A stretch of DNA of 53,980 nucleotides from Acidobacteriota bacterium (GTDB taxonomy: Bacteria; Acidobacteriota; Terriglobia; Bryobacterales; Bryobacteraceae). This document shows, one piece after another, positions 1 through 53,980 of this stretch. The stretch spans positions 1 through 53,980 of the forward strand of contig JAJYCN010000002.1 in assembly GCA_021778335.1 (NCBI GenBank), in the 5' to 3' direction. Position 1 is the first letter of the stretch. Every line of letters starts with the position of its first letter. The notes below the pieces were generated by a model. It was not told the origin of the DNA. It searched no databases and was given only the letters and a program-made list of their open reading frames with translations. A program made the translations under genes and the position numbers.

Positions 1-78
1 ACTTGAGTTACGTTCCGCCAGAAAACCCCGGGTTTCCGCAAGTAACATGTGAAGTAACAGGCCCGGGGATGCGCTCAG

Positions 79-105
79 GGCCCGGTAAAGGCTACTTACC
101 GGGCC
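79..105. repeat. 10-bp perfect inverted repeat (possible terminator)
   Basis: GGCCCGGTAA at 79-88 pairs perfectly with TTACCGGGCC at 96-105 across a 7-nt loop. No run of T follows on either strand, so a simple rho-independent terminator is not proven. It lies about 180 bp beyond the stop of the minus-strand isomerase gene, so it could end or stabilise that transcript. Nothing else in 1-286 looks coding. Confidence 0.45.
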
Positions 106-286
106 GGGGATCGGCGAGGCAGGCTGTGGCTTCCTAAGCGGGGAGGGATGCGAGGTGCGCGGCCCGGCACAAGACAATACTGGAAAAGCGTGATCACGGG
201 TGGCCGAAGCGATCAAATCGACCGGTCGAATCTTGCGAATGTAAAGCCGGCGAAGCTTTCTTTGAGGTTTTCCACTGCGCGGCATG

Positions 287-1138
287 TCAGGGAGTGGCGA
301 GGCGGCGGAGGGTGGTGACGCTTTGCTCGACGGCGGAGTCTTCGTGGCCGGCGTAGTCGGGGTGGAGGAAGTCGATTTCGATGGCGAGGAGGCCGGTGTA
401 GTTAGAGGCGGCGAGGGTGTGGATGACGCCGGGTAAGTCGACGAAGCCTTCGCCCAGGGGGACGCTCGAGAAGAAGTACCAGGCGTCGGCGGGGGCGTGT
501 TTCTGGACGCGGAGGTCTTTGACGTGAGTGGCGAAGCAGTATCTGGCGAGGCGGGAGATGGCTTTGACGGGGTCGTCGAGGAGGCGGACGCAGTTGCCGG
601 TGTCGAAGCAGAGGCCGAGGTAGGGGCTGGAGACGCGGTCGAGGAGGGATTCGATTTCGGCGGCGGTGAAGTCGATGTGGTTTTCGATGGCGAGGCGGAT
701 GCCGCGGTCCTGGGCAGGTTTGACGGCTTCGGCGAGCATGCGGGCGAGGGCGTCGAGTTGGGGTTCGTGGGGGAGATGGCGGAAGCGGCGGCTGCCGCCG
801 ACGACGCGCATAACTTTGGCGCCGATGGCCTCGGCGAAGCCGAGGTGGGCGATCAACTGGCGGAGGGCTTCTTCGTTGGCGCCGCCTTCGAGGCCGTCGC
901 GGTGGCCCCAGGCCCAGACGCGCTCCATGCCGGCATCGTCGAGGATGCGGCCTAAGTCGCGGATGTAGGCGAGGTCCGCAGGGATGTAGCAGGATTCCAG
1001 GGAGACGCCGTCGACGCCGAGCGCGCGGGCGCGGCGGAGGAAGTCCTCCTGCGACATCTTATGGGCGGGGGCGGACTGTTCGGGGTAGACTTCGCCGAAG
1101 AAGCGGTGGTAGCAGTAACTGTCGATGGCGATTTTCAT
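287..1138 (-). CDS. Sugar phosphate isomerase/epimerase, AP-endonuclease-2-like TIM barrel
   Basis: The product has 283 residues and belongs to the xylose-isomerase-like TIM-barrel family (AP endonuclease family 2). The metal-site pattern is visible: E152 (LAIENH), D179 (LCFDTGN), H205 (FATHVKD) and E254 (LAIEID). Family members interconvert or dehydrate sugars and inositols with a divalent metal; the substrate here is unknown. No signal peptide is apparent, so it is probably cytoplasmic. It is the last gene of a minus-strand operon and starts 10 nt after the RraA-like gene, which follows the enolase-superfamily gene by 11 nt. This context suggests catabolism of a sugar acid or keto-sugar. 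Length and domain are complete. Confidence 0.85.
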   Translation of the reverse strand: MKIAIDSYCYHRFFGEVYPEQSAPAHKMSQEDFLRRARALGVDGVSLESCYIPADLAYIRDLGRILDDAGMERVWAWGHRDGLEGGANEEALRQLIAHLGFAEAIGAKVMRVVGGSRRFRHLPHEPQLDALARMLAEAVKPAQDRGIRLAIENHIDFTAAEIESLLDRVSSPYLGLCFDTGNCVRLLDDPVKAISRLARYCFATHVKDLRVQKHAPADAWYFFSSVPLGEGFVDLPGVIHTLAASNYTGLLAIEIDFLHPDYAGHEDSAVEQSVTTLRRLATP

Positions 1139-1148
1139 GCGGAGAGAA

Positions 1149-2018
1149 TTACTTCGGTAAGTGGCTCTTGAGGTAGTCCTCGTATTCTTTCTTGAGCGCG
1201 GGGTCGTGGGGGGCGGGGTAGATGCCGGTGGATTTGTATTTGCCTTCGGAGAATTTCTTCTTGGTCCAGTCGTCGTGGATGTGGATGGTGTCGGCGCGGT
1301 CGACGATGCCTTTGACTAACTGGGGCGGGATGAAATAGACGCCTTCGCTGTCGCCGTAGACGACGTCGCCGGGCATGACGGTGGTTTTTCCGATCTGGAC
1401 GGGGATGTTGATGCCGGTGACCATGCAGCTTGTGAGGAAGGGTGGGATGGCGCGCTTGAAGTAACCGGCCATGTCGATTTCGTGGATGCCGTCGAGGTCG
1501 CGGATGTCGCCGTCGATGACGAAGCCGGCGCCTTTCTGGTGGATGTAAAAGGCGAGGTTATCGCCGATGATTCCGCCGGAGATGGAGTGGGCGTCGACGA
1601 CTAAGACGTCGCCGGGTTCGAGCAAGTCGATGGCGGTCTGGTGGGAGATGTGCTTATCGCGGGGGCCGGTGGAGGGCATGCCGGTTCCGTCGACATCGGC
1701 GATGTCGGGGCGGAGGGGCATGAGTTGGAGGGTGACGGCGCGGCCGACGAGTTTCTTGTCGGGGCGGAGGGCGATGAGGCCGCCGTCGAACTGGTTGGGA
1801 TAGCCCTGGTGTTCGATGCCGAAGACTTCTTCGGCGGAGAGGCCTTTGACTTTTTCGAGGATGGCGTCGGGGACTTTCGGACGGCCGTCGGGAAAGCGGT
1901 CGAAGGGGTTCTGCGATGTATAGCGGATCATCTGGTCGCGATCGAGCTTGAAGACCTGCGCTCGGGCGGGCAGGGCGGTGGCGAGCGCGGCGAGGGCGAG
2001 AAGCGTGAGTTTGTTCAT
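1149..2018 (-). CDS. Exported RraA-like protein (HMG/CHA aldolase / demethylmenaquinone methyltransferase-like fold)
   Basis: The product has 289 residues. Residues 1-20 (MNKLTLLALAALATALPARA) form a clear Sec signal peptide followed by Q, so the protein is probably periplasmic. The mature part has RraA-fold motifs: GDNLAFYIHQKGAGF, then VIDGDIRDLDGI near the middle, and GDVVYGDSEGVYFIPP towards the end. The family includes 4-hydroxy-4-methyl-2-oxoglutarate aldolases and the RNase E inhibitor RraA; the exported, approximately 290-residue form is less well characterised. I chose the ATG at 2016-2018 because the signal peptide starts there; the same frame runs open far upstream but reads antisense to other genes. 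It lies between an enolase-superfamily gene and a sugar isomerase in one operon. Confidence 0.82.
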   Translation of the reverse strand: MNKLTLLALAALATALPARAQVFKLDRDQMIRYTSQNPFDRFPDGRPKVPDAILEKVKGLSAEEVFGIEHQGYPNQFDGGLIALRPDKKLVGRAVTLQLMPLRPDIADVDGTGMPSTGPRDKHISHQTAIDLLEPGDVLVVDAHSISGGIIGDNLAFYIHQKGAGFVIDGDIRDLDGIHEIDMAGYFKRAIPPFLTSCMVTGINIPVQIGKTTVMPGDVVYGDSEGVYFIPPQLVKGIVDRADTIHIHDDWTKKKFSEGKYKSTGIYPAPHDPALKKEYEDYLKSHLPK

Positions 2019-2029
2019 GGTCTGCTCCG

Positions 2030-3289
2030 TTATGCTTTGTGTTCGAACCAGGTGGCGCCGGGCATTTGGGCGCGGCGGGCGACTTCGTCGTTCATTTCGA
2101 CGCCGATGCCGGGGCGGTCCGGGACGGCGATGTAACCCTTGTCGATGATTTCGCCTTCCTTGACCCAGTTGGCCCAGAGGTCGCGATGGTTGAACCAGTG
2201 CCATTCGAGGACGAGGAAGTTGGGCACGGAGGCGCAGACGTGGACGGAGGCCATGGTGCCTAGGGGGGAGACGACGCAGTGGGGGGCGAAGGGGATGTAG
2301 TAGGCGTCGGCCATGTTGGCGATTTTGCGGGCTTCGGAGAGGCCGCCGACTTTCTGGATGTCGGGCATGATGATGTCGGCGGCGTGTTTTTCGAGTAACT
2401 CGGCGAAGCCCCAGCGGAGGTAGATGTTTTCGCCGCAGCAGATGGGGGTGTGAGTGGAGCGGCGGATATCGGCCATGGCGTCGATGTTTTCGGGCGGGAC
2501 GGGTTCTTCGAGCCAGAGGAGGCGGAACTCTTCGGCGGCCTGGGCGACGCGTTTGCCGGTGAGGGCGTCGTAGAAGCCGTGCATGTCGACGGCGAGGTCG
2601 ATGGATTTGGGGACGGAGTCGCGGACGAAGCGCATTTGTTTGACCATGCGGTCGATTTCGCCGTTGGTGGCGGTGCGGTTGACGGGGTCGCGGCGGGCGG
2701 GGTCGCGGGCGTCGTCGATGTCCATTTTCATGGCGGTGAAGCCGGCTTCGGCGATCCAGGGGAGTTTGCGCTGGCCCTCGGCGCCGTCGGGGTCCTTCAT
2801 GTCGGAGTCGCAGTACATGCGGACCTTGTCGCGGAACTTGCCGCCCATGAGTTGGTAGATGGGGAGGTTGAGGGCTTTGCCGGCGAGGTCCCAGAGAGCG
2901 ATTTCGAGGCCGGAGAGGGCGGTGATGTACTGGCCGCCCTGGGCGCCGGCGAAGATGCCGAAGCGGCGCAACTGTTCCCAGATGGCGTCGACGTTGAGGG
3001 GATCGCGGCCGATGAGGAAGCGGGAGAAACTTTGGATGAGGGCGGGGGTTCCGATGGCGGCGTCGGTGGATTCGCCCTGGCCGATGAGGCCCTGGTCGGT
3101 GTAGATGCGGACGTGGGCCTGCGGGCCGTGGACCATGACCATGGCCGTGGCGAGGCCGGTGATTTTGAGTTTGGGCCGCTGGTAGGTGGTGGTGGCGGCC
3201 TGGATGGCGCGCGAGAGCGCGGGGAGCGCGAAGGCTCCGGCCGCGGGCGCCAGCGTTGAGCGCAGGATGGATCTTCGGGTTGTCTTCAC
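2030..3289 (-). CDS. Mandelate racemase/muconate lactonizing enzyme family protein, Tat-exported
   Basis: Enolase-superfamily enzyme of 419 residues. The N-terminus has a twin-arginine motif (TTRRSILRS) followed by a hydrophobic Ala-rich stretch, so folded export is likely. The barrel carries the expected active-site elements in order: AMKMDID (catalytic lysine region), DLAVDMHG (metal Asp), WLEEPVPPEN (metal Glu), CCGENIY (Glu) and PFAPHC (catalytic His region). This is typical of sugar-acid dehydratases, although the substrate cannot be read from sequence. The GTG at 3287-3289 is preferred because AGGGAAAGG lies upstream and the Tat motif follows directly; an ATG at 3346 would add 19 residues. 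First gene of the minus-strand sugar-acid operon. Confidence 0.85.
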   Translation of the reverse strand: MKTTRRSILRSTLAPAAGAFALPALSRAIQAATTTYQRPKLKITGLATAMVMVHGPQAHVRIYTDQGLIGQGESTDAAIGTPALIQSFSRFLIGRDPLNVDAIWEQLRRFGIFAGAQGGQYITALSGLEIALWDLAGKALNLPIYQLMGGKFRDKVRMYCDSDMKDPDGAEGQRKLPWIAEAGFTAMKMDIDDARDPARRDPVNRTATNGEIDRMVKQMRFVRDSVPKSIDLAVDMHGFYDALTGKRVAQAAEEFRLLWLEEPVPPENIDAMADIRRSTHTPICCGENIYLRWGFAELLEKHAADIIMPDIQKVGGLSEARKIANMADAYYIPFAPHCVVSPLGTMASVHVCASVPNFLVLEWHWFNHRDLWANWVKEGEIIDKGYIAVPDRPGIGVEMNDEVARRAQMPGATWFEHKA

Positions 3290-3359
3290 TGGTGTGAGCC
3301 GCCTTTCCCTGATACTTGCCTTTCCCACTAGGCCGCCATAGATCATACATCAGGGGGAA

Positions 3360-3471
3360 GAAGCAAGGAGCAGGGAGCAAGAAGCAAGGAGCAAGAAGCA
3401 GGGAGCAAGAAGCGAGGAGCAAGGAGCAAGGAGCGAGGAGCGAGGAGCGAGAAGCAGGAAGCCGGGAGGCG
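3360..3471. repeat. Heptanucleotide tandem repeat, 16 units (GRAGCRR type)
   Basis: Sixteen uninterrupted 7-bp units follow the pattern G(G/A)AGC(A/G)(A/G), for example GGAGCAA, GAAGCAG and GGAGCGA, with decay in the last two (GAAGCCG, GGAGGCG). The period is strictly seven with no indel. The array sits between the divergent enolase-superfamily and M28 peptidase genes. It resembles in kind the short tandemly repeated heptamers known from cyanobacteria. One strand is purine-rich (A/G with single C), so unusual DNA structure and length variation by slippage are plausible. The frames reading through it encode only repetitive peptides and are not genes. Confidence 0.9.
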
Positions 3472-3530
3472 GGCGGGGTGGCGGTTGCGGGGGCGATTTT
3501 CGTGGGGCGGCGCTGGTATTCTGTGACGTG

Positions 3531-4868
3531 ATGAAGTGGGTTGCCGGTCTGGTGGCGTTCGGGGTGGTGGTTGGGGCGGGGGAGACGCTCAACGCGTACC
3601 GGGAGATTTCGCATCGGATTGTGGCGGCGGCGATGGCGGACGAGGAGGGATATGCGCGGCTGGCGGAGTTGTGCGACCGGATTGGGAACCGGCTGAGCGG
3701 ATCGGAGGCGCTGGAGCGGGCTGTGGTGTGGTCGCAGGCGCAGATGAAGGAAGCGGGGTTGGAGAATGTGACCGCGATTCCGGTGAAGGCGCCGCATTGG
3801 GTGCGGGGGAGGGAAGCGGCGTCGATTGTGGCTCCGGTGGAGAGGAAGTTGAACATTCTGGGGCTGGGCGGGAGCGTGGGGACGGCGGGGGTGACGGCGG
3901 AGGTGGTGGCGGTTCAGAGCTTTGACGAGCTCGACCGGTTGGGACGGAAGGGCGTGGCGGGGCGGATTGTGTTGTACAACGCGCCGTACCGGGGCTATGG
4001 GAACACGGTGGCGTACCGGATGGCGGGGCCGTCGCACGCGGCGCGGTTGGGGGCGGTGGCGGCGCTGGTGCGGAGTGTGACGCCGGCGAGCCTAGCGACG
4101 CCGCACACGGGAACGCTCGAATACGACGCGGATGCGCCGGAGATTCCGGCGGCTTCGGTGACGGTGGAAGATGCGGAGACGATCGCGCGGCTGTGCGCGA
4201 AGGGAGAAGTGAAGGTGCATCTGGAGATGGACGACCGGACAGCCGGCGAGGCGGAGTTGGCGGATGTGATCGGGGAGATTCGCGGGGTGGAGTTTCCGGA
4301 GGAAGTAGTGGTGATCGGCGGGCACCTGGATTCGTGGGATGTGGGACAGGGGGCGCAGGACGACGGCGTGGGAGTGATGGCGGCGCTGGAGGCGGCGAGT
4401 CTGATACACAAGCTGGGGCTGCGTCCGCGGCGGACGATCCGGGTGGTGTTTTTCACGAACGAGGAGAATGGCGGGGCGGGGGCGGAGGCGTATCGAGAGT
4501 GGATCGGCGGGCGGATCCGGACGCATGTGGCGGCGATCGAGATGGACGGCGGGGCGGAGAGGCCGGTGGGATTCGGGTTTACGGGGACGGCGGCGGGGCT
4601 GAGCAGGCTGCAGGAGGCGGGGGTGTTGCTGGACGGGATTCACGCGGAGACGGTTGGCACGGGCGGCGGGGGAGCGGACATTGCGCCGCTGATTCGCGAT
4701 GGCGTGCCGGGGTTGGGATTGCGGACGGTGGGGACGCATTACTTCGACTGGCATCATTCGGCGGCGGACACGCTGGACAAAGTGGATCCGTATAACTTCA
4801 AATTGAATGTCGCTGCGCTGGCGGTGATGGGGTATTGGCTGGCGGACGAGCCGGGAAGGTTAAACTAA
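3531..4868 (+). CDS. M28 family zinc metallopeptidase (carboxypeptidase Q-like)
   Basis: The product has about 445 residues and a short hydrophobic N-terminus (VAGLVAFGVVVGAG) that looks like a signal peptide. Residues around 60-240 include a protease-associated-type insert. The co-catalytic zinc domain follows: GGHLDSWDVGQGAQDDG (His and Asp ligands near residues 265-281), FFTNEENGGAG (general-base Glu and Glu ligand near 312), IEMDGG (Asp) and HHSAADTLDKVDP (final His). This order matches plasma glutamate carboxypeptidase-like aminopeptidases that act outside the cytoplasm. ATG at 3531 directly follows an in-frame GTG at 3528; either could be used. It lies 7 nt before galT, so the two may be cotranscribed, though no functional link is obvious. 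Confidence 0.85.
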   Translation: MKWVAGLVAFGVVVGAGETLNAYREISHRIVAAAMADEEGYARLAELCDRIGNRLSGSEALERAVVWSQAQMKEAGLENVTAIPVKAPHWVRGREAASIVAPVERKLNILGLGGSVGTAGVTAEVVAVQSFDELDRLGRKGVAGRIVLYNAPYRGYGNTVAYRMAGPSHAARLGAVAALVRSVTPASLATPHTGTLEYDADAPEIPAASVTVEDAETIARLCAKGEVKVHLEMDDRTAGEAELADVIGEIRGVEFPEEVVVIGGHLDSWDVGQGAQDDGVGVMAALEAASLIHKLGLRPRRTIRVVFFTNEENGGAGAEAYREWIGGRIRTHVAAIEMDGGAERPVGFGFTGTAAGLSRLQEAGVLLDGIHAETVGTGGGGADIAPLIRDGVPGLGLRTVGTHYFDWHHSAADTLDKVDPYNFKLNVAALAVMGYWLADEPGRLN

Positions 4869-4875
4869 CACCACT

Positions 4876-5826
4876 ATGACAAACGACGAGAGCGAACTGC
4901 GCTGGCACCCGCTGCTGCGGCAGTGGGTTGCGGTGGCGGCGAACCGGCAGCACCGGCCGCAGATGCCGGCGGACTGGTGTCCGTTTTGTCCGGGGTCCGG
5001 ACGCGTTCCGGATAACTACGACGTGTATCTGTACGCGAACGACTTTGCGGCGTTACAGCAGGATTCCGAGCCGTTCGCGCCGCGGGAGGAGTTATTTGCG
5101 ACGACGGGGGCGCGGGGATCGTGCGATGTGGTGCTTTACTCACCGGAGCACACGCTGCCGCCTTCGAAGTTGACGGTGGAGCAGTGGGGGAAGGTTGTCG
5201 GGTTGTGGCGAAAGCGGAGCGGGGAGTTGATGAGCCGCGAGGATGTGGCTTATGTCGCGGTGTTTGAGAACACGGGGGTGGCGATCGGGGTGACGATGCC
5301 GCATCCGCATGGGCAGATTTATTCGTTTCCGTTTCTGCCTCCGCTGGTGGAGCGGGAGATGAAGTCGGCATCGAGTTACTTCGGCGAGCACGGGAAGTGT
5401 TTGTACTGCGAGGTACTGGCGGGCGAGTCGAAGGACGGGTCGCGGATTGTGGCCGAGAACGAGGGGTTCGTGGCGTTTCTGCCGTTTTACGGGCGGTTTC
5501 CGACGGAGATGAACATATACTCGCGGCGGCACTTTGGGGCGCTGGAGGATTTGACGGAGGCCGAGACGCGGCAGTTGGCGGGGATGTTGAGCGAGGTGAG
5601 AAGGAAGTACGACGCGCTGTACGGGACGCCGATGCCGCTGATGATGCTGGTGCGGCAGCGGCCGGCGCGGGAGAAGGCGGAGTGGTTCCACTTTCACATC
5701 GATTTTCTGCCGATTCAGCGGAGCGAGACGAAGCTGAAGTATCTGGCGGCGGTGGAGAGCGGGTGCGGGACGTTTTTGAACGACACGCGGGCCGAGGAGA
5801 TGGCGGTGCGGTTACGGAAGGCGTAG
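4876..5826 (+). CDS. galT: Galactose-1-phosphate uridylyltransferase
   Basis: The product has 316 residues and belongs to the HIT-superfamily GalT group, which moves UMP between UDP-glucose and galactose-1-phosphate in the Leloir pathway in the cytoplasm. The catalytic nucleophile motif HPHGQ is seen near residues 142-146. A zinc-binding CPFCPG occurs near residue 37 and a second pair, LYCEVL, near 178. The C-terminal WFHFHIDF supplies the second His cluster. The length is slightly shorter than the approximately 348-residue E. coli enzyme but both halves are present. No galK or galE neighbours are in the window. ADP-type nucleotidyltransferases of the same fold are an alternative, but the HPHGQ motif favours GalT. 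Confidence 0.88.
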   Translation: MTNDESELRWHPLLRQWVAVAANRQHRPQMPADWCPFCPGSGRVPDNYDVYLYANDFAALQQDSEPFAPREELFATTGARGSCDVVLYSPEHTLPPSKLTVEQWGKVVGLWRKRSGELMSREDVAYVAVFENTGVAIGVTMPHPHGQIYSFPFLPPLVEREMKSASSYFGEHGKCLYCEVLAGESKDGSRIVAENEGFVAFLPFYGRFPTEMNIYSRRHFGALEDLTEAETRQLAGMLSEVRRKYDALYGTPMPLMMLVRQRPAREKAEWFHFHIDFLPIQRSETKLKYLAAVESGCGTFLNDTRAEEMAVRLRKA

Positions 5827-5849
5827 GCGCACCGGCGATGGGAGGGTAG

Positions 5850-7421
5850 TTAGAGGCCGAGGACGGGGATGGAGAGCAGGACTTCGACGGCGATGGGGAC
5901 GCCGTCGCGGGTGGCGCCGCGGAACTGCCAGCCCTGGAGGGCGGCGAGGATGGCCTCGTCGGCGGTGTCGATACTGGACTTGACGACCTGTAACTTGTCG
6001 AAGCGGCCGGCTGTGGTGACGTAGCCGTGGACGAGGACGTACTTGAAGAAAGACGGCACGTCGGCGCGGGGGCGCACCATGCGTGTGGGGAAGGGGGCGC
6101 GGACGGGCGGCGGGTCGGAGGCGGCGAGGTCGACGACGTGGGAATCGGAGTGCGGGGATTGGGAGCGCGAACCGGGGACGCAGAAGAAGAGAGTCCAGTC
6201 GCGCTTGGTTCCGACGGTGATGTAGACGGAGTAAATGGGGCGGCCACTCAAGAAGCTCTTACCTTCGGGGAACTGGTCGAGAGTGGAGGTCTGGGTGACG
6301 ACGAGGTCGAAGCCGCCGTTGGCGGGGCGGGTGATGACGACTTCGCCGGAACCCGGTCCCGTGCCTGTGCCTGAGGATGCCGTGCCTCCCGTGCCGTGAC
6401 CGTTGGCGGCGCCGCGGGCGCCGTTGCTGGCGACGCCGGCTCCGCCGGCGCCTTTGCCGCCGGTCCCCGATAGGGCGCCTGCGCCCTTGCCGGCGCCGCC
6501 GCCGCCCTTGCCGGCGCCGAAGCCGCCGGCGCCGTGCGAACCGGCGACGCCATTGCCCGAGCCCGAGCCGTTGCTGACGCTGCCGGCCGGGACGTAGATT
6601 TTGTCACCGATGGCGACGGAATGGTTGTTCATGGCGATGATGCTTACGGCGTCGCCGGCGGGTCCGTTGGGTCCGGCGCTCTGGCTGGCGACGGGATACT
6701 GTGCGACCGGGGCCGAGGGGATGGTGAGCGGAGAGATGAGAGGCGTGGCCTGCGCGGCGGAGGTGGGGGTGTCCGCGGCGACGTCGAAATCGGGGGCGGG
6801 GACGTTGGGAGTTTGAGGCTGATCCTTGTCCTTCTTGCGGCCGGGGGCGACGAAGGGTTTGTAGAGCTTCGGCAGGGGCACGGCCGCCGTGAAGATGCGA
6901 ACGGAGGGAAGGTTGGTGGGCTGGGCGGTGAGCTCGGGCGGCGTCATCGGCTGAATGAGGGTCGCGTCGGAGTGGAGATCGGTCTTAATCTGCGGTGGGA
7001 TGAAAGCGCGCGGGGCGGGCTCGCCTGCCTTGGCGTCCAAATCAGGCTCCGAGGGCTGTTTCGGGGCGGGCGCGCTGCTGGATGGCGCGGATGACGGTTC
7101 GGATTTCGGACTTACAGGTACCGGCAGTTTGGGCGCCGCTTTGGGTTCCGGCGGCGGAGGGATATAGGGGCGTATGTCGGCGACGTAATAGACGCGATCG
7201 CCGAGGCGGATTTCGGTGGGAGACAGCTTGCGCGTGTTCAAGCGGCGCGGCGAATCCGGCGAGGGAGGGACCAAGGCGAGGCCGAGGACCACGATTCCAT
7301 GGATAAAAAGAGAGATCAAGAGATAGCCGGGCGGGGGGCTATCTCTGACATGATAGGCCTCGAGATCCGGAGGCCGGATTACGGCGGTCCGCCGACTCGG
7401 GGTTTGCAGGTCGAGTATCAT
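5850..7421 (-). CDS. TonB-like energy-transducer protein with glycine-rich linker
   Basis: The product has 523 residues. A short cytoplasmic N-terminus is followed by one membrane segment near residues 33-52 (LLISLFIHGIVVLGLALVP). A Pro-rich periplasmic stretch contains IPPPPEPKAAPKLPVPV. A long Gly/Ala/Ser linker (about residues 285-365) follows, with repeats such as GAGKGGGGAGKGAG. The C-terminal 85 residues resemble a TonB C-terminal domain, with GYVTTAGRFDKLQVVKSS and an ending IAVEVLLSIPV. TonB proteins transmit proton-motive force to outer-membrane receptors; no ExbB/ExbD genes are nearby. The ATG overlaps the stop of the upstream LuxR gene (ATGA, 7418-7421), so translation of the two is coupled. 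The unusual glycine-rich linker could be structural rather than energy-transducing. Confidence 0.7.
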   Translation of the reverse strand: MILDLQTPSRRTAVIRPPDLEAYHVRDSPPPGYLLISLFIHGIVVLGLALVPPSPDSPRRLNTRKLSPTEIRLGDRVYYVADIRPYIPPPPEPKAAPKLPVPVSPKSEPSSAPSSSAPAPKQPSEPDLDAKAGEPAPRAFIPPQIKTDLHSDATLIQPMTPPELTAQPTNLPSVRIFTAAVPLPKLYKPFVAPGRKKDKDQPQTPNVPAPDFDVAADTPTSAAQATPLISPLTIPSAPVAQYPVASQSAGPNGPAGDAVSIIAMNNHSVAIGDKIYVPAGSVSNGSGSGNGVAGSHGAGGFGAGKGGGGAGKGAGALSGTGGKGAGGAGVASNGARGAANGHGTGGTASSGTGTGPGSGEVVITRPANGGFDLVVTQTSTLDQFPEGKSFLSGRPIYSVYITVGTKRDWTLFFCVPGSRSQSPHSDSHVVDLAASDPPPVRAPFPTRMVRPRADVPSFFKYVLVHGYVTTAGRFDKLQVVKSSIDTADEAILAALQGWQFRGATRDGVPIAVEVLLSIPVLGL

Positions 7422-8125
7422 ATCGCCGTATTCCTTGCGTCGCCGGTAGCGACAATCCGCCTGGGCCGGGAGCGGAATCTCCCGGAGCGCGTCTGGGTCA
7501 TAGACTCGGACAACCCGCGGCTATTTCGAAGCCCGAAGAGAGCTAATTCGAAACGGTCCTTGGCGCCGACCTTCTGAAATAAGCTGGTGAGGTAGGACTT
7601 GACCGTTCCTTCGGAGATTCCGAGTTGGATGGCGATTTCCTTATTTTTCAGGCCCTGCGTGAGTAAGGCGATGATTTCACTTTGGCGTTTGCTCAGCGAT
7701 ACGGGGTGGGCGTTGAGGAGTTCGGTGAGTAGATTCTGTTCCATCCAGGCCTGCCCTCCGGCGGAGACCTTCAGACAGGATTTGAGGGATTCCGGCGAGG
7801 AGGTAGTGCTGAGGATGCCGCGGACGCGCATGTCGAGGGCCTGGTAGGCGAGCTCGGTGGAGAAATTGTGCGCCCAGAGTACGACGGCGCAGTTGGGGGC
7901 GACGCGGCGCAATTCTTTTACGACGCTCAGATCGGCATCGACGTTGAGATGGAAGAGGACGACGTCGGGCCGTTTGGTGGAGGCCAGGTGCACGAGATCG
8001 GGCTGGGTGGCGACGGCGGCCAGGATTTCGAATTCGGAGTCCGGGGTCAGGACGGCGCGGAGGCCTATTTCGGTGACCGGTTCGTCAACGGCTACCAATA
8101 TTGTCGTTCTTCGCGGTCCCGGCAT
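7418..8125 (-). CDS. LuxR/NarL-type regulator with degenerate receiver domain
   Basis: The product has 235 residues. Residues 8-120 have receiver-like fold and order, but the phospho-acceptor site reads PDVVLFHLNVDAD, with His where the conserved Asp is expected. The N-terminal acidic pocket is VDEPVTEIG. Residues about 140-200 are a LuxR helix-turn-helix: LSKRQSEIIALLTQGLKNKE, then EIAIQLGISEGTVKSYLTSL. The C-terminus is basic (RSGRFRSRPRR). The protein is probably a DNA-binding regulator not controlled by ordinary phosphorylation. It is coupled to the TonB-like gene and is divergent from the Tad operon, so control of either is plausible. No histidine kinase is adjacent. Confidence 0.83.
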   Translation of the reverse strand: MPGPRRTTILVAVDEPVTEIGLRAVLTPDSEFEILAAVATQPDLVHLASTKRPDVVLFHLNVDADLSVVKELRRVAPNCAVVLWAHNFSTELAYQALDMRVRGILSTTSSPESLKSCLKVSAGGQAWMEQNLLTELLNAHPVSLSKRQSEIIALLTQGLKNKEIAIQLGISEGTVKSYLTSLFQKVGAKDRFELALFGLRNSRGLSESMTQTRSGRFRSRPRRIVATGDARNTAI

Positions 8126-8982
8126 TTTTATACCTTAGGGGTCCTGAGCACGAGATATGTTCACCTTAGTCCCGGGAGTTATACCGCAATTTACTCCCAG
8201 CATAAAGACAGAGGTATGGTGAGATCTTAACTGATTGTGGCTAGAGGGACAATAGCATAACAATACTGACTTTCGACCGATAGTACTGGTACTACTTTCG
8301 CATTTTTTGGGTCCTGCTACCGCAGGGAATACGCCCTAGAGTATGGCATATAACACGTCGGTTGATCTTGGTCCTGGGGATTGTCCTAGAGGCGGGCGAA
8401 TGCCGGGTGGAGAGGCGGGAGGAGGTGGAAGCGGGCCAAGTGGGGAGGGTAGGATAGCACACAGAGATCGCCGTGAGATGACGCCAAGATGTTCACTTTA
8501 GAGAAATTGACGATCGCGTGGGGCGAAGAGGAGACGGGATCCGCGGCAGTGGGGACAGGCGCGATTGGGGCGCGGCGCCGTGATGGAAATGGGGTATAGG
8601 TGATGTTCCGTACGCCGGATTCGACCGTGGGTACGGAGGTACCAGAAATCGACAGTACTGTCTAAAGTATGTAGTGCGATACCTACTATCCGCAGTCTTG
8701 TTAGAGGACCACTCTTCTTCTAACTTTAAGGCACTGAGGGATTTTTTCGACAGCGGCAAGGAGGAGTCAGCCGGTGCTTTGGGAAAGGGCGAAGGCGTGA
8801 TGTTGAGCACTCGGAGGATGGTGGAAGGGATGAGCGGAGAAGTGGCAGTTCCCGTGCTGGACGGCCTCCTCCAGTACGGTATTGCGCCGCGGAGTTTGGC
8901 GGCCGAAGGCGGATTTTGGGGCGGGCGGTTTCCGGGTTACAGCAGGTGTCTTGGTTGTGCCGGCGTGAGTGAGACGTAGACG
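8126..8982. promoter_or_regulatory. Divergent regulatory region upstream of the Tad operon with GTAC-centred palindromes
   Basis: This 857-bp gap has no convincing gene and is A+T-richer than its surroundings in 8126-8400. It holds four GTAC-based inverted repeats: TAGTAC-TG-GTACTA at 8281-8294, CCGTAC at 8608-8613 with GTACGG at 8631-8636, GGTAC at 8630-8634 with GTACC at 8639-8643, and the perfect 12-bp palindrome GACAGTACTGTC at 8651-8662. GGGAGT at 8174-8179 also pairs with ACTCCC at 8193-8198. Such dyads suit a dimeric regulator; the adjacent LuxR-type protein is the obvious candidate. Exact -35/-10 boxes could not be assigned with confidence. Confidence 0.5.
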
Positions 8983-9489
8983 ATGACGCGGAAAGATGCT
9001 TCAACACGGCGAGAGGCGGGCACGCGGGTGAGGAACCGGCGTAGCGGGAACGCGATCATCGAGACGGCGTTCATGGCGCCGTGGATTTTCTTTTTGTTTG
9101 TGGGCGTGTTCGACTTCGGGTTTTATGCATATGCGTCGATTTGCACGCAGAACGCGGCCCGGGCGGTGGTTTTGTCGCAAGTACAGAGCACTGTTGGCGT
9201 TGCGCCGCCTTCCCCGTGTACCGTGGCGATTAACGAGCTGAACATGCTGCCGAATGTGAGCGCCGGGACGACGTGCACCGGCACGCCCGTGAATGTGCCT
9301 CCCGTAGTGACACTGAATGGATCCAGTTGCCCGGATAATGGCTACGGATCTGCAGTCACGTTCGCTTCCTCCCCGTTTTGTATGCAGGCGTCGGTGACGT
9401 ATCAGACGATTCCGCTGATTCCGATTCCGGGCCTTTTAATGGGGCAGTTGACGCTGACCCGAACCGCCGAGATGAGGATTCTGGAATGA
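8983..9489 (+). CDS. TadE-like pseudopilin
   Basis: Tad pilus minor pseudopilin of 168 residues. After a basic N-terminus the class III prepilin signature RRSGNAIIETAFMAPWIFF is present: cleavage would fall after the Gly of SGN, with Glu five residues on, followed by a 20-residue hydrophobic helix. This is the TadE-type domain. The exported part carries several cysteines (PCTVAI, GTTCTG, SSCPDN, PFCMQ), which suggests disulfides. First gene of the Tad operon; its stop overlaps the ATG of the next gene by 3 nt, so translation is coupled. In known systems TadE and TadF are processed by the prepilin peptidase and are needed for pilus assembly. Confidence 0.85.
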   Translation: MTRKDASTRREAGTRVRNRRSGNAIIETAFMAPWIFFLFVGVFDFGFYAYASICTQNAARAVVLSQVQSTVGVAPPSPCTVAINELNMLPNVSAGTTCTGTPVNVPPVVTLNGSSCPDNGYGSAVTFASSPFCMQASVTYQTIPLIPIPGLLMGQLTLTRTAEMRILE

Positions 9490-10049
9490 GACGCAACCGG
9501 CGGTGGGGTGCTTCGACGATCGAGATGACGCTGGTCGGGATTCCGATCATCTTCACGCTTATTTCGATCTTCGAGATGTCCCGAGGAATGTGGATGTATC
9601 ACACGATGGCGTATGCGGTGAAGGCGGGTGTCCGATTTGCGAGCGTTCATGGGATTAACTGCATTTACGCGCCGCCAGGAGTTACGAATAACTGCCCGGA
9701 GTACATTGCGAACATCGCGCAGCAGATCCAGAACAACGCCGTGGGGCTCGATCCGAATAATACGCTGCTAACATTTAACGCCAGCGGCGATATTACAAGT
9801 TGCTATCTGGGGAGCTCGAGCAGCTCTTCGATTTCAACCCCGCTCGGAAGTGGTCCGGGTTGTCTCAGCTTGACGACTACGTTATGGCCGCCGGCGACGA
9901 GTACGGAAAACGCGGTTGGGAAGCCGATTCGGATTGACATCCGGACTCGGTTCCGTTCGGCGTTAGCTATGTTTTGGCCCGGTTCGGCGCCGGTTTCGTT
10001 CGCCGAAGCGGACTTGGGAGCGAGTTCCACCGACTTTGTTCAGTTTTGA
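9486..10049 (+). CDS. Second TadE/TadF-like pseudopilin
   Basis: The product has 187 residues. It starts MRRNRRWGASTIEMTLVGIP, giving Gly at the predicted cleavage point, Glu at +5 and a long hydrophobic helix; this is the class III pseudopilin pattern again. The exterior part has a Ser-rich loop (SSSSSSIS) and four or five cysteines. The ATG at 9486 overlaps the tadE stop and marks the true start; the frame is open further upstream but there it reads inside tadE. Position after tadE and before tadG makes TadF the best functional equivalent, although similarity is to the TadE family in general. Confidence 0.8.
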   Translation: MRRNRRWGASTIEMTLVGIPIIFTLISIFEMSRGMWMYHTMAYAVKAGVRFASVHGINCIYAPPGVTNNCPEYIANIAQQIQNNAVGLDPNNTLLTFNASGDITSCYLGSSSSSSISTPLGSGPGCLSLTTTLWPPATSTENAVGKPIRIDIRTRFRSALAMFWPGSAPVSFAEADLGASSTDFVQF

Positions 10050-10058
10050 GGAACGTAT

Positions 10059-12095
10059 ATGGGGGAGAGGCGTAAGACACGGAGATCCGGACAGGCGTTA
10101 GTGCTGGTGACGCTCGGGTTGATCGCGATGATGGGCATCATGGGCCTGGCGGTTGACCTGGGTTGGTCGTTTTTCGTGCAGAAGCAGGCGCAGGCTGCCG
10201 CAGATGGTGCGGCGCTTGCGGCGGCGCAGGAAGCGATGCAGTCGGCTAGGACGGCGGGGATTCAGGTTACTGCGTTGCAGTGTGGCAACCCCGCGAGCGT
10301 GCTGTGCCAGGCGACGCCGGTTCCTTGTGGGAGCGTGACGACCACTTCGAATCTGGAGAATGGGTGTTTGTATGCGAAGGCCAACGGCTTCGATTACACG
10401 TCGTCGTCGTCGCGGCAGAACGTCACAGTGGCGTCGGGTGTGACGGCGCCTCCGCCGACGGCGCCCGGTGTGATGAACATCGTTTACTGGGTGACCGTGA
10501 GGACGGTGCAGACGATTCCTCAGTTGTTTTCTGCGGTGTTGGGCAACTCGACGGGTACGGTTTCGGCGATTGCGACGGCGGCGATTGTAGGGTCAGTGCT
10601 GCCGGCGTCGTTCTACGGGATGAATCACGCGGGGGACTGTATTCCGTACCTGCAAGGCGCGCCGAACGGCGTGACTGTTCCCGCCTGCGGGCTTGACGTT
10701 GTGACCGGCACCGGCAACGGCGGAGGAAATGGTGGCGGGACCTTGAGCTGTCCGGGCGCGCCTGGCGGAACGGCGAACCTTTGCGCCCCGTCGGGGATCA
10801 TTCTTGCTTCGGACTGTCAGGCGGGGAGCCTTAGCCAGAACTGCAGCTCGACTTTCGGTGGGCAATACGCCGGCTATGCGAACAACGGGACCGTGTACGG
10901 AAGTTCAATCACGGTCAAGGCGACCGGCGCCTTGGGCGGCACGAATAATGGAGTTTGGTCGCCGTCGCCCCCCACCTACAGCAGCGTCGCGAAGACGTTC
11001 GAGGATCCTTACCAGGGTACTCCGCAGCCGCCATTGCAGGTGCCTCCCGGTAGCCAGCTCCCCGCCTGCGGCCTCCCATCGGGACTGGTGCCGAGCAGTA
11101 ACAATGGCGCACCGCTGGGACCGTATCAGTATTTTTCATACCACGTGAACAATTCGACGGGTCAGAACGTTCTGGACGGGCTTCCGATCACGCTGCCGTC
11201 CAATGCAACGTTCTCGGCGAGCGGGGGGTGTCCTGGCAAGTTGATTTCGGGCTCCGGGACGAGCTCGGGTCTCCCGACGTATGTGTTCTACGGAGGCTTA
11301 GTAACGGGCGACACGGTCTCATTTGGCGCGGGACAGTATGTGATGGCGGGGACTAACAGCAGTGCGACCGGTGCGACGGTATTTAACGCGAACGATGGAA
11401 ATAAAGGATCGACGATTACCGGCGACAGCGCGACGGGGACGATGTTCATTTTCACGGACGGGAACTACGGATATGGACAGCCTTGGGGGGGGCTGGCGAC
11501 GCAATCGCAGGTCATCACTAGCGGTATGGGGGTGGCCGCGATGCCGCAGTTGTACCAGGGCACGCTTGCGTTCAAGAACGCGAATATGACGCTTTATGGC
11601 CTGGTGAACTCAACAAATACCGGCAGCAACCTTCCGTATTCGATGAACAGTTACCAAGGCATTGTCTGGTGGCAGGACCGACGGAATTCAGTGGTAGGGT
11701 ACAGCGAGCCCTCCAGCTATCCCGGCTGCGATAGCCTGTGCACCGGGGATAACGGCACCGTAGTTTACTGCCAGGATACTGCTGAATGTAACAGCGGAAA
11801 AGGAGAGACGCTTCCGCCGGCGATGTATACGGCGAACAATGTCACGACATCATCCCCGGGCATCGCAATGGACGCTGGGAACGGAAACATCGCCTTACAT
11901 GGGGTTTACTACCAACCGCGCGGCGCCTGGATGGAGTTCGTTCACGGCACGACGGGTTTCACGTGCGGAGGGACTACGAACTGTCCGCTGCAGGTGGTGA
12001 CGGGGGCGCTGATTGAAGATACCGGCGGCACCGGGCTTCTGCTTTCGGGGCCGACGAACCCGATCGTTACTTACAAGACGTCGCTGATTCAGTAA
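10059..12095 (+). CDS. TadG-like pilus assembly protein with large exported domain
   Basis: The product has 678 residues. The N-terminus RRSGQALVLVTLGLIAMMGI, followed by MGLAVDLGWSFF and KQAQAAADGAALAAA, is the TadE/G-like N-terminal domain (DUF2134-type), with one membrane segment. The remaining roughly 600 residues are exported, rich in Gly, Ser, Thr and Asn and contain many cysteines, including CAPSG, DCQAGSLSQNC, CDSLCTG and CGGTTNC. I see no DxSxS metal-ion site, so the VWA domain found in some TadG proteins seems absent. A Shine-Dalgarno GAGGAA sits 6 nt before the ATG. TadG is membrane-anchored and required for Flp pilus assembly; the Cys-rich exodomain here may be a surface or tip component. 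Confidence 0.78.
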   Translation: MGERRKTRRSGQALVLVTLGLIAMMGIMGLAVDLGWSFFVQKQAQAAADGAALAAAQEAMQSARTAGIQVTALQCGNPASVLCQATPVPCGSVTTTSNLENGCLYAKANGFDYTSSSSRQNVTVASGVTAPPPTAPGVMNIVYWVTVRTVQTIPQLFSAVLGNSTGTVSAIATAAIVGSVLPASFYGMNHAGDCIPYLQGAPNGVTVPACGLDVVTGTGNGGGNGGGTLSCPGAPGGTANLCAPSGIILASDCQAGSLSQNCSSTFGGQYAGYANNGTVYGSSITVKATGALGGTNNGVWSPSPPTYSSVAKTFEDPYQGTPQPPLQVPPGSQLPACGLPSGLVPSSNNGAPLGPYQYFSYHVNNSTGQNVLDGLPITLPSNATFSASGGCPGKLISGSGTSSGLPTYVFYGGLVTGDTVSFGAGQYVMAGTNSSATGATVFNANDGNKGSTITGDSATGTMFIFTDGNYGYGQPWGGLATQSQVITSGMGVAAMPQLYQGTLAFKNANMTLYGLVNSTNTGSNLPYSMNSYQGIVWWQDRRNSVVGYSEPSSYPGCDSLCTGDNGTVVYCQDTAECNSGKGETLPPAMYTANNVTTSSPGIAMDAGNGNIALHGVYYQPRGAWMEFVHGTTGFTCGGTTNCPLQVVTGALIEDTGGTGLLLSGPTNPIVTYKTSLIQ

Positions 12096-12099
12096 CTTC

Positions 12100-13839
12100 A
12101 TGACCGGACTTGATTCCAATTCGCGAACGGTTGAGGGCGTCAGGCTTGATGCCGCGGATGCGTCCGCCGCGTCGAGCGCGGTGCTGCATTTCCTGCCGTC
12201 GCTGGCGGACATCGCGTTTTTGATCCCGCTGGTGTTTTTGTTCGCGAAGTTAGAGGGTGTCCGGACGCTGCTGGGAGACGGGGACACGGGTTGGCACGTG
12301 CGGACGGGGCAGTGGATTCTGGCGAATCACCAGGCGCCGCGGGTGGACATGTTCTCGTTCACGATGGCGGGCAAGCCTTGGTTTGCGTGGGAATGGCTGT
12401 GGGATGTGGCGTTCGCGGTGATTTACAGACACGGCGGGCTGGGCTCGGTGGTGTTGGTGAGCATGGTGGTGATCTGCCTGACGTTTGCGCTTCTGTACCG
12501 GCTATTGCTGCGCAAGTGCGGGAATCCGCTGGTGGCGATTGCGGTGACGTGCCTGGCCGCGGCGGGTACTACGATCCATTGGCTGGCGCGTCCGCATCTG
12601 TTTTCGTTCTTGTTCATGGTGGTTTTCCTGGATGTTTTGGACAGGGCATATGACGGGCGGAAGGTTCTGCTGTGGATTCTGCCGCCGCTGATGGTTCTGT
12701 GGACTAACGTCCATGGCGGGTTCTTCGTGGGGATCGTTCTCATTGGGGCGTATGCCGGAGGGGAACTGCTCCGGGCGGTGTTGACCGAGAACAAGTATGA
12801 ACGGCTGGCTTCGGCGCGGGCGTCGCTGCCGTATATTTATGCTTCGCTGGGGTGTCTGGCGGCGACGTTCATTAACCCGTACACGTATCATCTTCACGAG
12901 CACCTGGTGAAGTATTTGTCCGACCCATTCTTCCGCAACAATGTTAACGAGTACCTGCCGACTAATTTTGGGAATCCGGCCGCGTTCTACCTTGAGTTGG
13001 AACTTGCGCTTGGCTTGTTAGCGGCTGTCTGGTGGGGCGCCCGGCGGAAGTATGTCGAGGTGCTGACGATTCTGGGGTGGGCGCACTTGTCGTTGATTGT
13101 GGTTCGCAACGCGCCGCTTTACATGATCATCGGGGCGCCTATCGTCGTACTTCCGATTACGGAGTGGCTGCGGGCGTTGGGACGGGCTCCGGTGGCCGGA
13201 TGGATCCGGCGGCTGGTGAATGGGTTCGAGTCGACGGCCGAGGAAATGGCTCCGATGGAGCGGCCGTGGCGGACGCACCTCGTGCCGGCGATGGTGGTTG
13301 TGCTGCTGGCCCTGGCGATTCAGTCGGCTCCGGCCGACAATAAGTTCCTGCATGCCCGGTACGATCCAAAGAAGTATCCGGAGGCGGCGTTATCTTACCT
13401 GTCTCAGCCGGGGCTTCGGATCTTCACTCACGACGAGTGGGGCGACTATCTGGTTTACAATCTTTCTCCCAAAGGCGTGAAGGATTTCGTGGACGGCCGG
13501 ATGGATATGTACGGGACTAAGTTCTGCCAAGCTTACGTCGATGTGTTGAACGTCGGATACAAGTGGCAGGCGACTTTGGATAAGTACGGCGTCAACACGA
13601 TTCTGATGCCGGTGGATGCGCCTTTGACGGGCGCCCTGAAAGAATCTTCGCGGTGGCGCGTGGTTTACGACGACACGCGGGCCATCATCTTCCGGCGCGT
13701 GGAGACTGGCGCCGGGAGCGCGGGCAAAGTTTTCACCAGCGGTAGCGGTGAAAGGGGACGTGATCTTAGGGTCACGGCTTCCTCAAACGTGCATCCCGAG
13801 GATCACGTATCTCAGACAGAAGGAGCAAGACTGAAATGA
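12100..13839 (+). CDS. GT-C-like polytopic membrane protein coupled to Flp pilin
   Basis: The product has 579 residues and about ten or more hydrophobic segments. After the first segment comes GDGDTGWHVRTGQWILANH, an acidic loop of the kind seen in the first extracytoplasmic loop of GT-C (polyprenol-phosphate-sugar-dependent) glycosyltransferases. WFAWEWLWDV and NVHGGFFVG follow. A soluble C-terminal part (from about residue 410) includes IFTHDEWGDYLVYN and FVDGRMDMYG. It sits inside the Tad operon, 4 nt after tadG, and its stop overlaps the first pilin start (ATGA, 13836-13839). The 3' end of the gene also carries the pilin leader motif. Sugar transfer to pilin or TadG is a reasonable inference from context; it is not shown. 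Confidence 0.6.
   Translation: MTGLDSNSRTVEGVRLDAADASAASSAVLHFLPSLADIAFLIPLVFLFAKLEGVRTLLGDGDTGWHVRTGQWILANHQAPRVDMFSFTMAGKPWFAWEWLWDVAFAVIYRHGGLGSVVLVSMVVICLTFALLYRLLLRKCGNPLVAIAVTCLAAAGTTIHWLARPHLFSFLFMVVFLDVLDRAYDGRKVLLWILPPLMVLWTNVHGGFFVGIVLIGAYAGGELLRAVLTENKYERLASARASLPYIYASLGCLAATFINPYTYHLHEHLVKYLSDPFFRNNVNEYLPTNFGNPAAFYLELELALGLLAAVWWGARRKYVEVLTILGWAHLSLIVVRNAPLYMIIGAPIVVLPITEWLRALGRAPVAGWIRRLVNGFESTAEEMAPMERPWRTHLVPAMVVVLLALAIQSAPADNKFLHARYDPKKYPEAALSYLSQPGLRIFTHDEWGDYLVYNLSPKGVKDFVDGRMDMYGTKFCQAYVDVLNVGYKWQATLDKYGVNTILMPVDAPLTGALKESSRWRVVYDDTRAIIFRRVETGAGSAGKVFTSGSGERGRDLRVTASSNVHPEDHVSQTEGARLK
13810..13825 (+). promoter_or_regulatory. Pilin leader motif 1 with Shine-Dalgarno
   Basis: TCTCAGACAGAAGGAG lies just before the first Flp pilin ATG and is inside the coding end of the GT-C-like gene. 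An almost identical 16-mer (one mismatch) precedes the second pilin at 14262-14277. AGGAG is the ribosome binding site. The conservation upstream of it suggests shared translational control or simple descent by duplication. Confidence 0.6.
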
Positions 13840-14033
13840 AAGCATTGTTTACCCGTTTTCTGCGTGAGGAGCAAGGCCAGGATTTGATCGAATACACCCT
13901 GCTGCTCGCGTTTGTTTGCCTGGCGGCCGCGGCGCTTTTCATCGGTGTCGGTGGACAAATCAGCACGATTTGGAGCGACACGAATGTCATCGCGAAAAAC
14001 GCGGCGACGGTTGCCACCTCGGCTGCTTCCTAG
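13836..14033 (+). CDS. Flp/Fap-type pilin 1
   Basis: Class III (Flp) pilin of 65 residues. The prepilin site is EEQGQDLIEYTLLLAFVCL: cleavage after Gly leaves QDLIEY, with Glu at +5 and the following Tyr that mark Flp pilins, then one hydrophobic helix. The mature pilin of about 50 residues ends in an Ala/Thr/Ser tail. The start overlaps the stop of the GT-C-like gene, and the leader carries AGGAG. Flp subunits polymerise into the Tad pilus used for surface attachment. A strong hairpin lies just downstream, so this copy may be expressed separately from the rest. Confidence 0.9.
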   Translation: MKALFTRFLREEQGQDLIEYTLLLAFVCLAAAALFIGVGGQISTIWSDTNVIAKNAATVATSAAS

Positions 14034-14060
14034 GAAGCCGTAGTGGTCCCGTGAAAAAGT

Positions 14061-14093
14061 ATCCGGGCGAGGCCCCGAAGGTGTCGCCCGGAT
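14061..14093 (+). terminator. Strong hairpin after pilin 1
   Basis: ATCCGGGCGA at 14061-14070 pairs perfectly with TCGCCCGGAT at 14084-14093 across a 13-nt loop; AAAAAG precedes the left arm. The sequence after the stem is TAACGG, not a T tract. It may therefore be a partial terminator or an mRNA-stabilising stem that raises pilin 1 abundance relative to downstream genes, which is a common arrangement in secretion operons. Confidence 0.55.
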
Positions 14094-14261
14094 TAACGGT
14101 GTCAGAAGAGGGGCCGAACGGCGTCGGCGGCGGGGTGGTTTGGCTGGGCGCGGAATCGTGCGCACGGGGGCCGGGAATGGGTTCAATTGTGAGCGCGGCG
14201 AGACATGCACGATTTTCCAAGTTCAGATTCTACGTAAGTGGTGCGCTCCGCCGGTTGCGTG

Positions 14262-14277
14262 TCTCAGACAAAAGGAG
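14262..14277 (+). promoter_or_regulatory. Pilin leader motif 2 with Shine-Dalgarno
   Basis: TCTCAGACAAAAGGAG repeats the leader of pilin 1 with one change and sits before the second pilin ATG at 14288. A second purine run, GGGACGAAGGA, is closer to the start and could also bind the ribosome. Confidence 0.6.
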
Positions 14278-14287
14278 GGACGAAGGA

Positions 14288-14482
14288 ATGAAACGTCTGG
14301 TTGCAAGTGTTTTTTGTGAGGAACAAGGTCAGGACCTGATTGAGTACACGCTGCTGCTCGCGTTTGTCTGCCTCGTGGCCGCCGTGCTGTTTATTGGCGT
14401 CGGCCAGCAGGTCTCGACCATCTGGAAGTATACCAACCAGGCGCTGTCTTCGGCGGCGGCTGCAGCCGCGACCGGCAGTTAG
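14288..14482 (+). CDS. Flp/Fap-type pilin 2
   Basis: Class III pilin of 64 residues, very close to pilin 1: EEQGQDLIEYTLLLAFVCL is identical across the processing site and start of the helix. The tail differs, with KYTNQALSSAAAAAATG. An upstream open frame exists, but the ATG at 14288 is favoured by the AAGGA just before it and by the pilin-sized product. It appears to be a tandem duplicate of pilin 1 that kept its leader. The 254-bp space between the two copies holds only the hairpin and no further gene that I can see. Confidence 0.88.
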   Translation: MKRLVASVFCEEQGQDLIEYTLLLAFVCLVAAVLFIGVGQQVSTIWKYTNQALSSAAAAAATGS

Positions 14483-14523
14483 TGAGCTATTGGCGAGCCG
14501 TTCCGGTTACGGAGATCGGATAT

Positions 14524-14700
14524 ATGAGAGGATTTTGGAAATGCGACGACGGACAGGATCTTATAGAATACTCTCTGCTGCTCGCGTTCATTTGTCTTGT
14601 GGGCGCGGCGTTTTACATGGGCATGAGCGGCTCGACGTCGACGATTTGGGGTATTGTGAACAGCCGCCTAGCGGCGGCGAATCAGACTGCTGTGAGTTAA
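14524..14700 (+). CDS. Flp/Fap-type pilin 3 (divergent)
   Basis: Class III pilin of 58 residues. The processing site is KCDDGQDLIEYSLLLAFICL, again Gly followed by QDLIEY, but the leader peptide is very short (MRGFWKCDDG). The helix ends with AAFYMGMSGSTSTIW. The ATG at 14524 has GGAG 9 nt upstream and gives a pilin-sized product; an in-frame GTG at 14482 would overlap the stop of pilin 2. It lacks the TCTCAGACA leader of the other two copies. The divergence suggests a minor or specialised subunit rather than a recent copy. Confidence 0.83.
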   Translation: MRGFWKCDDGQDLIEYSLLLAFICLVGAAFYMGMSGSTSTIWGIVNSRLAAANQTAVS

Positions 14701-14713
14701 CTGGGACTTTCCT

Positions 14714-15625
14714 GTGAAAAACCGACTAATCCTTGTTCTGGTGTTCGCGCTGGTGGTATCCGCCGGGGCCAGCGTTCTGATTTACAAACTGGTTGCGGCG
14801 CAACTGGCGAGCCATGCCAACCAGCCGACGAACCATGTGCTGGTGGCATCGAGGAATCTGGTGGCGGGCGACCTCATCAAGGAGGGCGACGTTACGGTGG
14901 CGAACTGGGGCGGGGCCATTCCGCAGGGCGCGATTCAGAAGCCGGAAGATGCGATCGGCCGGGGCGTGATCGAGCCGATTTATGCGGGTGAGCCGATCGT
15001 GGAGAGCCGGATTGCGGCGAGGGGCGCCGGCGCGGGCCTGGCGGCGATCATTCCCGCGGGGATGCGGGCGGTAGCGGTGCGGGTGAACGATGTGGCCGGC
15101 GTGGCTGGATTTGTGACGCCCGGGATGCGCGTCGATATTCTGGTGGCGGGGAACCCGCCGGGCGGGTCGAGCATAGGGACGCAAACGAACGTTTTACTCC
15201 AGAACCTCGAAGTGCTCTCGGCAGGCCAGGACATTCAGAAGGACGCGGAAGGGAAACCCGTTAGCGTGCCCGTGGTCAATCTTCTGGTGACGCCGGAACA
15301 GGCCGAGGTGCTGGGTCTTGCCAGTAATGAAGCGCGGATACAGATGGTGTTGCGGAATCCGACGGACAAGGAACAGACGAAGACGCGGCCCACGGCGCTG
15401 GCGTATCTGTTTAACGGGGTGGACGGGATGCCCGGTAGGGAAGAGCCGAAGAAGGCGGCGGTTAGAGCCGTGCCGCGGCGCGTTATTCAGCCCGTGAAAG
15501 CGGCGGCGCCTCCGCCGGTAATTCCGATTACGGTCGAAGTGATTCAGGGAACCCAAAGGACGGAAGCGAAATTCGTGGTGAAGAACCCCGCGGCCGCCGG
15601 TACCGCCACGGAGGTGAAACAATAA
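14714..15625 (+). CDS. cpaB: Flp pilus assembly protein CpaB (RcpC)
   Basis: The product has 303 residues. The N-terminal membrane anchor is LILVLVFALVVSAGASVLIY. A SAF-type domain follows (NHVLVASRNLVAGDLIKEGD, then AIGRGVIEPIYAGEPIVESR), and a central beta-rich domain contains GMRAVAVRVNDVAGVAGFV and TPGMRVDILV. The C-terminal extension is basic and Pro/Ala-rich. CpaB/RcpC is an inner-membrane/periplasmic part of the Tad secretion channel and may bind peptidoglycan or gate the secretin. It starts at GTG 14714, 13 nt after the pilin 3 stop. The gene is full length and is followed after 1 nt by the secretin gene. Confidence 0.9.
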   Translation: MKNRLILVLVFALVVSAGASVLIYKLVAAQLASHANQPTNHVLVASRNLVAGDLIKEGDVTVANWGGAIPQGAIQKPEDAIGRGVIEPIYAGEPIVESRIAARGAGAGLAAIIPAGMRAVAVRVNDVAGVAGFVTPGMRVDILVAGNPPGGSSIGTQTNVLLQNLEVLSAGQDIQKDAEGKPVSVPVVNLLVTPEQAEVLGLASNEARIQMVLRNPTDKEQTKTRPTALAYLFNGVDGMPGREEPKKAAVRAVPRRVIQPVKAAAPPPVIPITVEVIQGTQRTEAKFVVKNPAAAGTATEVKQ

Positions 15626-15626
15626 A

Positions 15627-17192
15627 ATGTCCTATCGAGTCTTGTTCTTACTGTGCTTGCCGGCGCTGGTGGCCGGGCAGAATCCGCCGCTGGTTTCGGC
15701 TACCGCGTCCCGCGATCTTTCGGTAACGGTTGGCAAGTCCGTGCTGGTGGACTCCGCGCAGACGATCGAACGCGTGGCGGTGGCCAACGCGAATCTGGCG
15801 GAGGCGGTTGCGGTTTCGCCGCACGAGGTGCTGGTGAACGGCAAGTTGGCGGGGGAGACGAGTCTGATTGTGTGGCAGCAGGGAGGGAGCCGGATCTTTT
15901 TCGATTTGGCTGTCCAACGCGACGAATACCAGATCGATGCGATCCGGCGGGAGATCGCTCAGGAGCTTCCGAATCAGAATGTGACCATTGATACGGATGG
16001 GAAAAATGTGTTCCTCCGGGGGACGGTGAAGGACCTTACGAGCTCGCAGAGAGCCGTCGAAATCGCCTCCACTCTCGGAAAGCCGGTGAATCTGCTGCGT
16101 GTGCAAGTGCCCAAGACAGACGCGCAGATCCTGCTGAAGGTGAGATTCATCGACGTGGACCGCTCGATAGCCACCCAGTTCGGGATTAACCTTTTCAGCA
16201 CCGGGGCGACGAATACGATCGGAGCTACCAGCACCGGCCAGTTTACGCCGCCGACGGTTGTTGGGACGCCGACACAAGGCTCGAGCGTGATCACGCTGAA
16301 CCAGGCGCTGAACCTTTTCCTGTTCCGGCCGGATCTGAACCTTGGCGCAACGATTGCGGCGCTGTCGACCCGGAATCTCATCCAGATCCTGGCCGAGCCC
16401 AACGTTCTGGCGATCAACGGCCACACGGCGAGTTTTTTGGCGGGAGGCATGTTTCCTTATCCGACGCTGCAGGGCGGCGGCGCGGGACTCGGAGCGGTGA
16501 CGATCATGTTTCAGGAGTTCGGCGTGCGGCTTACGTTCACGCCGTTCATCACGCCGCGGGGCACGATTATGTTGAACGTGACTCCGGAGGTCAGTTCTCT
16601 GGACTACGCCAATGGTTTGGTGTTTCAGGGCTTCACGATTCCCGGTATCAGCACGCGCCGGGTGTCGACGGAGATTGAACTGAGCGACGGCCAGACGTTT
16701 GCGATTGGCGGGCTTCTGGACAACCGGGACTCGGAGACGTTCAACAAGGTTCCCTGGCTGGGTGACATTCCGTTCCTGGGGCAACTGTTCCGGTCGCGGC
16801 AGGTCAACAAGAGCAATTCGGAACTGCTGGTGATGGTGACGCCGGAGCTGGTGCGTCCGATCCCGAAGGGCCAGCCGCTGCCCGACTTGCATCGGCCGTC
16901 GAAGTTCCTGCCTCCGAACACATCGAGCACGCCGCCGCGGACGCCTGGCATCGATGTAACGGGACCGGTACCGGGGACGACACCGGCGCCGATCCCGGTC
17001 GAGGATCTTGTGAACAGTATTCAGGCCGCGGGAGTGAGTCCCGCTCCGGCGCAGCAGCAGGTGCAGTTCGTGCCGGTCCAGGTGCTGGGGACGCCGCAGA
17101 CGGGAGGGCAACCTGCCGGTCCGACGGCGACGCCGGCGCCGGTGCCGGTGCAGCCGCCCTCCGGCCCAAACCCGAGTCCGCAGACGAAGTGA
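15627..17192 (+). CDS. cpaC: Tad outer-membrane secretin CpaC (RcpA)
   Basis: The product has 521 residues. The signal peptide VLFLLCLPALVAG is followed by the pilus-formation N-terminal domain (DLSVTVGKSVLVD, ERVAVANANLAEAVAV). A BON-like repeat (about residues 100-155) and the secretin core follow; LIQILAEPNVLAINGHTASF and GVRLTFTPFITPRGTI are characteristic, and TFAIGGLLDN near the end is the secretin signature. The tail after about residue 415 is Pro-rich and probably disordered. The secretin forms the outer-membrane pore through which the Flp pilus exits. GGAGGTG lies 11 nt before the ATG. It is tightly packed between cpaB and cpaE. Confidence 0.92.
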   Translation: MSYRVLFLLCLPALVAGQNPPLVSATASRDLSVTVGKSVLVDSAQTIERVAVANANLAEAVAVSPHEVLVNGKLAGETSLIVWQQGGSRIFFDLAVQRDEYQIDAIRREIAQELPNQNVTIDTDGKNVFLRGTVKDLTSSQRAVEIASTLGKPVNLLRVQVPKTDAQILLKVRFIDVDRSIATQFGINLFSTGATNTIGATSTGQFTPPTVVGTPTQGSSVITLNQALNLFLFRPDLNLGATIAALSTRNLIQILAEPNVLAINGHTASFLAGGMFPYPTLQGGGAGLGAVTIMFQEFGVRLTFTPFITPRGTIMLNVTPEVSSLDYANGLVFQGFTIPGISTRRVSTEIELSDGQTFAIGGLLDNRDSETFNKVPWLGDIPFLGQLFRSRQVNKSNSELLVMVTPELVRPIPKGQPLPDLHRPSKFLPPNTSSTPPRTPGIDVTGPVPGTTPAPIPVEDLVNSIQAAGVSPAPAQQQVQFVPVQVLGTPQTGGQPAGPTATPAPVPVQPPSGPNPSPQTK

Positions 17193-17206
17193 ATGGAGTT
17201 GTTTGA

Positions 17207-18364
17207 ATGTATCCCTTAGCCGCCGCGATGGTTGTCGATTCGGAGGTGCTGCGGGCGGAGCTCGAGCAAGCGTTTCAGTCGCTTGCCGTCCGCGTCGTGG
17301 TTGACCTTCCGGAGATGCCGTCGGAGTGGTCGAGTTTCCTCGATCGTCTGGACCGGATGAAACCGGACGTGGTGATGCTGAGCATGGGCCGGTTGGCAAG
17401 CCCACTCGAGGAGGTGATTTCGGCGGTCCGTTCGACGGCGGCGCGGCCGGCTGTGTTTATTTTGCACACGGAGGCGGATCCCGAGGCGATCTTGCGGGCT
17501 CTGCGCGCGGGCGCGAGCGAGTATTTGTTTCCGCCGATCGGACAGCAACTTCAGGCGGCGTTGGAGCGGGTTGCCCGGACCCGCGAGGCAGCCACGGAGA
17601 GGACGGCTCCGGGCGGGAGAGTGGCGGCGTTCCTTTCGGCGAAAGGGGGCTGCGGCGCGACTACAATTGCGTGCCATGTGGCGCTGGAGCTACCCCGGCT
17701 TATCGACGCGAAGGTGCTGCTTGCGGACCTCGATTTGCAAGCCGGGCTGATTGGATTCCTCTTGAAGAACAAGAGCGATTACTCGGTGGCGGATGCGGTT
17801 TACAACATTCAACGCCTGGACCAAAGCTACTGGCGGGGGCTTGTGTCGAACGGGATTCCGAACGTGGAGTTTATCACCGCTCCTTCGCGGCCGGCGTCGA
17901 AGAACCTGCCGCCCGGACACGTGAAGCAGGTATTTTCCTTCGCGCGTACGCAATACGACTGGACGGTGCTCGATCTAGGGCGGCACGTGACGGCTTTGAC
18001 GCTGACGATGCTGGAGATGTCGGACGAGGCGTACCTGGTTACGACGCACGAGATTCCCGCATTGCACCAGACGAAGCAACTGGTTCAGTTGTTGCTTGAT
18101 TCCGGGTATCCGAGGGACCGGCTCCGGCTTGTCCTGAACCGGATCCCCAAGCGGAGCGACGTGACGCTGGACGAGTTGGAATCGATGCTGGGGATCACGA
18201 TTTTCGCCACGCTGGCGAACGACTACCAGAGCTTGCAGGAGGCGTTTACGGAAGGGCGCATGCTCGATACCAGCAGCCATCTGGGGAGAGACCTGCAACG
18301 GCTGGCGGCGAAGATCGCCGGGGTTGACATCAACAAGAAGAAGAAGTTCTCGCTGTTCGGGTAG
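17207..18364 (+). CDS. cpaE: Tad localisation ATPase CpaE (TadZ)
   Basis: The product has 385 residues. Residues 1-125 form a receiver-like domain without a classical phosphorylation site (KPDVVMLSMGRL). A ParA/MinD-type ATPase follows with the deviant Walker A SAKGGCGATT near residue 143 and VLLADLDLQAGL as the next motif. TVLDLGRHV and LVLNRIPKRSDV complete the fold. The C-terminus is basic (KKKKFSLFG). TadZ/CpaE proteins place the Tad apparatus at the cell pole and sit on the cytoplasmic face. GGAG lies 9 nt ahead of the ATG. Family length and order are normal. Confidence 0.9.
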   Translation: MYPLAAAMVVDSEVLRAELEQAFQSLAVRVVVDLPEMPSEWSSFLDRLDRMKPDVVMLSMGRLASPLEEVISAVRSTAARPAVFILHTEADPEAILRALRAGASEYLFPPIGQQLQAALERVARTREAATERTAPGGRVAAFLSAKGGCGATTIACHVALELPRLIDAKVLLADLDLQAGLIGFLLKNKSDYSVADAVYNIQRLDQSYWRGLVSNGIPNVEFITAPSRPASKNLPPGHVKQVFSFARTQYDWTVLDLGRHVTALTLTMLEMSDEAYLVTTHEIPALHQTKQLVQLLLDSGYPRDRLRLVLNRIPKRSDVTLDELESMLGITIFATLANDYQSLQEAFTEGRMLDTSSHLGRDLQRLAAKIAGVDINKKKKFSLFG

Positions 18365-18379
18365 TAAAGGAGCACGACA

Positions 18380-19741
18380 TTGTCCGCCAATTCATCGCTT
18401 GTCCGGCAGGATGCGGGTTGGGTTAACCGGCTGTTCAGCGACCAGACGGTGAGCCCCGAATATCAGGAGCTGAAGTTTGCGATTCACCGGAAGCTGCTGG
18501 ACCGGATAAACCTCGAGATTCTGTCGAGTGTTTCAAACGATCGAGTCCGGACCGAGGTGCGGACGGCGATTGCGAAGCTGGTGGAAGAAGAGAAGACGCC
18601 GCTGAGCCTGGTGGAGAAGGACCGGATCATCGCCGAGGTGTTCGACGAGGTGTTCGGGCTGGGGCCTCTGGAGCCGCTTTTGGCGGATTCGACGATTTCC
18701 GACATTCTGGTTACTACGCCGAAGCTGGTCCACATTGAACGGGCCGGGAAGCTGTATAAGACGCCGGTTCAGTTCAAGGACAACGCTCACCTGATGCGGA
18801 TTATCGAGAAGGTGGTGGCGCGGGTGGGGCGGCGCGTGGACGAATCTTCGCCGCTGGTGGACGCGCGGCTACCGGACGGATCGCGCGTGAATGCGGCGAT
18901 TCCGCCGATCGCGGTAGATGGGCCGCTTCTATCGATCCGGCGGTTTGGGCGAAATCCGATCAAGGCGGAAGACCTGGTGCGGACGCTGACATTGACCGAC
19001 AGCATGATGACGCTGCTGCGGGGATGCGTGCAGGCGCGGCTGAACCTTTTGATCTCCGGCGGGACGGGCGCCGGAAAGACGACGCTGTTGAACGTCCTGT
19101 CGGGTTTTATCTCCGAGGACGAGCGGATCGTGACGATTGAGGATGCGGCCGAACTGCGGCTGAGCCAGGAGCACGTGGCGCGGATGGAGACGCGCCCGCC
19201 GAACATTGAGGGCACCGGCGCGATTCGAATCCGGAATCTTGTCATCAACGCGCTCCGCATGCGGCCGGACCGGATCATCGTGGGCGAGGTCCGCGGCGAG
19301 GAAGCGCTGGACATGCTGCAGGCGATGAACACGGGCCACGACGGCTCGCTGACGACGATTCACGCGAACTCGGCGCGCGACGCGCTGGGACGTTTGGAAG
19401 TGATGGTGGGAATGGCGAACGCGAACATGAGTCTGCGGTCGATGCGGCAGCAGATCAGTTCGGCGATCGACGTGGTGGTGCAGATCGCGCGGTTCAGCGA
19501 CGGAAGCCGGCGGGTGACGAGCGTCTCGGAATGCGTGGGCATGGAGGGTGACCTGATCACCATGCAGGACGTGTACGTGTTCGAGAAGACGGGCCTCACG
19601 GAGTCGGGAAGGGTGACGGGGCGATTCCGGGCGACAGGGATCCGGCCGAAGTTTTACGAGCAGCTTCGCGTGGCGGGAATCCAGTTGTCGCAATCGATGT
19701 TTCAGACCGTGGTTGAAATTGGAAAGCCGGTGCAGCAATGA
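18380..19741 (+). CDS. cpaF: Tad secretion ATPase CpaF (TadA)
   Basis: Type II/IV secretion-family hexameric ATPase of 453 residues. Motifs in order: an N-terminal regulatory region ([20 protein letters not shown]), Walker [13 protein letters not shown] (near residue 230), the Asp box [11 protein letters not shown], Walker [19 protein letters not shown] and the His box [11 protein letters not shown]. It powers pilus extension and retraction from the cytoplasmic side with TadB and TadC. The start is TTG at 18380, supported by AAAGGAG 8 nt upstream; no better ATG lies near the conserved N-terminus. The stop overlaps the tadB ATG by 4 nt. Confidence 0.93.
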
Positions 19742-20709
19742 ATCCATGGTTGATCGGCTTGATCTTTCTGCCGCTGTTTGCGGCGATGCTGGTCGCGATC
19801 AGCCTGGGCGGGCGGTTTCTGGAAGAGCAGAGCCGGCGCCGGGTGAAGGGGATTTTGCGGGCGGCTTCCGGCGAGGAAGCGGCGCCGGAAGAAACGTCAA
19901 TCCTTCTCGATCGGCACGAGGAAGACGCGCTCACGGCTTTGCTGGCCGAGTCGAAGCTGCCGGGCCGCATGGCGAGTTTCATTCAGCAAGCGGGATTGGA
20001 CTGGTCCGTGACGCGGCTTGCCACCATGACGTTCGTCGCCTTTCTCCTTGGGTTAATTTTGGGGTGGAAGCTCCAGCCGCTGGGATTCCAATCCTTGAGC
20101 GCGCTCGGTTTTGGGCTGTTGCTCGGCTGTCTTCCGTATGTTTTCGTCCGGCACAAGCGCAACAAGCGCTTGGGCGAGTTCGAGGAGCAGTTTCCGGACG
20201 CGCTGGACTTCCTGGCGCGGTCGATGCGCGCGGGCCATGCTTTCACGATCAGCCTGGACATGATGGGGCAGGAGTCGCCGGATCCGGTGGGGCAGGAGTT
20301 CCGCACTTTGTTTAACGAGCAGAACCTGGGTGCTCCGATCGAGACGGCGCTCGAGAATTTCGGACGACGGGTACCGCTGCTGGACGTACGGCTTTTCATT
20401 TCGACGGTTCTGCTGCAGCGGCAGACCGGCGGAAATCTGAGCGAGGTTTTGGTCCGGCTGGGATACATTATCCGGGAGCGGTTCCGGCTGAAGGGGCATG
20501 TGCGAGCGGTGAGCGCTCACGGGCGCCTGACTGCATTGATTTTGAGTATCTTGCCGATCGCTCTCGTATTGGGGCTGATGCTGGTGGCTCCTGGCTATCT
20601 GAAGGCGCTGGCGAACGATCCGGACGGGAAGTGGTTGATCGCGGGTTCGATCGTAGGACAGATCCTGGCGTATTTCATTATGCGCAGGATCATCGATATC
20701 AAGATCTAG
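19738..20709 (+). CDS. tadB: Tad inner-membrane platform protein TadB
   Basis: The product has 323 residues, with a type II secretion F domain. One N-terminal membrane helix ([20 protein letters not shown]), a helical pair near residues 95-135, the GspF-type cytoplasmic bundle ([38 protein letters not shown]) and two C-terminal helices are visible. It pairs with TadC to form the membrane platform driven by CpaF. Translationally coupled to cpaF (ATGA). Between its stop and tadC lie 142 bp with a hairpin/heptad element, an unusual interruption of an otherwise compact operon. Confidence 0.92.
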
Positions 20710-20710
20710 G

Positions 20711-20779
20711 CAAGGGCTTTGCCCTTGCAGTCCTTTCAGGACTGGGAGTCAGAAGTATGGAGCCAGGAGCCAGAATGCA
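20711..20779. repeat. Two abutting perfect hairpins plus five degenerate heptads between tadB and tadC
   Basis: Two perfect 7-bp stems with 3-nt loops stand back to back with no spacer: CAAGGGC/GCCCTTG (20711-20727, loop TTT) and CAGTCCT/AGGACTG (20728-20744, loop TTC). They are followed by five 7-bp units, GGAGTCA, GAAGTAT, GGAGCCA, GGAGCCA and GAATGCA (20745-20779), of the same RGARY type as the long array at 3360-3471. The composite looks like a dispersed repetitive element (REP-like). Its RNA would form a double stem between two operon genes and could set the tadB/tadC expression ratio. Confidence 0.75.
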
Positions 20780-20851
20780 AGTCCCCGGGAGGGCAGGGGC
20801 GTTGGTAAGTGGAATTATGAGTTACTGCGAGTTGGGGTATAAGGATCCGAG

Positions 20852-21796
20852 ATGGCTGTCTTAGTTACCGGCGCTCTATTTTTCTTTCTGTTGCTGACGA
20901 TTTCGTACGTCGGCTATCGCTATTATGCGCGGCCGGGTCGCGTGTACGAGCAACTGGGTGGGCCGGCCTCGGCGACGATGCCGCAAGTGGACCAGCGCGA
21001 CGAAGGCGAGCCTGGGCTGGTTGTGTCGGTGCTCGAGCAAATCGGGGAACGCATACCGGTGGATCCGGCGGATGTTTCGGGGATCCGAAAGGATCTGATC
21101 GCGGCGGGTTACCGGACGGAGAGGGCGGTTGCGATTTACACGGGCATCCGTGTCGTGGCTTGTGCCGGGCTGGGCATAGCTGCGTTTTTGCTCCGGCACT
21201 ACCTGACCTCGAATTCGGTGCTTTCGATCGTGATTCCGATCGCCGCCGCGGTGGCCGGTTACATGGGGCCAAGTTACGTATTGGAGAGTATGATTGGCAG
21301 CCGCCAGCAGCGAATCCGCTGGGGACTTCCGGACGCGCTCGATTTGCTTGTAGTATCGGTGGAGGCCGGGCTCGGGCTCGACCAGGCGATTCAGTATGTT
21401 TCCAAAGAATTGATTACGACGCACCCCGATGTGTCGGAGGAACTGGAATTAGTGCATCTCGAGATCCGGGGCGGACAGCGCCGCGTGGACGCGCTGCGCA
21501 ATCTGGCGGACAGGACGGGGGAGCCGGAGCTTCGCAAGCTGGTGGCGGTGTTGGTACAGACGGACCGGTTTGGAACGAGCATCGCGGACTCGCTACGGAC
21601 ACATTCCGATTTCATGCGGACGCGCCGCCGCCAGGAGGCGGAGGAACGCGCCAACAAGGTGGGCGTGAAGCTGGTGTTCCCGATCTTCTTTCTAATCCTC
21701 CCGTCGATGCTTGTGGTGGCGGCCGGTGAAGGTATTTTGCAGATCTTCAAACAGTTGATACCGATGATGAAGGGCTTTCACGGCCCCGGGATGTGA
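20852..21796 (+). CDS. tadC: Tad inner-membrane platform protein TadC
   Basis: The product has 314 residues, with a type II secretion F domain. It has an N-terminal helix, a central pair (AYTGIRVV-type region near 100-145), the GspF bundle (WGLPDALDLLVVSVEAGLGL, FGTSIADSLRTHSDFMR, RRQEAEERANKVGVKLVFP) and a final hydrophobic stretch, FPIFFLILPSMLVVAAGEGI. It partners TadB in the pilus platform. AAGGA lies 8 nt before the ATG at 20852. Last recognised core gene of the Tad operon. Confidence 0.92.
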   Translation: MAVLVTGALFFFLLLTISYVGYRYYARPGRVYEQLGGPASATMPQVDQRDEGEPGLVVSVLEQIGERIPVDPADVSGIRKDLIAAGYRTERAVAIYTGIRVVACAGLGIAAFLLRHYLTSNSVLSIVIPIAAAVAGYMGPSYVLESMIGSRQQRIRWGLPDALDLLVVSVEAGLGLDQAIQYVSKELITTHPDVSEELELVHLEIRGGQRRVDALRNLADRTGEPELRKLVAVLVQTDRFGTSIADSLRTHSDFMRTRRRQEAEERANKVGVKLVFPIFFLILPSMLVVAAGEGILQIFKQLIPMMKGFHGPGM

Positions 21797-21874
21797 TGCG
21801 GATGGTTCGATTTGGGTGTAGAATCGGAAGTCACGCGCAGTACACCAGAGTGATGAAAAGGAGAGTTCTTCCCG

Positions 21875-21973
21875 ATGAACAAAAACACGCTCGAAGCAAT
21901 TTTGTGGATCGCGGCCGGTCTCATTCTTGTGCTGTATTTGATGCGGCGGAGCAAGCGGAAGAGGAGCCGGTAA
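21875..21973 (+). CDS. 32-residue single-TM microprotein downstream of tadC
   Basis: A short gene of 33 codons encodes MNKNTLEAILWIAAGLILVL, then YLMRRSKRKRSR. It is one hydrophobic helix flanked by a neutral N-terminus and a very basic C-terminus, which fits a single-pass membrane microprotein with the basic end in the cytoplasm. AAAAGGAG lies about 11 nt upstream, a strong ribosome site. It starts 78 nt after tadC and precedes the terpenoid-cyclase-like gene by about 150 nt. Its length and topology could suit a small Tad or membrane-complex subunit. Function unknown; no homologue recognised by eye. Confidence 0.6.
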   Translation: MNKNTLEAILWIAAGLILVLYLMRRSKRKRSR

Positions 21974-22124
21974 CGGCACTTCACGAGGCTTTGGAGGAGT
22001 AACGGAAGCATACGGCGCTGGAGGTTTTGAAAGACATCCCGGGAGGGTACTATACGTACGCTCATATCGGGGAGCCTCGTAATTCTGGGCGGTCGTGCCT
22101 TCGTTTTGAGTTGAGAGGTTTGTC

Positions 22125-22991
22125 ATCATCGACGCGAGCCAACTGATCTCCATTCAAAACAAGGACGGGGGATGGCCTTACGCGGCCGGAGCGGCATCCT
22201 GGACGGAGCCCACGTGCTACGCCCTGCACGCTCTTACGGCGTTGGGCATGGAAGATACCGCGGCGGCCCAAAGCGGCTCGCGGTGGCTGACACAGTGCGA
22301 GAGAGGCGACGGGGGCATGGCGGCGCGGCCTTCGGTTGCCGAGAGCACCTGGGTGACGGCGCTGACGCTGTTTTTGCCGGCGCCGCTGGCAGCGAGTTTA
22401 CACCGGAGCGAGACGATCCGGTGGGTACGCGCGCAGACCGGGCAGGAGTCCGGCTGGGTATATCGCCTTCGCCTTCTTTTGATGGGGACACGGTCTGAGG
22501 CTTCCCTACAATTCGATGGCTGGCCATGGTATCCAGGGGAAGCGGCGTGGACGACGCCGACGGCAATGTCGGTTCTTGCTCTCGAACATTTACAATCGCA
22601 TGGTAACGAACCGGACTTAGCCGGCCGCATCGAGCAGGGGAAAGATTTTCTGCTGGCGCGGCGGTGCCGGGATGGCGGATGGAATCATGGGTCCACGCGG
22701 GCGCTCGGCTACGACGGCGGTTCGTACCCGGAGACGACCGGGCAGGCGCTGCTGGCGCTGCACGATGTGGGCGATGCAAAGCTTGCCGCTTCGATGGCGC
22801 GGGCGGAGAAGCATTTGGCCGGATGCGAGTCCTTGCAGGCGGCTTATTGGCTGGTGCTGGGCTTGCGCGCCCACAGGAGGCCGGCCGAGGTCCCGGCGGG
22901 CCTGAAACGGCGAGGGAGCACGATGGAGACGGCGTTGGGGATTCTGGCGGACGCGGCGGTTGAAGGACGCCACTTCCTTACGATTTCGTGA
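22125..22991 (+). CDS. Terpenoid-cyclase/prenyltransferase-like alpha/alpha toroid protein, start codon unclear
   Basis: The frame resembles squalene-hopene cyclase/prenyltransferase repeat proteins, with QW-like repeats: SIQNKDGGWPYAAGAASW, QCERGDGGMAARPSVAES and LARRCRDGGWNHGST, plus YPETTGQALLALHD. Such toroids bind isoprenoids or proteins; the DxDD motif of true cyclases is not seen. At about 288 residues it is much shorter than a full cyclase. The first repeat lies upstream of any ATG, GTG or TTG in frame. The in-frame stop is at 22107, and candidate starts are ATC at 22125 or 22128 (after GAGAGG at 22113-22118), CTG at 22143, or the late TTG at 22242, which would remove the first repeat. 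It overlaps the DUF362 start by 1 nt (TGATG). Confidence 0.6.
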   Translation: MIDASQLISIQNKDGGWPYAAGAASWTEPTCYALHALTALGMEDTAAAQSGSRWLTQCERGDGGMAARPSVAESTWVTALTLFLPAPLAASLHRSETIRWVRAQTGQESGWVYRLRLLLMGTRSEASLQFDGWPWYPGEAAWTTPTAMSVLALEHLQSHGNEPDLAGRIEQGKDFLLARRCRDGGWNHGSTRALGYDGGSYPETTGQALLALHDVGDAKLAASMARAEKHLAGCESLQAAYWLVLGLRAHRRPAEVPAGLKRRGSTMETALGILADAAVEGRHFLTIS

Positions 22992-23995
22992 TGAGGCAGC
23001 GACCAGATCAAGAGCGCAGTCCGGCTGGGAGGAGACTGCAAGACGAAGGTCCGACGCGGCGGGGATGGCTGGCGGTGGCCGGCGCGTCCGCGACGCTGGC
23101 GGCGTGCCAGGGAAGGGTGAGGCCATGGGCGCCGGTTTCCATTCACAGAGCGGCGAGCTATTCGGACAACCTTTACGACCTGTTCCGGCGGATATTGAGC
23201 GAGCATCGCGTGGACGCGCGGGGCAAGCGGGTGGTGCTGAAGCCGAACATGGTGGAGTTCGACGAGCGGACGGTGATCAACACGAACCCCGCGGTCGTGC
23301 ACGCGGCGCTGGAGGCATTCCGGGCGGCCGGCGCGGCGGATGTCCGGATTGCGGAGGGGCCTGGCCACCGGCGGCTGACACTGGACTTGGCCGATGCCGC
23401 GGGATACTTCTCCACGATCCCGGATTTCGAGCGGTTGTTCACGGACCTGAATCTCGACGATGTGACGAGAGTTCCGCTGGTTCATCCTCACTCGCGGGCG
23501 GGTGAGCTTTATATGCCCAACACGATTCTAGGGTGCGACCTGCTGGTTTCGCTGCCGAAGATGAAGACGCACCACTGGGCGGGGGCCACACTGAGCATGA
23601 AAAACCTGTTCGGGACGGTGCCGGGCGGCGTTTACGGGTGGCCGAAGAACGTGCTGCACTGGGCCGGGATCAATGAGTGCATAGCGGACCTTCATTCGCT
23701 GTTTCCGCGTGCGTTCGCCCTCGTCGACGGGATTGTCGGCATGGAAGGGAACGGGCCGATTCAGGGGATGCCGAAGCAGGTGGGTGTGATCGTGGCGGGG
23801 CGGGACCCGGTGGCGGTGGATGCGACTTGCTGCCGGATCATGGGGTTGGATCCGGCCAAGATCGGCTATTTGTTGCTCACGGCCGGCACAGATGCGTTAG
23901 CCGAAGACCTTGTGCCTCAGATCGGCGAGCCTTGGCGGTCTGTCAGAGAGCATTTTGACCTTCTGCCATCTCTGCGGTATCTGTCCTTACGCTAA
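22991..23995 (+). CDS. DUF362 domain protein, Tat-type signal with lipobox-like site
   Basis: The product has 334 residues. The N-terminus carries PTRRGWLAVAGASATLAAC, a twin-arginine motif followed by a hydrophobic stretch ending in Cys, so an exported lipoprotein is possible. DUF362 features include KRVVLKPNMVEFD, INTNPAVVHAALEAFRAAGA, DLLVSLPKMKTHHWAGATLS, MKNLFGTVPGG and DPVAVDATCCRIMG. DUF362 biochemistry is not established. No 4Fe-4S motif is seen. It overlaps the upstream cyclase-like gene by 1 nt and the downstream GT-C gene by 1 nt (TAATG), so the three are translationally linked. A 170-bp piece of this gene is duplicated at 25569-25740. Confidence 0.8.
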   Translation: MRQRPDQERSPAGRRLQDEGPTRRGWLAVAGASATLAACQGRVRPWAPVSIHRAASYSDNLYDLFRRILSEHRVDARGKRVVLKPNMVEFDERTVINTNPAVVHAALEAFRAAGAADVRIAEGPGHRRLTLDLADAAGYFSTIPDFERLFTDLNLDDVTRVPLVHPHSRAGELYMPNTILGCDLLVSLPKMKTHHWAGATLSMKNLFGTVPGGVYGWPKNVLHWAGINECIADLHSLFPRAFALVDGIVGMEGNGPIQGMPKQVGVIVAGRDPVAVDATCCRIMGLDPAKIGYLLLTAGTDALAEDLVPQIGEPWRSVREHFDLLPSLRYLSLR

Positions 23996-25803
23996 TGGAT
24001 GCCGAGAGGGTGACGCCCGAACAAAAGAAGCGCTCGCCGGGCGCCGCGGAGCACCTTTTATTCATTCCGCCCCTGGTCGTTGCGGTGATCCTCTGCTGGG
24101 TCGTCCCGATGTGGACCAGCTTGGGCGTCGACGAATGCGGGAATTGGTGGGTTGTAAAAGACGGTTTCCGGGTGATGTTGGAGAGATCCCGGTTTTGGTT
24201 GGGTGGGCAGTCGGTATTGTTCAATTCCCTTGTGCTGGCGGCCATGCGCCTGGGAGGAGACAGCGACGCCGTGCTGCGGATTCCGGCCGTCGTTTCATCC
24301 ATTGGTGCGCTTTATTTCTTGTATCGTCTTGGAACTCGAATCGCGGACCGCTCCACGGCCCTCATTTCCTGCCTGGTCTTCGTGACCATGTCCGAGGTTG
24401 TTCTTGTCGCATCATCGATGCGTCCGTACTCGTTGGGCCTCTGTCTCCTGATCGGGGCCGTAGGTAGTTTAGTTTTATGGTGCGACAGCGGCAGAAAGAG
24501 GTATGGAATCCTTTATGTGGTCTTAGCGTCTCTTACACTTTACGCGACGTTCATCTATGGGACGATGTTCTTGATTCATGCGCTATACGTGTACCGGCGC
24601 CGGAAGGTCGGGACATCCGCTGTGGCGCCTGGTGGTCTTGCGCTTGCGTGGTGCGGCTGTGGTGTCCTGATCAGCCCTCTTGTTCCTCGAATACTTTCGG
24701 CGTACTCCGGGAGTGCGGGTGAGGTCTACCTGCCGGCGCCGGATATCGACGCCTTTCTTGCAAGTATTCTTCCGTACCTGTTTGCGGGCGCCGTGTGCGT
24801 GGCGCTTTTCGTGACCCAGGTTTTACGCCACGACGAGGACCTGTCGACGGTTGAAAATTCATTCGATTGGTGGTTTGTCGCCGTCTGGGCTATCGTGCCG
24901 CCGACGTTGTTGCTTGGGCTCTCGTTGTTCAGCGAATTGCGGCTGTTCGCCGGGAGATATTACATTTCGAATGCTCCCGCGGTCGCGCTTGCCGCGGCTA
25001 TCGTTTTACGCCGTGTCAGCTCGCCGTCATTCCAGCGCGGAGTGGCGATTGCGCTTGTTGTGGTAGCCGTTGTCCAATATGGAGCGAGCGAAAGGTTTCT
25101 CCGTGGCGAGCCAGATTTTCGCGGGGCCGTCGCAGCGGCTCGAAGTCTTGCCGACGGCCCTGGAACTGTAGTGCTGACGGCTACCGATTTTGTCGAGGGC
25201 GATCATGTGCCTGACGTGGAGAATCCGAGACTCACAGAGGCGCTCGGTTCCTGCCTGCTGCGATACCGCATGCCCGGACGGATCGTCCTGCTGCCGGCGG
25301 TCGGTGATGCCGCCGCGTTCGCCTATTTGGATCAACAACTCGAGACGCTGGTTCGGGGCGAGCGGAAGTTCTTAGCAGTGGGTACGTACGGAACTGCGAT
25401 GTATCAATTGTGGCTGGACGGCCGATGCCGCCAGTGGGGATTTTCAAGTAGGGCTGTGAGGCAGTCCGGGGGAGTATTCGTGTACATCTTCGAACGCAAA
25501 AGCGTAACTGGCGAGTGGAGCCATCCCGAATTGGCGCCGCGCAACCGGCCGAGCGTGAGCTTGCGCTGCGCCACGCCGAGCATGGAGGGCCGGTTCGGGA
25601 CGGTGGCGGGCGGCGTGTACGGATGGCCGAAGGACGTGCTTCACTGGGCCGGGATCGATGAGTGTATTGCCGACCTTCATTCGCTGTCTCCGCGTGCGTT
25701 TACGATGGTCGACGGGATTGTGGGCATGGAAGGGGATGGGACAGCTCGACTTTACTTCCAAGACGGTGGGTTACTTCGGCAATGTTGTGGCCTGCGAATA
25801 TGA
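23995..25803 (+). CDS. GT-C family glycosyltransferase with chimeric C-terminus
   Basis: The product has 602 residues. About ten membrane segments and an acidic first exterior loop (LGVDECGNWWVVKDG) are typical of GT-C/GT39-like enzymes that use polyprenol-phosphate sugars on the outer face. The natural protein seems to end near FVYIFERK (about residue 500). After about residue 525 the frame continues into a duplicated piece of DUF362 (FGTVAGGVYGWPKDVLHWAG) and stops at 25803, so the last 75 residues are a recombination product. The start overlaps the DUF362 stop. Codon use is less G+C-rich than the flanking Tad genes, hinting at separate ancestry. Whether the fused tail affects function is unknown. 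Confidence 0.7.
   Translation: MDAERVTPEQKKRSPGAAEHLLFIPPLVVAVILCWVVPMWTSLGVDECGNWWVVKDGFRVMLERSRFWLGGQSVLFNSLVLAAMRLGGDSDAVLRIPAVVSSIGALYFLYRLGTRIADRSTALISCLVFVTMSEVVLVASSMRPYSLGLCLLIGAVGSLVLWCDSGRKRYGILYVVLASLTLYATFIYGTMFLIHALYVYRRRKVGTSAVAPGGLALAWCGCGVLISPLVPRILSAYSGSAGEVYLPAPDIDAFLASILPYLFAGAVCVALFVTQVLRHDEDLSTVENSFDWWFVAVWAIVPPTLLLGLSLFSELRLFAGRYYISNAPAVALAAAIVLRRVSSPSFQRGVAIALVVVAVVQYGASERFLRGEPDFRGAVAAARSLADGPGTVVLTATDFVEGDHVPDVENPRLTEALGSCLLRYRMPGRIVLLPAVGDAAAFAYLDQQLETLVRGERKFLAVGTYGTAMYQLWLDGRCRQWGFSSRAVRQSGGVFVYIFERKSVTGEWSHPELAPRNRPSVSLRCATPSMEGRFGTVAGGVYGWPKDVLHWAGIDECIADLHSLSPRAFTMVDGIVGMEGDGTARLYFQDGGLLRQCCGLRI
25569..25740 (+). repeat. Duplicated internal fragment of the DUF362 gene
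   Basis: The segment aligns without gaps to 23584-23755 at a constant offset of 1985 bp. By hand I count 23 mismatches over 163 positions (about 86% identity). It keeps the DUF362 reading frame (GIDECIADLHSLSPRAF, MVDGIVGMEGDG). It is joined to the end of the GT-C gene on the left and to unrelated sequence on the right, which briefly reads GQLDFTSKTVGYFGNVVACE in another frame. This is a relic of a recombined second DUF362 copy. Confidence 0.85.
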
Positions 25804-25848
25804 CCGAGCGGCAGTGAAAGAAATGAAGCCGCGAGGCTAACTCCTCTC

Positions 25849-27363
25849 ATGATTCAGACTAAGTTGGAAGGCGGCACCACTGATCGAGCCGTGGGCCGCT
25901 CCTCAACAGCGCCAGCCAAGCATGAGGGGATTCTCTTGGTATGCGCTGCGCTCGCGCTGGCGATCCCGTGTGTCTGGCAGCGGCACATCGAGGCGATGGA
26001 TTTGCCGAGTCATGTTTACAATGCATGGCTGGCGTCGCTGATCGCGCACGGCGAAATCAGCGGAGTCAAGCTTGTGCACCCGCTGACGAATGTGCTTGGG
26101 GATTGGATTCTCAGTGCGGGGCTCAGCGCTTTTGGGCCTGCGTGGGCGGCGCGGATTGTATGCATTATCGCCGTTGAAGCATTCTTTTGGGGCATGTTCG
26201 CACTGGCGTCGGCGGTGAGCGGAAGGAGGGTGTGGGCGATTGTTCCGTTCCTTGCCATGCTGGCCTACAGCGTGGTGTTCTACTTTGGATTCTTGACCTT
26301 CTACCTTGCCACGGCGTGCTCGGTATGGATGTTGGCGGTTTCATGGCGATTCAGTAGATCCCGGCTTTGGATCGCATGTGCTCTCGCGGGCCTGGGCTTT
26401 CTGGCGAGTCCGCTGCCCGTTGCGTGGGCGATTTGCATGATCGGCTACATCTACCTGGCGCGGTCGATTTCAAGGTGGGCAAACGTGGTTCTTCTCGTAA
26501 CTGGGGCGGGCTGCCTGTTTGTGGTTCGTTCGGCCGTAATGAAGCTGTTTCTCTGCCATCCATCTCAGGCGCATGCGGACCTTTTCAGCTTCCTGAGAAT
26601 TATCGGAGCCCTCGAGTTCGATCCTTTTCAGATGCAGTATTTATTCCTCGCGGCGGGTGTGATGCTTCTAGGTACAGCCGTCTTTCTTGTGAGGGTGACA
26701 GACCCGACGGAGAGATTCGGTCCGCTCGCGCAGCTCTGGTTGTTGAACGCTTTTGCTTTCGTGGCACTGCCGTCAAGGATCCGGTTCCCGGTGTACGGTG
26801 CGGATCTTTGGTTTATTCAGGAGAGGATTGCCTTTTTTCTCGTAATTATCTTCTTTGCCTGGGCGGCGAAGGCGATGCGGGGGAAGGGATTCACGGCGCT
26901 TTGCAGCCTGGTTGCCCTGGTGTACTTTGTGTTGCTTTTCGTGGATCAGCGAGCGCTGAACCGGGCGGACGAAGAGATAGGTTTCCTGGTGGCACAGCTC
27001 CCTCCCCGGCAGAAGGTTGTTTCGTCAATTCATGATGAGGGGGCGCGGGTGAACGGGTTGGAGCACATTCTGGATTGGGCGTGCATCGGGCGCTGCTTCG
27101 ACTATGCAAATTATGAACCGTCGTCGCTTCAGTTCCGGGTTCAAACGACGGGACCCAATGAGGTAGCGGCGTGGGTGAATGGCACGGCGGTGGAGATCGA
27201 AGCAAAGGAGCATATTGTCACGGCGGAGGAGGCACCCTTATATTCGGTATGCCCGTCCAGCGTGCCGGGGCGGCGGTTTGCGTTGCGGAAGTTGGAGGCG
27301 GGGGAGAAGACATGCAGCTTTTCGCTGCCGGTTACGCCGGCGCTTGGCCGGCTGTTCCGGTGA
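25849..27363 (+). CDS. GT-C-like polytopic membrane protein, paralogue A
   Basis: The product has 504 residues. After the first membrane segment comes QRHIEAMDLPSHVYNAWLAS, an acidic/His exterior loop in the position of GT-C catalytic residues, then about ten further hydrophobic segments. A soluble C-terminal part of roughly 120 residues begins LFVDQRALNRADEEIGFL and contains cysteines in DWACIGRCFDYANYEP, LYSVCPSSVPGRRF and EAGEKTCSFSL, probably exported and disulfide-bonded. It begins 45 nt after the chimeric GT-C gene and 24 nt before paralogue B. A glycosyltransferase role is inferred from topology and the loop only; family not firmly identified. Confidence 0.65.
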   Translation: MIQTKLEGGTTDRAVGRSSTAPAKHEGILLVCAALALAIPCVWQRHIEAMDLPSHVYNAWLASLIAHGEISGVKLVHPLTNVLGDWILSAGLSAFGPAWAARIVCIIAVEAFFWGMFALASAVSGRRVWAIVPFLAMLAYSVVFYFGFLTFYLATACSVWMLAVSWRFSRSRLWIACALAGLGFLASPLPVAWAICMIGYIYLARSISRWANVVLLVTGAGCLFVVRSAVMKLFLCHPSQAHADLFSFLRIIGALEFDPFQMQYLFLAAGVMLLGTAVFLVRVTDPTERFGPLAQLWLLNAFAFVALPSRIRFPVYGADLWFIQERIAFFLVIIFFAWAAKAMRGKGFTALCSLVALVYFVLLFVDQRALNRADEEIGFLVAQLPPRQKVVSSIHDEGARVNGLEHILDWACIGRCFDYANYEPSSLQFRVQTTGPNEVAAWVNGTAVEIEAKEHIVTAEEAPLYSVCPSSVPGRRFALRKLEAGEKTCSFSLPVTPALGRLFR

Positions 27364-27387
27364 TGACAGAGTGTCCGGCATTTGCTG

Positions 27388-28902
27388 ATGAAGACTCTTA
27401 CTGACGCTGAGCAGATGGATTCCACACCCGATTTGTGCCCTGGATGGCTCCAGCGGCATGAGAGGGTTGCGACGGCTTGTGCGACCGGCGCCCTGGTGGT
27501 TCCGTGTGTCTGGCAACCTCACATTGAGGCAATGGATTTGCCGAGTCACGTTTACAATGCGTGGCTGGCGTCTCTGATCGCGCACGGTCAAGTGTCGGGT
27601 CTGGAACTTGTACATCCGTTTACGAATGTTCTCGCCGACTGGATTTTGAGCGTGGGGCTGCATGCGTTTGGGGCGGCTTGGGCGGCGCGGATCCTCTGCA
27701 TTCTTGCGGTCGAGACATTCTTTTGGGGGGTGTTCCGGCTCGCGTCCGTCGTGAGCGGCAAGAGTGCATGGCCTTTGGCACCCTGCATTGCGATGCTGTC
27801 TTACGGGTTCACTTTCTATCTTGGGTTCGTGAATTTCTATCTTGCGACGGCGTGCTCTGTGTGGATCCTGGCTGTTTTGTGGCGGTTTAGCTTCCGGGGG
27901 TTGCTGGCGGCGTTTGCGCTTGGAGTGGTGGGGAGCATGGCGAGTCTGCTTCCGGTTGCATGGGCGGTTTTGGCGGTGGGATACATGTACGCCGCTCGAG
28001 TTATCCCGGTCCGGGTGAGGCCGGTTTTACTCGTGGGCGGTGCGGGTTGTTTAGTTGTGGCCGACTTGGTTTTCGCTCGGATGTTTGAGTGTTATTGGCA
28101 TCTGGACCAAATCGCAAGTTCGCTTGGCTTCTTGAGACTTACGGGCCTCGGGCAGTTTGCGCCATTCGGTCCCAAGTATTTGTTCGTTTCGCTTGCAATT
28201 TTGATTCTTTGGGGCAAGTTGTTTCTGGAACGGGTGGAACGCGGCGGGGTGCTCAGGGACCCGCTGTTTCATCTCTGGCTGCTCGCGGTGGTTGCGGTTG
28301 CCGTACTGCCTTCCGGTCTCGGATTTCCTATGTACGCGGCGAATCTGACGTTCATTCCCGATAGAGTTTCGCAGTTCGTGGCGATTTTGTTCTGCGCTTG
28401 GCTGGGCAGCGCGACTCTCGGAAGGGGCACTACGAGTTGGCTGGCGGCCGTGGCCGCGGTGTATTTCGTGTTCTTATATGTGGATGCGCGTGCGCTAAAT
28501 AAGGCGGACGCGGAGATAACGGCCCTGGTGTCCCATCTGCCGCCGGCGCAGAGGGTGGTGTCTTCCGTTAGGGACAGTGGCGCGGTGTTGACTAGCCTGG
28601 AACATGTTCTAGATTGGGCGTGTATTGGCCGCTGCTTCGATTACGGGAACTACGAGCCTGCCTCGCACGCGTTTCGCGTTTGGGCAGCCGGCGTGAATGG
28701 CGTTGTGACACCCTCGCTCGAAACGGCGGAAGAGATTGAATACCGGGGCCATGCGGTAACGGCGGCTGAGGCGCCGTTATATTCGGTTTGCCCGTCCAGC
28801 GTTCCGGGGCAACGGTTTGCGTTGCGGAGGCTGGAGGCGGGGGAGAAGACGTGCAGCTTTGAGCTGGACATCACGCCGGCGCTGGTGAATTTGTTCTGGT
28901 GA
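27388..28902 (+). CDS. GT-C-like polytopic membrane protein, paralogue B
   Basis: The product has about 504 residues and is collinear with paralogue A: QPHIEAMDLPSHVYNAWLAS differs from A by one residue in 20, and the C-terminal cysteine motifs DWACIGRCFDYGNYEP and LYSVCPSSVPGQRF recur. Divergence is greater in the central membrane segments. The ATG at 27388 is assumed; TTG at 27382 and ATG at 27415 are alternatives. Tandem duplication followed by divergence is clear. Preserved loop and cysteine motifs imply that both copies are under selection. A third, truncated copy lies at 31292-31771. Confidence 0.65.
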   Translation: MKTLTDAEQMDSTPDLCPGWLQRHERVATACATGALVVPCVWQPHIEAMDLPSHVYNAWLASLIAHGQVSGLELVHPFTNVLADWILSVGLHAFGAAWAARILCILAVETFFWGVFRLASVVSGKSAWPLAPCIAMLSYGFTFYLGFVNFYLATACSVWILAVLWRFSFRGLLAAFALGVVGSMASLLPVAWAVLAVGYMYAARVIPVRVRPVLLVGGAGCLVVADLVFARMFECYWHLDQIASSLGFLRLTGLGQFAPFGPKYLFVSLAILILWGKLFLERVERGGVLRDPLFHLWLLAVVAVAVLPSGLGFPMYAANLTFIPDRVSQFVAILFCAWLGSATLGRGTTSWLAAVAAVYFVFLYVDARALNKADAEITALVSHLPPAQRVVSSVRDSGAVLTSLEHVLDWACIGRCFDYGNYEPASHAFRVWAAGVNGVVTPSLETAEEIEYRGHAVTAAEAPLYSVCPSSVPGQRFALRRLEAGEKTCSFELDITPALVNLFW

Positions 28903-29299
28903 GTGCGACAGATGCGCGGTGTCTGCCGTGAACTTGCGCGATGATGAGTTATTTCGTTATTGCGAGCGGCTTTTGCTGGTAACCGGCTGGTATGGCCTGG
29001 TTGCCTCTGGGCGGCACGCGTGTTGGCGCGGCGCGCATATCGCCTTAGCGGGGTAGGTGGCCATGGCTTGGCCGGCTTTTTATGCCGGTGGGAGGCCTTC
29101 GCTGAGTGCTCGGCCATGCCGGCCGGAACCGCCTCGACTTGGTGGGCGGTGAGGTGGGCCCTATTTTCCGGAAAGGCAGCTTCGGTGGAGACCGGCGTTG
29201 AACATTGAAAGAGGGCACGGAATTTCCGGGCTGCGGGATATGGCTTGATGGGGTGGAAATGGATCGTGTAGACTGAGACCTTTAAGCAGATCCTGCCCT
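28903..29299. other. Gene-poor stretch, possible decayed gene
   Basis: There are 397 bp between paralogue B and the second GT-C gene with no convincing intact gene. Plus-strand 28928-29056 reads VNLRDDELFRYCERLLLVTG and WYGLVASGRH before a stop. This faintly recalls the C-terminal part of ATP-grasp domains, but it is too short and unsupported to name. No hairpin or strong promoter was recognised. It is best viewed as relic DNA of the rearranged region. Confidence 0.35.
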
Positions 29300-30880
29300 A
29301 TGGCGACAGTACCTCCGGAATCGTGCCTTCACTGTGAAAACGAACCTGAAGACCGGGTTCCGTTTGCCCCGTTGCTAGAGTCCGACCGGGCGGTCGGGAC
29401 GCTTGTAGGGTTAGTTCTGGCGTGGCAGTTTGTGGACTCTCTTCTGACGGCGAGCCGGAAGGCGTTTTGGTATGACGAGTTAATTACATTGCATGTCTCT
29501 GCATTGCAGCCCTCTTCCCGCGTTTTGCAAGCGCTAAGGGCTGGCGCCGATTCGATGCCGCCGGGGTACGAGCTTATCGAAAGAGTGGCCCGGGTGCTTC
29601 CATTGGACGTGCATGCGGCACTAAGACTTCCGTCTATCCTCGGTTACTTGTTCAGCCTGCTCGCCGTGTATTTATTTGCCAAGAAGCGGCTGGCGGCGTC
29701 CGCCGGGTTGGCGGCGGTGATTCTGTTGGTTTTGTCCCCGTTTCGGAACTACGCGGTTGAGGCGCGGTCCTATGCCCTGGAGGTGGGGTTATTCGCAGTG
29801 TCCGCTGTGGTATGGCAAAGAGTCGGCACAAGGCGTCTGATGGTCCCCTTGCTTGGGATTCTGCTAGCCATGGCCGTCTCTTGTCATTATTACGCGGCGG
29901 TTGCGCTCCTATCGTTTGGATTGGGTGAACTAACATGGACGCTTGCTTCCCGGCGTATCCGTTGGGGAGTGTGGGCCGCATTTGTGTTTGCGACAGCACC
30001 CTTTTTCGCGGCCCTTCCAATCCTCTTACGGCTCAAGGATATTGTTGGACGGAACTTCTGGGCGAAGCCCAGCGTAGACCTTACGATCTCGACTTATTCG
30101 GAATATCTTGGATTCGATGGGGCTTGGATCGTCGCGATGCTTGTTTTTGGCGGCTTCGTATTTTCAAGCATGGTGTTTCGTGCGTCGCGGACGACCGCCG
30201 AGGATTTATCCTCGCGCACTCTGCCCGCACCGGAGCTTGTTTTTTTGGCTGGGCTGGTCCTTTACCCCCCATTGTTAATCCTGATTACTAGTATTCTTCA
30301 TGGCGGTTACACGGCGCGCTACGGCTGGCCGGCTATCCTTGGGCTGGTTCTGGGCTTGGTTTACCTGGGTTGGGCTCTTTGGTCATGGGCTAACTTCACT
30401 CGCTTTGTGGTGGCGTTGCTGATCGCACTTTGCCTGCAATTCGGGGTGGACATGGCATCGGCCGTCGATCCGTCGAATTCCAGCTTGGCTGAAGTAAGAG
30501 AGCGCTGGATGCGCCTCGCGCACGTCGCGGATGGGCATCCGGACATCCCCGTCGTCGTCGGCGACGCCCTTGACTACCTGCCGAGCACCCAGTATGCTCC
30601 GCTGGGGTTGCGCGGTCGTCTTGTGGAGGTGGTTGATCCAGATCTGGAGGTCCGCGTTTGCGGTTCGGACTCGACCGATAGGGGTGGGGCTATCCTGGCA
30701 GGCTTCGCTCCCCTGCGGGTCGAAAATCGTGCACCGTTCTTGGCCGCTCATCGGGAGTTTATGTTGTATTCCTCACGAGGACCCTTCGATTGGATAACCC
30801 GGTACCTGATCGAAAAGGGCTCTCACCTGTCGCTGCTATGGCAAGACAGGAGCGGCTCGCTTTACCTTTGTGAAAGGTGA
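29300..30880 (+). CDS. GT-C/GT39-like glycosyltransferase
   Basis: The product has 526 residues and about ten membrane segments. The first exterior loop carries KAFWYDELITLHVSALQPSS; the Asp-Glu after Tyr is the usual catalytic acidic pair of ArnT/PMT-like GT-C enzymes. PPGYELIERVARVLPLDVHA and NYAVEARSYALEVGLFAVSA (the EARSY/ARxY region after the second large loop) are further family marks. An exterior C-terminal part of about 120 residues has few recognisable motifs. The N-terminus has CLHCENEPED before the first helix, unusual but too short for a metal site. It probably transfers a sugar from a polyprenol carrier at the outer face of the inner membrane. Acceptor unknown. Confidence 0.75.
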   Translation: MATVPPESCLHCENEPEDRVPFAPLLESDRAVGTLVGLVLAWQFVDSLLTASRKAFWYDELITLHVSALQPSSRVLQALRAGADSMPPGYELIERVARVLPLDVHAALRLPSILGYLFSLLAVYLFAKKRLAASAGLAAVILLVLSPFRNYAVEARSYALEVGLFAVSAVVWQRVGTRRLMVPLLGILLAMAVSCHYYAAVALLSFGLGELTWTLASRRIRWGVWAAFVFATAPFFAALPILLRLKDIVGRNFWAKPSVDLTISTYSEYLGFDGAWIVAMLVFGGFVFSSMVFRASRTTAEDLSSRTLPAPELVFLAGLVLYPPLLILITSILHGGYTARYGWPAILGLVLGLVYLGWALWSWANFTRFVVALLIALCLQFGVDMASAVDPSNSSLAEVRERWMRLAHVADGHPDIPVVVGDALDYLPSTQYAPLGLRGRLVEVVDPDLEVRVCGSDSTDRGGAILAGFAPLRVENRAPFLAAHREFMLYSSRGPFDWITRYLIEKGSHLSLLWQDRSGSLYLCER

Positions 30881-30988
30881 AAACATAGAGAGAACTTCTG
30901 CTCAGCAAACGCGAAGCGCGTTGGTAACCAGTTCGTGGGGCTTGTTTGGGCTGAGGTCACGGTCCCGTTCGCGCGGCGCGGGTTCTAG

Positions 30989-31291
30989 GTCACCGCGATC
31001 GACGGCAGTCACCGTGCTATTTTCTTTGGGCCGGAGGGTGACACGAGTTGGGTGCTCGGGCTGTTGCAGGGTGAGATTCCGGATTACCGGCACGGAGCGA
31101 TCGATGTTCGGGGCCGCGAAGGCATCCTGGGTCTGGTGGAGGATTTGAGGCCGGACTTAATCGTTCACACCGCGGCTCAGCCGTCGCATGACCGCGGCGC
31201 CGCCATCCCGTTTTTCGATTTCGAGGCAAACGAGATGGGAACTCTCCACCTGCTGGAGGCAGCGCGCCGCTCGTGCACGGAGTCGCCGTTC
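30989..31291 (+). pseudogene. Fragment of a CDP-paratose 2-epimerase-like (SDR) gene
   Basis: Translation after an in-frame stop at 30986 reads VTAIDGSHRAIFFGPEGDTS, later DLRPDLIVHTAAQPSHDRGA and GTLHLLEAARRSCTESPF. This matches residues about 30-130 of extended SDR epimerases of the CDP-paratose 2-epimerase (tyvelose pathway) type: the FFGP(E/Q)GDT and HTAAQPSHD motifs are distinctive. The NAD-binding GxxGxxG start is missing, and so is everything after the first third, where the frame runs into the end of an unrelated membrane-protein gene. It is therefore a relic of a nucleotide-sugar gene that supports a former or neighbouring deoxysugar glycan locus. Confidence 0.72.
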
Positions 31292-31771
31292 ATCGGTCAT
31301 ACCCGATTGTTGACTGCTATCACGGCGATCTACTTTCTGTTTCTATATGCCGATCAGCGGGCTTTGAATCGGGCGGACGCCGAGGTGGCGTCACTAGTTT
31401 CCGGGCTGCCGTATGGTCAGGGGGTTGTGGCTCCGATGCGGGACGGTGGCTCGAGGTTGAACGGACTGGAGCGGGTCTTGGATTGGAGTTGCATCGGGAG
31501 GTGCTTCGATTTCGCAAACGCTGAGCCGGCAGCGCTGGCGTTCCGGGTTCAGGCGACCGGGCCCAATCCGGTGGCCGTTGCCGACTTCTACAGGGCGCTG
31601 GCGATGAGTCACGACGAACAGACGGTTACCGCCGACGAGGCACCGTTATATTCGGTCTGCCCGTCTCGCGTGCCGGGGCGGCGGTTCGAGTTGCGGAAGG
31701 TGGAGGCGGGGGAGAAGACGTGCAGCTTCTCGTTGCCCGTGACGCCCTCGCTGGGGCATTTGTTCTGGTGA
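31292..31771 (+). pseudogene. 3' remnant of a third GT-C-like paralogue
   Basis: About 155 codons match the C-terminal domains of paralogues A and B: LYADQRALNRADAEVASL, DWSCIGRCFDFANAEP, LYSVCPSRVPGRRF and EAGEKTCSFSLPVTP. All membrane segments except the last are missing. The frame is continuous with the upstream epimerase fragment (a GTG at 31052 could start a 239-residue fusion), so a chimeric protein might be made, but both parts are truncated. It shows that at least three copies of this family once stood here and that the locus was cut by recombination or deletion. Confidence 0.72.
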
Positions 31772-31775
31772 CGGC

Positions 31776-32081
31776 TCAGAGGGCCATTATGTTGGCCAGG
31801 TTCCAGAGGATGAGAGCGGCGAAGAAGTAATTCACGATCTGGATGGTGCGGAAGCGGCGGGTGGCGACGCAGTAGGCGCCGAGGGCGATGCCGATGAATT
31901 TCGCACCGAGGAGGCCGGTAACGGGGCCGAAGGCCATGAGCATCCGGATGAAAGGGCTGGCTTCGCCGGCGCCCATGCGTAGGCCGAGGAGGGTGGTTAT
32001 TACGTCTAGTACTTGGAGGTAGAGAAAAACCTGGACGCTAAAGGACCAGTCAGTCTGCATCGTTGTAGTTGTCGCGTTCAT
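31776..32081 (-). CDS. Small four-helix membrane protein (DUF5658-like)
   Basis: The product has 101 residues and three or four hydrophobic segments. The motif LQVLDVITTLLGLRMGAGEA, with SPFIRML after it, is characteristic of DUF5658-type proteins (Asp-x-x-Thr-Thr and Glu-x-x-Pro around the first two helices). Function of the family is unknown. A very strong ribosome site, GGAGAGGAG, precedes the ATG. It lies downstream of the prepilin peptidase on the same strand (80-nt gap) and ends 4 nt from the epimerase/paralogue relic on the other strand. Confidence 0.7.
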   Translation of the reverse strand: MNATTTTMQTDWSFSVQVFLYLQVLDVITTLLGLRMGAGEASPFIRMLMAFGPVTGLLGAKFIGIALGAYCVATRRFRTIQIVNYFFAALILWNLANIMAL

Positions 32082-32161
32082 TGTATTTCTCCTCTCCTAT
32101 AAGGGCAGATGCTAAGAGAATAGTAGCGGTTCCACGGATTCGTCTCAGATTTGGCAAAGCA

Positions 32162-32710
32162 CTAACGCGGCGCCCAGATGAGGGCGGAGCCAATGAAAAC
32201 GAGCGTACCGACGGCGATGAGGACGGCGTGGGGAAGGCGAAGGGCTTGATCGCTTCCGACATCGAGTTCCGGGTTGTCGCGATAAGGGGCACGTCCATAC
32301 CTTAGACTTTGCAACATGAGGGCCATATTCCAGAAGGTTTTGCGGATACGGTGTTTGGCGAAGGCGAGGACGAGGGCGGCGACGCCACCGAGGATGGCGG
32401 TGAGCAAGAGGATGCCGATCCAGTTCCAGGGTCCGGCGGCGGCGCCGATGGCGGCCATGAGTTTGACGTCGCCGGCGCCCATGCCGCGGAGGAGGTAGAG
32501 GACGAAGTAGATACCGAAGGCGAGGCCGAGGCCTTTGAGGGAATACCAGAGGCCGGCGAGTTCAAAGAGGAAGACGTTGAGGGCGAGTGCGAGGAGGAGG
32601 CCGGTGAGGGTGAGCCAGTTGGGGATGCGGTGGCTGCGGAGGTCGAAGACGGCGGCGGTTAGGACGAGCAGGGTGAGGAGGCAGCAGACGGCGAGGGGCG
32701 GGAGGGTCAT
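32162..32710 (-). CDS. Prepilin peptidase, A24 family (TadV/CpaA-like)
   Basis: Aspartic membrane peptidase of 182 residues. Both active-site regions are visible: AAVFDLRSHRIPNWLTLTG (first Asp) and RGMGAGDVKLMAAIG (GxGD with second Asp), within six hydrophobic segments. Enzymes of this size without the N-terminal methylase domain process Flp pilins and TadE/F pseudopilins. It is the only prepilin peptidase in the window and supplies the one Tad core function missing from the operon at 9.0-21.8 kb. Its ATG overlaps the stop of the J-domain gene (32707-32710), so translation is coupled. Confidence 0.88.
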   Translation of the reverse strand: MTLPPLAVCCLLTLLVLTAAVFDLRSHRIPNWLTLTGLLLALALNVFLFELAGLWYSLKGLGLAFGIYFVLYLLRGMGAGDVKLMAAIGAAAGPWNWIGILLLTAILGGVAALVLAFAKHRIRKTFWNMALMLQSLRYGRAPYRDNPELDVGSDQALRLPHAVLIAVGTLVFIGSALIWAPR

Positions 32711-33306
32711 TCGCCCTCCCGACGGGGCGACTGGCGGGCGGCGGCTTCGGCGTCGGGGCTGGGGTTCAAAAGCTTGTATAGCGGGCGGTTCGCTGACAAA
32801 TTTTTCTCCACGTAGTCGACACCCGCTCCGGTGATGACGTAATCGCTGCGCTCATCCTGGCGGATGCAATTCTGCTCTCGAAGATACCAGATGGTGAACA
32901 TCAGGTGTTCGCGGGCGCAGGACATGAGGGTTTCGAATTCGAGGATGGAGAGGCCGGGATCCTCTGGGTCGCTGCGGCGCCGGCGGTAGAGGAGGCAGAG
33001 GATGCCCATGCGGCGGTTGGCTTCGCCGTCCATGCCGATGGAGAAATCCTTGGTTTCGAAGATATGGATTGGCTGGACGTGATTTTCCTGGTAGAGACCG
33101 TCGTAGGCGGTGCGCTGTTCGGGGTCGGAGAGGACGTCGTAGGCGCGGTTGACGAGGACGAAGCGATCGTAGTTGCCGGTTTCGGGGTTGTCCGGGTGGA
33201 AGCGGGAGGCGAGCATCCGGTAGACACGCTGGATGGTTTCGGGTTCCGCGTTCGGGCTGATCTGCAAGAGTTCGTAGAAATCGACGAAATCCGGATCTGA
33301 CGCCAT
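32707..33306 (-). CDS. J-domain protein upstream of prepilin peptidase
   Basis: The product has 199 residues. Residues 8-70 form a J domain with the HPD signature (ASRFHPDNPETGNYDRF) and helix IV AYDVLSDPEQRTAYDGLY. No Gly/Phe region or zinc fingers follow. The remaining 130 residues form a helical, winged-helix-like segment (MFTIWYLREQNCIRQDERSD, YVITGAGVDYVEKNL). J domains recruit and stimulate Hsp70 (DnaK). The ATG at 33306 begins MASDPDFVDFYELL and removes an unconserved extension. Coupling to the prepilin peptidase suggests a chaperone role for pilins or pseudopilins, an uncommon arrangement. No dnaK is near. Confidence 0.78.
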   Translation of the reverse strand: MASDPDFVDFYELLQISPNAEPETIQRVYRMLASRFHPDNPETGNYDRFVLVNRAYDVLSDPEQRTAYDGLYQENHVQPIHIFETKDFSIGMDGEANRRMGILCLLYRRRRSDPEDPGLSILEFETLMSCAREHLMFTIWYLREQNCIRQDERSDYVITGAGVDYVEKNLSANRPLYKLLNPSPDAEAAARQSPRREGE

Positions 33307-33467
33307 AGGGTTCCTCGATGAAGGGCGCCCCAACCAGCCATTGGGGACAAAGATTGCCTCTGCGGATAAGTATAGCAATCGAGCGAAGATTGCGGGATGC
33401 TCGGAAGACTAAGTTTCCAACGCGCACCACGGAGCCGGGCGGCTTGCGCCGCTCGCGGCCCTGTGCG

Positions 33468-34469
33468 CTAGTTCGGGGATGGCGTGGCGTAGTAGCCGGT
33501 GCGGGCCTGGACGCGGTAGTTTTTGTTGCCGGTGCGGATCTCGATGCGGCGGAAGGCGCCGTCCTTGGCGGAGTTGGTGGGTAAGTAGGCGATGGCGTAC
33601 TGGCTGCGGAGTTCCTGCTGGAGTTCGTTGAAGATGTCGTGGAGGGTGTGGTTCCTACTGACTTTGAAGACACGGCCGCCGGTCTGGTCCGACATGCGCT
33701 TGAGTTCGCCTTCTCCACTGCCACCGAAGGTGATGCCGAAGCCGTTCTGGGCGTAGAAGCCGTGGTCGACGTAGTAGATGCTGTAGACGATGGCGTCGGC
33801 GCGCTGGGCGGCTTCGATGGACTGGTCGCGGGAGTAGCGGCTGCCCTGGTCGTCGCCGTCGGTGATGAGGACGAGGGCTTTGCGGCCGACCTGACCGTGG
33901 AGCTGCTGGTCGGCGGCGAGGTAGACGGCGTCATAGAGGATGGTGCCGCGCGGGGTGCTGGCGGTGGGCACGGGGCCGGGTTCGAGTCCGCCGGCGTCGC
34001 TGTTGACCTGCAGACCTTGGAGGGCGTGCTGGAGAAGCCTGGGGGAGCTGGTGTAGTCCTGGAGGAGTTCGGCTTCGGAGCCGAAGCTGATGACGAAGGC
34101 GAGATCCTTGGGGCGGATGACTTCGTTGAAGAACTGGCTGGCGGCGGACTGCTCGATGCCGATGAGGTTCATCTGGGAACGGCTGACATCGATGAGGAGG
34201 CCGAGGGTGAGGGGCAGATCGTTTTCGCGGGTGAAGTATTTGATCTCCTGCTTCTGGCCGTCTTCGTAGATGGAGAAGTCATCCTTGTTGAGGTTGCCGA
34301 TGAGCTCGCCTTTTTTGTCGTGGACGCTGAAGAGGATGTTGACGAGGGAGACCTGGACCTTGATGGTGGGTTCTTCCTGGGCGAGGAGGATGGGCGTGAG
34401 GGCGAGGGCCGAGAGTGCGGCGGCGGCAAGGGGGATTGCCAGGGGGCTTAGGCGCTTCCGTGCGTGCAT
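33468..34469 (-). CDS. Exported von Willebrand factor A domain protein
   Basis: The product has about 333 residues. A signal peptide (LAIPLAAAALSALALTPILL, followed by AQ) is followed by a beta-rich N-terminal part (IKVQVSLVNILFSVHDKKGE, LNKDDFSIYEDGQKQ) and a VWA domain with an intact metal-ion site: LLIDVSRSQ (DxSxS), TPRGTILYDAVYL (Thr) and LITDGDDQGS (Asp). This VWFA layout is very frequent in Acidobacteriota; its role is unknown, probably ligand or matrix binding outside the cytoplasm. ATG at 34469 is chosen because a longer start (34523) would overlap the divergent glycosylase gene. The 161 bp to the J-domain gene hold no gene. Confidence 0.78.
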   Translation of the reverse strand: MHARKRLSPLAIPLAAAALSALALTPILLAQEEPTIKVQVSLVNILFSVHDKKGELIGNLNKDDFSIYEDGQKQEIKYFTRENDLPLTLGLLIDVSRSQMNLIGIEQSAASQFFNEVIRPKDLAFVISFGSEAELLQDYTSSPRLLQHALQGLQVNSDAGGLEPGPVPTASTPRGTILYDAVYLAADQQLHGQVGRKALVLITDGDDQGSRYSRDQSIEAAQRADAIVYSIYYVDHGFYAQNGFGITFGGSGEGELKRMSDQTGGRVFKVSRNHTLHDIFNELQQELRSQYAIAYLPTNSAKDGAFRRIEIRTGNKNYRVQARTGYYATPSPN

Positions 34470-34509
34470 GTGTTGGTAGGATAGATGCGCGGCTCGCGCC
34501 GATCGTTCC

Positions 34510-35112
34510 ATGCGGAAAGCCATCGATCACCTCAAGCAAGCAGACCCGGTATTGGCCGAGATTATCGAGAGGGCGGGGCCGTACCGCATCCGGTATAACG
34601 AGCCATGCTTTGCGAGCCTGGCTAGTTCCATTATTTACCAACAACTGAGCGGGCGAGTCGCGGGGGCGATTCAGGGGCGGGTGGAGGCGGCGATGCCCGG
34701 GGGGCGAATGACGCCGGAGGGCGTGCTGGGGCTGGAGGAGACGGCGCTGCGCGCGTGCGGTTTGTCGGGGCAGAAGACGAAGTACCTGCGGCACCTGGCG
34801 GAATGCACGGTAAAGCGGGACGTGCGGTTCGAGGATTTGCCGGGGTTGTGCGATGAAGAAGTGATCGAGCGTTTGACGGTGGTGAAGGGCGTAGGCGAGT
34901 GGACGGCGCACATGTTTTTGATCTTCACGCTGCGGCGGCCGGACGTGCTGCCGACGGGGGACTTGGGCGTGCGGTCGGCGATGCGGCGGGCCTACCGGAT
35001 GCGGGCGCTGCCGAAGCCGGAGCGGATGGAGAAGATTGCGGCGAAGTGGCGTCCGTACCGGTCGGTAGCGAGTTGGTATTTGTGGCGGAGTTTGGAAGAC
35101 GGGGCGGAGTGA
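34510..35112 (+). CDS. DNA-3-methyladenine glycosylase, AlkA-type HhH-GPD
   Basis: Base-excision repair glycosylase of 200 residues. The helix-hairpin-helix is LTVVKGVGEWTAHMFLIFTL, followed by the loop with the catalytic Asp, RRPDVLPTGDLGVR. LASSIIYQQLSGRVAGAI near the N-terminus is the typical first helix pair. It lacks the N-terminal AlkA extension, as usual for short bacterial 3-mA glycosylases. It removes alkylated purines in the cytoplasm. No ada or alkB neighbours. Divergent from the VWA gene with a short shared upstream region of about 40 bp. Confidence 0.88.
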   Translation: MRKAIDHLKQADPVLAEIIERAGPYRIRYNEPCFASLASSIIYQQLSGRVAGAIQGRVEAAMPGGRMTPEGVLGLEETALRACGLSGQKTKYLRHLAECTVKRDVRFEDLPGLCDEEVIERLTVVKGVGEWTAHMFLIFTLRRPDVLPTGDLGVRSAMRRAYRMRALPKPERMEKIAAKWRPYRSVASWYLWRSLEDGAE

Positions 35113-35118
35113 AGCGGG

Positions 35119-35367
35119 TTAGTGGTGCGTAGAGCGCTTGCCGTCCCGCCAGCCACGGTCGATTTGGCGGGCGGCTTCCTCGATGCCGTGCGCGGTGGCG
35201 AGGGCGGCTTTCTTCGCGTCCTCGATGACGACGTAAGCGGCCTTGCCGGCGAGGCGGGCGGCGTTGTCGAAGGCGCGGTGGATTTTTTCGCCGGTATCCT
35301 TGTGCGATCCGCAGGCGATGAGCAGGGCGGCGAGCGCGAGCGGAAGGAGGGTGCGACGGGACTTCAT
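35119..35367 (-). CDS. Small lipoprotein
   Basis: The product has 82 residues. The N-terminus MKSRRTLLPLALAALLIACG is a lipoprotein signal with lipobox LIAC, so Cys19 would be lipidated. The mature part is a short Ala/Lys/Glu/Asp-rich helix (AFDNAARLAGKAAYVVIEDA, KKAALATAHGIEEAARQID) ending in HH. No family recognised; amphipathic helix proteins of this kind often sit at the outer membrane or associate with peptidoglycan. Its stop is 6 nt from the end of the convergent glycosylase gene. The start was chosen for the signal peptide. Confidence 0.62.
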   Translation of the reverse strand: MKSRRTLLPLALAALLIACGSHKDTGEKIHRAFDNAARLAGKAAYVVIEDAKKAALATAHGIEEAARQIDRGWRDGKRSTHH

Positions 35368-35452
35368 GGCAGCCGGGAGCGCAAGAGACGAGTGTAGCGC
35401 GGCGGCGGCGCGATTGACGCGGCGGCCGGAATGCGATAGATAAACAGGGACG

Positions 35453-36676
35453 ATGCGCAGACGAACGTTTTTCCAGGCGATGGGTGCGCCACTGGCCGGG
35501 GCGATGCTGCCGGGCGCGGCTGTGGCGGATACGGCGAAGATGAAGATCACGCGGATCCGGTACTATCACAATCCGCGGTCGCGGCCGATTTTCAATCAGA
35601 GCGCGAACATTGTGACGATCGAGACCGATGCGGGGATCACGGGCATCGGCGAAGGCGGGTCGAAGGACACGGTGGAGCAGTGCGCGAAGACGATCGTGGG
35701 CGAGGACCCTTCGCGGATCGACCGGCTGTGGCAGATCATGTTCCGCGGGTATTTTTATCCGGCGGGTCGGGAGAAGCTGGATGCGCTGGGGGCGATTGAC
35801 CTGGCGTTGTGGGACATCAAAGGGAAGGCGCTGGGCGTGCCGATTTACGAGTTATTGGGAGGGGCGGCACGTAACTTCGTTGAATGTTACTCGACGGGGT
35901 TTCCACGGCAGGGGTCGCTGAAGGAAACGGCGCGGGCGTGCCGCGAGGCGGGTTTCCGGGCTTACAGGACTTCGGTGGCGGATCCGGCGGAGGGGGAGCC
36001 GTTCAACAGCCACCAGATTGTGCGGAAGACATACGAGCAGTGCGTGGAGATCCGCGAGGGGGTGGGGAAGGACGGAGACTGGTCGATTGATTATCATACG
36101 CGGCTGGATCTGCCCGACGCCGTGCGGCTGAGCACGTTAGTGGAGCCGCTGGAGCCGTATTTCTGCGAGGACTTAGTGAGGAGCGAGAACCCGGATGTGT
36201 ACCGTGAGCTGCGGCAGAAGGTGAAAGTTCCTATTGCGGTGGGAGAGCAGTTTGGCGCGCGGTGGGATGCGACGGGGTTGATTGAGAATCAGCTTATCGA
36301 TTATTCGCGGATGACGCTGCCGAACGTGGGTGGGATTACCGAGTATGTGAAGATTGCGGCGCTGTGCGAGACGCACTACATCGAGTTGATACCGCATTTC
36401 ACGGGGCCGGTGTCGGAGGCGGCGCTGGTGCATGCGTGCGCGCCTTTCCCCGGGCCGGTGATGTTTGAAGTGACCGGGAGGGGGCCGAGGCAGGAGCCGC
36501 ACCTGCCGGAATGTCTGGATTTCCGGAGCGGGAGGATTTACCTGAACCGGCGGCCCGGATTGGGCGTGACGCTGGACGTGAAACCGCTGGAGTTGCAGGC
36601 CGAGATCACGGAGAAGGACCGGTACCGGGTGACTCCGATTTGGGAGCGTCCGGACGGGTCCATGACAAACTGGTAG
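35453..36676 (+). CDS. Mandelate racemase/muconate lactonizing enzyme family protein, Tat-exported (second copy)
   Basis: Enolase-superfamily enzyme of 407 residues. MRRRTFFQAMGAPLAGAMLP is a Tat-type signal. Barrel motifs: GFRAYRTSVAD, DWSIDYHTRLDLPDA (metal Asp, His), PYFCEDLVRSEN (metal Glu), IAVGEQFGARWD (Glu) and IELIPHFTGPVSEA (catalytic His region). The arrangement resembles acid-sugar dehydratases of the mandelate racemase group, and it is clearly a different subfamily from the enzyme at 2030-3289 because KxK/KMD is replaced by YRTSV. Located near a mannonate-dehydratase-like gene and a GH13 hydrolase, so sugar-acid use is likely. Substrate not deducible. Confidence 0.84.
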   Translation: MRRRTFFQAMGAPLAGAMLPGAAVADTAKMKITRIRYYHNPRSRPIFNQSANIVTIETDAGITGIGEGGSKDTVEQCAKTIVGEDPSRIDRLWQIMFRGYFYPAGREKLDALGAIDLALWDIKGKALGVPIYELLGGAARNFVECYSTGFPRQGSLKETARACREAGFRAYRTSVADPAEGEPFNSHQIVRKTYEQCVEIREGVGKDGDWSIDYHTRLDLPDAVRLSTLVEPLEPYFCEDLVRSENPDVYRELRQKVKVPIAVGEQFGARWDATGLIENQLIDYSRMTLPNVGGITEYVKIAALCETHYIELIPHFTGPVSEAALVHACAPFPGPVMFEVTGRGPRQEPHLPECLDFRSGRIYLNRRPGLGVTLDVKPLELQAEITEKDRYRVTPIWERPDGSMTNW

Positions 36677-36691
36677 GACGAATTGGCAGGT

Positions 36692-37030
36692 TCAGGGCAT
36701 CCGGATGCCGTTTTCGCCGATGATGCCGAGGACGGAAATCAGGTTGGTGACTCCGAGTAACTCGCGGACGCGCTTGCCGACGTTCATCAGGTGTAAGTCC
36801 GAGCCTAAGGCCGTGGCGGTGACGTAGAGGCGCACGAGGGTTCCCAGGCCCATGCTGTCGATGGTGGCGAGGTCCGTCATGTCGACCACGATGTGTTTGG
36901 TGGTTGGGATAAGTTCGCGGACGGGTTTGTAGAGCTGGTCGGTTACTCCGGCGACTAACTTGCCGCCGCAGCGGACGTAAGTTACATCGGCCGAGGGCTC
37001 GATGGTGAAGGAGAAGGCTTGTTCGGGCAT
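36692..37030 (-). CDS. STAS domain protein, anti-sigma-factor-antagonist type
   Basis: The product has 112 residues. The SpoIIAA-like STAS fold is complete: FTIEPSADVTYVRCGGKLVA, KHIVVDMTDLATIDSMGLGT (Ser in DSMGLG is the phosphorylatable position), and GSDLHLMNVGKRVRELLGVT. In partner-switching systems the unphosphorylated protein binds an anti-sigma kinase and frees a sigma factor. No kinase or phosphatase is adjacent. The ATG is 4 nt downstream of the stop of the mannonate-dehydratase-like gene read on the same strand, so it is probably cotranscribed with it. Confidence 0.85.
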   Translation of the reverse strand: MPEQAFSFTIEPSADVTYVRCGGKLVAGVTDQLYKPVRELIPTTKHIVVDMTDLATIDSMGLGTLVRLYVTATALGSDLHLMNVGKRVRELLGVTNLISVLGIIGENGIRMP

Positions 37031-37033
37031 GGG

Positions 37034-38179
37034 TCAGGCGGCCTCACGATTGGCGCGGTCGCGTAGGGCGCGCATGTAGGCGATGGAGTAGGCGAGGCTG
37101 GCGCGGACGAAGGGGTCGGCGGAACCGGAGGGGGAACCGGCCGGGCCCATGTGGGGGATGTGGTCGGGGATGACGATGCCGTCGTAGTTGACGTCCCGCA
37201 GCGCTTTCATGATCCGGTACATGTCGTAGTAGCCATTGTCCATGAAAGTTTCGATGAAGTGAGGGAGCGGGGCGCTGACGTTGCGGAAGTGAATTTTGAA
37301 GATTTTCTTCTGGGCGCCGAAGTAGTGGATCATTTCGGCGGGGTCCTTGCCGGTTAGTTTCTTGCCGCCTTCGAGCCAGGTGCCGCAGCAGAGGCAGAGG
37401 CCGACGTTGGGGCTGCCGGCGATTTCCATAGCGCGTTTGTAGCCTTCGAAGTTGGCGAAGATGCAGCGGGGGACGCCGGCGAGGATAGGCGCGGGCGGAT
37501 CGTCCGGGTGGATGCCGATACGGACACCGGCCTCTTCGGCGACGGGAGCGACCTGTTTGATGAAGTAAGTGTAGTTATCCCAGATTTCCTTTTCGGTGTA
37601 GACGCGGCCGTTGGAGAGCGGCGGGGAGTAGACTTTGCCGGCCCAGTAACCGCGGGCGTTGGGGCTGTCGATGTCGAACTCGCGCGTGTCGCAGCCTCGG
37701 GTTTTGGCGCGGCCGCTGCTCCAGATGCCGTTGCCCATATGGGCGTAAGTGGTGTAGTAGATGCCGGCCTGGCCGCAGTAGCGGAGAAAGTTCTTGTACT
37801 CTTCGATCTTTTCGTCGCGGCCGGGGAGGTTGAGAGTAACTTCCGGCATGTTGTGGAGGATGCCGCTGGGGCCGACGGCCGTGCCTACGTTATAGACCTT
37901 GATGCCGGAGGATTCGTATCGCTCGCGCATTTTGGTGAACGAGGCGGCGTTGGCGGTGGCGGGGGTGGAGGAGAGGCTGACGTATTCGACGCCGATCTGG
38001 TTCAGGAAGAGGAGGTCGTCGCCGGTGGGGTCGGGGCGGTAGGAGGTGGCGATCTTGATGCCGGGCGGGTTGGGGTGGACGGTGGCGGAGGCGGTTGGCG
38101 CGGCGGCGAGCACGGTGGCGGCGAGGGCGGCGTGGGTGAACTCGCGCCGTCCGAGGGTTGGGGCGTTGTTGTCGTTCAT
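37034..38179 (-). CDS. Mannonate dehydratase-like TIM-barrel protein, Tat-exported
   Basis: The product has 381 residues. The N-terminus LGRREFTHAALAATVLAAAP is a Tat signal. The body is an UxuA/xylose-isomerase-like TIM barrel: EEAGVRIGIHPDDPP (metal His and acidic residues), NVGLCLCCGTWLEGG (Cys/Asp strand as in UxuA), IFKIHFRNVSAP (His) and GIVIPDHIPHMG (Asp/His). UxuA dehydrates D-mannonate to 2-keto-3-deoxygluconate in glucuronate breakdown, but exported relatives may act on other sugars. The ATG at 38177-38179 starts the Tat signal; the frame extends upstream without one. Followed after 3 nt by the STAS gene on the same strand. Confidence 0.8.
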   Translation of the reverse strand: MNDNNAPTLGRREFTHAALAATVLAAAPTASATVHPNPPGIKIATSYRPDPTGDDLLFLNQIGVEYVSLSSTPATANAASFTKMRERYESSGIKVYNVGTAVGPSGILHNMPEVTLNLPGRDEKIEEYKNFLRYCGQAGIYYTTYAHMGNGIWSSGRAKTRGCDTREFDIDSPNARGYWAGKVYSPPLSNGRVYTEKEIWDNYTYFIKQVAPVAEEAGVRIGIHPDDPPAPILAGVPRCIFANFEGYKRAMEIAGSPNVGLCLCCGTWLEGGKKLTGKDPAEMIHYFGAQKKIFKIHFRNVSAPLPHFIETFMDNGYYDMYRIMKALRDVNYDGIVIPDHIPHMGPAGSPSGSADPFVRASLAYSIAYMRALRDRANREAA

Positions 38180-38244
38180 GGCGGTGTGACAACGAAAGCA
38201 TATAGCAAACGAAGGTCGGGCGGGGTGTATACTGGCGGGCACGT

Positions 38245-39903
38245 ATGGCGTGGCGGGCGAGGGTTTTTGCCGTGCTGGCGGCGCTGTGTCTGGGCGGGTC
38301 CGCGGCAGCGCAGCACTGGTACGACAACGCGGTGATTTACGAGATTTACCCACGGAGTTTTCAGGACACGAACGGCGACGGGATCGGGGACCTGAACGGC
38401 ATTACGGAGAGGCTCGATTACCTGAAGCAGTTGGGCGTGGATGCGATCTGGATTACTCCGTTTTATCCGTCGCCGAACAAGGACTTCGGGTACGACGTTT
38501 CGAATTACGTCGATGTAGCGAAGGACTACGGGACGCTGGCGGACTGGGACAAGTTGGTTGCGGAGGCGAAGAAGCGGAACATTCGCGTGCTGGTGGACTT
38601 TGTGCTGAATCACACGTCGGACCAGCATCCGTGGTTTTTGGAATCGCGGTCCTCGCGGACGAACCCGAAGCGGGACTGGTACGTCTGGCGGAGCGGCGGC
38701 GGGCCGACGGAGCCACCTACGCACTGGACGTCGATTTTCGGCGGATACGCGTGGACTTGGGATGCGAAGACGCAGCAGTGGTATTACCACATCTTTTTGC
38801 CGCAGCAGCCGGATGTGAACTGGCGGAATCCGGAGTTGCGGAAGGCGATGTACGACGTGGTTCGGTTCTGGCTGGATCGCGGGGCGAGTGGTTTCCGTTT
38901 GGATGCGACGCCGTACTTGTTTGAGGACTCCAAGTATCCGGACGATCCGCATCCGCCGCCGGCTTCGAGGGCGGGGCTGATGCCGTACAACTCGGGGAGG
39001 CCGGAGAACCACGAAGTGCTGCGCGAGATGCGCGCGATTCTGGATGGGTATGAGGGGAATCCGGTGATGCTGGGGGAGTCGGTGACGGCGACGATCGCGG
39101 ATTTGCGGAAGGTTTACGGGGAGAACTACGACGAGATTCAGCTTCCGATGGACTTTCTGTTCGCGGATTTGAAGACGCTGGACGCGGCGAAGTTCAAGAA
39201 GCAGGTGGATGCGGCGCAGCTTGATTTGGGCAAGGGGACGCCGGTGTTTTTTTTAAGCAGCCACGATCATCCGCGGCAGTGGAGCGTGTTCGGGGATGGG
39301 GTGCACAACGACGAGATTGCGAAGTTGACGGCGGCGTTGACGTTGGCGCAGCGCGGGACTGTGCTGCTGTATTACGGGGAAGAGATCGGGATGGGGACGA
39401 TGCCGCGGGCGGAGCTGAAGAAGGCGCCGATCGGCGAGAAGCGTCCGGTGGCGGATATCCGCGACGGGGAGCGGACGCCGATGCAGTGGGATGCGGGCGG
39501 GAATGCGGGATTTAGCACAGGGGCTCCGTGGCTCCCGGTGGAGACGGACTACCGGAAGTACAACGTGGCGAGCGAGAAGCGGCGGGCGGATTCGATTTAC
39601 TCGTGGTATGCGGGGCTGCTGAAGCTGCGGCATGACAATGCGGCGTTCCGGGAGGGGGAGTATGTGCCGCTCGATGCGGGGAACGCGAACGTGTTTGCGT
39701 TTGGGCGGAGGACGGTGGCGGGCGAGGCGGCGCTGATTGTTCTGAATCCGAGCGGGGAGGAGCAGAAGGTTCGGATCACGGGTTGGCCGGGCGGGTGGCC
39801 TGGATTTAGTAAGTTGCTGGAGGCGAGTCCGGCGGCTAAGGCGCCGGGGGGGAGCGGGTTCAGCGTGGCTCCGTTTGGGGTGGTGATCGCGGGGGTGAGG
39901 TAG
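38245..39903 (+). CDS. Secreted GH13 alpha-glucosidase/alpha-amylase family enzyme
   Basis: The product has 552 residues. A signal peptide (RVFAVLAALCLGGSAAA) is followed by a complete GH13 barrel: DAIWITPFYPSPNKDFGYDV, VLVDFVLNHTSDQH (region I), GASGFRLDATPYLFED (region II, nucleophile Asp), NPVMLGESVTAT (acid/base Glu) and FFLSSHDHPRQW (stabiliser Asp). The oligosaccharide-specificity features (NHTSDQHPWF, GGxAWTWD) point to oligo-1,6-glucosidase/alpha-glucosidase or trehalose-synthase-like subfamilies. A C-terminal beta domain is present. Export implies breakdown of external or periplasmic alpha-glucans. Divergent from the mannonate-dehydratase-like gene with 65 bp between them. Confidence 0.87.
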   Translation: MAWRARVFAVLAALCLGGSAAAQHWYDNAVIYEIYPRSFQDTNGDGIGDLNGITERLDYLKQLGVDAIWITPFYPSPNKDFGYDVSNYVDVAKDYGTLADWDKLVAEAKKRNIRVLVDFVLNHTSDQHPWFLESRSSRTNPKRDWYVWRSGGGPTEPPTHWTSIFGGYAWTWDAKTQQWYYHIFLPQQPDVNWRNPELRKAMYDVVRFWLDRGASGFRLDATPYLFEDSKYPDDPHPPPASRAGLMPYNSGRPENHEVLREMRAILDGYEGNPVMLGESVTATIADLRKVYGENYDEIQLPMDFLFADLKTLDAAKFKKQVDAAQLDLGKGTPVFFLSSHDHPRQWSVFGDGVHNDEIAKLTAALTLAQRGTVLLYYGEEIGMGTMPRAELKKAPIGEKRPVADIRDGERTPMQWDAGGNAGFSTGAPWLPVETDYRKYNVASEKRRADSIYSWYAGLLKLRHDNAAFREGEYVPLDAGNANVFAFGRRTVAGEAALIVLNPSGEEQKVRITGWPGGWPGFSKLLEASPAAKAPGGSGFSVAPFGVVIAGVR

Positions 39904-39912
39904 GAGCGGGGG

Positions 39913-40416
39913 TTACAGGCCGTCCTCGTCGAGGTGGCGTTCGGAGGATGTGGCATGGATGATGCGGCGCAGTTCGCTTTGGTCCAGCCAGTTCAGGTAG
40001 CAGGCTGAGCAGCTTTCGATGATGACGTTGCCTCCGCCTCCGTAGAAGTGCGCGTCCATGGCGGCGTGGCATTGGGGGCAGGAGATGCGGCGGTCGAGTT
40101 CGGCGCGATCGGGCGGGCGGGGAATTCCGGTGGGCGCGGGGAGTTGCGCGCGCAGTTCTTCGATCAGGTCAGGGAAGAAGGCCATGCGGATGAGCATGCC
40201 GTGGCACTGCTTGCAGTATTGGAGGCGCCAGCCCGAGGTGGCGGCGTGAAAGAGCGGGACGGAGCAGAGGGGGCAGGCGAGGCCGGATGTTTCGTCGAAG
40301 ACGCGGATGCCGTCTTCGTTCTTGTCGGGGAAGGTGTAGCCCTGGCAGTAATCGCACTGGTAGAAGTCGCGATCGGGGTTGAGGTGCAGAGGCGCGCCGC
40401 AGTTGGGGCAGTTCAC
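39913..40416 (-). CDS. Zinc-ribbon protein with six CxxC pairs (zf-TFIIB-like)
   Basis: The product has 167 residues. Six CxxC pairs are visible: NCPNCGAPL, YQCDYCQGY, LACPLCSVPL, QYCKQCHGML, ISCPQCHAAM and ESCSACYLNW. These make three zinc ribbons of the zf-TFIIB type, with the last ending WLDQSELRRI, as in that family. Function unknown; such proteins may bind nucleic acid or proteins. The start is taken at GTG 40414-40416, directly before the first ribbon; the frame is open further up but with no conserved sequence. It ends 10 nt from the GH13 stop (convergent). Confidence 0.7.
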   Translation of the reverse strand: MNCPNCGAPLHLNPDRDFYQCDYCQGYTFPDKNEDGIRVFDETSGLACPLCSVPLFHAATSGWRLQYCKQCHGMLIRMAFFPDLIEELRAQLPAPTGIPRPPDRAELDRRISCPQCHAAMDAHFYGGGGNVIIESCSACYLNWLDQSELRRIIHATSSERHLDEDGL

Positions 40417-40555
40417 GATGGCGGGTTCCGTGGGTGGGGTTTGATGAGGTAGTGTCGCACAAGTGGGGGTGAGGCAGGTTGCGGGGAGTGTCGTCGAAAG
40501 GCGCACATGCAGAGCGCGGATAATCACTTATCCTGGTAAGAGGATATACGCTTAA

Positions 40556-40846
40556 GTGAGCAACAGCATGCCTGACCCTGAAATCACCCGATTGACGATC
40601 ACCTGGTCCAAGGACACCGACCTGGCCCTGCGCGCTTATCTCGGCGCTCAGGGTCTCAAGAAAGGCGCCCTCTCGAAGTTTGTCGAGGATGCCGTCAAAT
40701 GGCGCTTGCTCGATCAAACCGTGACTGAGGTGCGTAACGCCTTCGCCGATGTACCGGCTGGTGAGCTGCAGGACATGATTGATGAAGCCGTTGCCGGCAT
40801 TCGCGAGGAGAAGCGCCGGGAGCGTCACAGCCGCAGGAAAAAATAG
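40556..40846 (+). CDS. Ribbon-helix-helix antitoxin of a PIN toxin pair
   Basis: The product has up to 96 residues. EITRLTITWSKDTDLALRAY, followed by KKGALSKFVEDAVKWRLLDQ, fits a ribbon-helix-helix DNA-binding domain, and the C-terminal half is helical and charged (AGIREEKRRERHSRRKK), the usual toxin-binding part. It is 3 nt before a PIN-domain gene, the classic antitoxin-toxin order. GTG at 40556 or ATG at 40568 may start it. RHH antitoxins neutralise the toxin and repress their own promoter, so an operator is expected in the 28 bp before it or slightly upstream. Confidence 0.75.
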   Translation: MSNSMPDPEITRLTITWSKDTDLALRAYLGAQGLKKGALSKFVEDAVKWRLLDQTVTEVRNAFADVPAGELQDMIDEAVAGIREEKRRERHSRRKK

Positions 40847-40849
40847 CCG

Positions 40850-41281
40850 ATGCGGCTGGTCGTCGACACCAACGTGCTCCTCAGCGCCGTGATGTCCTCT
40901 GGCACGCCGTCAGCGCGAATCTTTGCACTCTGGCGGAGCCGGAAATTCGACCTTCTTACGGCGGCCGAGCAGATCGAGGAAATCGCGCTTGTCACACGCT
41001 ACCCGAAAATCCTGGCGCGGCTTGCTCCAGCCCTTGCAGGACGGCTTGTGAACCAGCTACGTGATGCGGCCATCGTCGTTCAAAATCTGCCGAGGGCCGA
41101 TGTGGCTTCCGATCCCTTTGACACTTACCTGCTTGCGCTTGCTGAAGCGGGGCAGGCCGACTTTCTGGTTACGGGCGATAAGGCGTTGCTTGGCCTCAAG
41201 CGCTACAAGTCAACCCGGATCGTAGCTTCGAGCACGTTGCTGGAATTGCTCAAGGAGCGGGGCCGCAAGCGGCGGTCATAA
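40850..41281 (+). CDS. PIN domain toxin
   Basis: Predicted Mg-dependent ribonuclease toxin of 143 residues. The acidic site is intact: MRLVVDTNVLLSAVMSSG (first Asp), AEQIEEIALV (Glu), VASDPFDTYLLALAEAGQAD and FLVTGDKALLGL (Asp pair). This is the PIN_3-type, 'putative toxin component' family. Coupled to the RHH gene upstream. Cuts RNA when the antitoxin is lost. Base composition is lower in G+C than in the neighbouring housekeeping genes, in keeping with a mobile pair. Confidence 0.85.
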   Translation: MRLVVDTNVLLSAVMSSGTPSARIFALWRSRKFDLLTAAEQIEEIALVTRYPKILARLAPALAGRLVNQLRDAAIVVQNLPRADVASDPFDTYLLALAEAGQADFLVTGDKALLGLKRYKSTRIVASSTLLELLKERGRKRRS

Positions 41282-41374
41282 TGGCTCGAGGTGAAGTGCG
41301 TGGAGTTGTTGTCGACGAGGATGTAGTCTTCGCGCGTCAGCCTCGGAATCCAGGGCATAATGAGAGGGACAGAT

Positions 41375-41689
41375 ATGGGTCAGGTGCTCCATCTCGGAAC
41401 TGTCGAAGTTGACGAGGCGCAATTGGCCGAACTCTGCCGGCGATACCACGTTCGGGAACTCTCGCTGTTTGGATCAGCCGCACGGGGTGAGATGCGGCCT
41501 GACAGCGACGTCGATCTTCTGGTCGAGTTTCTGCCGGATGCGGAAGTGGGTCTGGTGGAACATGCCGGGTTGATGCTGGAGCTTGAGAGGCTGCTTGGAC
41601 GGAAAGTCGATCTCGTATCGAAGAACGGTTTGAAACCTCGCATCCGGCCTTACGTGCTCGCCGACGCCCAACTCCTCTATGCGGCGTGA
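41375..41689 (+). CDS. MNT-type nucleotidyltransferase (antitoxin)
   Basis: Minimal nucleotidyltransferase of 104 residues with the GSAARGE, then RPDSDVDLLVEF signature (GS-x-A-R-G ... D-x-D). Start chosen at ATG 41375 because GAGAGG lies 8 nt upstream; ATG 41360 would add five residues. It overlaps the following HEPN gene by 11 nt. In characterised MNT/HEPN pairs the MNT protein AMPylates the HEPN toxin to silence it. KVDLVSKNGLKPRIRPYVLA is the conserved end. About 93 bp separate it from the PIN gene and hold no gene that I can support. Confidence 0.85.
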   Translation: MGQVLHLGTVEVDEAQLAELCRRYHVRELSLFGSAARGEMRPDSDVDLLVEFLPDAEVGLVEHAGLMLELERLLGRKVDLVSKNGLKPRIRPYVLADAQLLYAA

Positions 41690-42044
41690 TGAGCTTTATC
41701 TGCATGACGTCGTCGAGGCTGCCGCTCATGTCGCGACGTTTCTTGAGGGAACGGAATTAGAAGGCTTCCGGCAATCGGAGTTGGTCCGGAGCGCCGTGGT
41801 GCAGAAGTTGGCCATCATCGGAGAGGCCGCGGCGCGAATATCCGATGATGTGAAGGGCCGACATCCACAAATTCCGTGGCCGCAGATAGTCGCGTTCCGG
41901 AACATCTTGATCCATGCGTACTTTGGGATTGACTGGAATGAAGTTTGGAAGGCGGCCCAGGTTGACTGCCCCGCCTTGCGTCGAGAGGTCATTGGCATTT
42001 TGAGAACCGAATTCGGTGGGCCGGGCGGGGACATCGGTAGTTGA
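41679..42044 (+). CDS. HEPN domain toxin (DUF86 family)
   Basis: HEPN ribonuclease toxin of 121 residues. The R-x4-H catalytic motif is seen in PQIVAFRNILIHAYFGID, and AVVQKLAIIGEAAARISDDV is the first conserved helix. It forms a translationally overlapped pair with the MNT gene. Family members cleave RNA and arrest growth, sometimes during phage infection. The pair directly follows an RHH/PIN system, making a small toxin-antitoxin islet. Confidence 0.86.
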   Translation: MRRDELYLHDVVEAAAHVATFLEGTELEGFRQSELVRSAVVQKLAIIGEAAARISDDVKGRHPQIPWPQIVAFRNILIHAYFGIDWNEVWKAAQVDCPALRREVIGILRTEFGGPGGDIGS

Positions 42045-42476
42045 AGAAGACTTCTTGCGGCGGTGCGGACCTCCTGGGTCACGAGATCGAGGGGCGCTCC
42101 GGCCCTGCCACTCGCGACCGCCGGAGTCGCATTCGGTTTGGGAGCCCAACGCTTCGAGCTGCGACGGGTCCAGATGCCGCTCTGTATCTAGTAGCTGAGT
42201 CGGAATGTTATCCAGCCACGGGTGGCGGTTGGAGAGAATAGCTCCGGCCATGATGGTACTTTCCACGGGTATGCACGTCACCGCGACGGCGACGGGCCAT
42301 GGAGGAGCACCATACTCCTTCATCAACCAGACGTGCCACCGCTTGGCTTTTCTTCCCGATTGACCACTCCATTGAGGTCTACCATCGGGATACAAATTCA
42401 TGTATGCTCGCGCGAGAACGCCCGCAAAAGAGACGATGAATCCTGGTGCAACGATGAAGAGAAAATTTCTCGCCAT
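41757..42476 (-). CDS. Doubtful hypothetical membrane protein opposite HEPN
   Basis: Starting at ATG 42476 with AGGG just upstream, the frame gives FLFIVAPGFIVSFAGVLARA, a good membrane segment, then PPWPVAVAVTCIPVESTIMA. The first 130 codons (42476-42087) look protein-like. The last third runs antisense through the HEPN gene and is probably not coding. It may be a real gene cut short by the arrival of the toxin pair, or chance. No family recognised. Confidence 0.28.
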   Translation of the reverse strand: MARNFLFIVAPGFIVSFAGVLARAYMNLYPDGRPQWSGQSGRKAKRWHVWLMKEYGAPPWPVAVAVTCIPVESTIMAGAILSNRHPWLDNIPTQLLDTERHLDPSQLEALGSQTECDSGGREWQGRSAPRSRDPGGPHRRKKSSSTTDVPARPTEFGSQNANDLSTQGGAVNLGRLPNFIPVNPKVRMDQDVPERDYLRPRNLWMSALHIIGYSRRGLSDDGQLLHHGAPDQLRLPEAF

Positions 42477-42622
42477 CTTGACCCTCGCCTGCAATTTTGT
42501 CTGGAACTTCACCTTTACTCAGTCCGGATGAGTGGTCTGGCTCACCTCTGTACCTTCTACGACGAGGGTGTATGATCGTCGGCGAAGGAAGGTGACGCGG
42601 AATATCGTCGGGGGATTTCGAT

Positions 42623-43117
42623 TTGAATCGGGCACGAGAGACGAGAAGACCATTTCAGGTTGACGCGAACGAGGCGGGGTGGGGCGGGTACTTGGTGGAC
42701 AATGATGCCGAGGGGGCTCTGTCGTTGCTCGGACGGCGCGCCGCCCTCGCCGCCGCGAGCGACGATCGTGCGATCGTCGAGGAGGCATGGAACGGGAAGC
42801 GTACAATTGTCACCTCGAATGGGCGGGACTTTGTCCGCTACATTCAGGAGTTCCAGCGCCGCCAGAACAATCGTGACTGTCGTGATCTCTGGGGTCTGCT
42901 AGTGATCCCAAACCCTCAAATTCGGAGGCAAGGGTTGACCTCTCTCCTGCGCGGCCTTGTAATGAGGTGCAGATGGTCCAGTGCGATGACACGCGAACTG
43001 TCAATCGTACAGCGGCGCTTCCGCATTCGAGTCCCGGCCCACGCGTTGTGCTGCTGCTCGATCACCTCTCGTTTTCCACAGCTACGGTATCCATGGCGTT
43101 CCATTCTTCGACGCTGA
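42623..43117 (+). pseudogene. PIN-like (DUF5615-type) toxin remnant
   Basis: Codons near 42720-42960 read RRAALAAASDDRAIVEEAWN, then GKRTIVTSNGRDFVRYIQEF and LWGLLVIPNPQIRRQGLTSL. This pattern, an Asp then GKRTIVTSNGRDF and a hydrophobic strand, resembles DUF5615/PIN-like toxins. The expected N-terminus is unclear, and the C-terminal 50 residues (Arg/Ser/Cys-rich) look out of frame and antisense to the next gene, so I treat it as decayed or frameshifted. It lies next to the two toxin-antitoxin pairs. Confidence 0.4.
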
Positions 43118-43376
43118 CATGGACCGGTAGAGCGTCATCGATCTCCACTTGTCCGTCGACCTTCACTTGCCCTTCGAGCGCGCGAATTCGCTGGCCGCTA
43201 TTCGGAGACTCGCGTAGCCGGGATAGTTGTTCCGGCGTTAGGGTATACGCAGCGTTCTTGACCTGCTCCCGCCGAACACCCATTAACTCCGTCATGATTA
43301 AGCCCAGTTCGATTGAAATGACCGCAAGTATCAACAAAAGTGATGCTCGAAATAGCGGCGTGGCGGATGGTCCCAT
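43062..43376 (-). CDS. Small single-TM protein, unknown
   Basis: The product has 104 residues. LFRASLLLILAVISIELGLI is a membrane segment near the N-terminus. The rest is soluble: EQVKNAAYTLTPEQLSRLRE, then GQVKVDGQVEIDDALPVHVS and VEEWNAMD. The repeated 'VxVDGxVxVDxxLPVxV' pattern is often seen in small membrane proteins of unknown role in diverse bacteria. Start chosen at ATG 43376, which leaves a short N-terminus before the helix. It overlaps the doubtful PIN-like remnant on the other strand. The 246 bp to the next gene hold nothing recognised. Confidence 0.5.
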   Translation of the reverse strand: MGPSATPLFRASLLLILAVISIELGLIMTELMGVRREQVKNAAYTLTPEQLSRLRESPNSGQRIRALEGQVKVDGQVEIDDALPVHVSVEEWNAMDTVAVENER

Positions 43377-43622
43377 GGGCGTGAGAATACCACTATGGGA
43401 ACGTGCTAAGCCGGGCCGGATCATACGACAAGCGTGCGCAGCTTATGGATGCAACGGCCGGCTTGATTGATTATTGCCAAGATCAGACCACGAGGGACCT
43501 GGTGTTTTCCCGTGAACTACCGAGGGAGATCTGTGCGAACACCAGGGTGGGACTCGGCCTCGCGCTACCGACCTCTGGGCCGGGGCGGCCTCGGATTCGG
43601 GACGATGACCGCCGATCCCGGC

Positions 43623-44336
43623 TCAATCCGCGACGGCCCATTCGCCGGGGACGATTTTGCGGGTGCGGGGCAGGTGGCCGAGGCGGGCGAGGTTGCCCAT
43701 GGCGGCGAGGAGGAGGGTGTAGACGGCGAGTTTGACGATGTCGGTGGTGTGGTTGCGCGGCAGCGTTTTCCAGAGCAGGAGGAGGACGGTTTGGGCGATG
43801 GTGACGCTCCAGACGGTGCCGTAGAAGTAGCGGCGCTCGGTGCCTTCGCCCTGGGTGGATTTCCTGACGCGGGGCAGGAGGCCGAGGAGGCCGAGGAGCC
43901 AGATGGTGGCGGCGAGGGGGAAATAGGCGGCGTCGTAGATCTGGCGCATGCGCCAAAGGCCGCTGGTTACGGCGTAGGCGAGGCCGATGTAGTTGAGGAG
44001 GGCGAAGGTGACGGCGACGGACCAGGCGAAGGTATAGCAGACGCGGCGGTAGATGGGGTTGGGACGGTCCTCGGTGAAGCGGAGGATGTAGGGGGCGGGT
44101 TCGACGCCGGGGAGTTGGCCGAAGAGGCCGGCGAGGCCTGTGCCGGCGAGGACGACGCCGAGCCAGGCGGCCATGCGGGAGTCGAAGCCGTGGGCGAAGA
44201 GATCGAAGGTGAGCGGGCCGGGGGCGATGAAGAAGACGAAGATCCAGATGGGCCAGTGGAGGAAGCGGTAGTAGAGCTTATTGCGGGCGCGGAATTTGCG
44301 GTCGCTCGCGTACTCGAGTTTTACGTTTTCGGGCAC
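43623..44336 (-). CDS. Polytopic membrane protein, unknown
   Basis: The product has 237 residues with six or seven hydrophobic segments: FLHWPIWIFVFFIAPGPLTF, MAAWLGVVLAGTGLAGLFG, AWSVAVTFALLNYIGLAYAV, FPLAATIWLLGLLGLLP and VWSVTIAQTVLLLLWKTL. No catalytic motif or family recognised. It starts 2 nt after the rsmE stop on the same strand, so it is cotranscribed with rsmE. The C-terminus is short and basic (ARLGHLPRTRKIVPGEW). Confidence 0.68.
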   Translation of the reverse strand: MPENVKLEYASDRKFRARNKLYYRFLHWPIWIFVFFIAPGPLTFDLFAHGFDSRMAAWLGVVLAGTGLAGLFGQLPGVEPAPYILRFTEDRPNPIYRRVCYTFAWSVAVTFALLNYIGLAYAVTSGLWRMRQIYDAAYFPLAATIWLLGLLGLLPRVRKSTQGEGTERRYFYGTVWSVTIAQTVLLLLWKTLPRNHTTDIVKLAVYTLLLAAMGNLARLGHLPRTRKIVPGEWAVAD

Positions 44337-44338
44337 CG

Positions 44339-45061
44339 TTATTTATGGTAAGGCACCCAGGCTGCGTTGAGGATTGCGAGGGCGGCGATGGCGGCGGTTT
44401 CGGCGCGGAGGATGCCGTGGCCGAGGGAGACGGGGCGCCAACCGGCGGCGGTGAAGTGCGAGCGCTCGGCTTCGGTCCAGCCGCCTTCGGGCCCGAGGAG
44501 GAGGGCGGTGGAAGCGGCCGACGGGAGCGAGGCGGCGAGCACGGGGAGGATGGGCGGGGCGCCGGGTGATTCGTCGAGGAGGAGGGGCAAGGGGGAATCG
44601 GCGGAGGGCTCGCGGACTGGTGGGAGGATTTCCGGGAGGCGGGGACGGCGGGACTGTTCGGAGGCTTCGCGGGCGATGCGGCGCCAGCGGTCGATGCGCT
44701 TTTCGGCGGCGCGTTCGAGTCCTTTTTCGCTGCGCTCGGCGATGAGGGGGCGGATGGAGGCGGCGCCGAGTTCGGTGGCTTTTTCGACGATCCACTCGAA
44801 GCGGTCAAAGTGGATGAGGGCGGCATAGAGGTGGACTTCGGCGCGGGGGCGGGGTTCGGGGAGGGATTCGAGGATGGTGAAAGAGACTTCGTTCTTGCGG
44901 GCGGATTCGACTTCGGCCAAGTAGAGGCGATGGTTGTCGGAGAGTTCGTAAACCTGACCGGGGGCGACGCGGAGGACGCGGGTGAGGTGGTGGGCGAGGT
45001 CGCCTTCGATGCGGGCGCGGCCGAGACGGACCTCATCGACGAAGAACAAGCGGCGCGCCAT
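44339..45061 (-). CDS. rsmE: 16S rRNA (uracil(1498)-N(3))-methyltransferase RsmE
   Basis: The product has 240 residues and contains a SPOUT methyltransferase. N-terminal PUA-like part ARRLFFVDEVRLGRARIEGD and HLTRVLRVAPGQVYELSD; then FEWIVEKATELGAASIRPLI, RWRRIAREASEQSRRPRLPE and the AdoMet knot ALLLGPEGGWTEAERSHF, with LGHGILRAETAAIAALAI at the end. RsmE methylates U1498 of 16S rRNA in the assembled 30S subunit. Full length. Divergent from ruvA with only 17 bp between start codons. Confidence 0.93.
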   Translation of the reverse strand: MARRLFFVDEVRLGRARIEGDLAHHLTRVLRVAPGQVYELSDNHRLYLAEVESARKNEVSFTILESLPEPRPRAEVHLYAALIHFDRFEWIVEKATELGAASIRPLIAERSEKGLERAAEKRIDRWRRIAREASEQSRRPRLPEILPPVREPSADSPLPLLLDESPGAPPILPVLAASLPSAASTALLLGPEGGWTEAERSHFTAAGWRPVSLGHGILRAETAAIAALAILNAAWVPYHK

Positions 45062-45078
45062 GTAGAATTGTACTTCTC

Positions 45079-45675
45079 ATGATCGGCCATCTGCGGGGCG
45101 CACTGCTAGAAAAACACCCGAACCTGGTTTTGGTTGAAGCCGGGGGCGTGGGCTATGAGGTGTCGATTCCGGTGTCGACTTACACGGCGCTGCCGGAGCC
45201 GGGGGCGCAGGTTTCGCTGCGGATTCATACCCACGTGCGGGAGGACGCGATCCAGCTTTACGGGTTCGCGGCGGCGGCGGAGAAGTCTCTGTTCGAGCGG
45301 CTGATTTCGGTGTCGGGGATTGGGCCGAAGCTGGCGATTACGATTTTGTCGGGGCTGGCGGCGGCGGATCTGGCGGAGGCGATCCGGGCCGGGAGTCTGG
45401 AGCGGCTGGTGCGGATTCCGGGGGTGGGTAAGAAGACGGCCGAGCGGATGGTGCTGGAGTTGCGGGACAAGCTGGATTTGGGGGTGGCGCCGGTGGCCGT
45501 GAAGGCTGTTGCGGCGGCGCCGATGGATGAGGCGGCGCGGGATGCGGTGTCGGCGCTGGTGAATATGGGGTCGAAGCCGGCGGCGGCGGAGGAGGCGGTG
45601 CGGAAGGCGCGCGCGGCGGAACCGGAGGCGGGGTTCGAGGCGCTGTTCCGGCGGGCGCTGGGGCTGGTGAGGTAG
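45079..45675 (+). CDS. ruvA: Holliday junction branch migration protein RuvA
   Basis: The product has 198 residues, the usual length. OB-fold domain I starts MIGHLRGALLEKHPNLVLVE; domain II has two helix-hairpin-helix units, FERLISVSGIGPKLAITIL and LVRIPGVGKKTAERMVLELR; domain III, which contacts RuvB, is at the end (AVSALVNMGSKPAAAEEAV). RuvA tetramers bind four-way junctions and load RuvB rings. Followed by ruvB after 30 nt. No ruvC in the window. Confidence 0.95.
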   Translation: MIGHLRGALLEKHPNLVLVEAGGVGYEVSIPVSTYTALPEPGAQVSLRIHTHVREDAIQLYGFAAAAEKSLFERLISVSGIGPKLAITILSGLAAADLAEAIRAGSLERLVRIPGVGKKTAERMVLELRDKLDLGVAPVAVKAVAAAPMDEAARDAVSALVNMGSKPAAAEEAVRKARAAEPEAGFEALFRRALGLVR

Positions 45676-45705
45676 ATTGCGTGGCGTGCGATAACCTGAA
45701 GATAC

Positions 45706-46734
45706 ATGCGCAGCGCGGGGATAGTCTCTGCCAGTATTCAGGAAGGGGATCAGCAGGTTGAGGCGGCGCTGCGGCCGGCGAGGCTGAGCGAGTTCGAGGG
45801 GCAGCCGAAGGTCAAGGAGATCCTTTCGATCGCGATCGAGGCGGCGAACCGGCGCGGGGAGGCGCTGGACCACGTTCTGCTGTACGGGCCGCCGGGGCTG
45901 GGTAAAACAACTCTGGCCAATATTGTTGCGGGCGAACTGGGCGTGGAATTCGACCAGACGGCCGGGCCGGTGCTGCAGAAGAAGCTGGACCTTTCGGGCG
46001 TGCTGTCGAACATCCGGGCGCGGCAGGTGTTCTTCATCGATGAGATTCACCGGCTGCTGCCGGACATCGAAGAAGTGCTGTACGCGGCACTGGAAGACTT
46101 CCGGCTGGATCTGCTGATCGGGTCGGGGCCGGGGGCAAGGACACATTCGATCGCGATTCCGCGGTTCACGGGCGTGGGCGCGACGACCAGGCAGGGGCTG
46201 CTGAGCGCTCCGCTGCGCGGGCGGTTCGGGATTGTGCTGCGGCTGAATCCGTACGATGCGGACGAGCTGAAGCGGATTGTGCTGCGGTCGGCGAAGCTGC
46301 TGGATGTGACGATTGACGAAGCGGGCGCCGCTGAGATTGCGCGGCGAAGCCGGGGCACGCCTCGGATTGCGAACCGGCTGCTGCGGCGCGTGCGGGACTA
46401 TGCGCAGGTGCGCGCGGCGGGGCATATCGACGCGCAAGTGGCGGCGGCGGCGCTGGATCTGCTGGAAGTGGACCGTTTCGGGCTGGATGAGATCGACCAG
46501 AAGATCATGCAGACGCTGCTGGGCAAGTTCTACGGGGGCCCGGTGGGGATCAACACGATCGCGGCGGCGATTGACGAGGAGCCGGCGACGATTGAGGAAG
46601 TGTATGAGCCGTACCTGATCCAGCTTGGGTTCCTGGAGCGGACGCCGCGCGGGCGCGTGGGCTGCGAGCGGGCGTTCGAGTATTTCGGGATTGCGCGGAA
46701 GGGCCGGGGGCGGCAGGAATCGCTGTTTCCATGA
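45706..46734 (+). CDS. ruvB: Holliday junction branch migration ATPase RuvB
   Basis: AAA+ motor of 342 residues. Walker A is [13 protein letters not shown], Walker [17 protein letters not shown], sensor 1 region [19 protein letters not shown] and sensor 2/arginine [20 protein letters not shown]; a C-terminal winged helix follows ([17 protein letters not shown]). It drives branch migration with RuvA. Overlaps folK by 4 nt, so the three-gene set ruvA-ruvB-folK is an operon. Full length and typical. Confidence 0.96.
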
Positions 46735-47240
46735 GCGGAGGGGTTTGGCTCGGGCTCGGCTCGAATGTAGGGGAGCGGATCGGGAATCTGGCCGCGGCGA
46801 TCGAGGGGCTGGAGCGGGAAGGCGTGCGGGTGCTGCGGGTTTCGGGCGTGTATGAGACGGCGCCGCGGGATTTCCTGGATCAGCCGGCGTTTTTGAACTG
46901 CGTGGCGGAGACGGACGCGGCGATGGAGCCGGAAGCAATGCTGCGGGCGGCGCTCAAGGTGGAAAAGGCGATGGGGCGGGTGCGCGATGTGGCCAAGGGG
47001 CCGCGCGTGATCGACATCGACATTTTGTTCTACCGGGACCGGGTGGTGCGCGGGGAGGGGTTGGAGATTCCGCATCCCCGGATCGCGGAGCGGCGGTTTG
47101 TGCTGGAGCCGTTGGCGGAGTTGGCGCCGGACCTGGTGCATCCGGTGCTGAGGCGGACGGTGGCGGAGTTGCTGGATGGTGTGCGAGACCAGGAGGCGGC
47201 GAGGATTCAGACGGGAATACCGACGCGCCAGAGGCCGTAG
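46731..47240 (+). CDS. folK: HPPK, folate pathway pyrophosphokinase FolK
   Basis: The product has 169 residues. It transfers pyrophosphate from ATP to 6-hydroxymethyl-7,8-dihydropterin. Motifs: [39 protein letters not shown] and the signature [19 protein letters not shown] with [20 protein letters not shown]. Cytoplasmic. It is coupled to ruvB by a 4-nt overlap. Its last 34 nt overlap the convergent DUF218 gene on the other strand, which is unusually long for such an end. Confidence 0.93.
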
Positions 47241-47806
47241 CCGACCGCCTGGCGGAGATAGAGCCAGTGGGCGCGCCAGCCTTCGAGCGACGGTGAGGGG
47301 CGGGGCGAGCCGTAGACGCTGAGGCCGCGGTGCTCGAGCATTTTCTTGACGCGGTAGATGTGATAGCCGTCGCTGACGACGATGCAGGATTTGAGATTCA
47401 TGCGGCGCATGATTTCGGCGACGGCGGCGGTGCTGTGGACGGTGGTGTCGCCTTCGCTTTCGACGACGATATCTTCGGGGCGTACGCCGTGGGACGTGAG
47501 GTAGGCGCGGCCGACGGCGCCTTCGGTGAAGACGGGATCGCCGCCGGCGCCTCCAGTAGTGATAATGAGCGGCGCCATGTGGCGGAGATAGAGGAAGAGC
47601 GCGTGATCGAGACGGGCTTCGAGAACGGGAGAAGGACGGCCGCGATACTCGGCGGCGCCGAGCACGACGATCGAGTCGGCGGGGCGCGCTTCATCGACCT
47701 TGGACTGGCGCTCGATGGCGGCGGCCACACGGCGGAGATAGTTGCCGACGATGAAAGCGGCGGCGGCGAAGACAAGCAGCGCGGCCACTGCGAGGATGCG
47801 TTTCAT
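47207..47806 (-). CDS. DUF218/YdcF family membrane-anchored protein
   Basis: The product has 199 residues from ATG 47806 (47824 and 47842 are possible starts). The N-terminal helix ILAVAALLVFAAAAFIVGNY anchors a soluble DUF218 domain with DSIVVLGAAEYRGRPSPVLE, LIITTGGAGGDPVFTEG, VESEGDTTVHSTAAVAEIM and SCIVVSDGYHIYRVKKML. These match the SanA/ElyC/YdcF group, linked in some bacteria to cell-envelope integrity, vancomycin sensitivity and undecaprenyl-carrier use. Convergent with folK with a 34-nt overlap; divergent from the TrmH-family gene. Confidence 0.82.
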   Translation of the reverse strand: MKRILAVAALLVFAAAAFIVGNYLRRVAAAIERQSKVDEARPADSIVVLGAAEYRGRPSPVLEARLDHALFLYLRHMAPLIITTGGAGGDPVFTEGAVGRAYLTSHGVRPEDIVVESEGDTTVHSTAAVAEIMRRMNLKSCIVVSDGYHIYRVKKMLEHRGLSVYGSPRPSPSLEGWRAHWLYLRQAVGYGLWRVGIPV

Positions 47807-47861
47807 GACGCGGGCGTCCGGCATGGTAGCCGGAGAGAACATTCCAGTCTACGATCTTCTT

Positions 47862-48641
47862 ATGGCTGAGGTCATCCGTGCGGGCAACAAGCTGGTGCGG
47901 GAAGTGAGAAAAGCGATGCGGGAGGGTGCGCTCACCGAGTCCGGGCAGTGCGTGGCCGAGGGGCCGAGGCTGCTCGAGGACGCGCGGCGGAGCGGGCGGC
48001 CGATTCGCGCGGCGCTGGTGAGCGAGGCGTTTGCCCAGCGCTATGAAGGCAGGCTGGACGGGATCCGCACGGCGGTGCTTGGGGCACGGGATTTCGAGGC
48101 GCTGGCGGGGACGGAGACGACGCAGGGGATTCTGACGCTGGTGGATCCGCCGGGGGTGGATGAGGAGCGGCTGTTCGGTGCGGGGACGCTGTTGCTGGTG
48201 CTGGACGGGGTGCAGGATCCGGGGAATGCGGGGGCGATGCTGCGGGCGGCGGAGGCGTTCGGGGCAGAGGGAGCGGTGTTTCTGAAGGGGACGGTGAGCC
48301 CGTACAACGCGAAGGCGGTGCGAGCTTCGGCGGGGTCGATTTTCCGGCTTCCGGTGGCGGCGGGCTGGGAAGCGGGACAGTTTTTGGAGCGGGCGAGCGG
48401 GGCGGGGTTGGAGATTTATGCGGCGATGCCGCGGGCGGGGTTGACGGGAGAGCGCTGCGATTTCCGGCGTGGGTGCGCGATTGTGATCGGCGGCGAGGGC
48501 GGGGGCGTGAGCGAGCGCGTGCGGGCGGCGGCGAAGGCGGTGACGATTCCGGTGCGCGTAGTCGAGTCATTGAACGCGGCGGTGGCGGCGGCGATTTTGC
48601 TGTATGAGGCGAACCGGCAGCGGGAAGGGGGAGTCGAGTGA
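47862..48641 (+). CDS. TrmH/SpoU-family RNA 2'-O-methyltransferase
   Basis: The product has 259 residues. The substrate-binding N-terminal domain includes LTESGQCVAEGPRLLEDARR; the SPOUT domain has the motifs LLVLDGVQDPGNAGAMLRAA (motif 1), AIVIGGEGGGVSERVR (motif 2) and IPVRVVESLNAAVAAAILLY (motif 3). It methylates ribose in rRNA or tRNA; the target cannot be set from sequence. ATG 47862 gives the conserved N-terminus; the frame is open further upstream but overlaps the divergent DUF218 gene. The stop overlaps rarA by 4 nt (GTGA). Confidence 0.9.
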   Translation: MAEVIRAGNKLVREVRKAMREGALTESGQCVAEGPRLLEDARRSGRPIRAALVSEAFAQRYEGRLDGIRTAVLGARDFEALAGTETTQGILTLVDPPGVDEERLFGAGTLLLVLDGVQDPGNAGAMLRAAEAFGAEGAVFLKGTVSPYNAKAVRASAGSIFRLPVAAGWEAGQFLERASGAGLEIYAAMPRAGLTGERCDFRRGCAIVIGGEGGGVSERVRAAAKAVTIPVRVVESLNAAVAAAILLYEANRQREGGVE

Positions 48642-49954
48642 GTTTGTTTGACATGACGCCTCCGGAGGAACCGAAGGAGGGTGGGAAAGACGAGCGGAGG
48701 CCGCTGGCGGAGCGGATGCGTCCGGAGCGATTGGAGGACTTCGCCGGCCAGGAGCATATTATCGGACCGGGGAAGCCGCTGCGGGTGCAGATTGAGCGGG
48801 ACCAGCTTAGCTCGCTGATTTTGTGGGGACCGCCGGGGGTGGGGAAGACGACGCTGGCGCGGCTGCTGGCGCGGGCGAGCAAGGCGGACTTCATTCCGTT
48901 CAGCGCGGTGATGAGCGGGATTAAAGAGATTAAGACGGTGATGGCGGAAGCGGAGCGGAACCGGGCGCGCGGGCGGCGGACGGTGCTGTTCATTGACGAG
49001 ATTCACCGGTTCAACAAGGCGCAGCAGGATGCGTTTCTGCCGTATGTGGAGCGCGGGGACGTAATTCTGATTGGGGCGACGACGGAGAATCCGTCGTTCG
49101 AGGTGGTTTCGGCGCTGCTTTCGCGGGCGCGGGTTTATGCGCTGCGGCCTTTGACGGAAGAAGAGATCGTGGCGTTGCTCGAGCGGGCGCTGCCGGTGGT
49201 GGGGGTGAAGGCGGAGAAGGCGGTGATCGAGGCGATTGCGCGGCAGGCGAACGGGGATGCTCGGGCGGGTTACAACCTGCTTGAGTTAGTGGCGGCTTCG
49301 GCGGTGGAAGGAGTGATACCGGCGGAGGCTCTGGAAGGGGCGCTGGAGCGGCGGGCGATTCTGTACGACAAGAGCGGCGAGGAGCACTTCAACTTGATTT
49401 CGGCGCTGCATAAGTCGGTGCGGTCGTCGGATCCGGATGCGGCGTTGTATTGGCTGGCGCGGATGCTGGAGGGCGGGGAAGACCGGCTGTATCTGGCGCG
49501 GCGGCTGCTGCGGATGGCGATTGAGGATATCGGGTTGGCGGATCCGCGGGCGATGGAGCAGGCGGTAGCGGCGTGGCAGACGGTGCATTTTCTGGGCGAG
49601 CCGGAGGGGGACCAGGCGCTGGCGCAGGCGGCGATTTATCTGGCGATGGCGCCGAAGTCGGATGCGGCGTACCGGGCTCTGAATGCGGCGATGGAAGATG
49701 TGCGGACGATGCGGGCCGAGCCGGCGCCGATGCAGTTGCGGAACGCGCCGACGCGGGCGATGAAGCAGTGGGGCTATGGGGCGGGGTATCAGCACGCGCA
49801 CCAGTTTGAAGACGCGCTGCCGGAGATGGAGTGTCTGCCGGAGCGGTTGGTTGGGCGGCGGTTTTACGAGCCGGTGAATCGCGGGCTGGAGCAGAAGATC
49901 GCGGAGCGGTTGGCGGAGTTGCGGAGGAGACGGGAGAAGCGGGGGGAGGAGTAA
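48638..49954 (+). CDS. rarA: Replication-associated recombination protein A (RarA/MgsA)
   Basis: AAA+ clamp-loader-like ATPase of 438 residues. [20 protein letters not shown] starts the conserved part, with Walker [16 protein letters not shown], Walker [18 protein letters not shown], sensor 1 [13 protein letters not shown], and then the tetramerisation/C-terminal region [20 protein letters not shown]-like and [18 protein letters not shown]. It acts at stalled replication forks. GTG start, coupled to the upstream methyltransferase gene. Typical length. Confidence 0.94.
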
Positions 49955-49967
49955 GCCGGCGCGCCCG

Positions 49968-51209
49968 TTACGCAGACCAGAGGCGGGCGAGCGGGACGCC
50001 GTGGAGGTTGGCGGCGAAGGGGATGACCTCCGTGCCGGTGTAGAGGACCACGCCGCGGATCCACTTCTTGCCGGCGGCTTCGGCGAGGGCTTGCAGGCCG
50101 CGTATGTCACGAGCGCCGAGCGTGGCGGCGGCTTTCACCTCGATTCCTGCGAGGCGGCCGGAGGCGTCTTCGACTACGATGTCCACTTCCTGTCCGGAGA
50201 CGGTTCGCCAGAAGTAAAGCTGTGGCCGCGCGTGGCTCCAGGTGCATTGTTTTCGCAGTTCCATGAAGACGTAATTTTCGAGGATTGCGCCGGCGAGATT
50301 TCCTTCCTGCTTAATTCGCTCCGGCGTCGCGCCGAGCGAGTGGGCAAGGAGACCGGTGTCGTTCAGGTAAACCTTGGGGGCTTGGATGACTCGCTTGCCC
50401 AGGTTGACGGCCCAGGGCGAAAGTAATTGGACGAGGAACGTTGCCTCCAGGAGTGCAAAGTAGCGTTTCAGCGTGGATTGGGGCAGGGCCATGGCTCGCG
50501 AGAGGTCGGCGAAGTTGAGTAGTCCGCCCGCGCGGGCGGCGACAACGGAGAGAAGACGGGGGACGGCGGTGATGTCCGCGATGTTGGCGAGGTCGCGGAT
50601 GTCGCGCTGGAGCGTGGTCATCAGGTAGGACTGGAACCAGGCGTCGCGCCGCGCCGGCTTTGAGCGGGCTACGGCGGGTGGATATCCGCCCGCGACCATC
50701 ATTTCGAGTAGTTCGTCCCAGGGGCAAGGTGCGGAACCGGCGAACCAGTCCGGGTGCTTACGCGCGAGGAGGGTATCGACGAAGGTTTCGGCGACGCCGC
50801 GGATTTCGCCTTGGGAGAACGGCCAGAGGGTCAGGACTTCCATGCGGCCGGAGAGGGCTTCGGAGAGCTTGGGCAGGAGGAGTACGTTCGCTGAGCCGGT
50901 GAGCAGGAAGCGTCCGGGGCGGCGCTCGCGGTCGATGGCGGCTTTGATGACGGGGAAGATCCCGGGAACGCGCTGGACTTCATCGAGAGTTACGGGAGCA
51001 CTCAGGCCGGCGACGAAGCCATTGGGGTCGTTTGTGGCGGCGGAAAGAAGGCCGGGGTCGTCGAAGGTGAGATAGCGGCGGGCGGGACCCGGGAGATCGG
51101 GCGATTGTACGAGCGTACTCTTGCCTGTTTGCCGGGCTCCGTTGATGAGGACGGCGGGGGTATCGGACAGGGCGTCGGAGAGTTGCGTTGCGAGGTGACG
51201 CCGGACCAT
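49968..51209 (-). CDS. AAA ATPase with DUF4143 domain
   Basis: The product has about 413 residues. Walker A is INGARQTGKSTLVQ, Walker B PVTLDEVQRVPGIF and sensor LLTGSANVLLLP; the winged-helix/DUF4143 part has LNFADLSRAMALPQSTLKRY, KVYLNDTGLLAHSLG and a PD-(D/E)xK-like stretch (SGQEVDIVVEDASGRLAGIE, VKAAATLG). These ATPases are widespread, often solitary, and of unknown role. The start could be ATG 51209 or TTG 51245; the longer form begins in the palindrome at 51230-51244. Converges with rarA, 13 nt between stops. Confidence 0.82.
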   Translation of the reverse strand: MVRRHLATQLSDALSDTPAVLINGARQTGKSTLVQSPDLPGPARRYLTFDDPGLLSAATNDPNGFVAGLSAPVTLDEVQRVPGIFPVIKAAIDRERRPGRFLLTGSANVLLLPKLSEALSGRMEVLTLWPFSQGEIRGVAETFVDTLLARKHPDWFAGSAPCPWDELLEMMVAGGYPPAVARSKPARRDAWFQSYLMTTLQRDIRDLANIADITAVPRLLSVVAARAGGLLNFADLSRAMALPQSTLKRYFALLEATFLVQLLSPWAVNLGKRVIQAPKVYLNDTGLLAHSLGATPERIKQEGNLAGAILENYVFMELRKQCTWSHARPQLYFWRTVSGQEVDIVVEDASGRLAGIEVKAAATLGARDIRGLQALAEAAGKKWIRGVVLYTGTEVIPFAANLHGVPLARLWSA

Positions 51210-51229
51210 GGTCTTATCATCGCCCGGGA

Positions 51230-51272
51230 GGTGGTTGATAATCAACCAGTAGGTGGATGATTATCAACCACC
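51230..51272. promoter_or_regulatory. Paired palindromes (15-bp inverted repeat) at the DUF4143 gene start
   Basis: GGTGGTTGATAATCA (51230-51244) is repeated as its exact reverse complement at 51258-51272, 13 nt apart. Each arm lies in its own palindrome: GGTTGAT-A-ATCAACC (51233-51247, perfect) and GGATGAT-T-ATCAACC (51255-51269, one mismatch), with centres 22 bp apart, two helical turns. This geometry fits two operators for a dimeric repressor, possibly for autoregulation of the ATPase gene. Alternatively it is a long hairpin ending transcripts from the FG-GAP gene. Confidence 0.65.
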
Positions 51273-51274
51273 GG

Positions 51275-52366
51275 TTAGGAGGGCGCGTGCTTGGGATGAC
51301 GGGAGTGCGCCGGACCGGCGCCGTTGTTCAGCCAGACGTCGATGCGCGTGGTGTCCCAACTGTAGGGTTTGTCGATGATGTCCAGATCGCCGTCGCCGTC
51401 GACATCGGCCAGTTTGCCTTCGTGCCATCCTTCGCCTTTGTCGAGGAATGTCTTGCGGAAATGGCCGTGGCCGTCGCCGTAGAGGATCCAGGCCGTCGCG
51501 TTCGGGTTGTCAATGCCGGGCTTGGTGGTCCAACGGCCCATCTCGGCGGCGAAGATGTCGAGGTTGCCATCGCCGTCGACATCGCCCAAGTCGAGCGCAT
51601 GGCCGTGGATCATGTCGCGGCCGAGCAGGTTGCGGCCTTTCCATGAGGAGGAATCCGCGGGGTCTCCCGTGCACTCGTAGAACATCAGGGGACCGGAGCC
51701 GTCGCCCGGGGCGATGACGACCTGGGCGTTCTTGCCGGGTTTGAACTTGCCCGCGCCTTGATACTTGAACCAGTAGTTGCCTGCGAGCAGATCCGGGCGG
51801 CCGTCGCCGTCCACGTCGAAAACGTCCTGGCCTTCGGCGTACTTCGCGGCATTCTGCCCGCCTTCGCCGGCCTGCCCGGAGAAGACGACGTGTAACGGCC
51901 ATGGTCCGGAATGCCTTGGATCTGGGGGAATCTCGGCGAGGAACAGCGTCTTGGCCTGTTGGTTCCAGAAGATGAGTGGTGGCTTTCCCGTGCCTTCGAT
52001 GTCGGCGAAGATCTGGTCGTGCTGCTGGCGAGCGCCGCCGGCCCCGACGGTGAGGAAGTTCGGATCGATGACGTAGCGGGACCACCCGTTCCCAATGCGC
52101 CGGTACCAGACGAGCGCCGGGGGCATGACGCGAAAGCTGAGGACATAATCCGTGGCGGGACTGCTTTTATCCAGCCTGGCCACTAGCAGGCCGGTGTGCT
52201 CGGGAGATTTGCCGGGTATGGGGAGGTTCCCGTTCTTGCTGGTGAGATGCACCCAATGGATGTCACGGGCAAGGACGGGAGACCCGGGGAGGATAGCGAA
52301 GCATGCCACAAAACATAGGCCTTGGAGGACGACGCGGCTGTCAAGGCCGCTGTTCTTCTCGCTCAC
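51275..52366 (-). CDS. Secreted FG-GAP/VCBS repeat protein
   Basis: The product has 363 residues. A signal-type hydrophobic stretch (VVLQGLCFVACFAILPGSPV) is followed by a beta-propeller of FG-GAP type with three Asp-rich calcium loops: DVFDVDGDGRPDLLAGN, DLGDVDGDGNLDIFAAE and LADVDGDGDLDIIDKP. Function unknown; such propellers bind ligands or sugars outside the cell. The 5' end overlaps the small upstream frame by 26 nt. It is read toward the palindromes at 51230-51272, which lie just past its stop. Confidence 0.75.
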   Translation of the reverse strand: MSEKNSGLDSRVVLQGLCFVACFAILPGSPVLARDIHWVHLTSKNGNLPIPGKSPEHTGLLVARLDKSSPATDYVLSFRVMPPALVWYRRIGNGWSRYVIDPNFLTVGAGGARQQHDQIFADIEGTGKPPLIFWNQQAKTLFLAEIPPDPRHSGPWPLHVVFSGQAGEGGQNAAKYAEGQDVFDVDGDGRPDLLAGNYWFKYQGAGKFKPGKNAQVVIAPGDGSGPLMFYECTGDPADSSSWKGRNLLGRDMIHGHALDLGDVDGDGNLDIFAAEMGRWTTKPGIDNPNATAWILYGDGHGHFRKTFLDKGEGWHEGKLADVDGDGDLDIIDKPYSWDTTRIDVWLNNGAGPAHSRHPKHAPS

Positions 52367-52556
52367 GCTCTGCTACCCGGAACTCGGTGAACACGTCCAT
52401 TAGGTTGGGCTTAGAGGCCGCACCACGGAGTTTCTTCCAGGCGGGTTCTTCGGATAGCACGGCACGCGGCGTTCTGCTTCGGCCGAGGTTGAATGCGTAA
52501 CGGCGGACCTTCGAGAATGCGAGCCGGAGCTTCGACAACAGAGTGAACAGGTCCAT
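52341..52556 (-). CDS. Small basic protein between ftsH and the FG-GAP gene
   Basis: The product has 71 residues: MDLFTLLSKLRLAFSKVRRY, then AFNLGRSRTPRAVLSEEPAW and KPNLMDVFTEFRVAEREREE. It is basic at the N-terminus and charged at the C-terminus, with no membrane segment. GCGAGGG precedes the ATG by about 3-4 nt. It starts 16 nt after the ftsH stop and overlaps the FG-GAP gene by 26 nt. No family recognised; a chance frame is possible. Confidence 0.4.
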   Translation of the reverse strand: MDLFTLLSKLRLAFSKVRRYAFNLGRSRTPRAVLSEEPAWKKLRGAASKPNLMDVFTEFRVAEREREEQRP

Positions 52557-52572
52557 CGGCCCTCGCCGAACC

Positions 52573-53980
<1,408 letters not shown>

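Follow-up and report, generated by a model that had tools for sequence, protein, structure and literature searches.

The window (the whole 53,980-nt stretch of DNA analysed) belongs to an Acidobacteriota MAG of Bryobacterales/Bryobacteraceae-like affiliation (5.5 Mb, 412 contigs). A Tad pilus locus starts about 9 kb into it and encodes TadE, a TadG-like protein, CpaB, a secretin, a CpaE-like AAA protein, TadA, TadB and TadC, along with a 579-aa multi-TM protein and three small Flp-type pilin ORFs. The genes for the TadA/CpaF ATPase (18380..19741, + strand; T2SSE PF00437, 216 bits), TadB (19738..20709, +; T2SSF PF00482) and TadC (20852..21796, +; T2SSF PF00482, 67 bits) are followed by those for a microprotein, a protein with an alpha/alpha-toroid fold (the toroid), a DUF362 protein, a PMT_2-type GT-C protein and two tandem GTb-type membrane proteins; tadA keeps its conserved order upstream of the toroid-DUF362 pair. 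On the 3' side of the GTb tandem lie a further GT-C-like protein, a chimeric ORF (31052-31771) and, on the opposite strand, the prepilin peptidase gene that closes the Tad locus (32162..32710, −; PF01478, 75 bits). TadA, TadB, TadC, the secretin, CpaB, Flp pilin and prepilin peptidase are all present together in the window, the same set as in Tad/Flp pilus (type IVc) loci, which also share the CpaE-like AAA protein, TadE and the TadG-like protein. The present loci differ in that tadC is followed by a conserved microprotein gene and, in some of them, by the toroid-DUF362 pair as well. Another 10 locus entries, among them some that represent the same genome twice, likewise have a prepilin peptidase homologue 3' of the pair on the opposite strand. 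Because the order in locus L067 (tadC, microprotein, toroid, DUF362, prepilin peptidase) ends with the prepilin peptidase, the pair sits within the Tad locus. An earlier note on this DNA had described the genes that follow tadC as one cassette with 1-nt overlaps; the overlaps are confirmed, TGATG at 22989-22993 and TAATG at 23993-23997.

The first gene after tadC encodes a single-TM, Arg-tailed microprotein of 31-32 aa (21875..21973, +; dN/dS 0.08 against the sister species). Its HMM matched in 51/51 Tad-linked loci, a count that holds partly by construction since the profile was built from Tad-linked loci, and, independently of this, in 19 of the 20 Tad loci of the same subfamily without the pair directly downstream. 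The 69 loci without adjacent Tad genes gave no match, nor did four loci from another Tad subfamily. Two copies in tandem are present in several loci. Occurring in Tad loci with or without the pair and absent without Tad, the microprotein therefore belongs to Tad; it is a component of the Tad locus and not, as the earlier note had it, a member of the enzyme set, an assignment that we rejected.

The second gene (22125..22991, +) encodes a single alpha/alpha toroid of the squalene-cyclase fold. A profile search of the PDB matched squalene-hopene cyclase (SHC; E 1.2e-24), and the AF2 model (pLDDT 94.5) retrieved drimenyl-diphosphate synthase, SHC, farnesyltransferase beta and C3d in Foldseek. At the conserved N terminus, neither the window nor the sister species has an ATG, GTG or TTG start. 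The aligned start is an ATC at 22125 common to the sister species, and both species read ATC ATC GAC with AGAGG 6 nt upstream; the toroid homologue of L057 starts VIDLSS, which corresponds to a GTG start one residue ahead of the shared Ile-Asp. The simplest reading of these N termini is that translation probably begins at AUC. The dN/dS of 0.115 against the sister species indicates purifying selection.

The DGGW/QW-like repeats pointed out in the earlier note are present and, with the alpha/alpha toroid itself, are common to squalene-hopene and other class II terpene cyclases. The protein differs from these in being a single toroid, about half as long as the two-domain squalene cyclases, in having no evident signal peptide or membrane segment, and in lacking the DxDD motif. 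This motif occurs in 0/67 toroid homologues, and we rejected an identity as active terpene cyclase. Invariant residues include E27, W141, P144 and a GGWN motif. Zinc ligands of protein prenyltransferase beta subunits are Asp, Cys and His, and no His for such a site was found among the toroid columns that are invariant or conserved at ≥90%. From its sequence, the toroid is predicted to be cytoplasmic. It looks more like a binding or partner protein than like a cyclase, and that it handles an isoprenoid or a lipid-linked sugar is a guess. The searches did not equate it with a known cytoplasmic enzyme; such a match is what the earlier note had named as speaking against its proposal.

The third gene (22991..23995, +) encodes a DUF362 protein (PF04015, 160.9 bits against a gathering score of 24; dN/dS 0.115 against the sister species). 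The Tat-like signal described previously was found as a twin-arginine motif with a LAAC lipobox, and a Tat-like signal is present in at least 47 of 55 DUF362 homologues. The earlier note held that DUF362 has no settled function; the protein proved more informative than that, since a LarA-type fold is predicted for it. In a Foldseek search with the AF2 model (pLDDT 89.4), 17 of the 18 PDB matches at E≤0.001 were named entries of the LarA superfamily (nickel-pincer-nucleotide [NPN] racemases/epimerases, DUF2088), and the remaining one was an unnamed Thermotoga maritima protein (4nar). The best E value against LarA-superfamily structures was 1.4e-6, with TM-scores of 0.42-0.47. DUF362 and the LarA superfamily are both placed in Pfam clan CL0471 (PMC11770544).

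The likeness may extend to single residues. LarA1 uses R75, H108, H174, K184 and H200 (PMC11770544); in DUF362, H194, K204 and H223 are invariant and H126 is conserved at ≥90%. The order is similar and so is the spacing of the His/His/Lys/His series, 68/10/19 in DUF362 versus 66/10/16 in LarA1, which suggests putative DUF362 counterparts of the NPN-lysine, nickel-histidine and catalytic histidines of LarA. An hhalign comparison gave a register that agrees with this spacing, yet it was non-significant (E 0.17), and a PDB sequence search with the DUF362 profile returned no meaningful match. Unlike members of the LarA superfamily, the protein is short (about 330 aa), carries a Tat-like export signal and has no Lar_N Pfam match, PF04015 being the sole family reported at E≤1. 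Weak Lar_N matches appeared in relatives at three loci, one of them to a distant DUF2088-like protein and two without a clear ORF of this kind; they were therefore discounted as evidence for DUF362.

The genome of the window encodes LarB, LarC and LarE, all over the cut-off, and no LarA/Lar_N protein was found in it at E≤0.001. LarC was present in 14/19 distant toroid-bearing genomes. One of the five LarC-negative genomes has LarB, and four have no LarB over the cut-off, namely two Thermoflexus and two Gemmatimonadota genomes, with the contig of one of the latter two stopping before DUF362 could appear. NPN use by the DUF362 protein is therefore possible and not universal; genomes that have the pair but neither LarB nor LarC over the cut-off speak against a universal requirement.

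The GT-C membrane protein that follows (23995..25803, +; PMT_2, 29.9 bits over a cut-off of 26.1) resembles PMT_2/ArnT-like glycosyltransferases in its multiple TM segments and its acidic first loop, noted before, in which an Asp-Glu pair follows the first TM segment. It differs from them in its C terminus, which is fused in frame to what is left of a second DUF362 copy (25570..25740, +; 85% nt identity to 23585-23755). The remnant occupies part of the last ~75 residues of the ORF and is decaying, with the invariant MKN of DUF362 reading MEG; it accounts for the unusual length and C terminus of the protein. Downstream lie a multi-TM GT-C-like protein of the GTb family (25849..27363, +; no Pfam match, relatives 3' of DUF362), its tandem paralogue in direct repeat (27382..28902, +; an upstream in-frame start is possible) and a further GT-C-like membrane protein (29300..30880, +) whose weak PMT_2 match of 20.5 bits is below the cut-off.

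GTb is the commoner downstream partner, found after DUF362 in about half of the Tad-linked loci and, where the pair is absent, also 3' of tadC (L230). The window's own PMT_2 family lies directly beside the pair in two genomes and 2.8 kb from it in a third, and in these three only. At the Tad-free loci L109 and L116 (both over the cut-off) and L105 (weak match), DUF362 is overlapped or directly adjoined by a PMT/PMT_2 gene; in the Thermoflexus locus L142, the pair is followed by a gene of the PIG-V family. Relatives of the protein encoded at 12100-13839 occur within 0.8 kb of the pair in L129, L133, L147, L149 and L038; this family and GTb are GT-C-like by topology only. Pfam searches of the neighbours of Tad-free pairs revealed no shared pathway besides GT-C proteins. 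GT-C proteins are thus recurrent partners of the pair, in PMT/PMT_2, PIG-V and GTb contexts, and variable ones.

The toroid and DUF362 genes themselves are closely linked. The toroid was found in 177 of 257 genomes in a search of the order, and DUF362 lay 3' of it on the same strand in all 39 fetched loci (7 to 20 kb), in one of them across a 2.5 kb gap that holds two membrane-protein genes. The two genes meet with a -4 nt overlap in about 12 of these 39 loci. In a genome-wide scan, 74/80 contigs had them side by side; of the six exceptions, three fall at a contig edge. The pair occurs in Acidobacteriota, Gemmatimonadota, Chloroflexota, Binatota, Cyanobacteriota/Melainabacteria, Myxococcota and Verrucomicrobiota, at least seven phyla as judged by MAG labels. 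One extra record of the pair is labelled Campylobacterota and is probably misbinned. The core is this two-gene pair, and the cassette consists of three layers: the Tad microprotein, the core and the GT-C proteins. Co-conservation of toroid and DUF362 next to Tad across Acidobacteriota, named in the earlier note as a check, was borne out, and the genes do occur together elsewhere. The three-gene unit did not hold, nor did Tad as the only context. The earlier note knew of no described system with this combination of toroid, DUF362 and GT-C protein, and our search of the open-licence literature found no description either.

The recurrence of the pair in these phyla, often with sugar-transferring membrane enzymes, suggests that it probably finishes or modifies a cell-surface component. 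We tentatively favour a conserved two-gene core that acts at the cell envelope, in this lineage with the Tad pilus, as a glycan-modifying module with a LarA-fold lipoprotein. GT-C enzymes would transfer sugars from polyprenyl phosphate to an acceptor outside, perhaps the pilin of the Tad system, a surface protein associated with Tad or some other polymer of the envelope. The DUF362 lipoprotein, possibly exported folded because it carries a cofactor, could then edit a hydroxy-acid or sugar-acid group of the glycan product by LarA-type chemistry. The toroid would be a cytoplasmic partner that binds either a polyprenyl intermediate or the DUF362 enzyme itself. Consistent with this reading, at least three lineages have the pair beside Tad genes, and in several contexts it stands beside GT-C membrane proteins; against it, many loci have neither Tad nor a recognised GT-C neighbour.

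Alternatively, the pair would be a general envelope or lipid enzyme unit without a functional tie to the pilus, its adjacency to Tad being synteny inherited in one clade, and this is a reading that we regard as possible. All toroids with Tad genes within 1 kb form a single Acidobacteriota clade (support 100/94, 100% of bootstrap trees), and most loci of the genome-wide scan are without a neighbouring Tad gene. Tad itself can do without the pair. Of 61 close TadC homologues, at least 36 are followed at less than 1.5 kb by a same-strand toroid gene. Among the toroid matches listed, the other 25 lack a pair immediately 3', and a toroid follows none of the 49 TadC homologues that are more distant; misses are possible in these counts, as some contigs end early. 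However, Tad neighbourhoods separate from this clade are found in Myxococcota and in Obscuribacterales; in the latter, the pair adjoins a Flp pilin gene and is divergent from it. Adjacency to Tad also persists through strong sequence divergence, and one genome with two Tad loci has a pair of its own in each.

The toroid might instead be a dedicated maturation chaperone that holds the Tat-exported DUF362 precursor until its cofactor is loaded and has no lipid or sugar ligand, a proposal that we consider rather doubtful. TorD and DmsD, all-helical proteins encoded beside Tat substrates, offer an analogue, and the near-obligate pairing, the tight stop/start coupling, the export signal on DUF362 with none evident on the toroid, and the missing cyclase motif would all fit. 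However, the same genome encodes four further DUF362 proteins with Tat-like N termini and a single toroid, so a toroid is not generally required for DUF362 proteins to be exported by Tat, and the conserved Trp/Glu-rich core of the toroid would suggest a ligand. An active isoprenoid cyclase or prenyltransferase has in its favour a fold and QW repeats like those in squalene cyclases and FTase beta, and is very unlikely for a half-length toroid without DxDD or a conserved zinc-site His. That the locus is a decaying gene set without coherent function is least credible of all: the DUF362 remnant, the chimeric ORF, the tandem GTb copies and the toroid's non-canonical start could be taken as decay, but such signs are confined to remnants, and dN/dS is 0.08-0.16 for tadB, tadC (0.106), the microprotein, the toroid, DUF362 and GTb.

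Within the favoured reading of a glycan-modifying module, we also considered a bolder version, for now speculative and improbable as it stands, in which DUF362 would be a second, non-LarA home of NPN: an exported lipoprotein acting as an epimerase on a glycan of the envelope or the pilus and served by an inactive cyclase toroid as dedicated partner. About 15% of genomes analysed have larB/C/E and no larA, and an unidentified NPN-using protein has been predicted (PMC11796402). With its LarA-like fold and conserved residues, in a larB/C/E-positive genome in which LarA was undetected, DUF362 is a concrete candidate for this protein.

Overall, the module is real, conserved and apparently undescribed; the evidence for its anatomy is strong and functional proof is weak. 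Our analysis defines a cross-phylum gene pair for which we found no description in the open-licence literature and offers a fold-based, testable hypothesis for DUF362. Tad pili gain a conserved microprotein, and a route is opened to test Tad-linked surface glycosylation. If DUF362 does use NPN, this would help to explain the many genomes that make NPN without LarA.

A family of 31-amino-acid, single-TM, Arg-tailed microproteins is conserved directly 3' of tadC, in the window (21875-21973) and at ∼70 loci, and some loci carry two tandem copies. The family had no match in Pfam, and its sole match in NCBIfam, GG_III-CTERM, was below threshold. The genome that contains the window has another Tad-type locus (L239, on contig C412); its TadC is of a different subfamily, and both the microprotein and the toroid-DUF362 pair are absent from it.

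The toroid gene appears to start with the ATC codon at 22125-22127, which is common to the window and its sister species, with an SD-like AGAGG equally spaced in both. In the tree of toroids, the sequence from L129, a locus labelled Arcobacter, clusters with that of the Bryobacteraceae locus L127; L129 is probably a misbinned contig.

Within the Tad operon of the window, a multi-TM protein of 579 amino acids (12100-13839) had no match in Pfam or NCBIfam searches, and its relatives adjoin the toroid-DUF362 pair in other phyla. Three short Flp-like pilin ORFs with a EEQGQDLIEYTLLLAF-type motif lie in tandem at 13836-14700. The ORF at 31052-31771, which joins a nucleotide-sugar epimerase/dehydratase N terminus to a C-terminal fragment of the GT-C-like family GTb, is a recombination remnant.

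We also analyzed the co-occurrence of DUF362, the NPN biosynthesis protein LarC and the NPN-dependent racemase/epimerase LarA across a control set of 14 genomes. Four of them (Synechococcus elongatus, Thermotoga maritima, Haloferax volcanii, and Methanosarcina acetivorans) have both DUF362 and LarC, one has DUF362 without LarC, and two have LarC without DUF362; LarA is present in only 2 of the 14. This distribution gives a weak hint that DUF362 proteins may use NPN.
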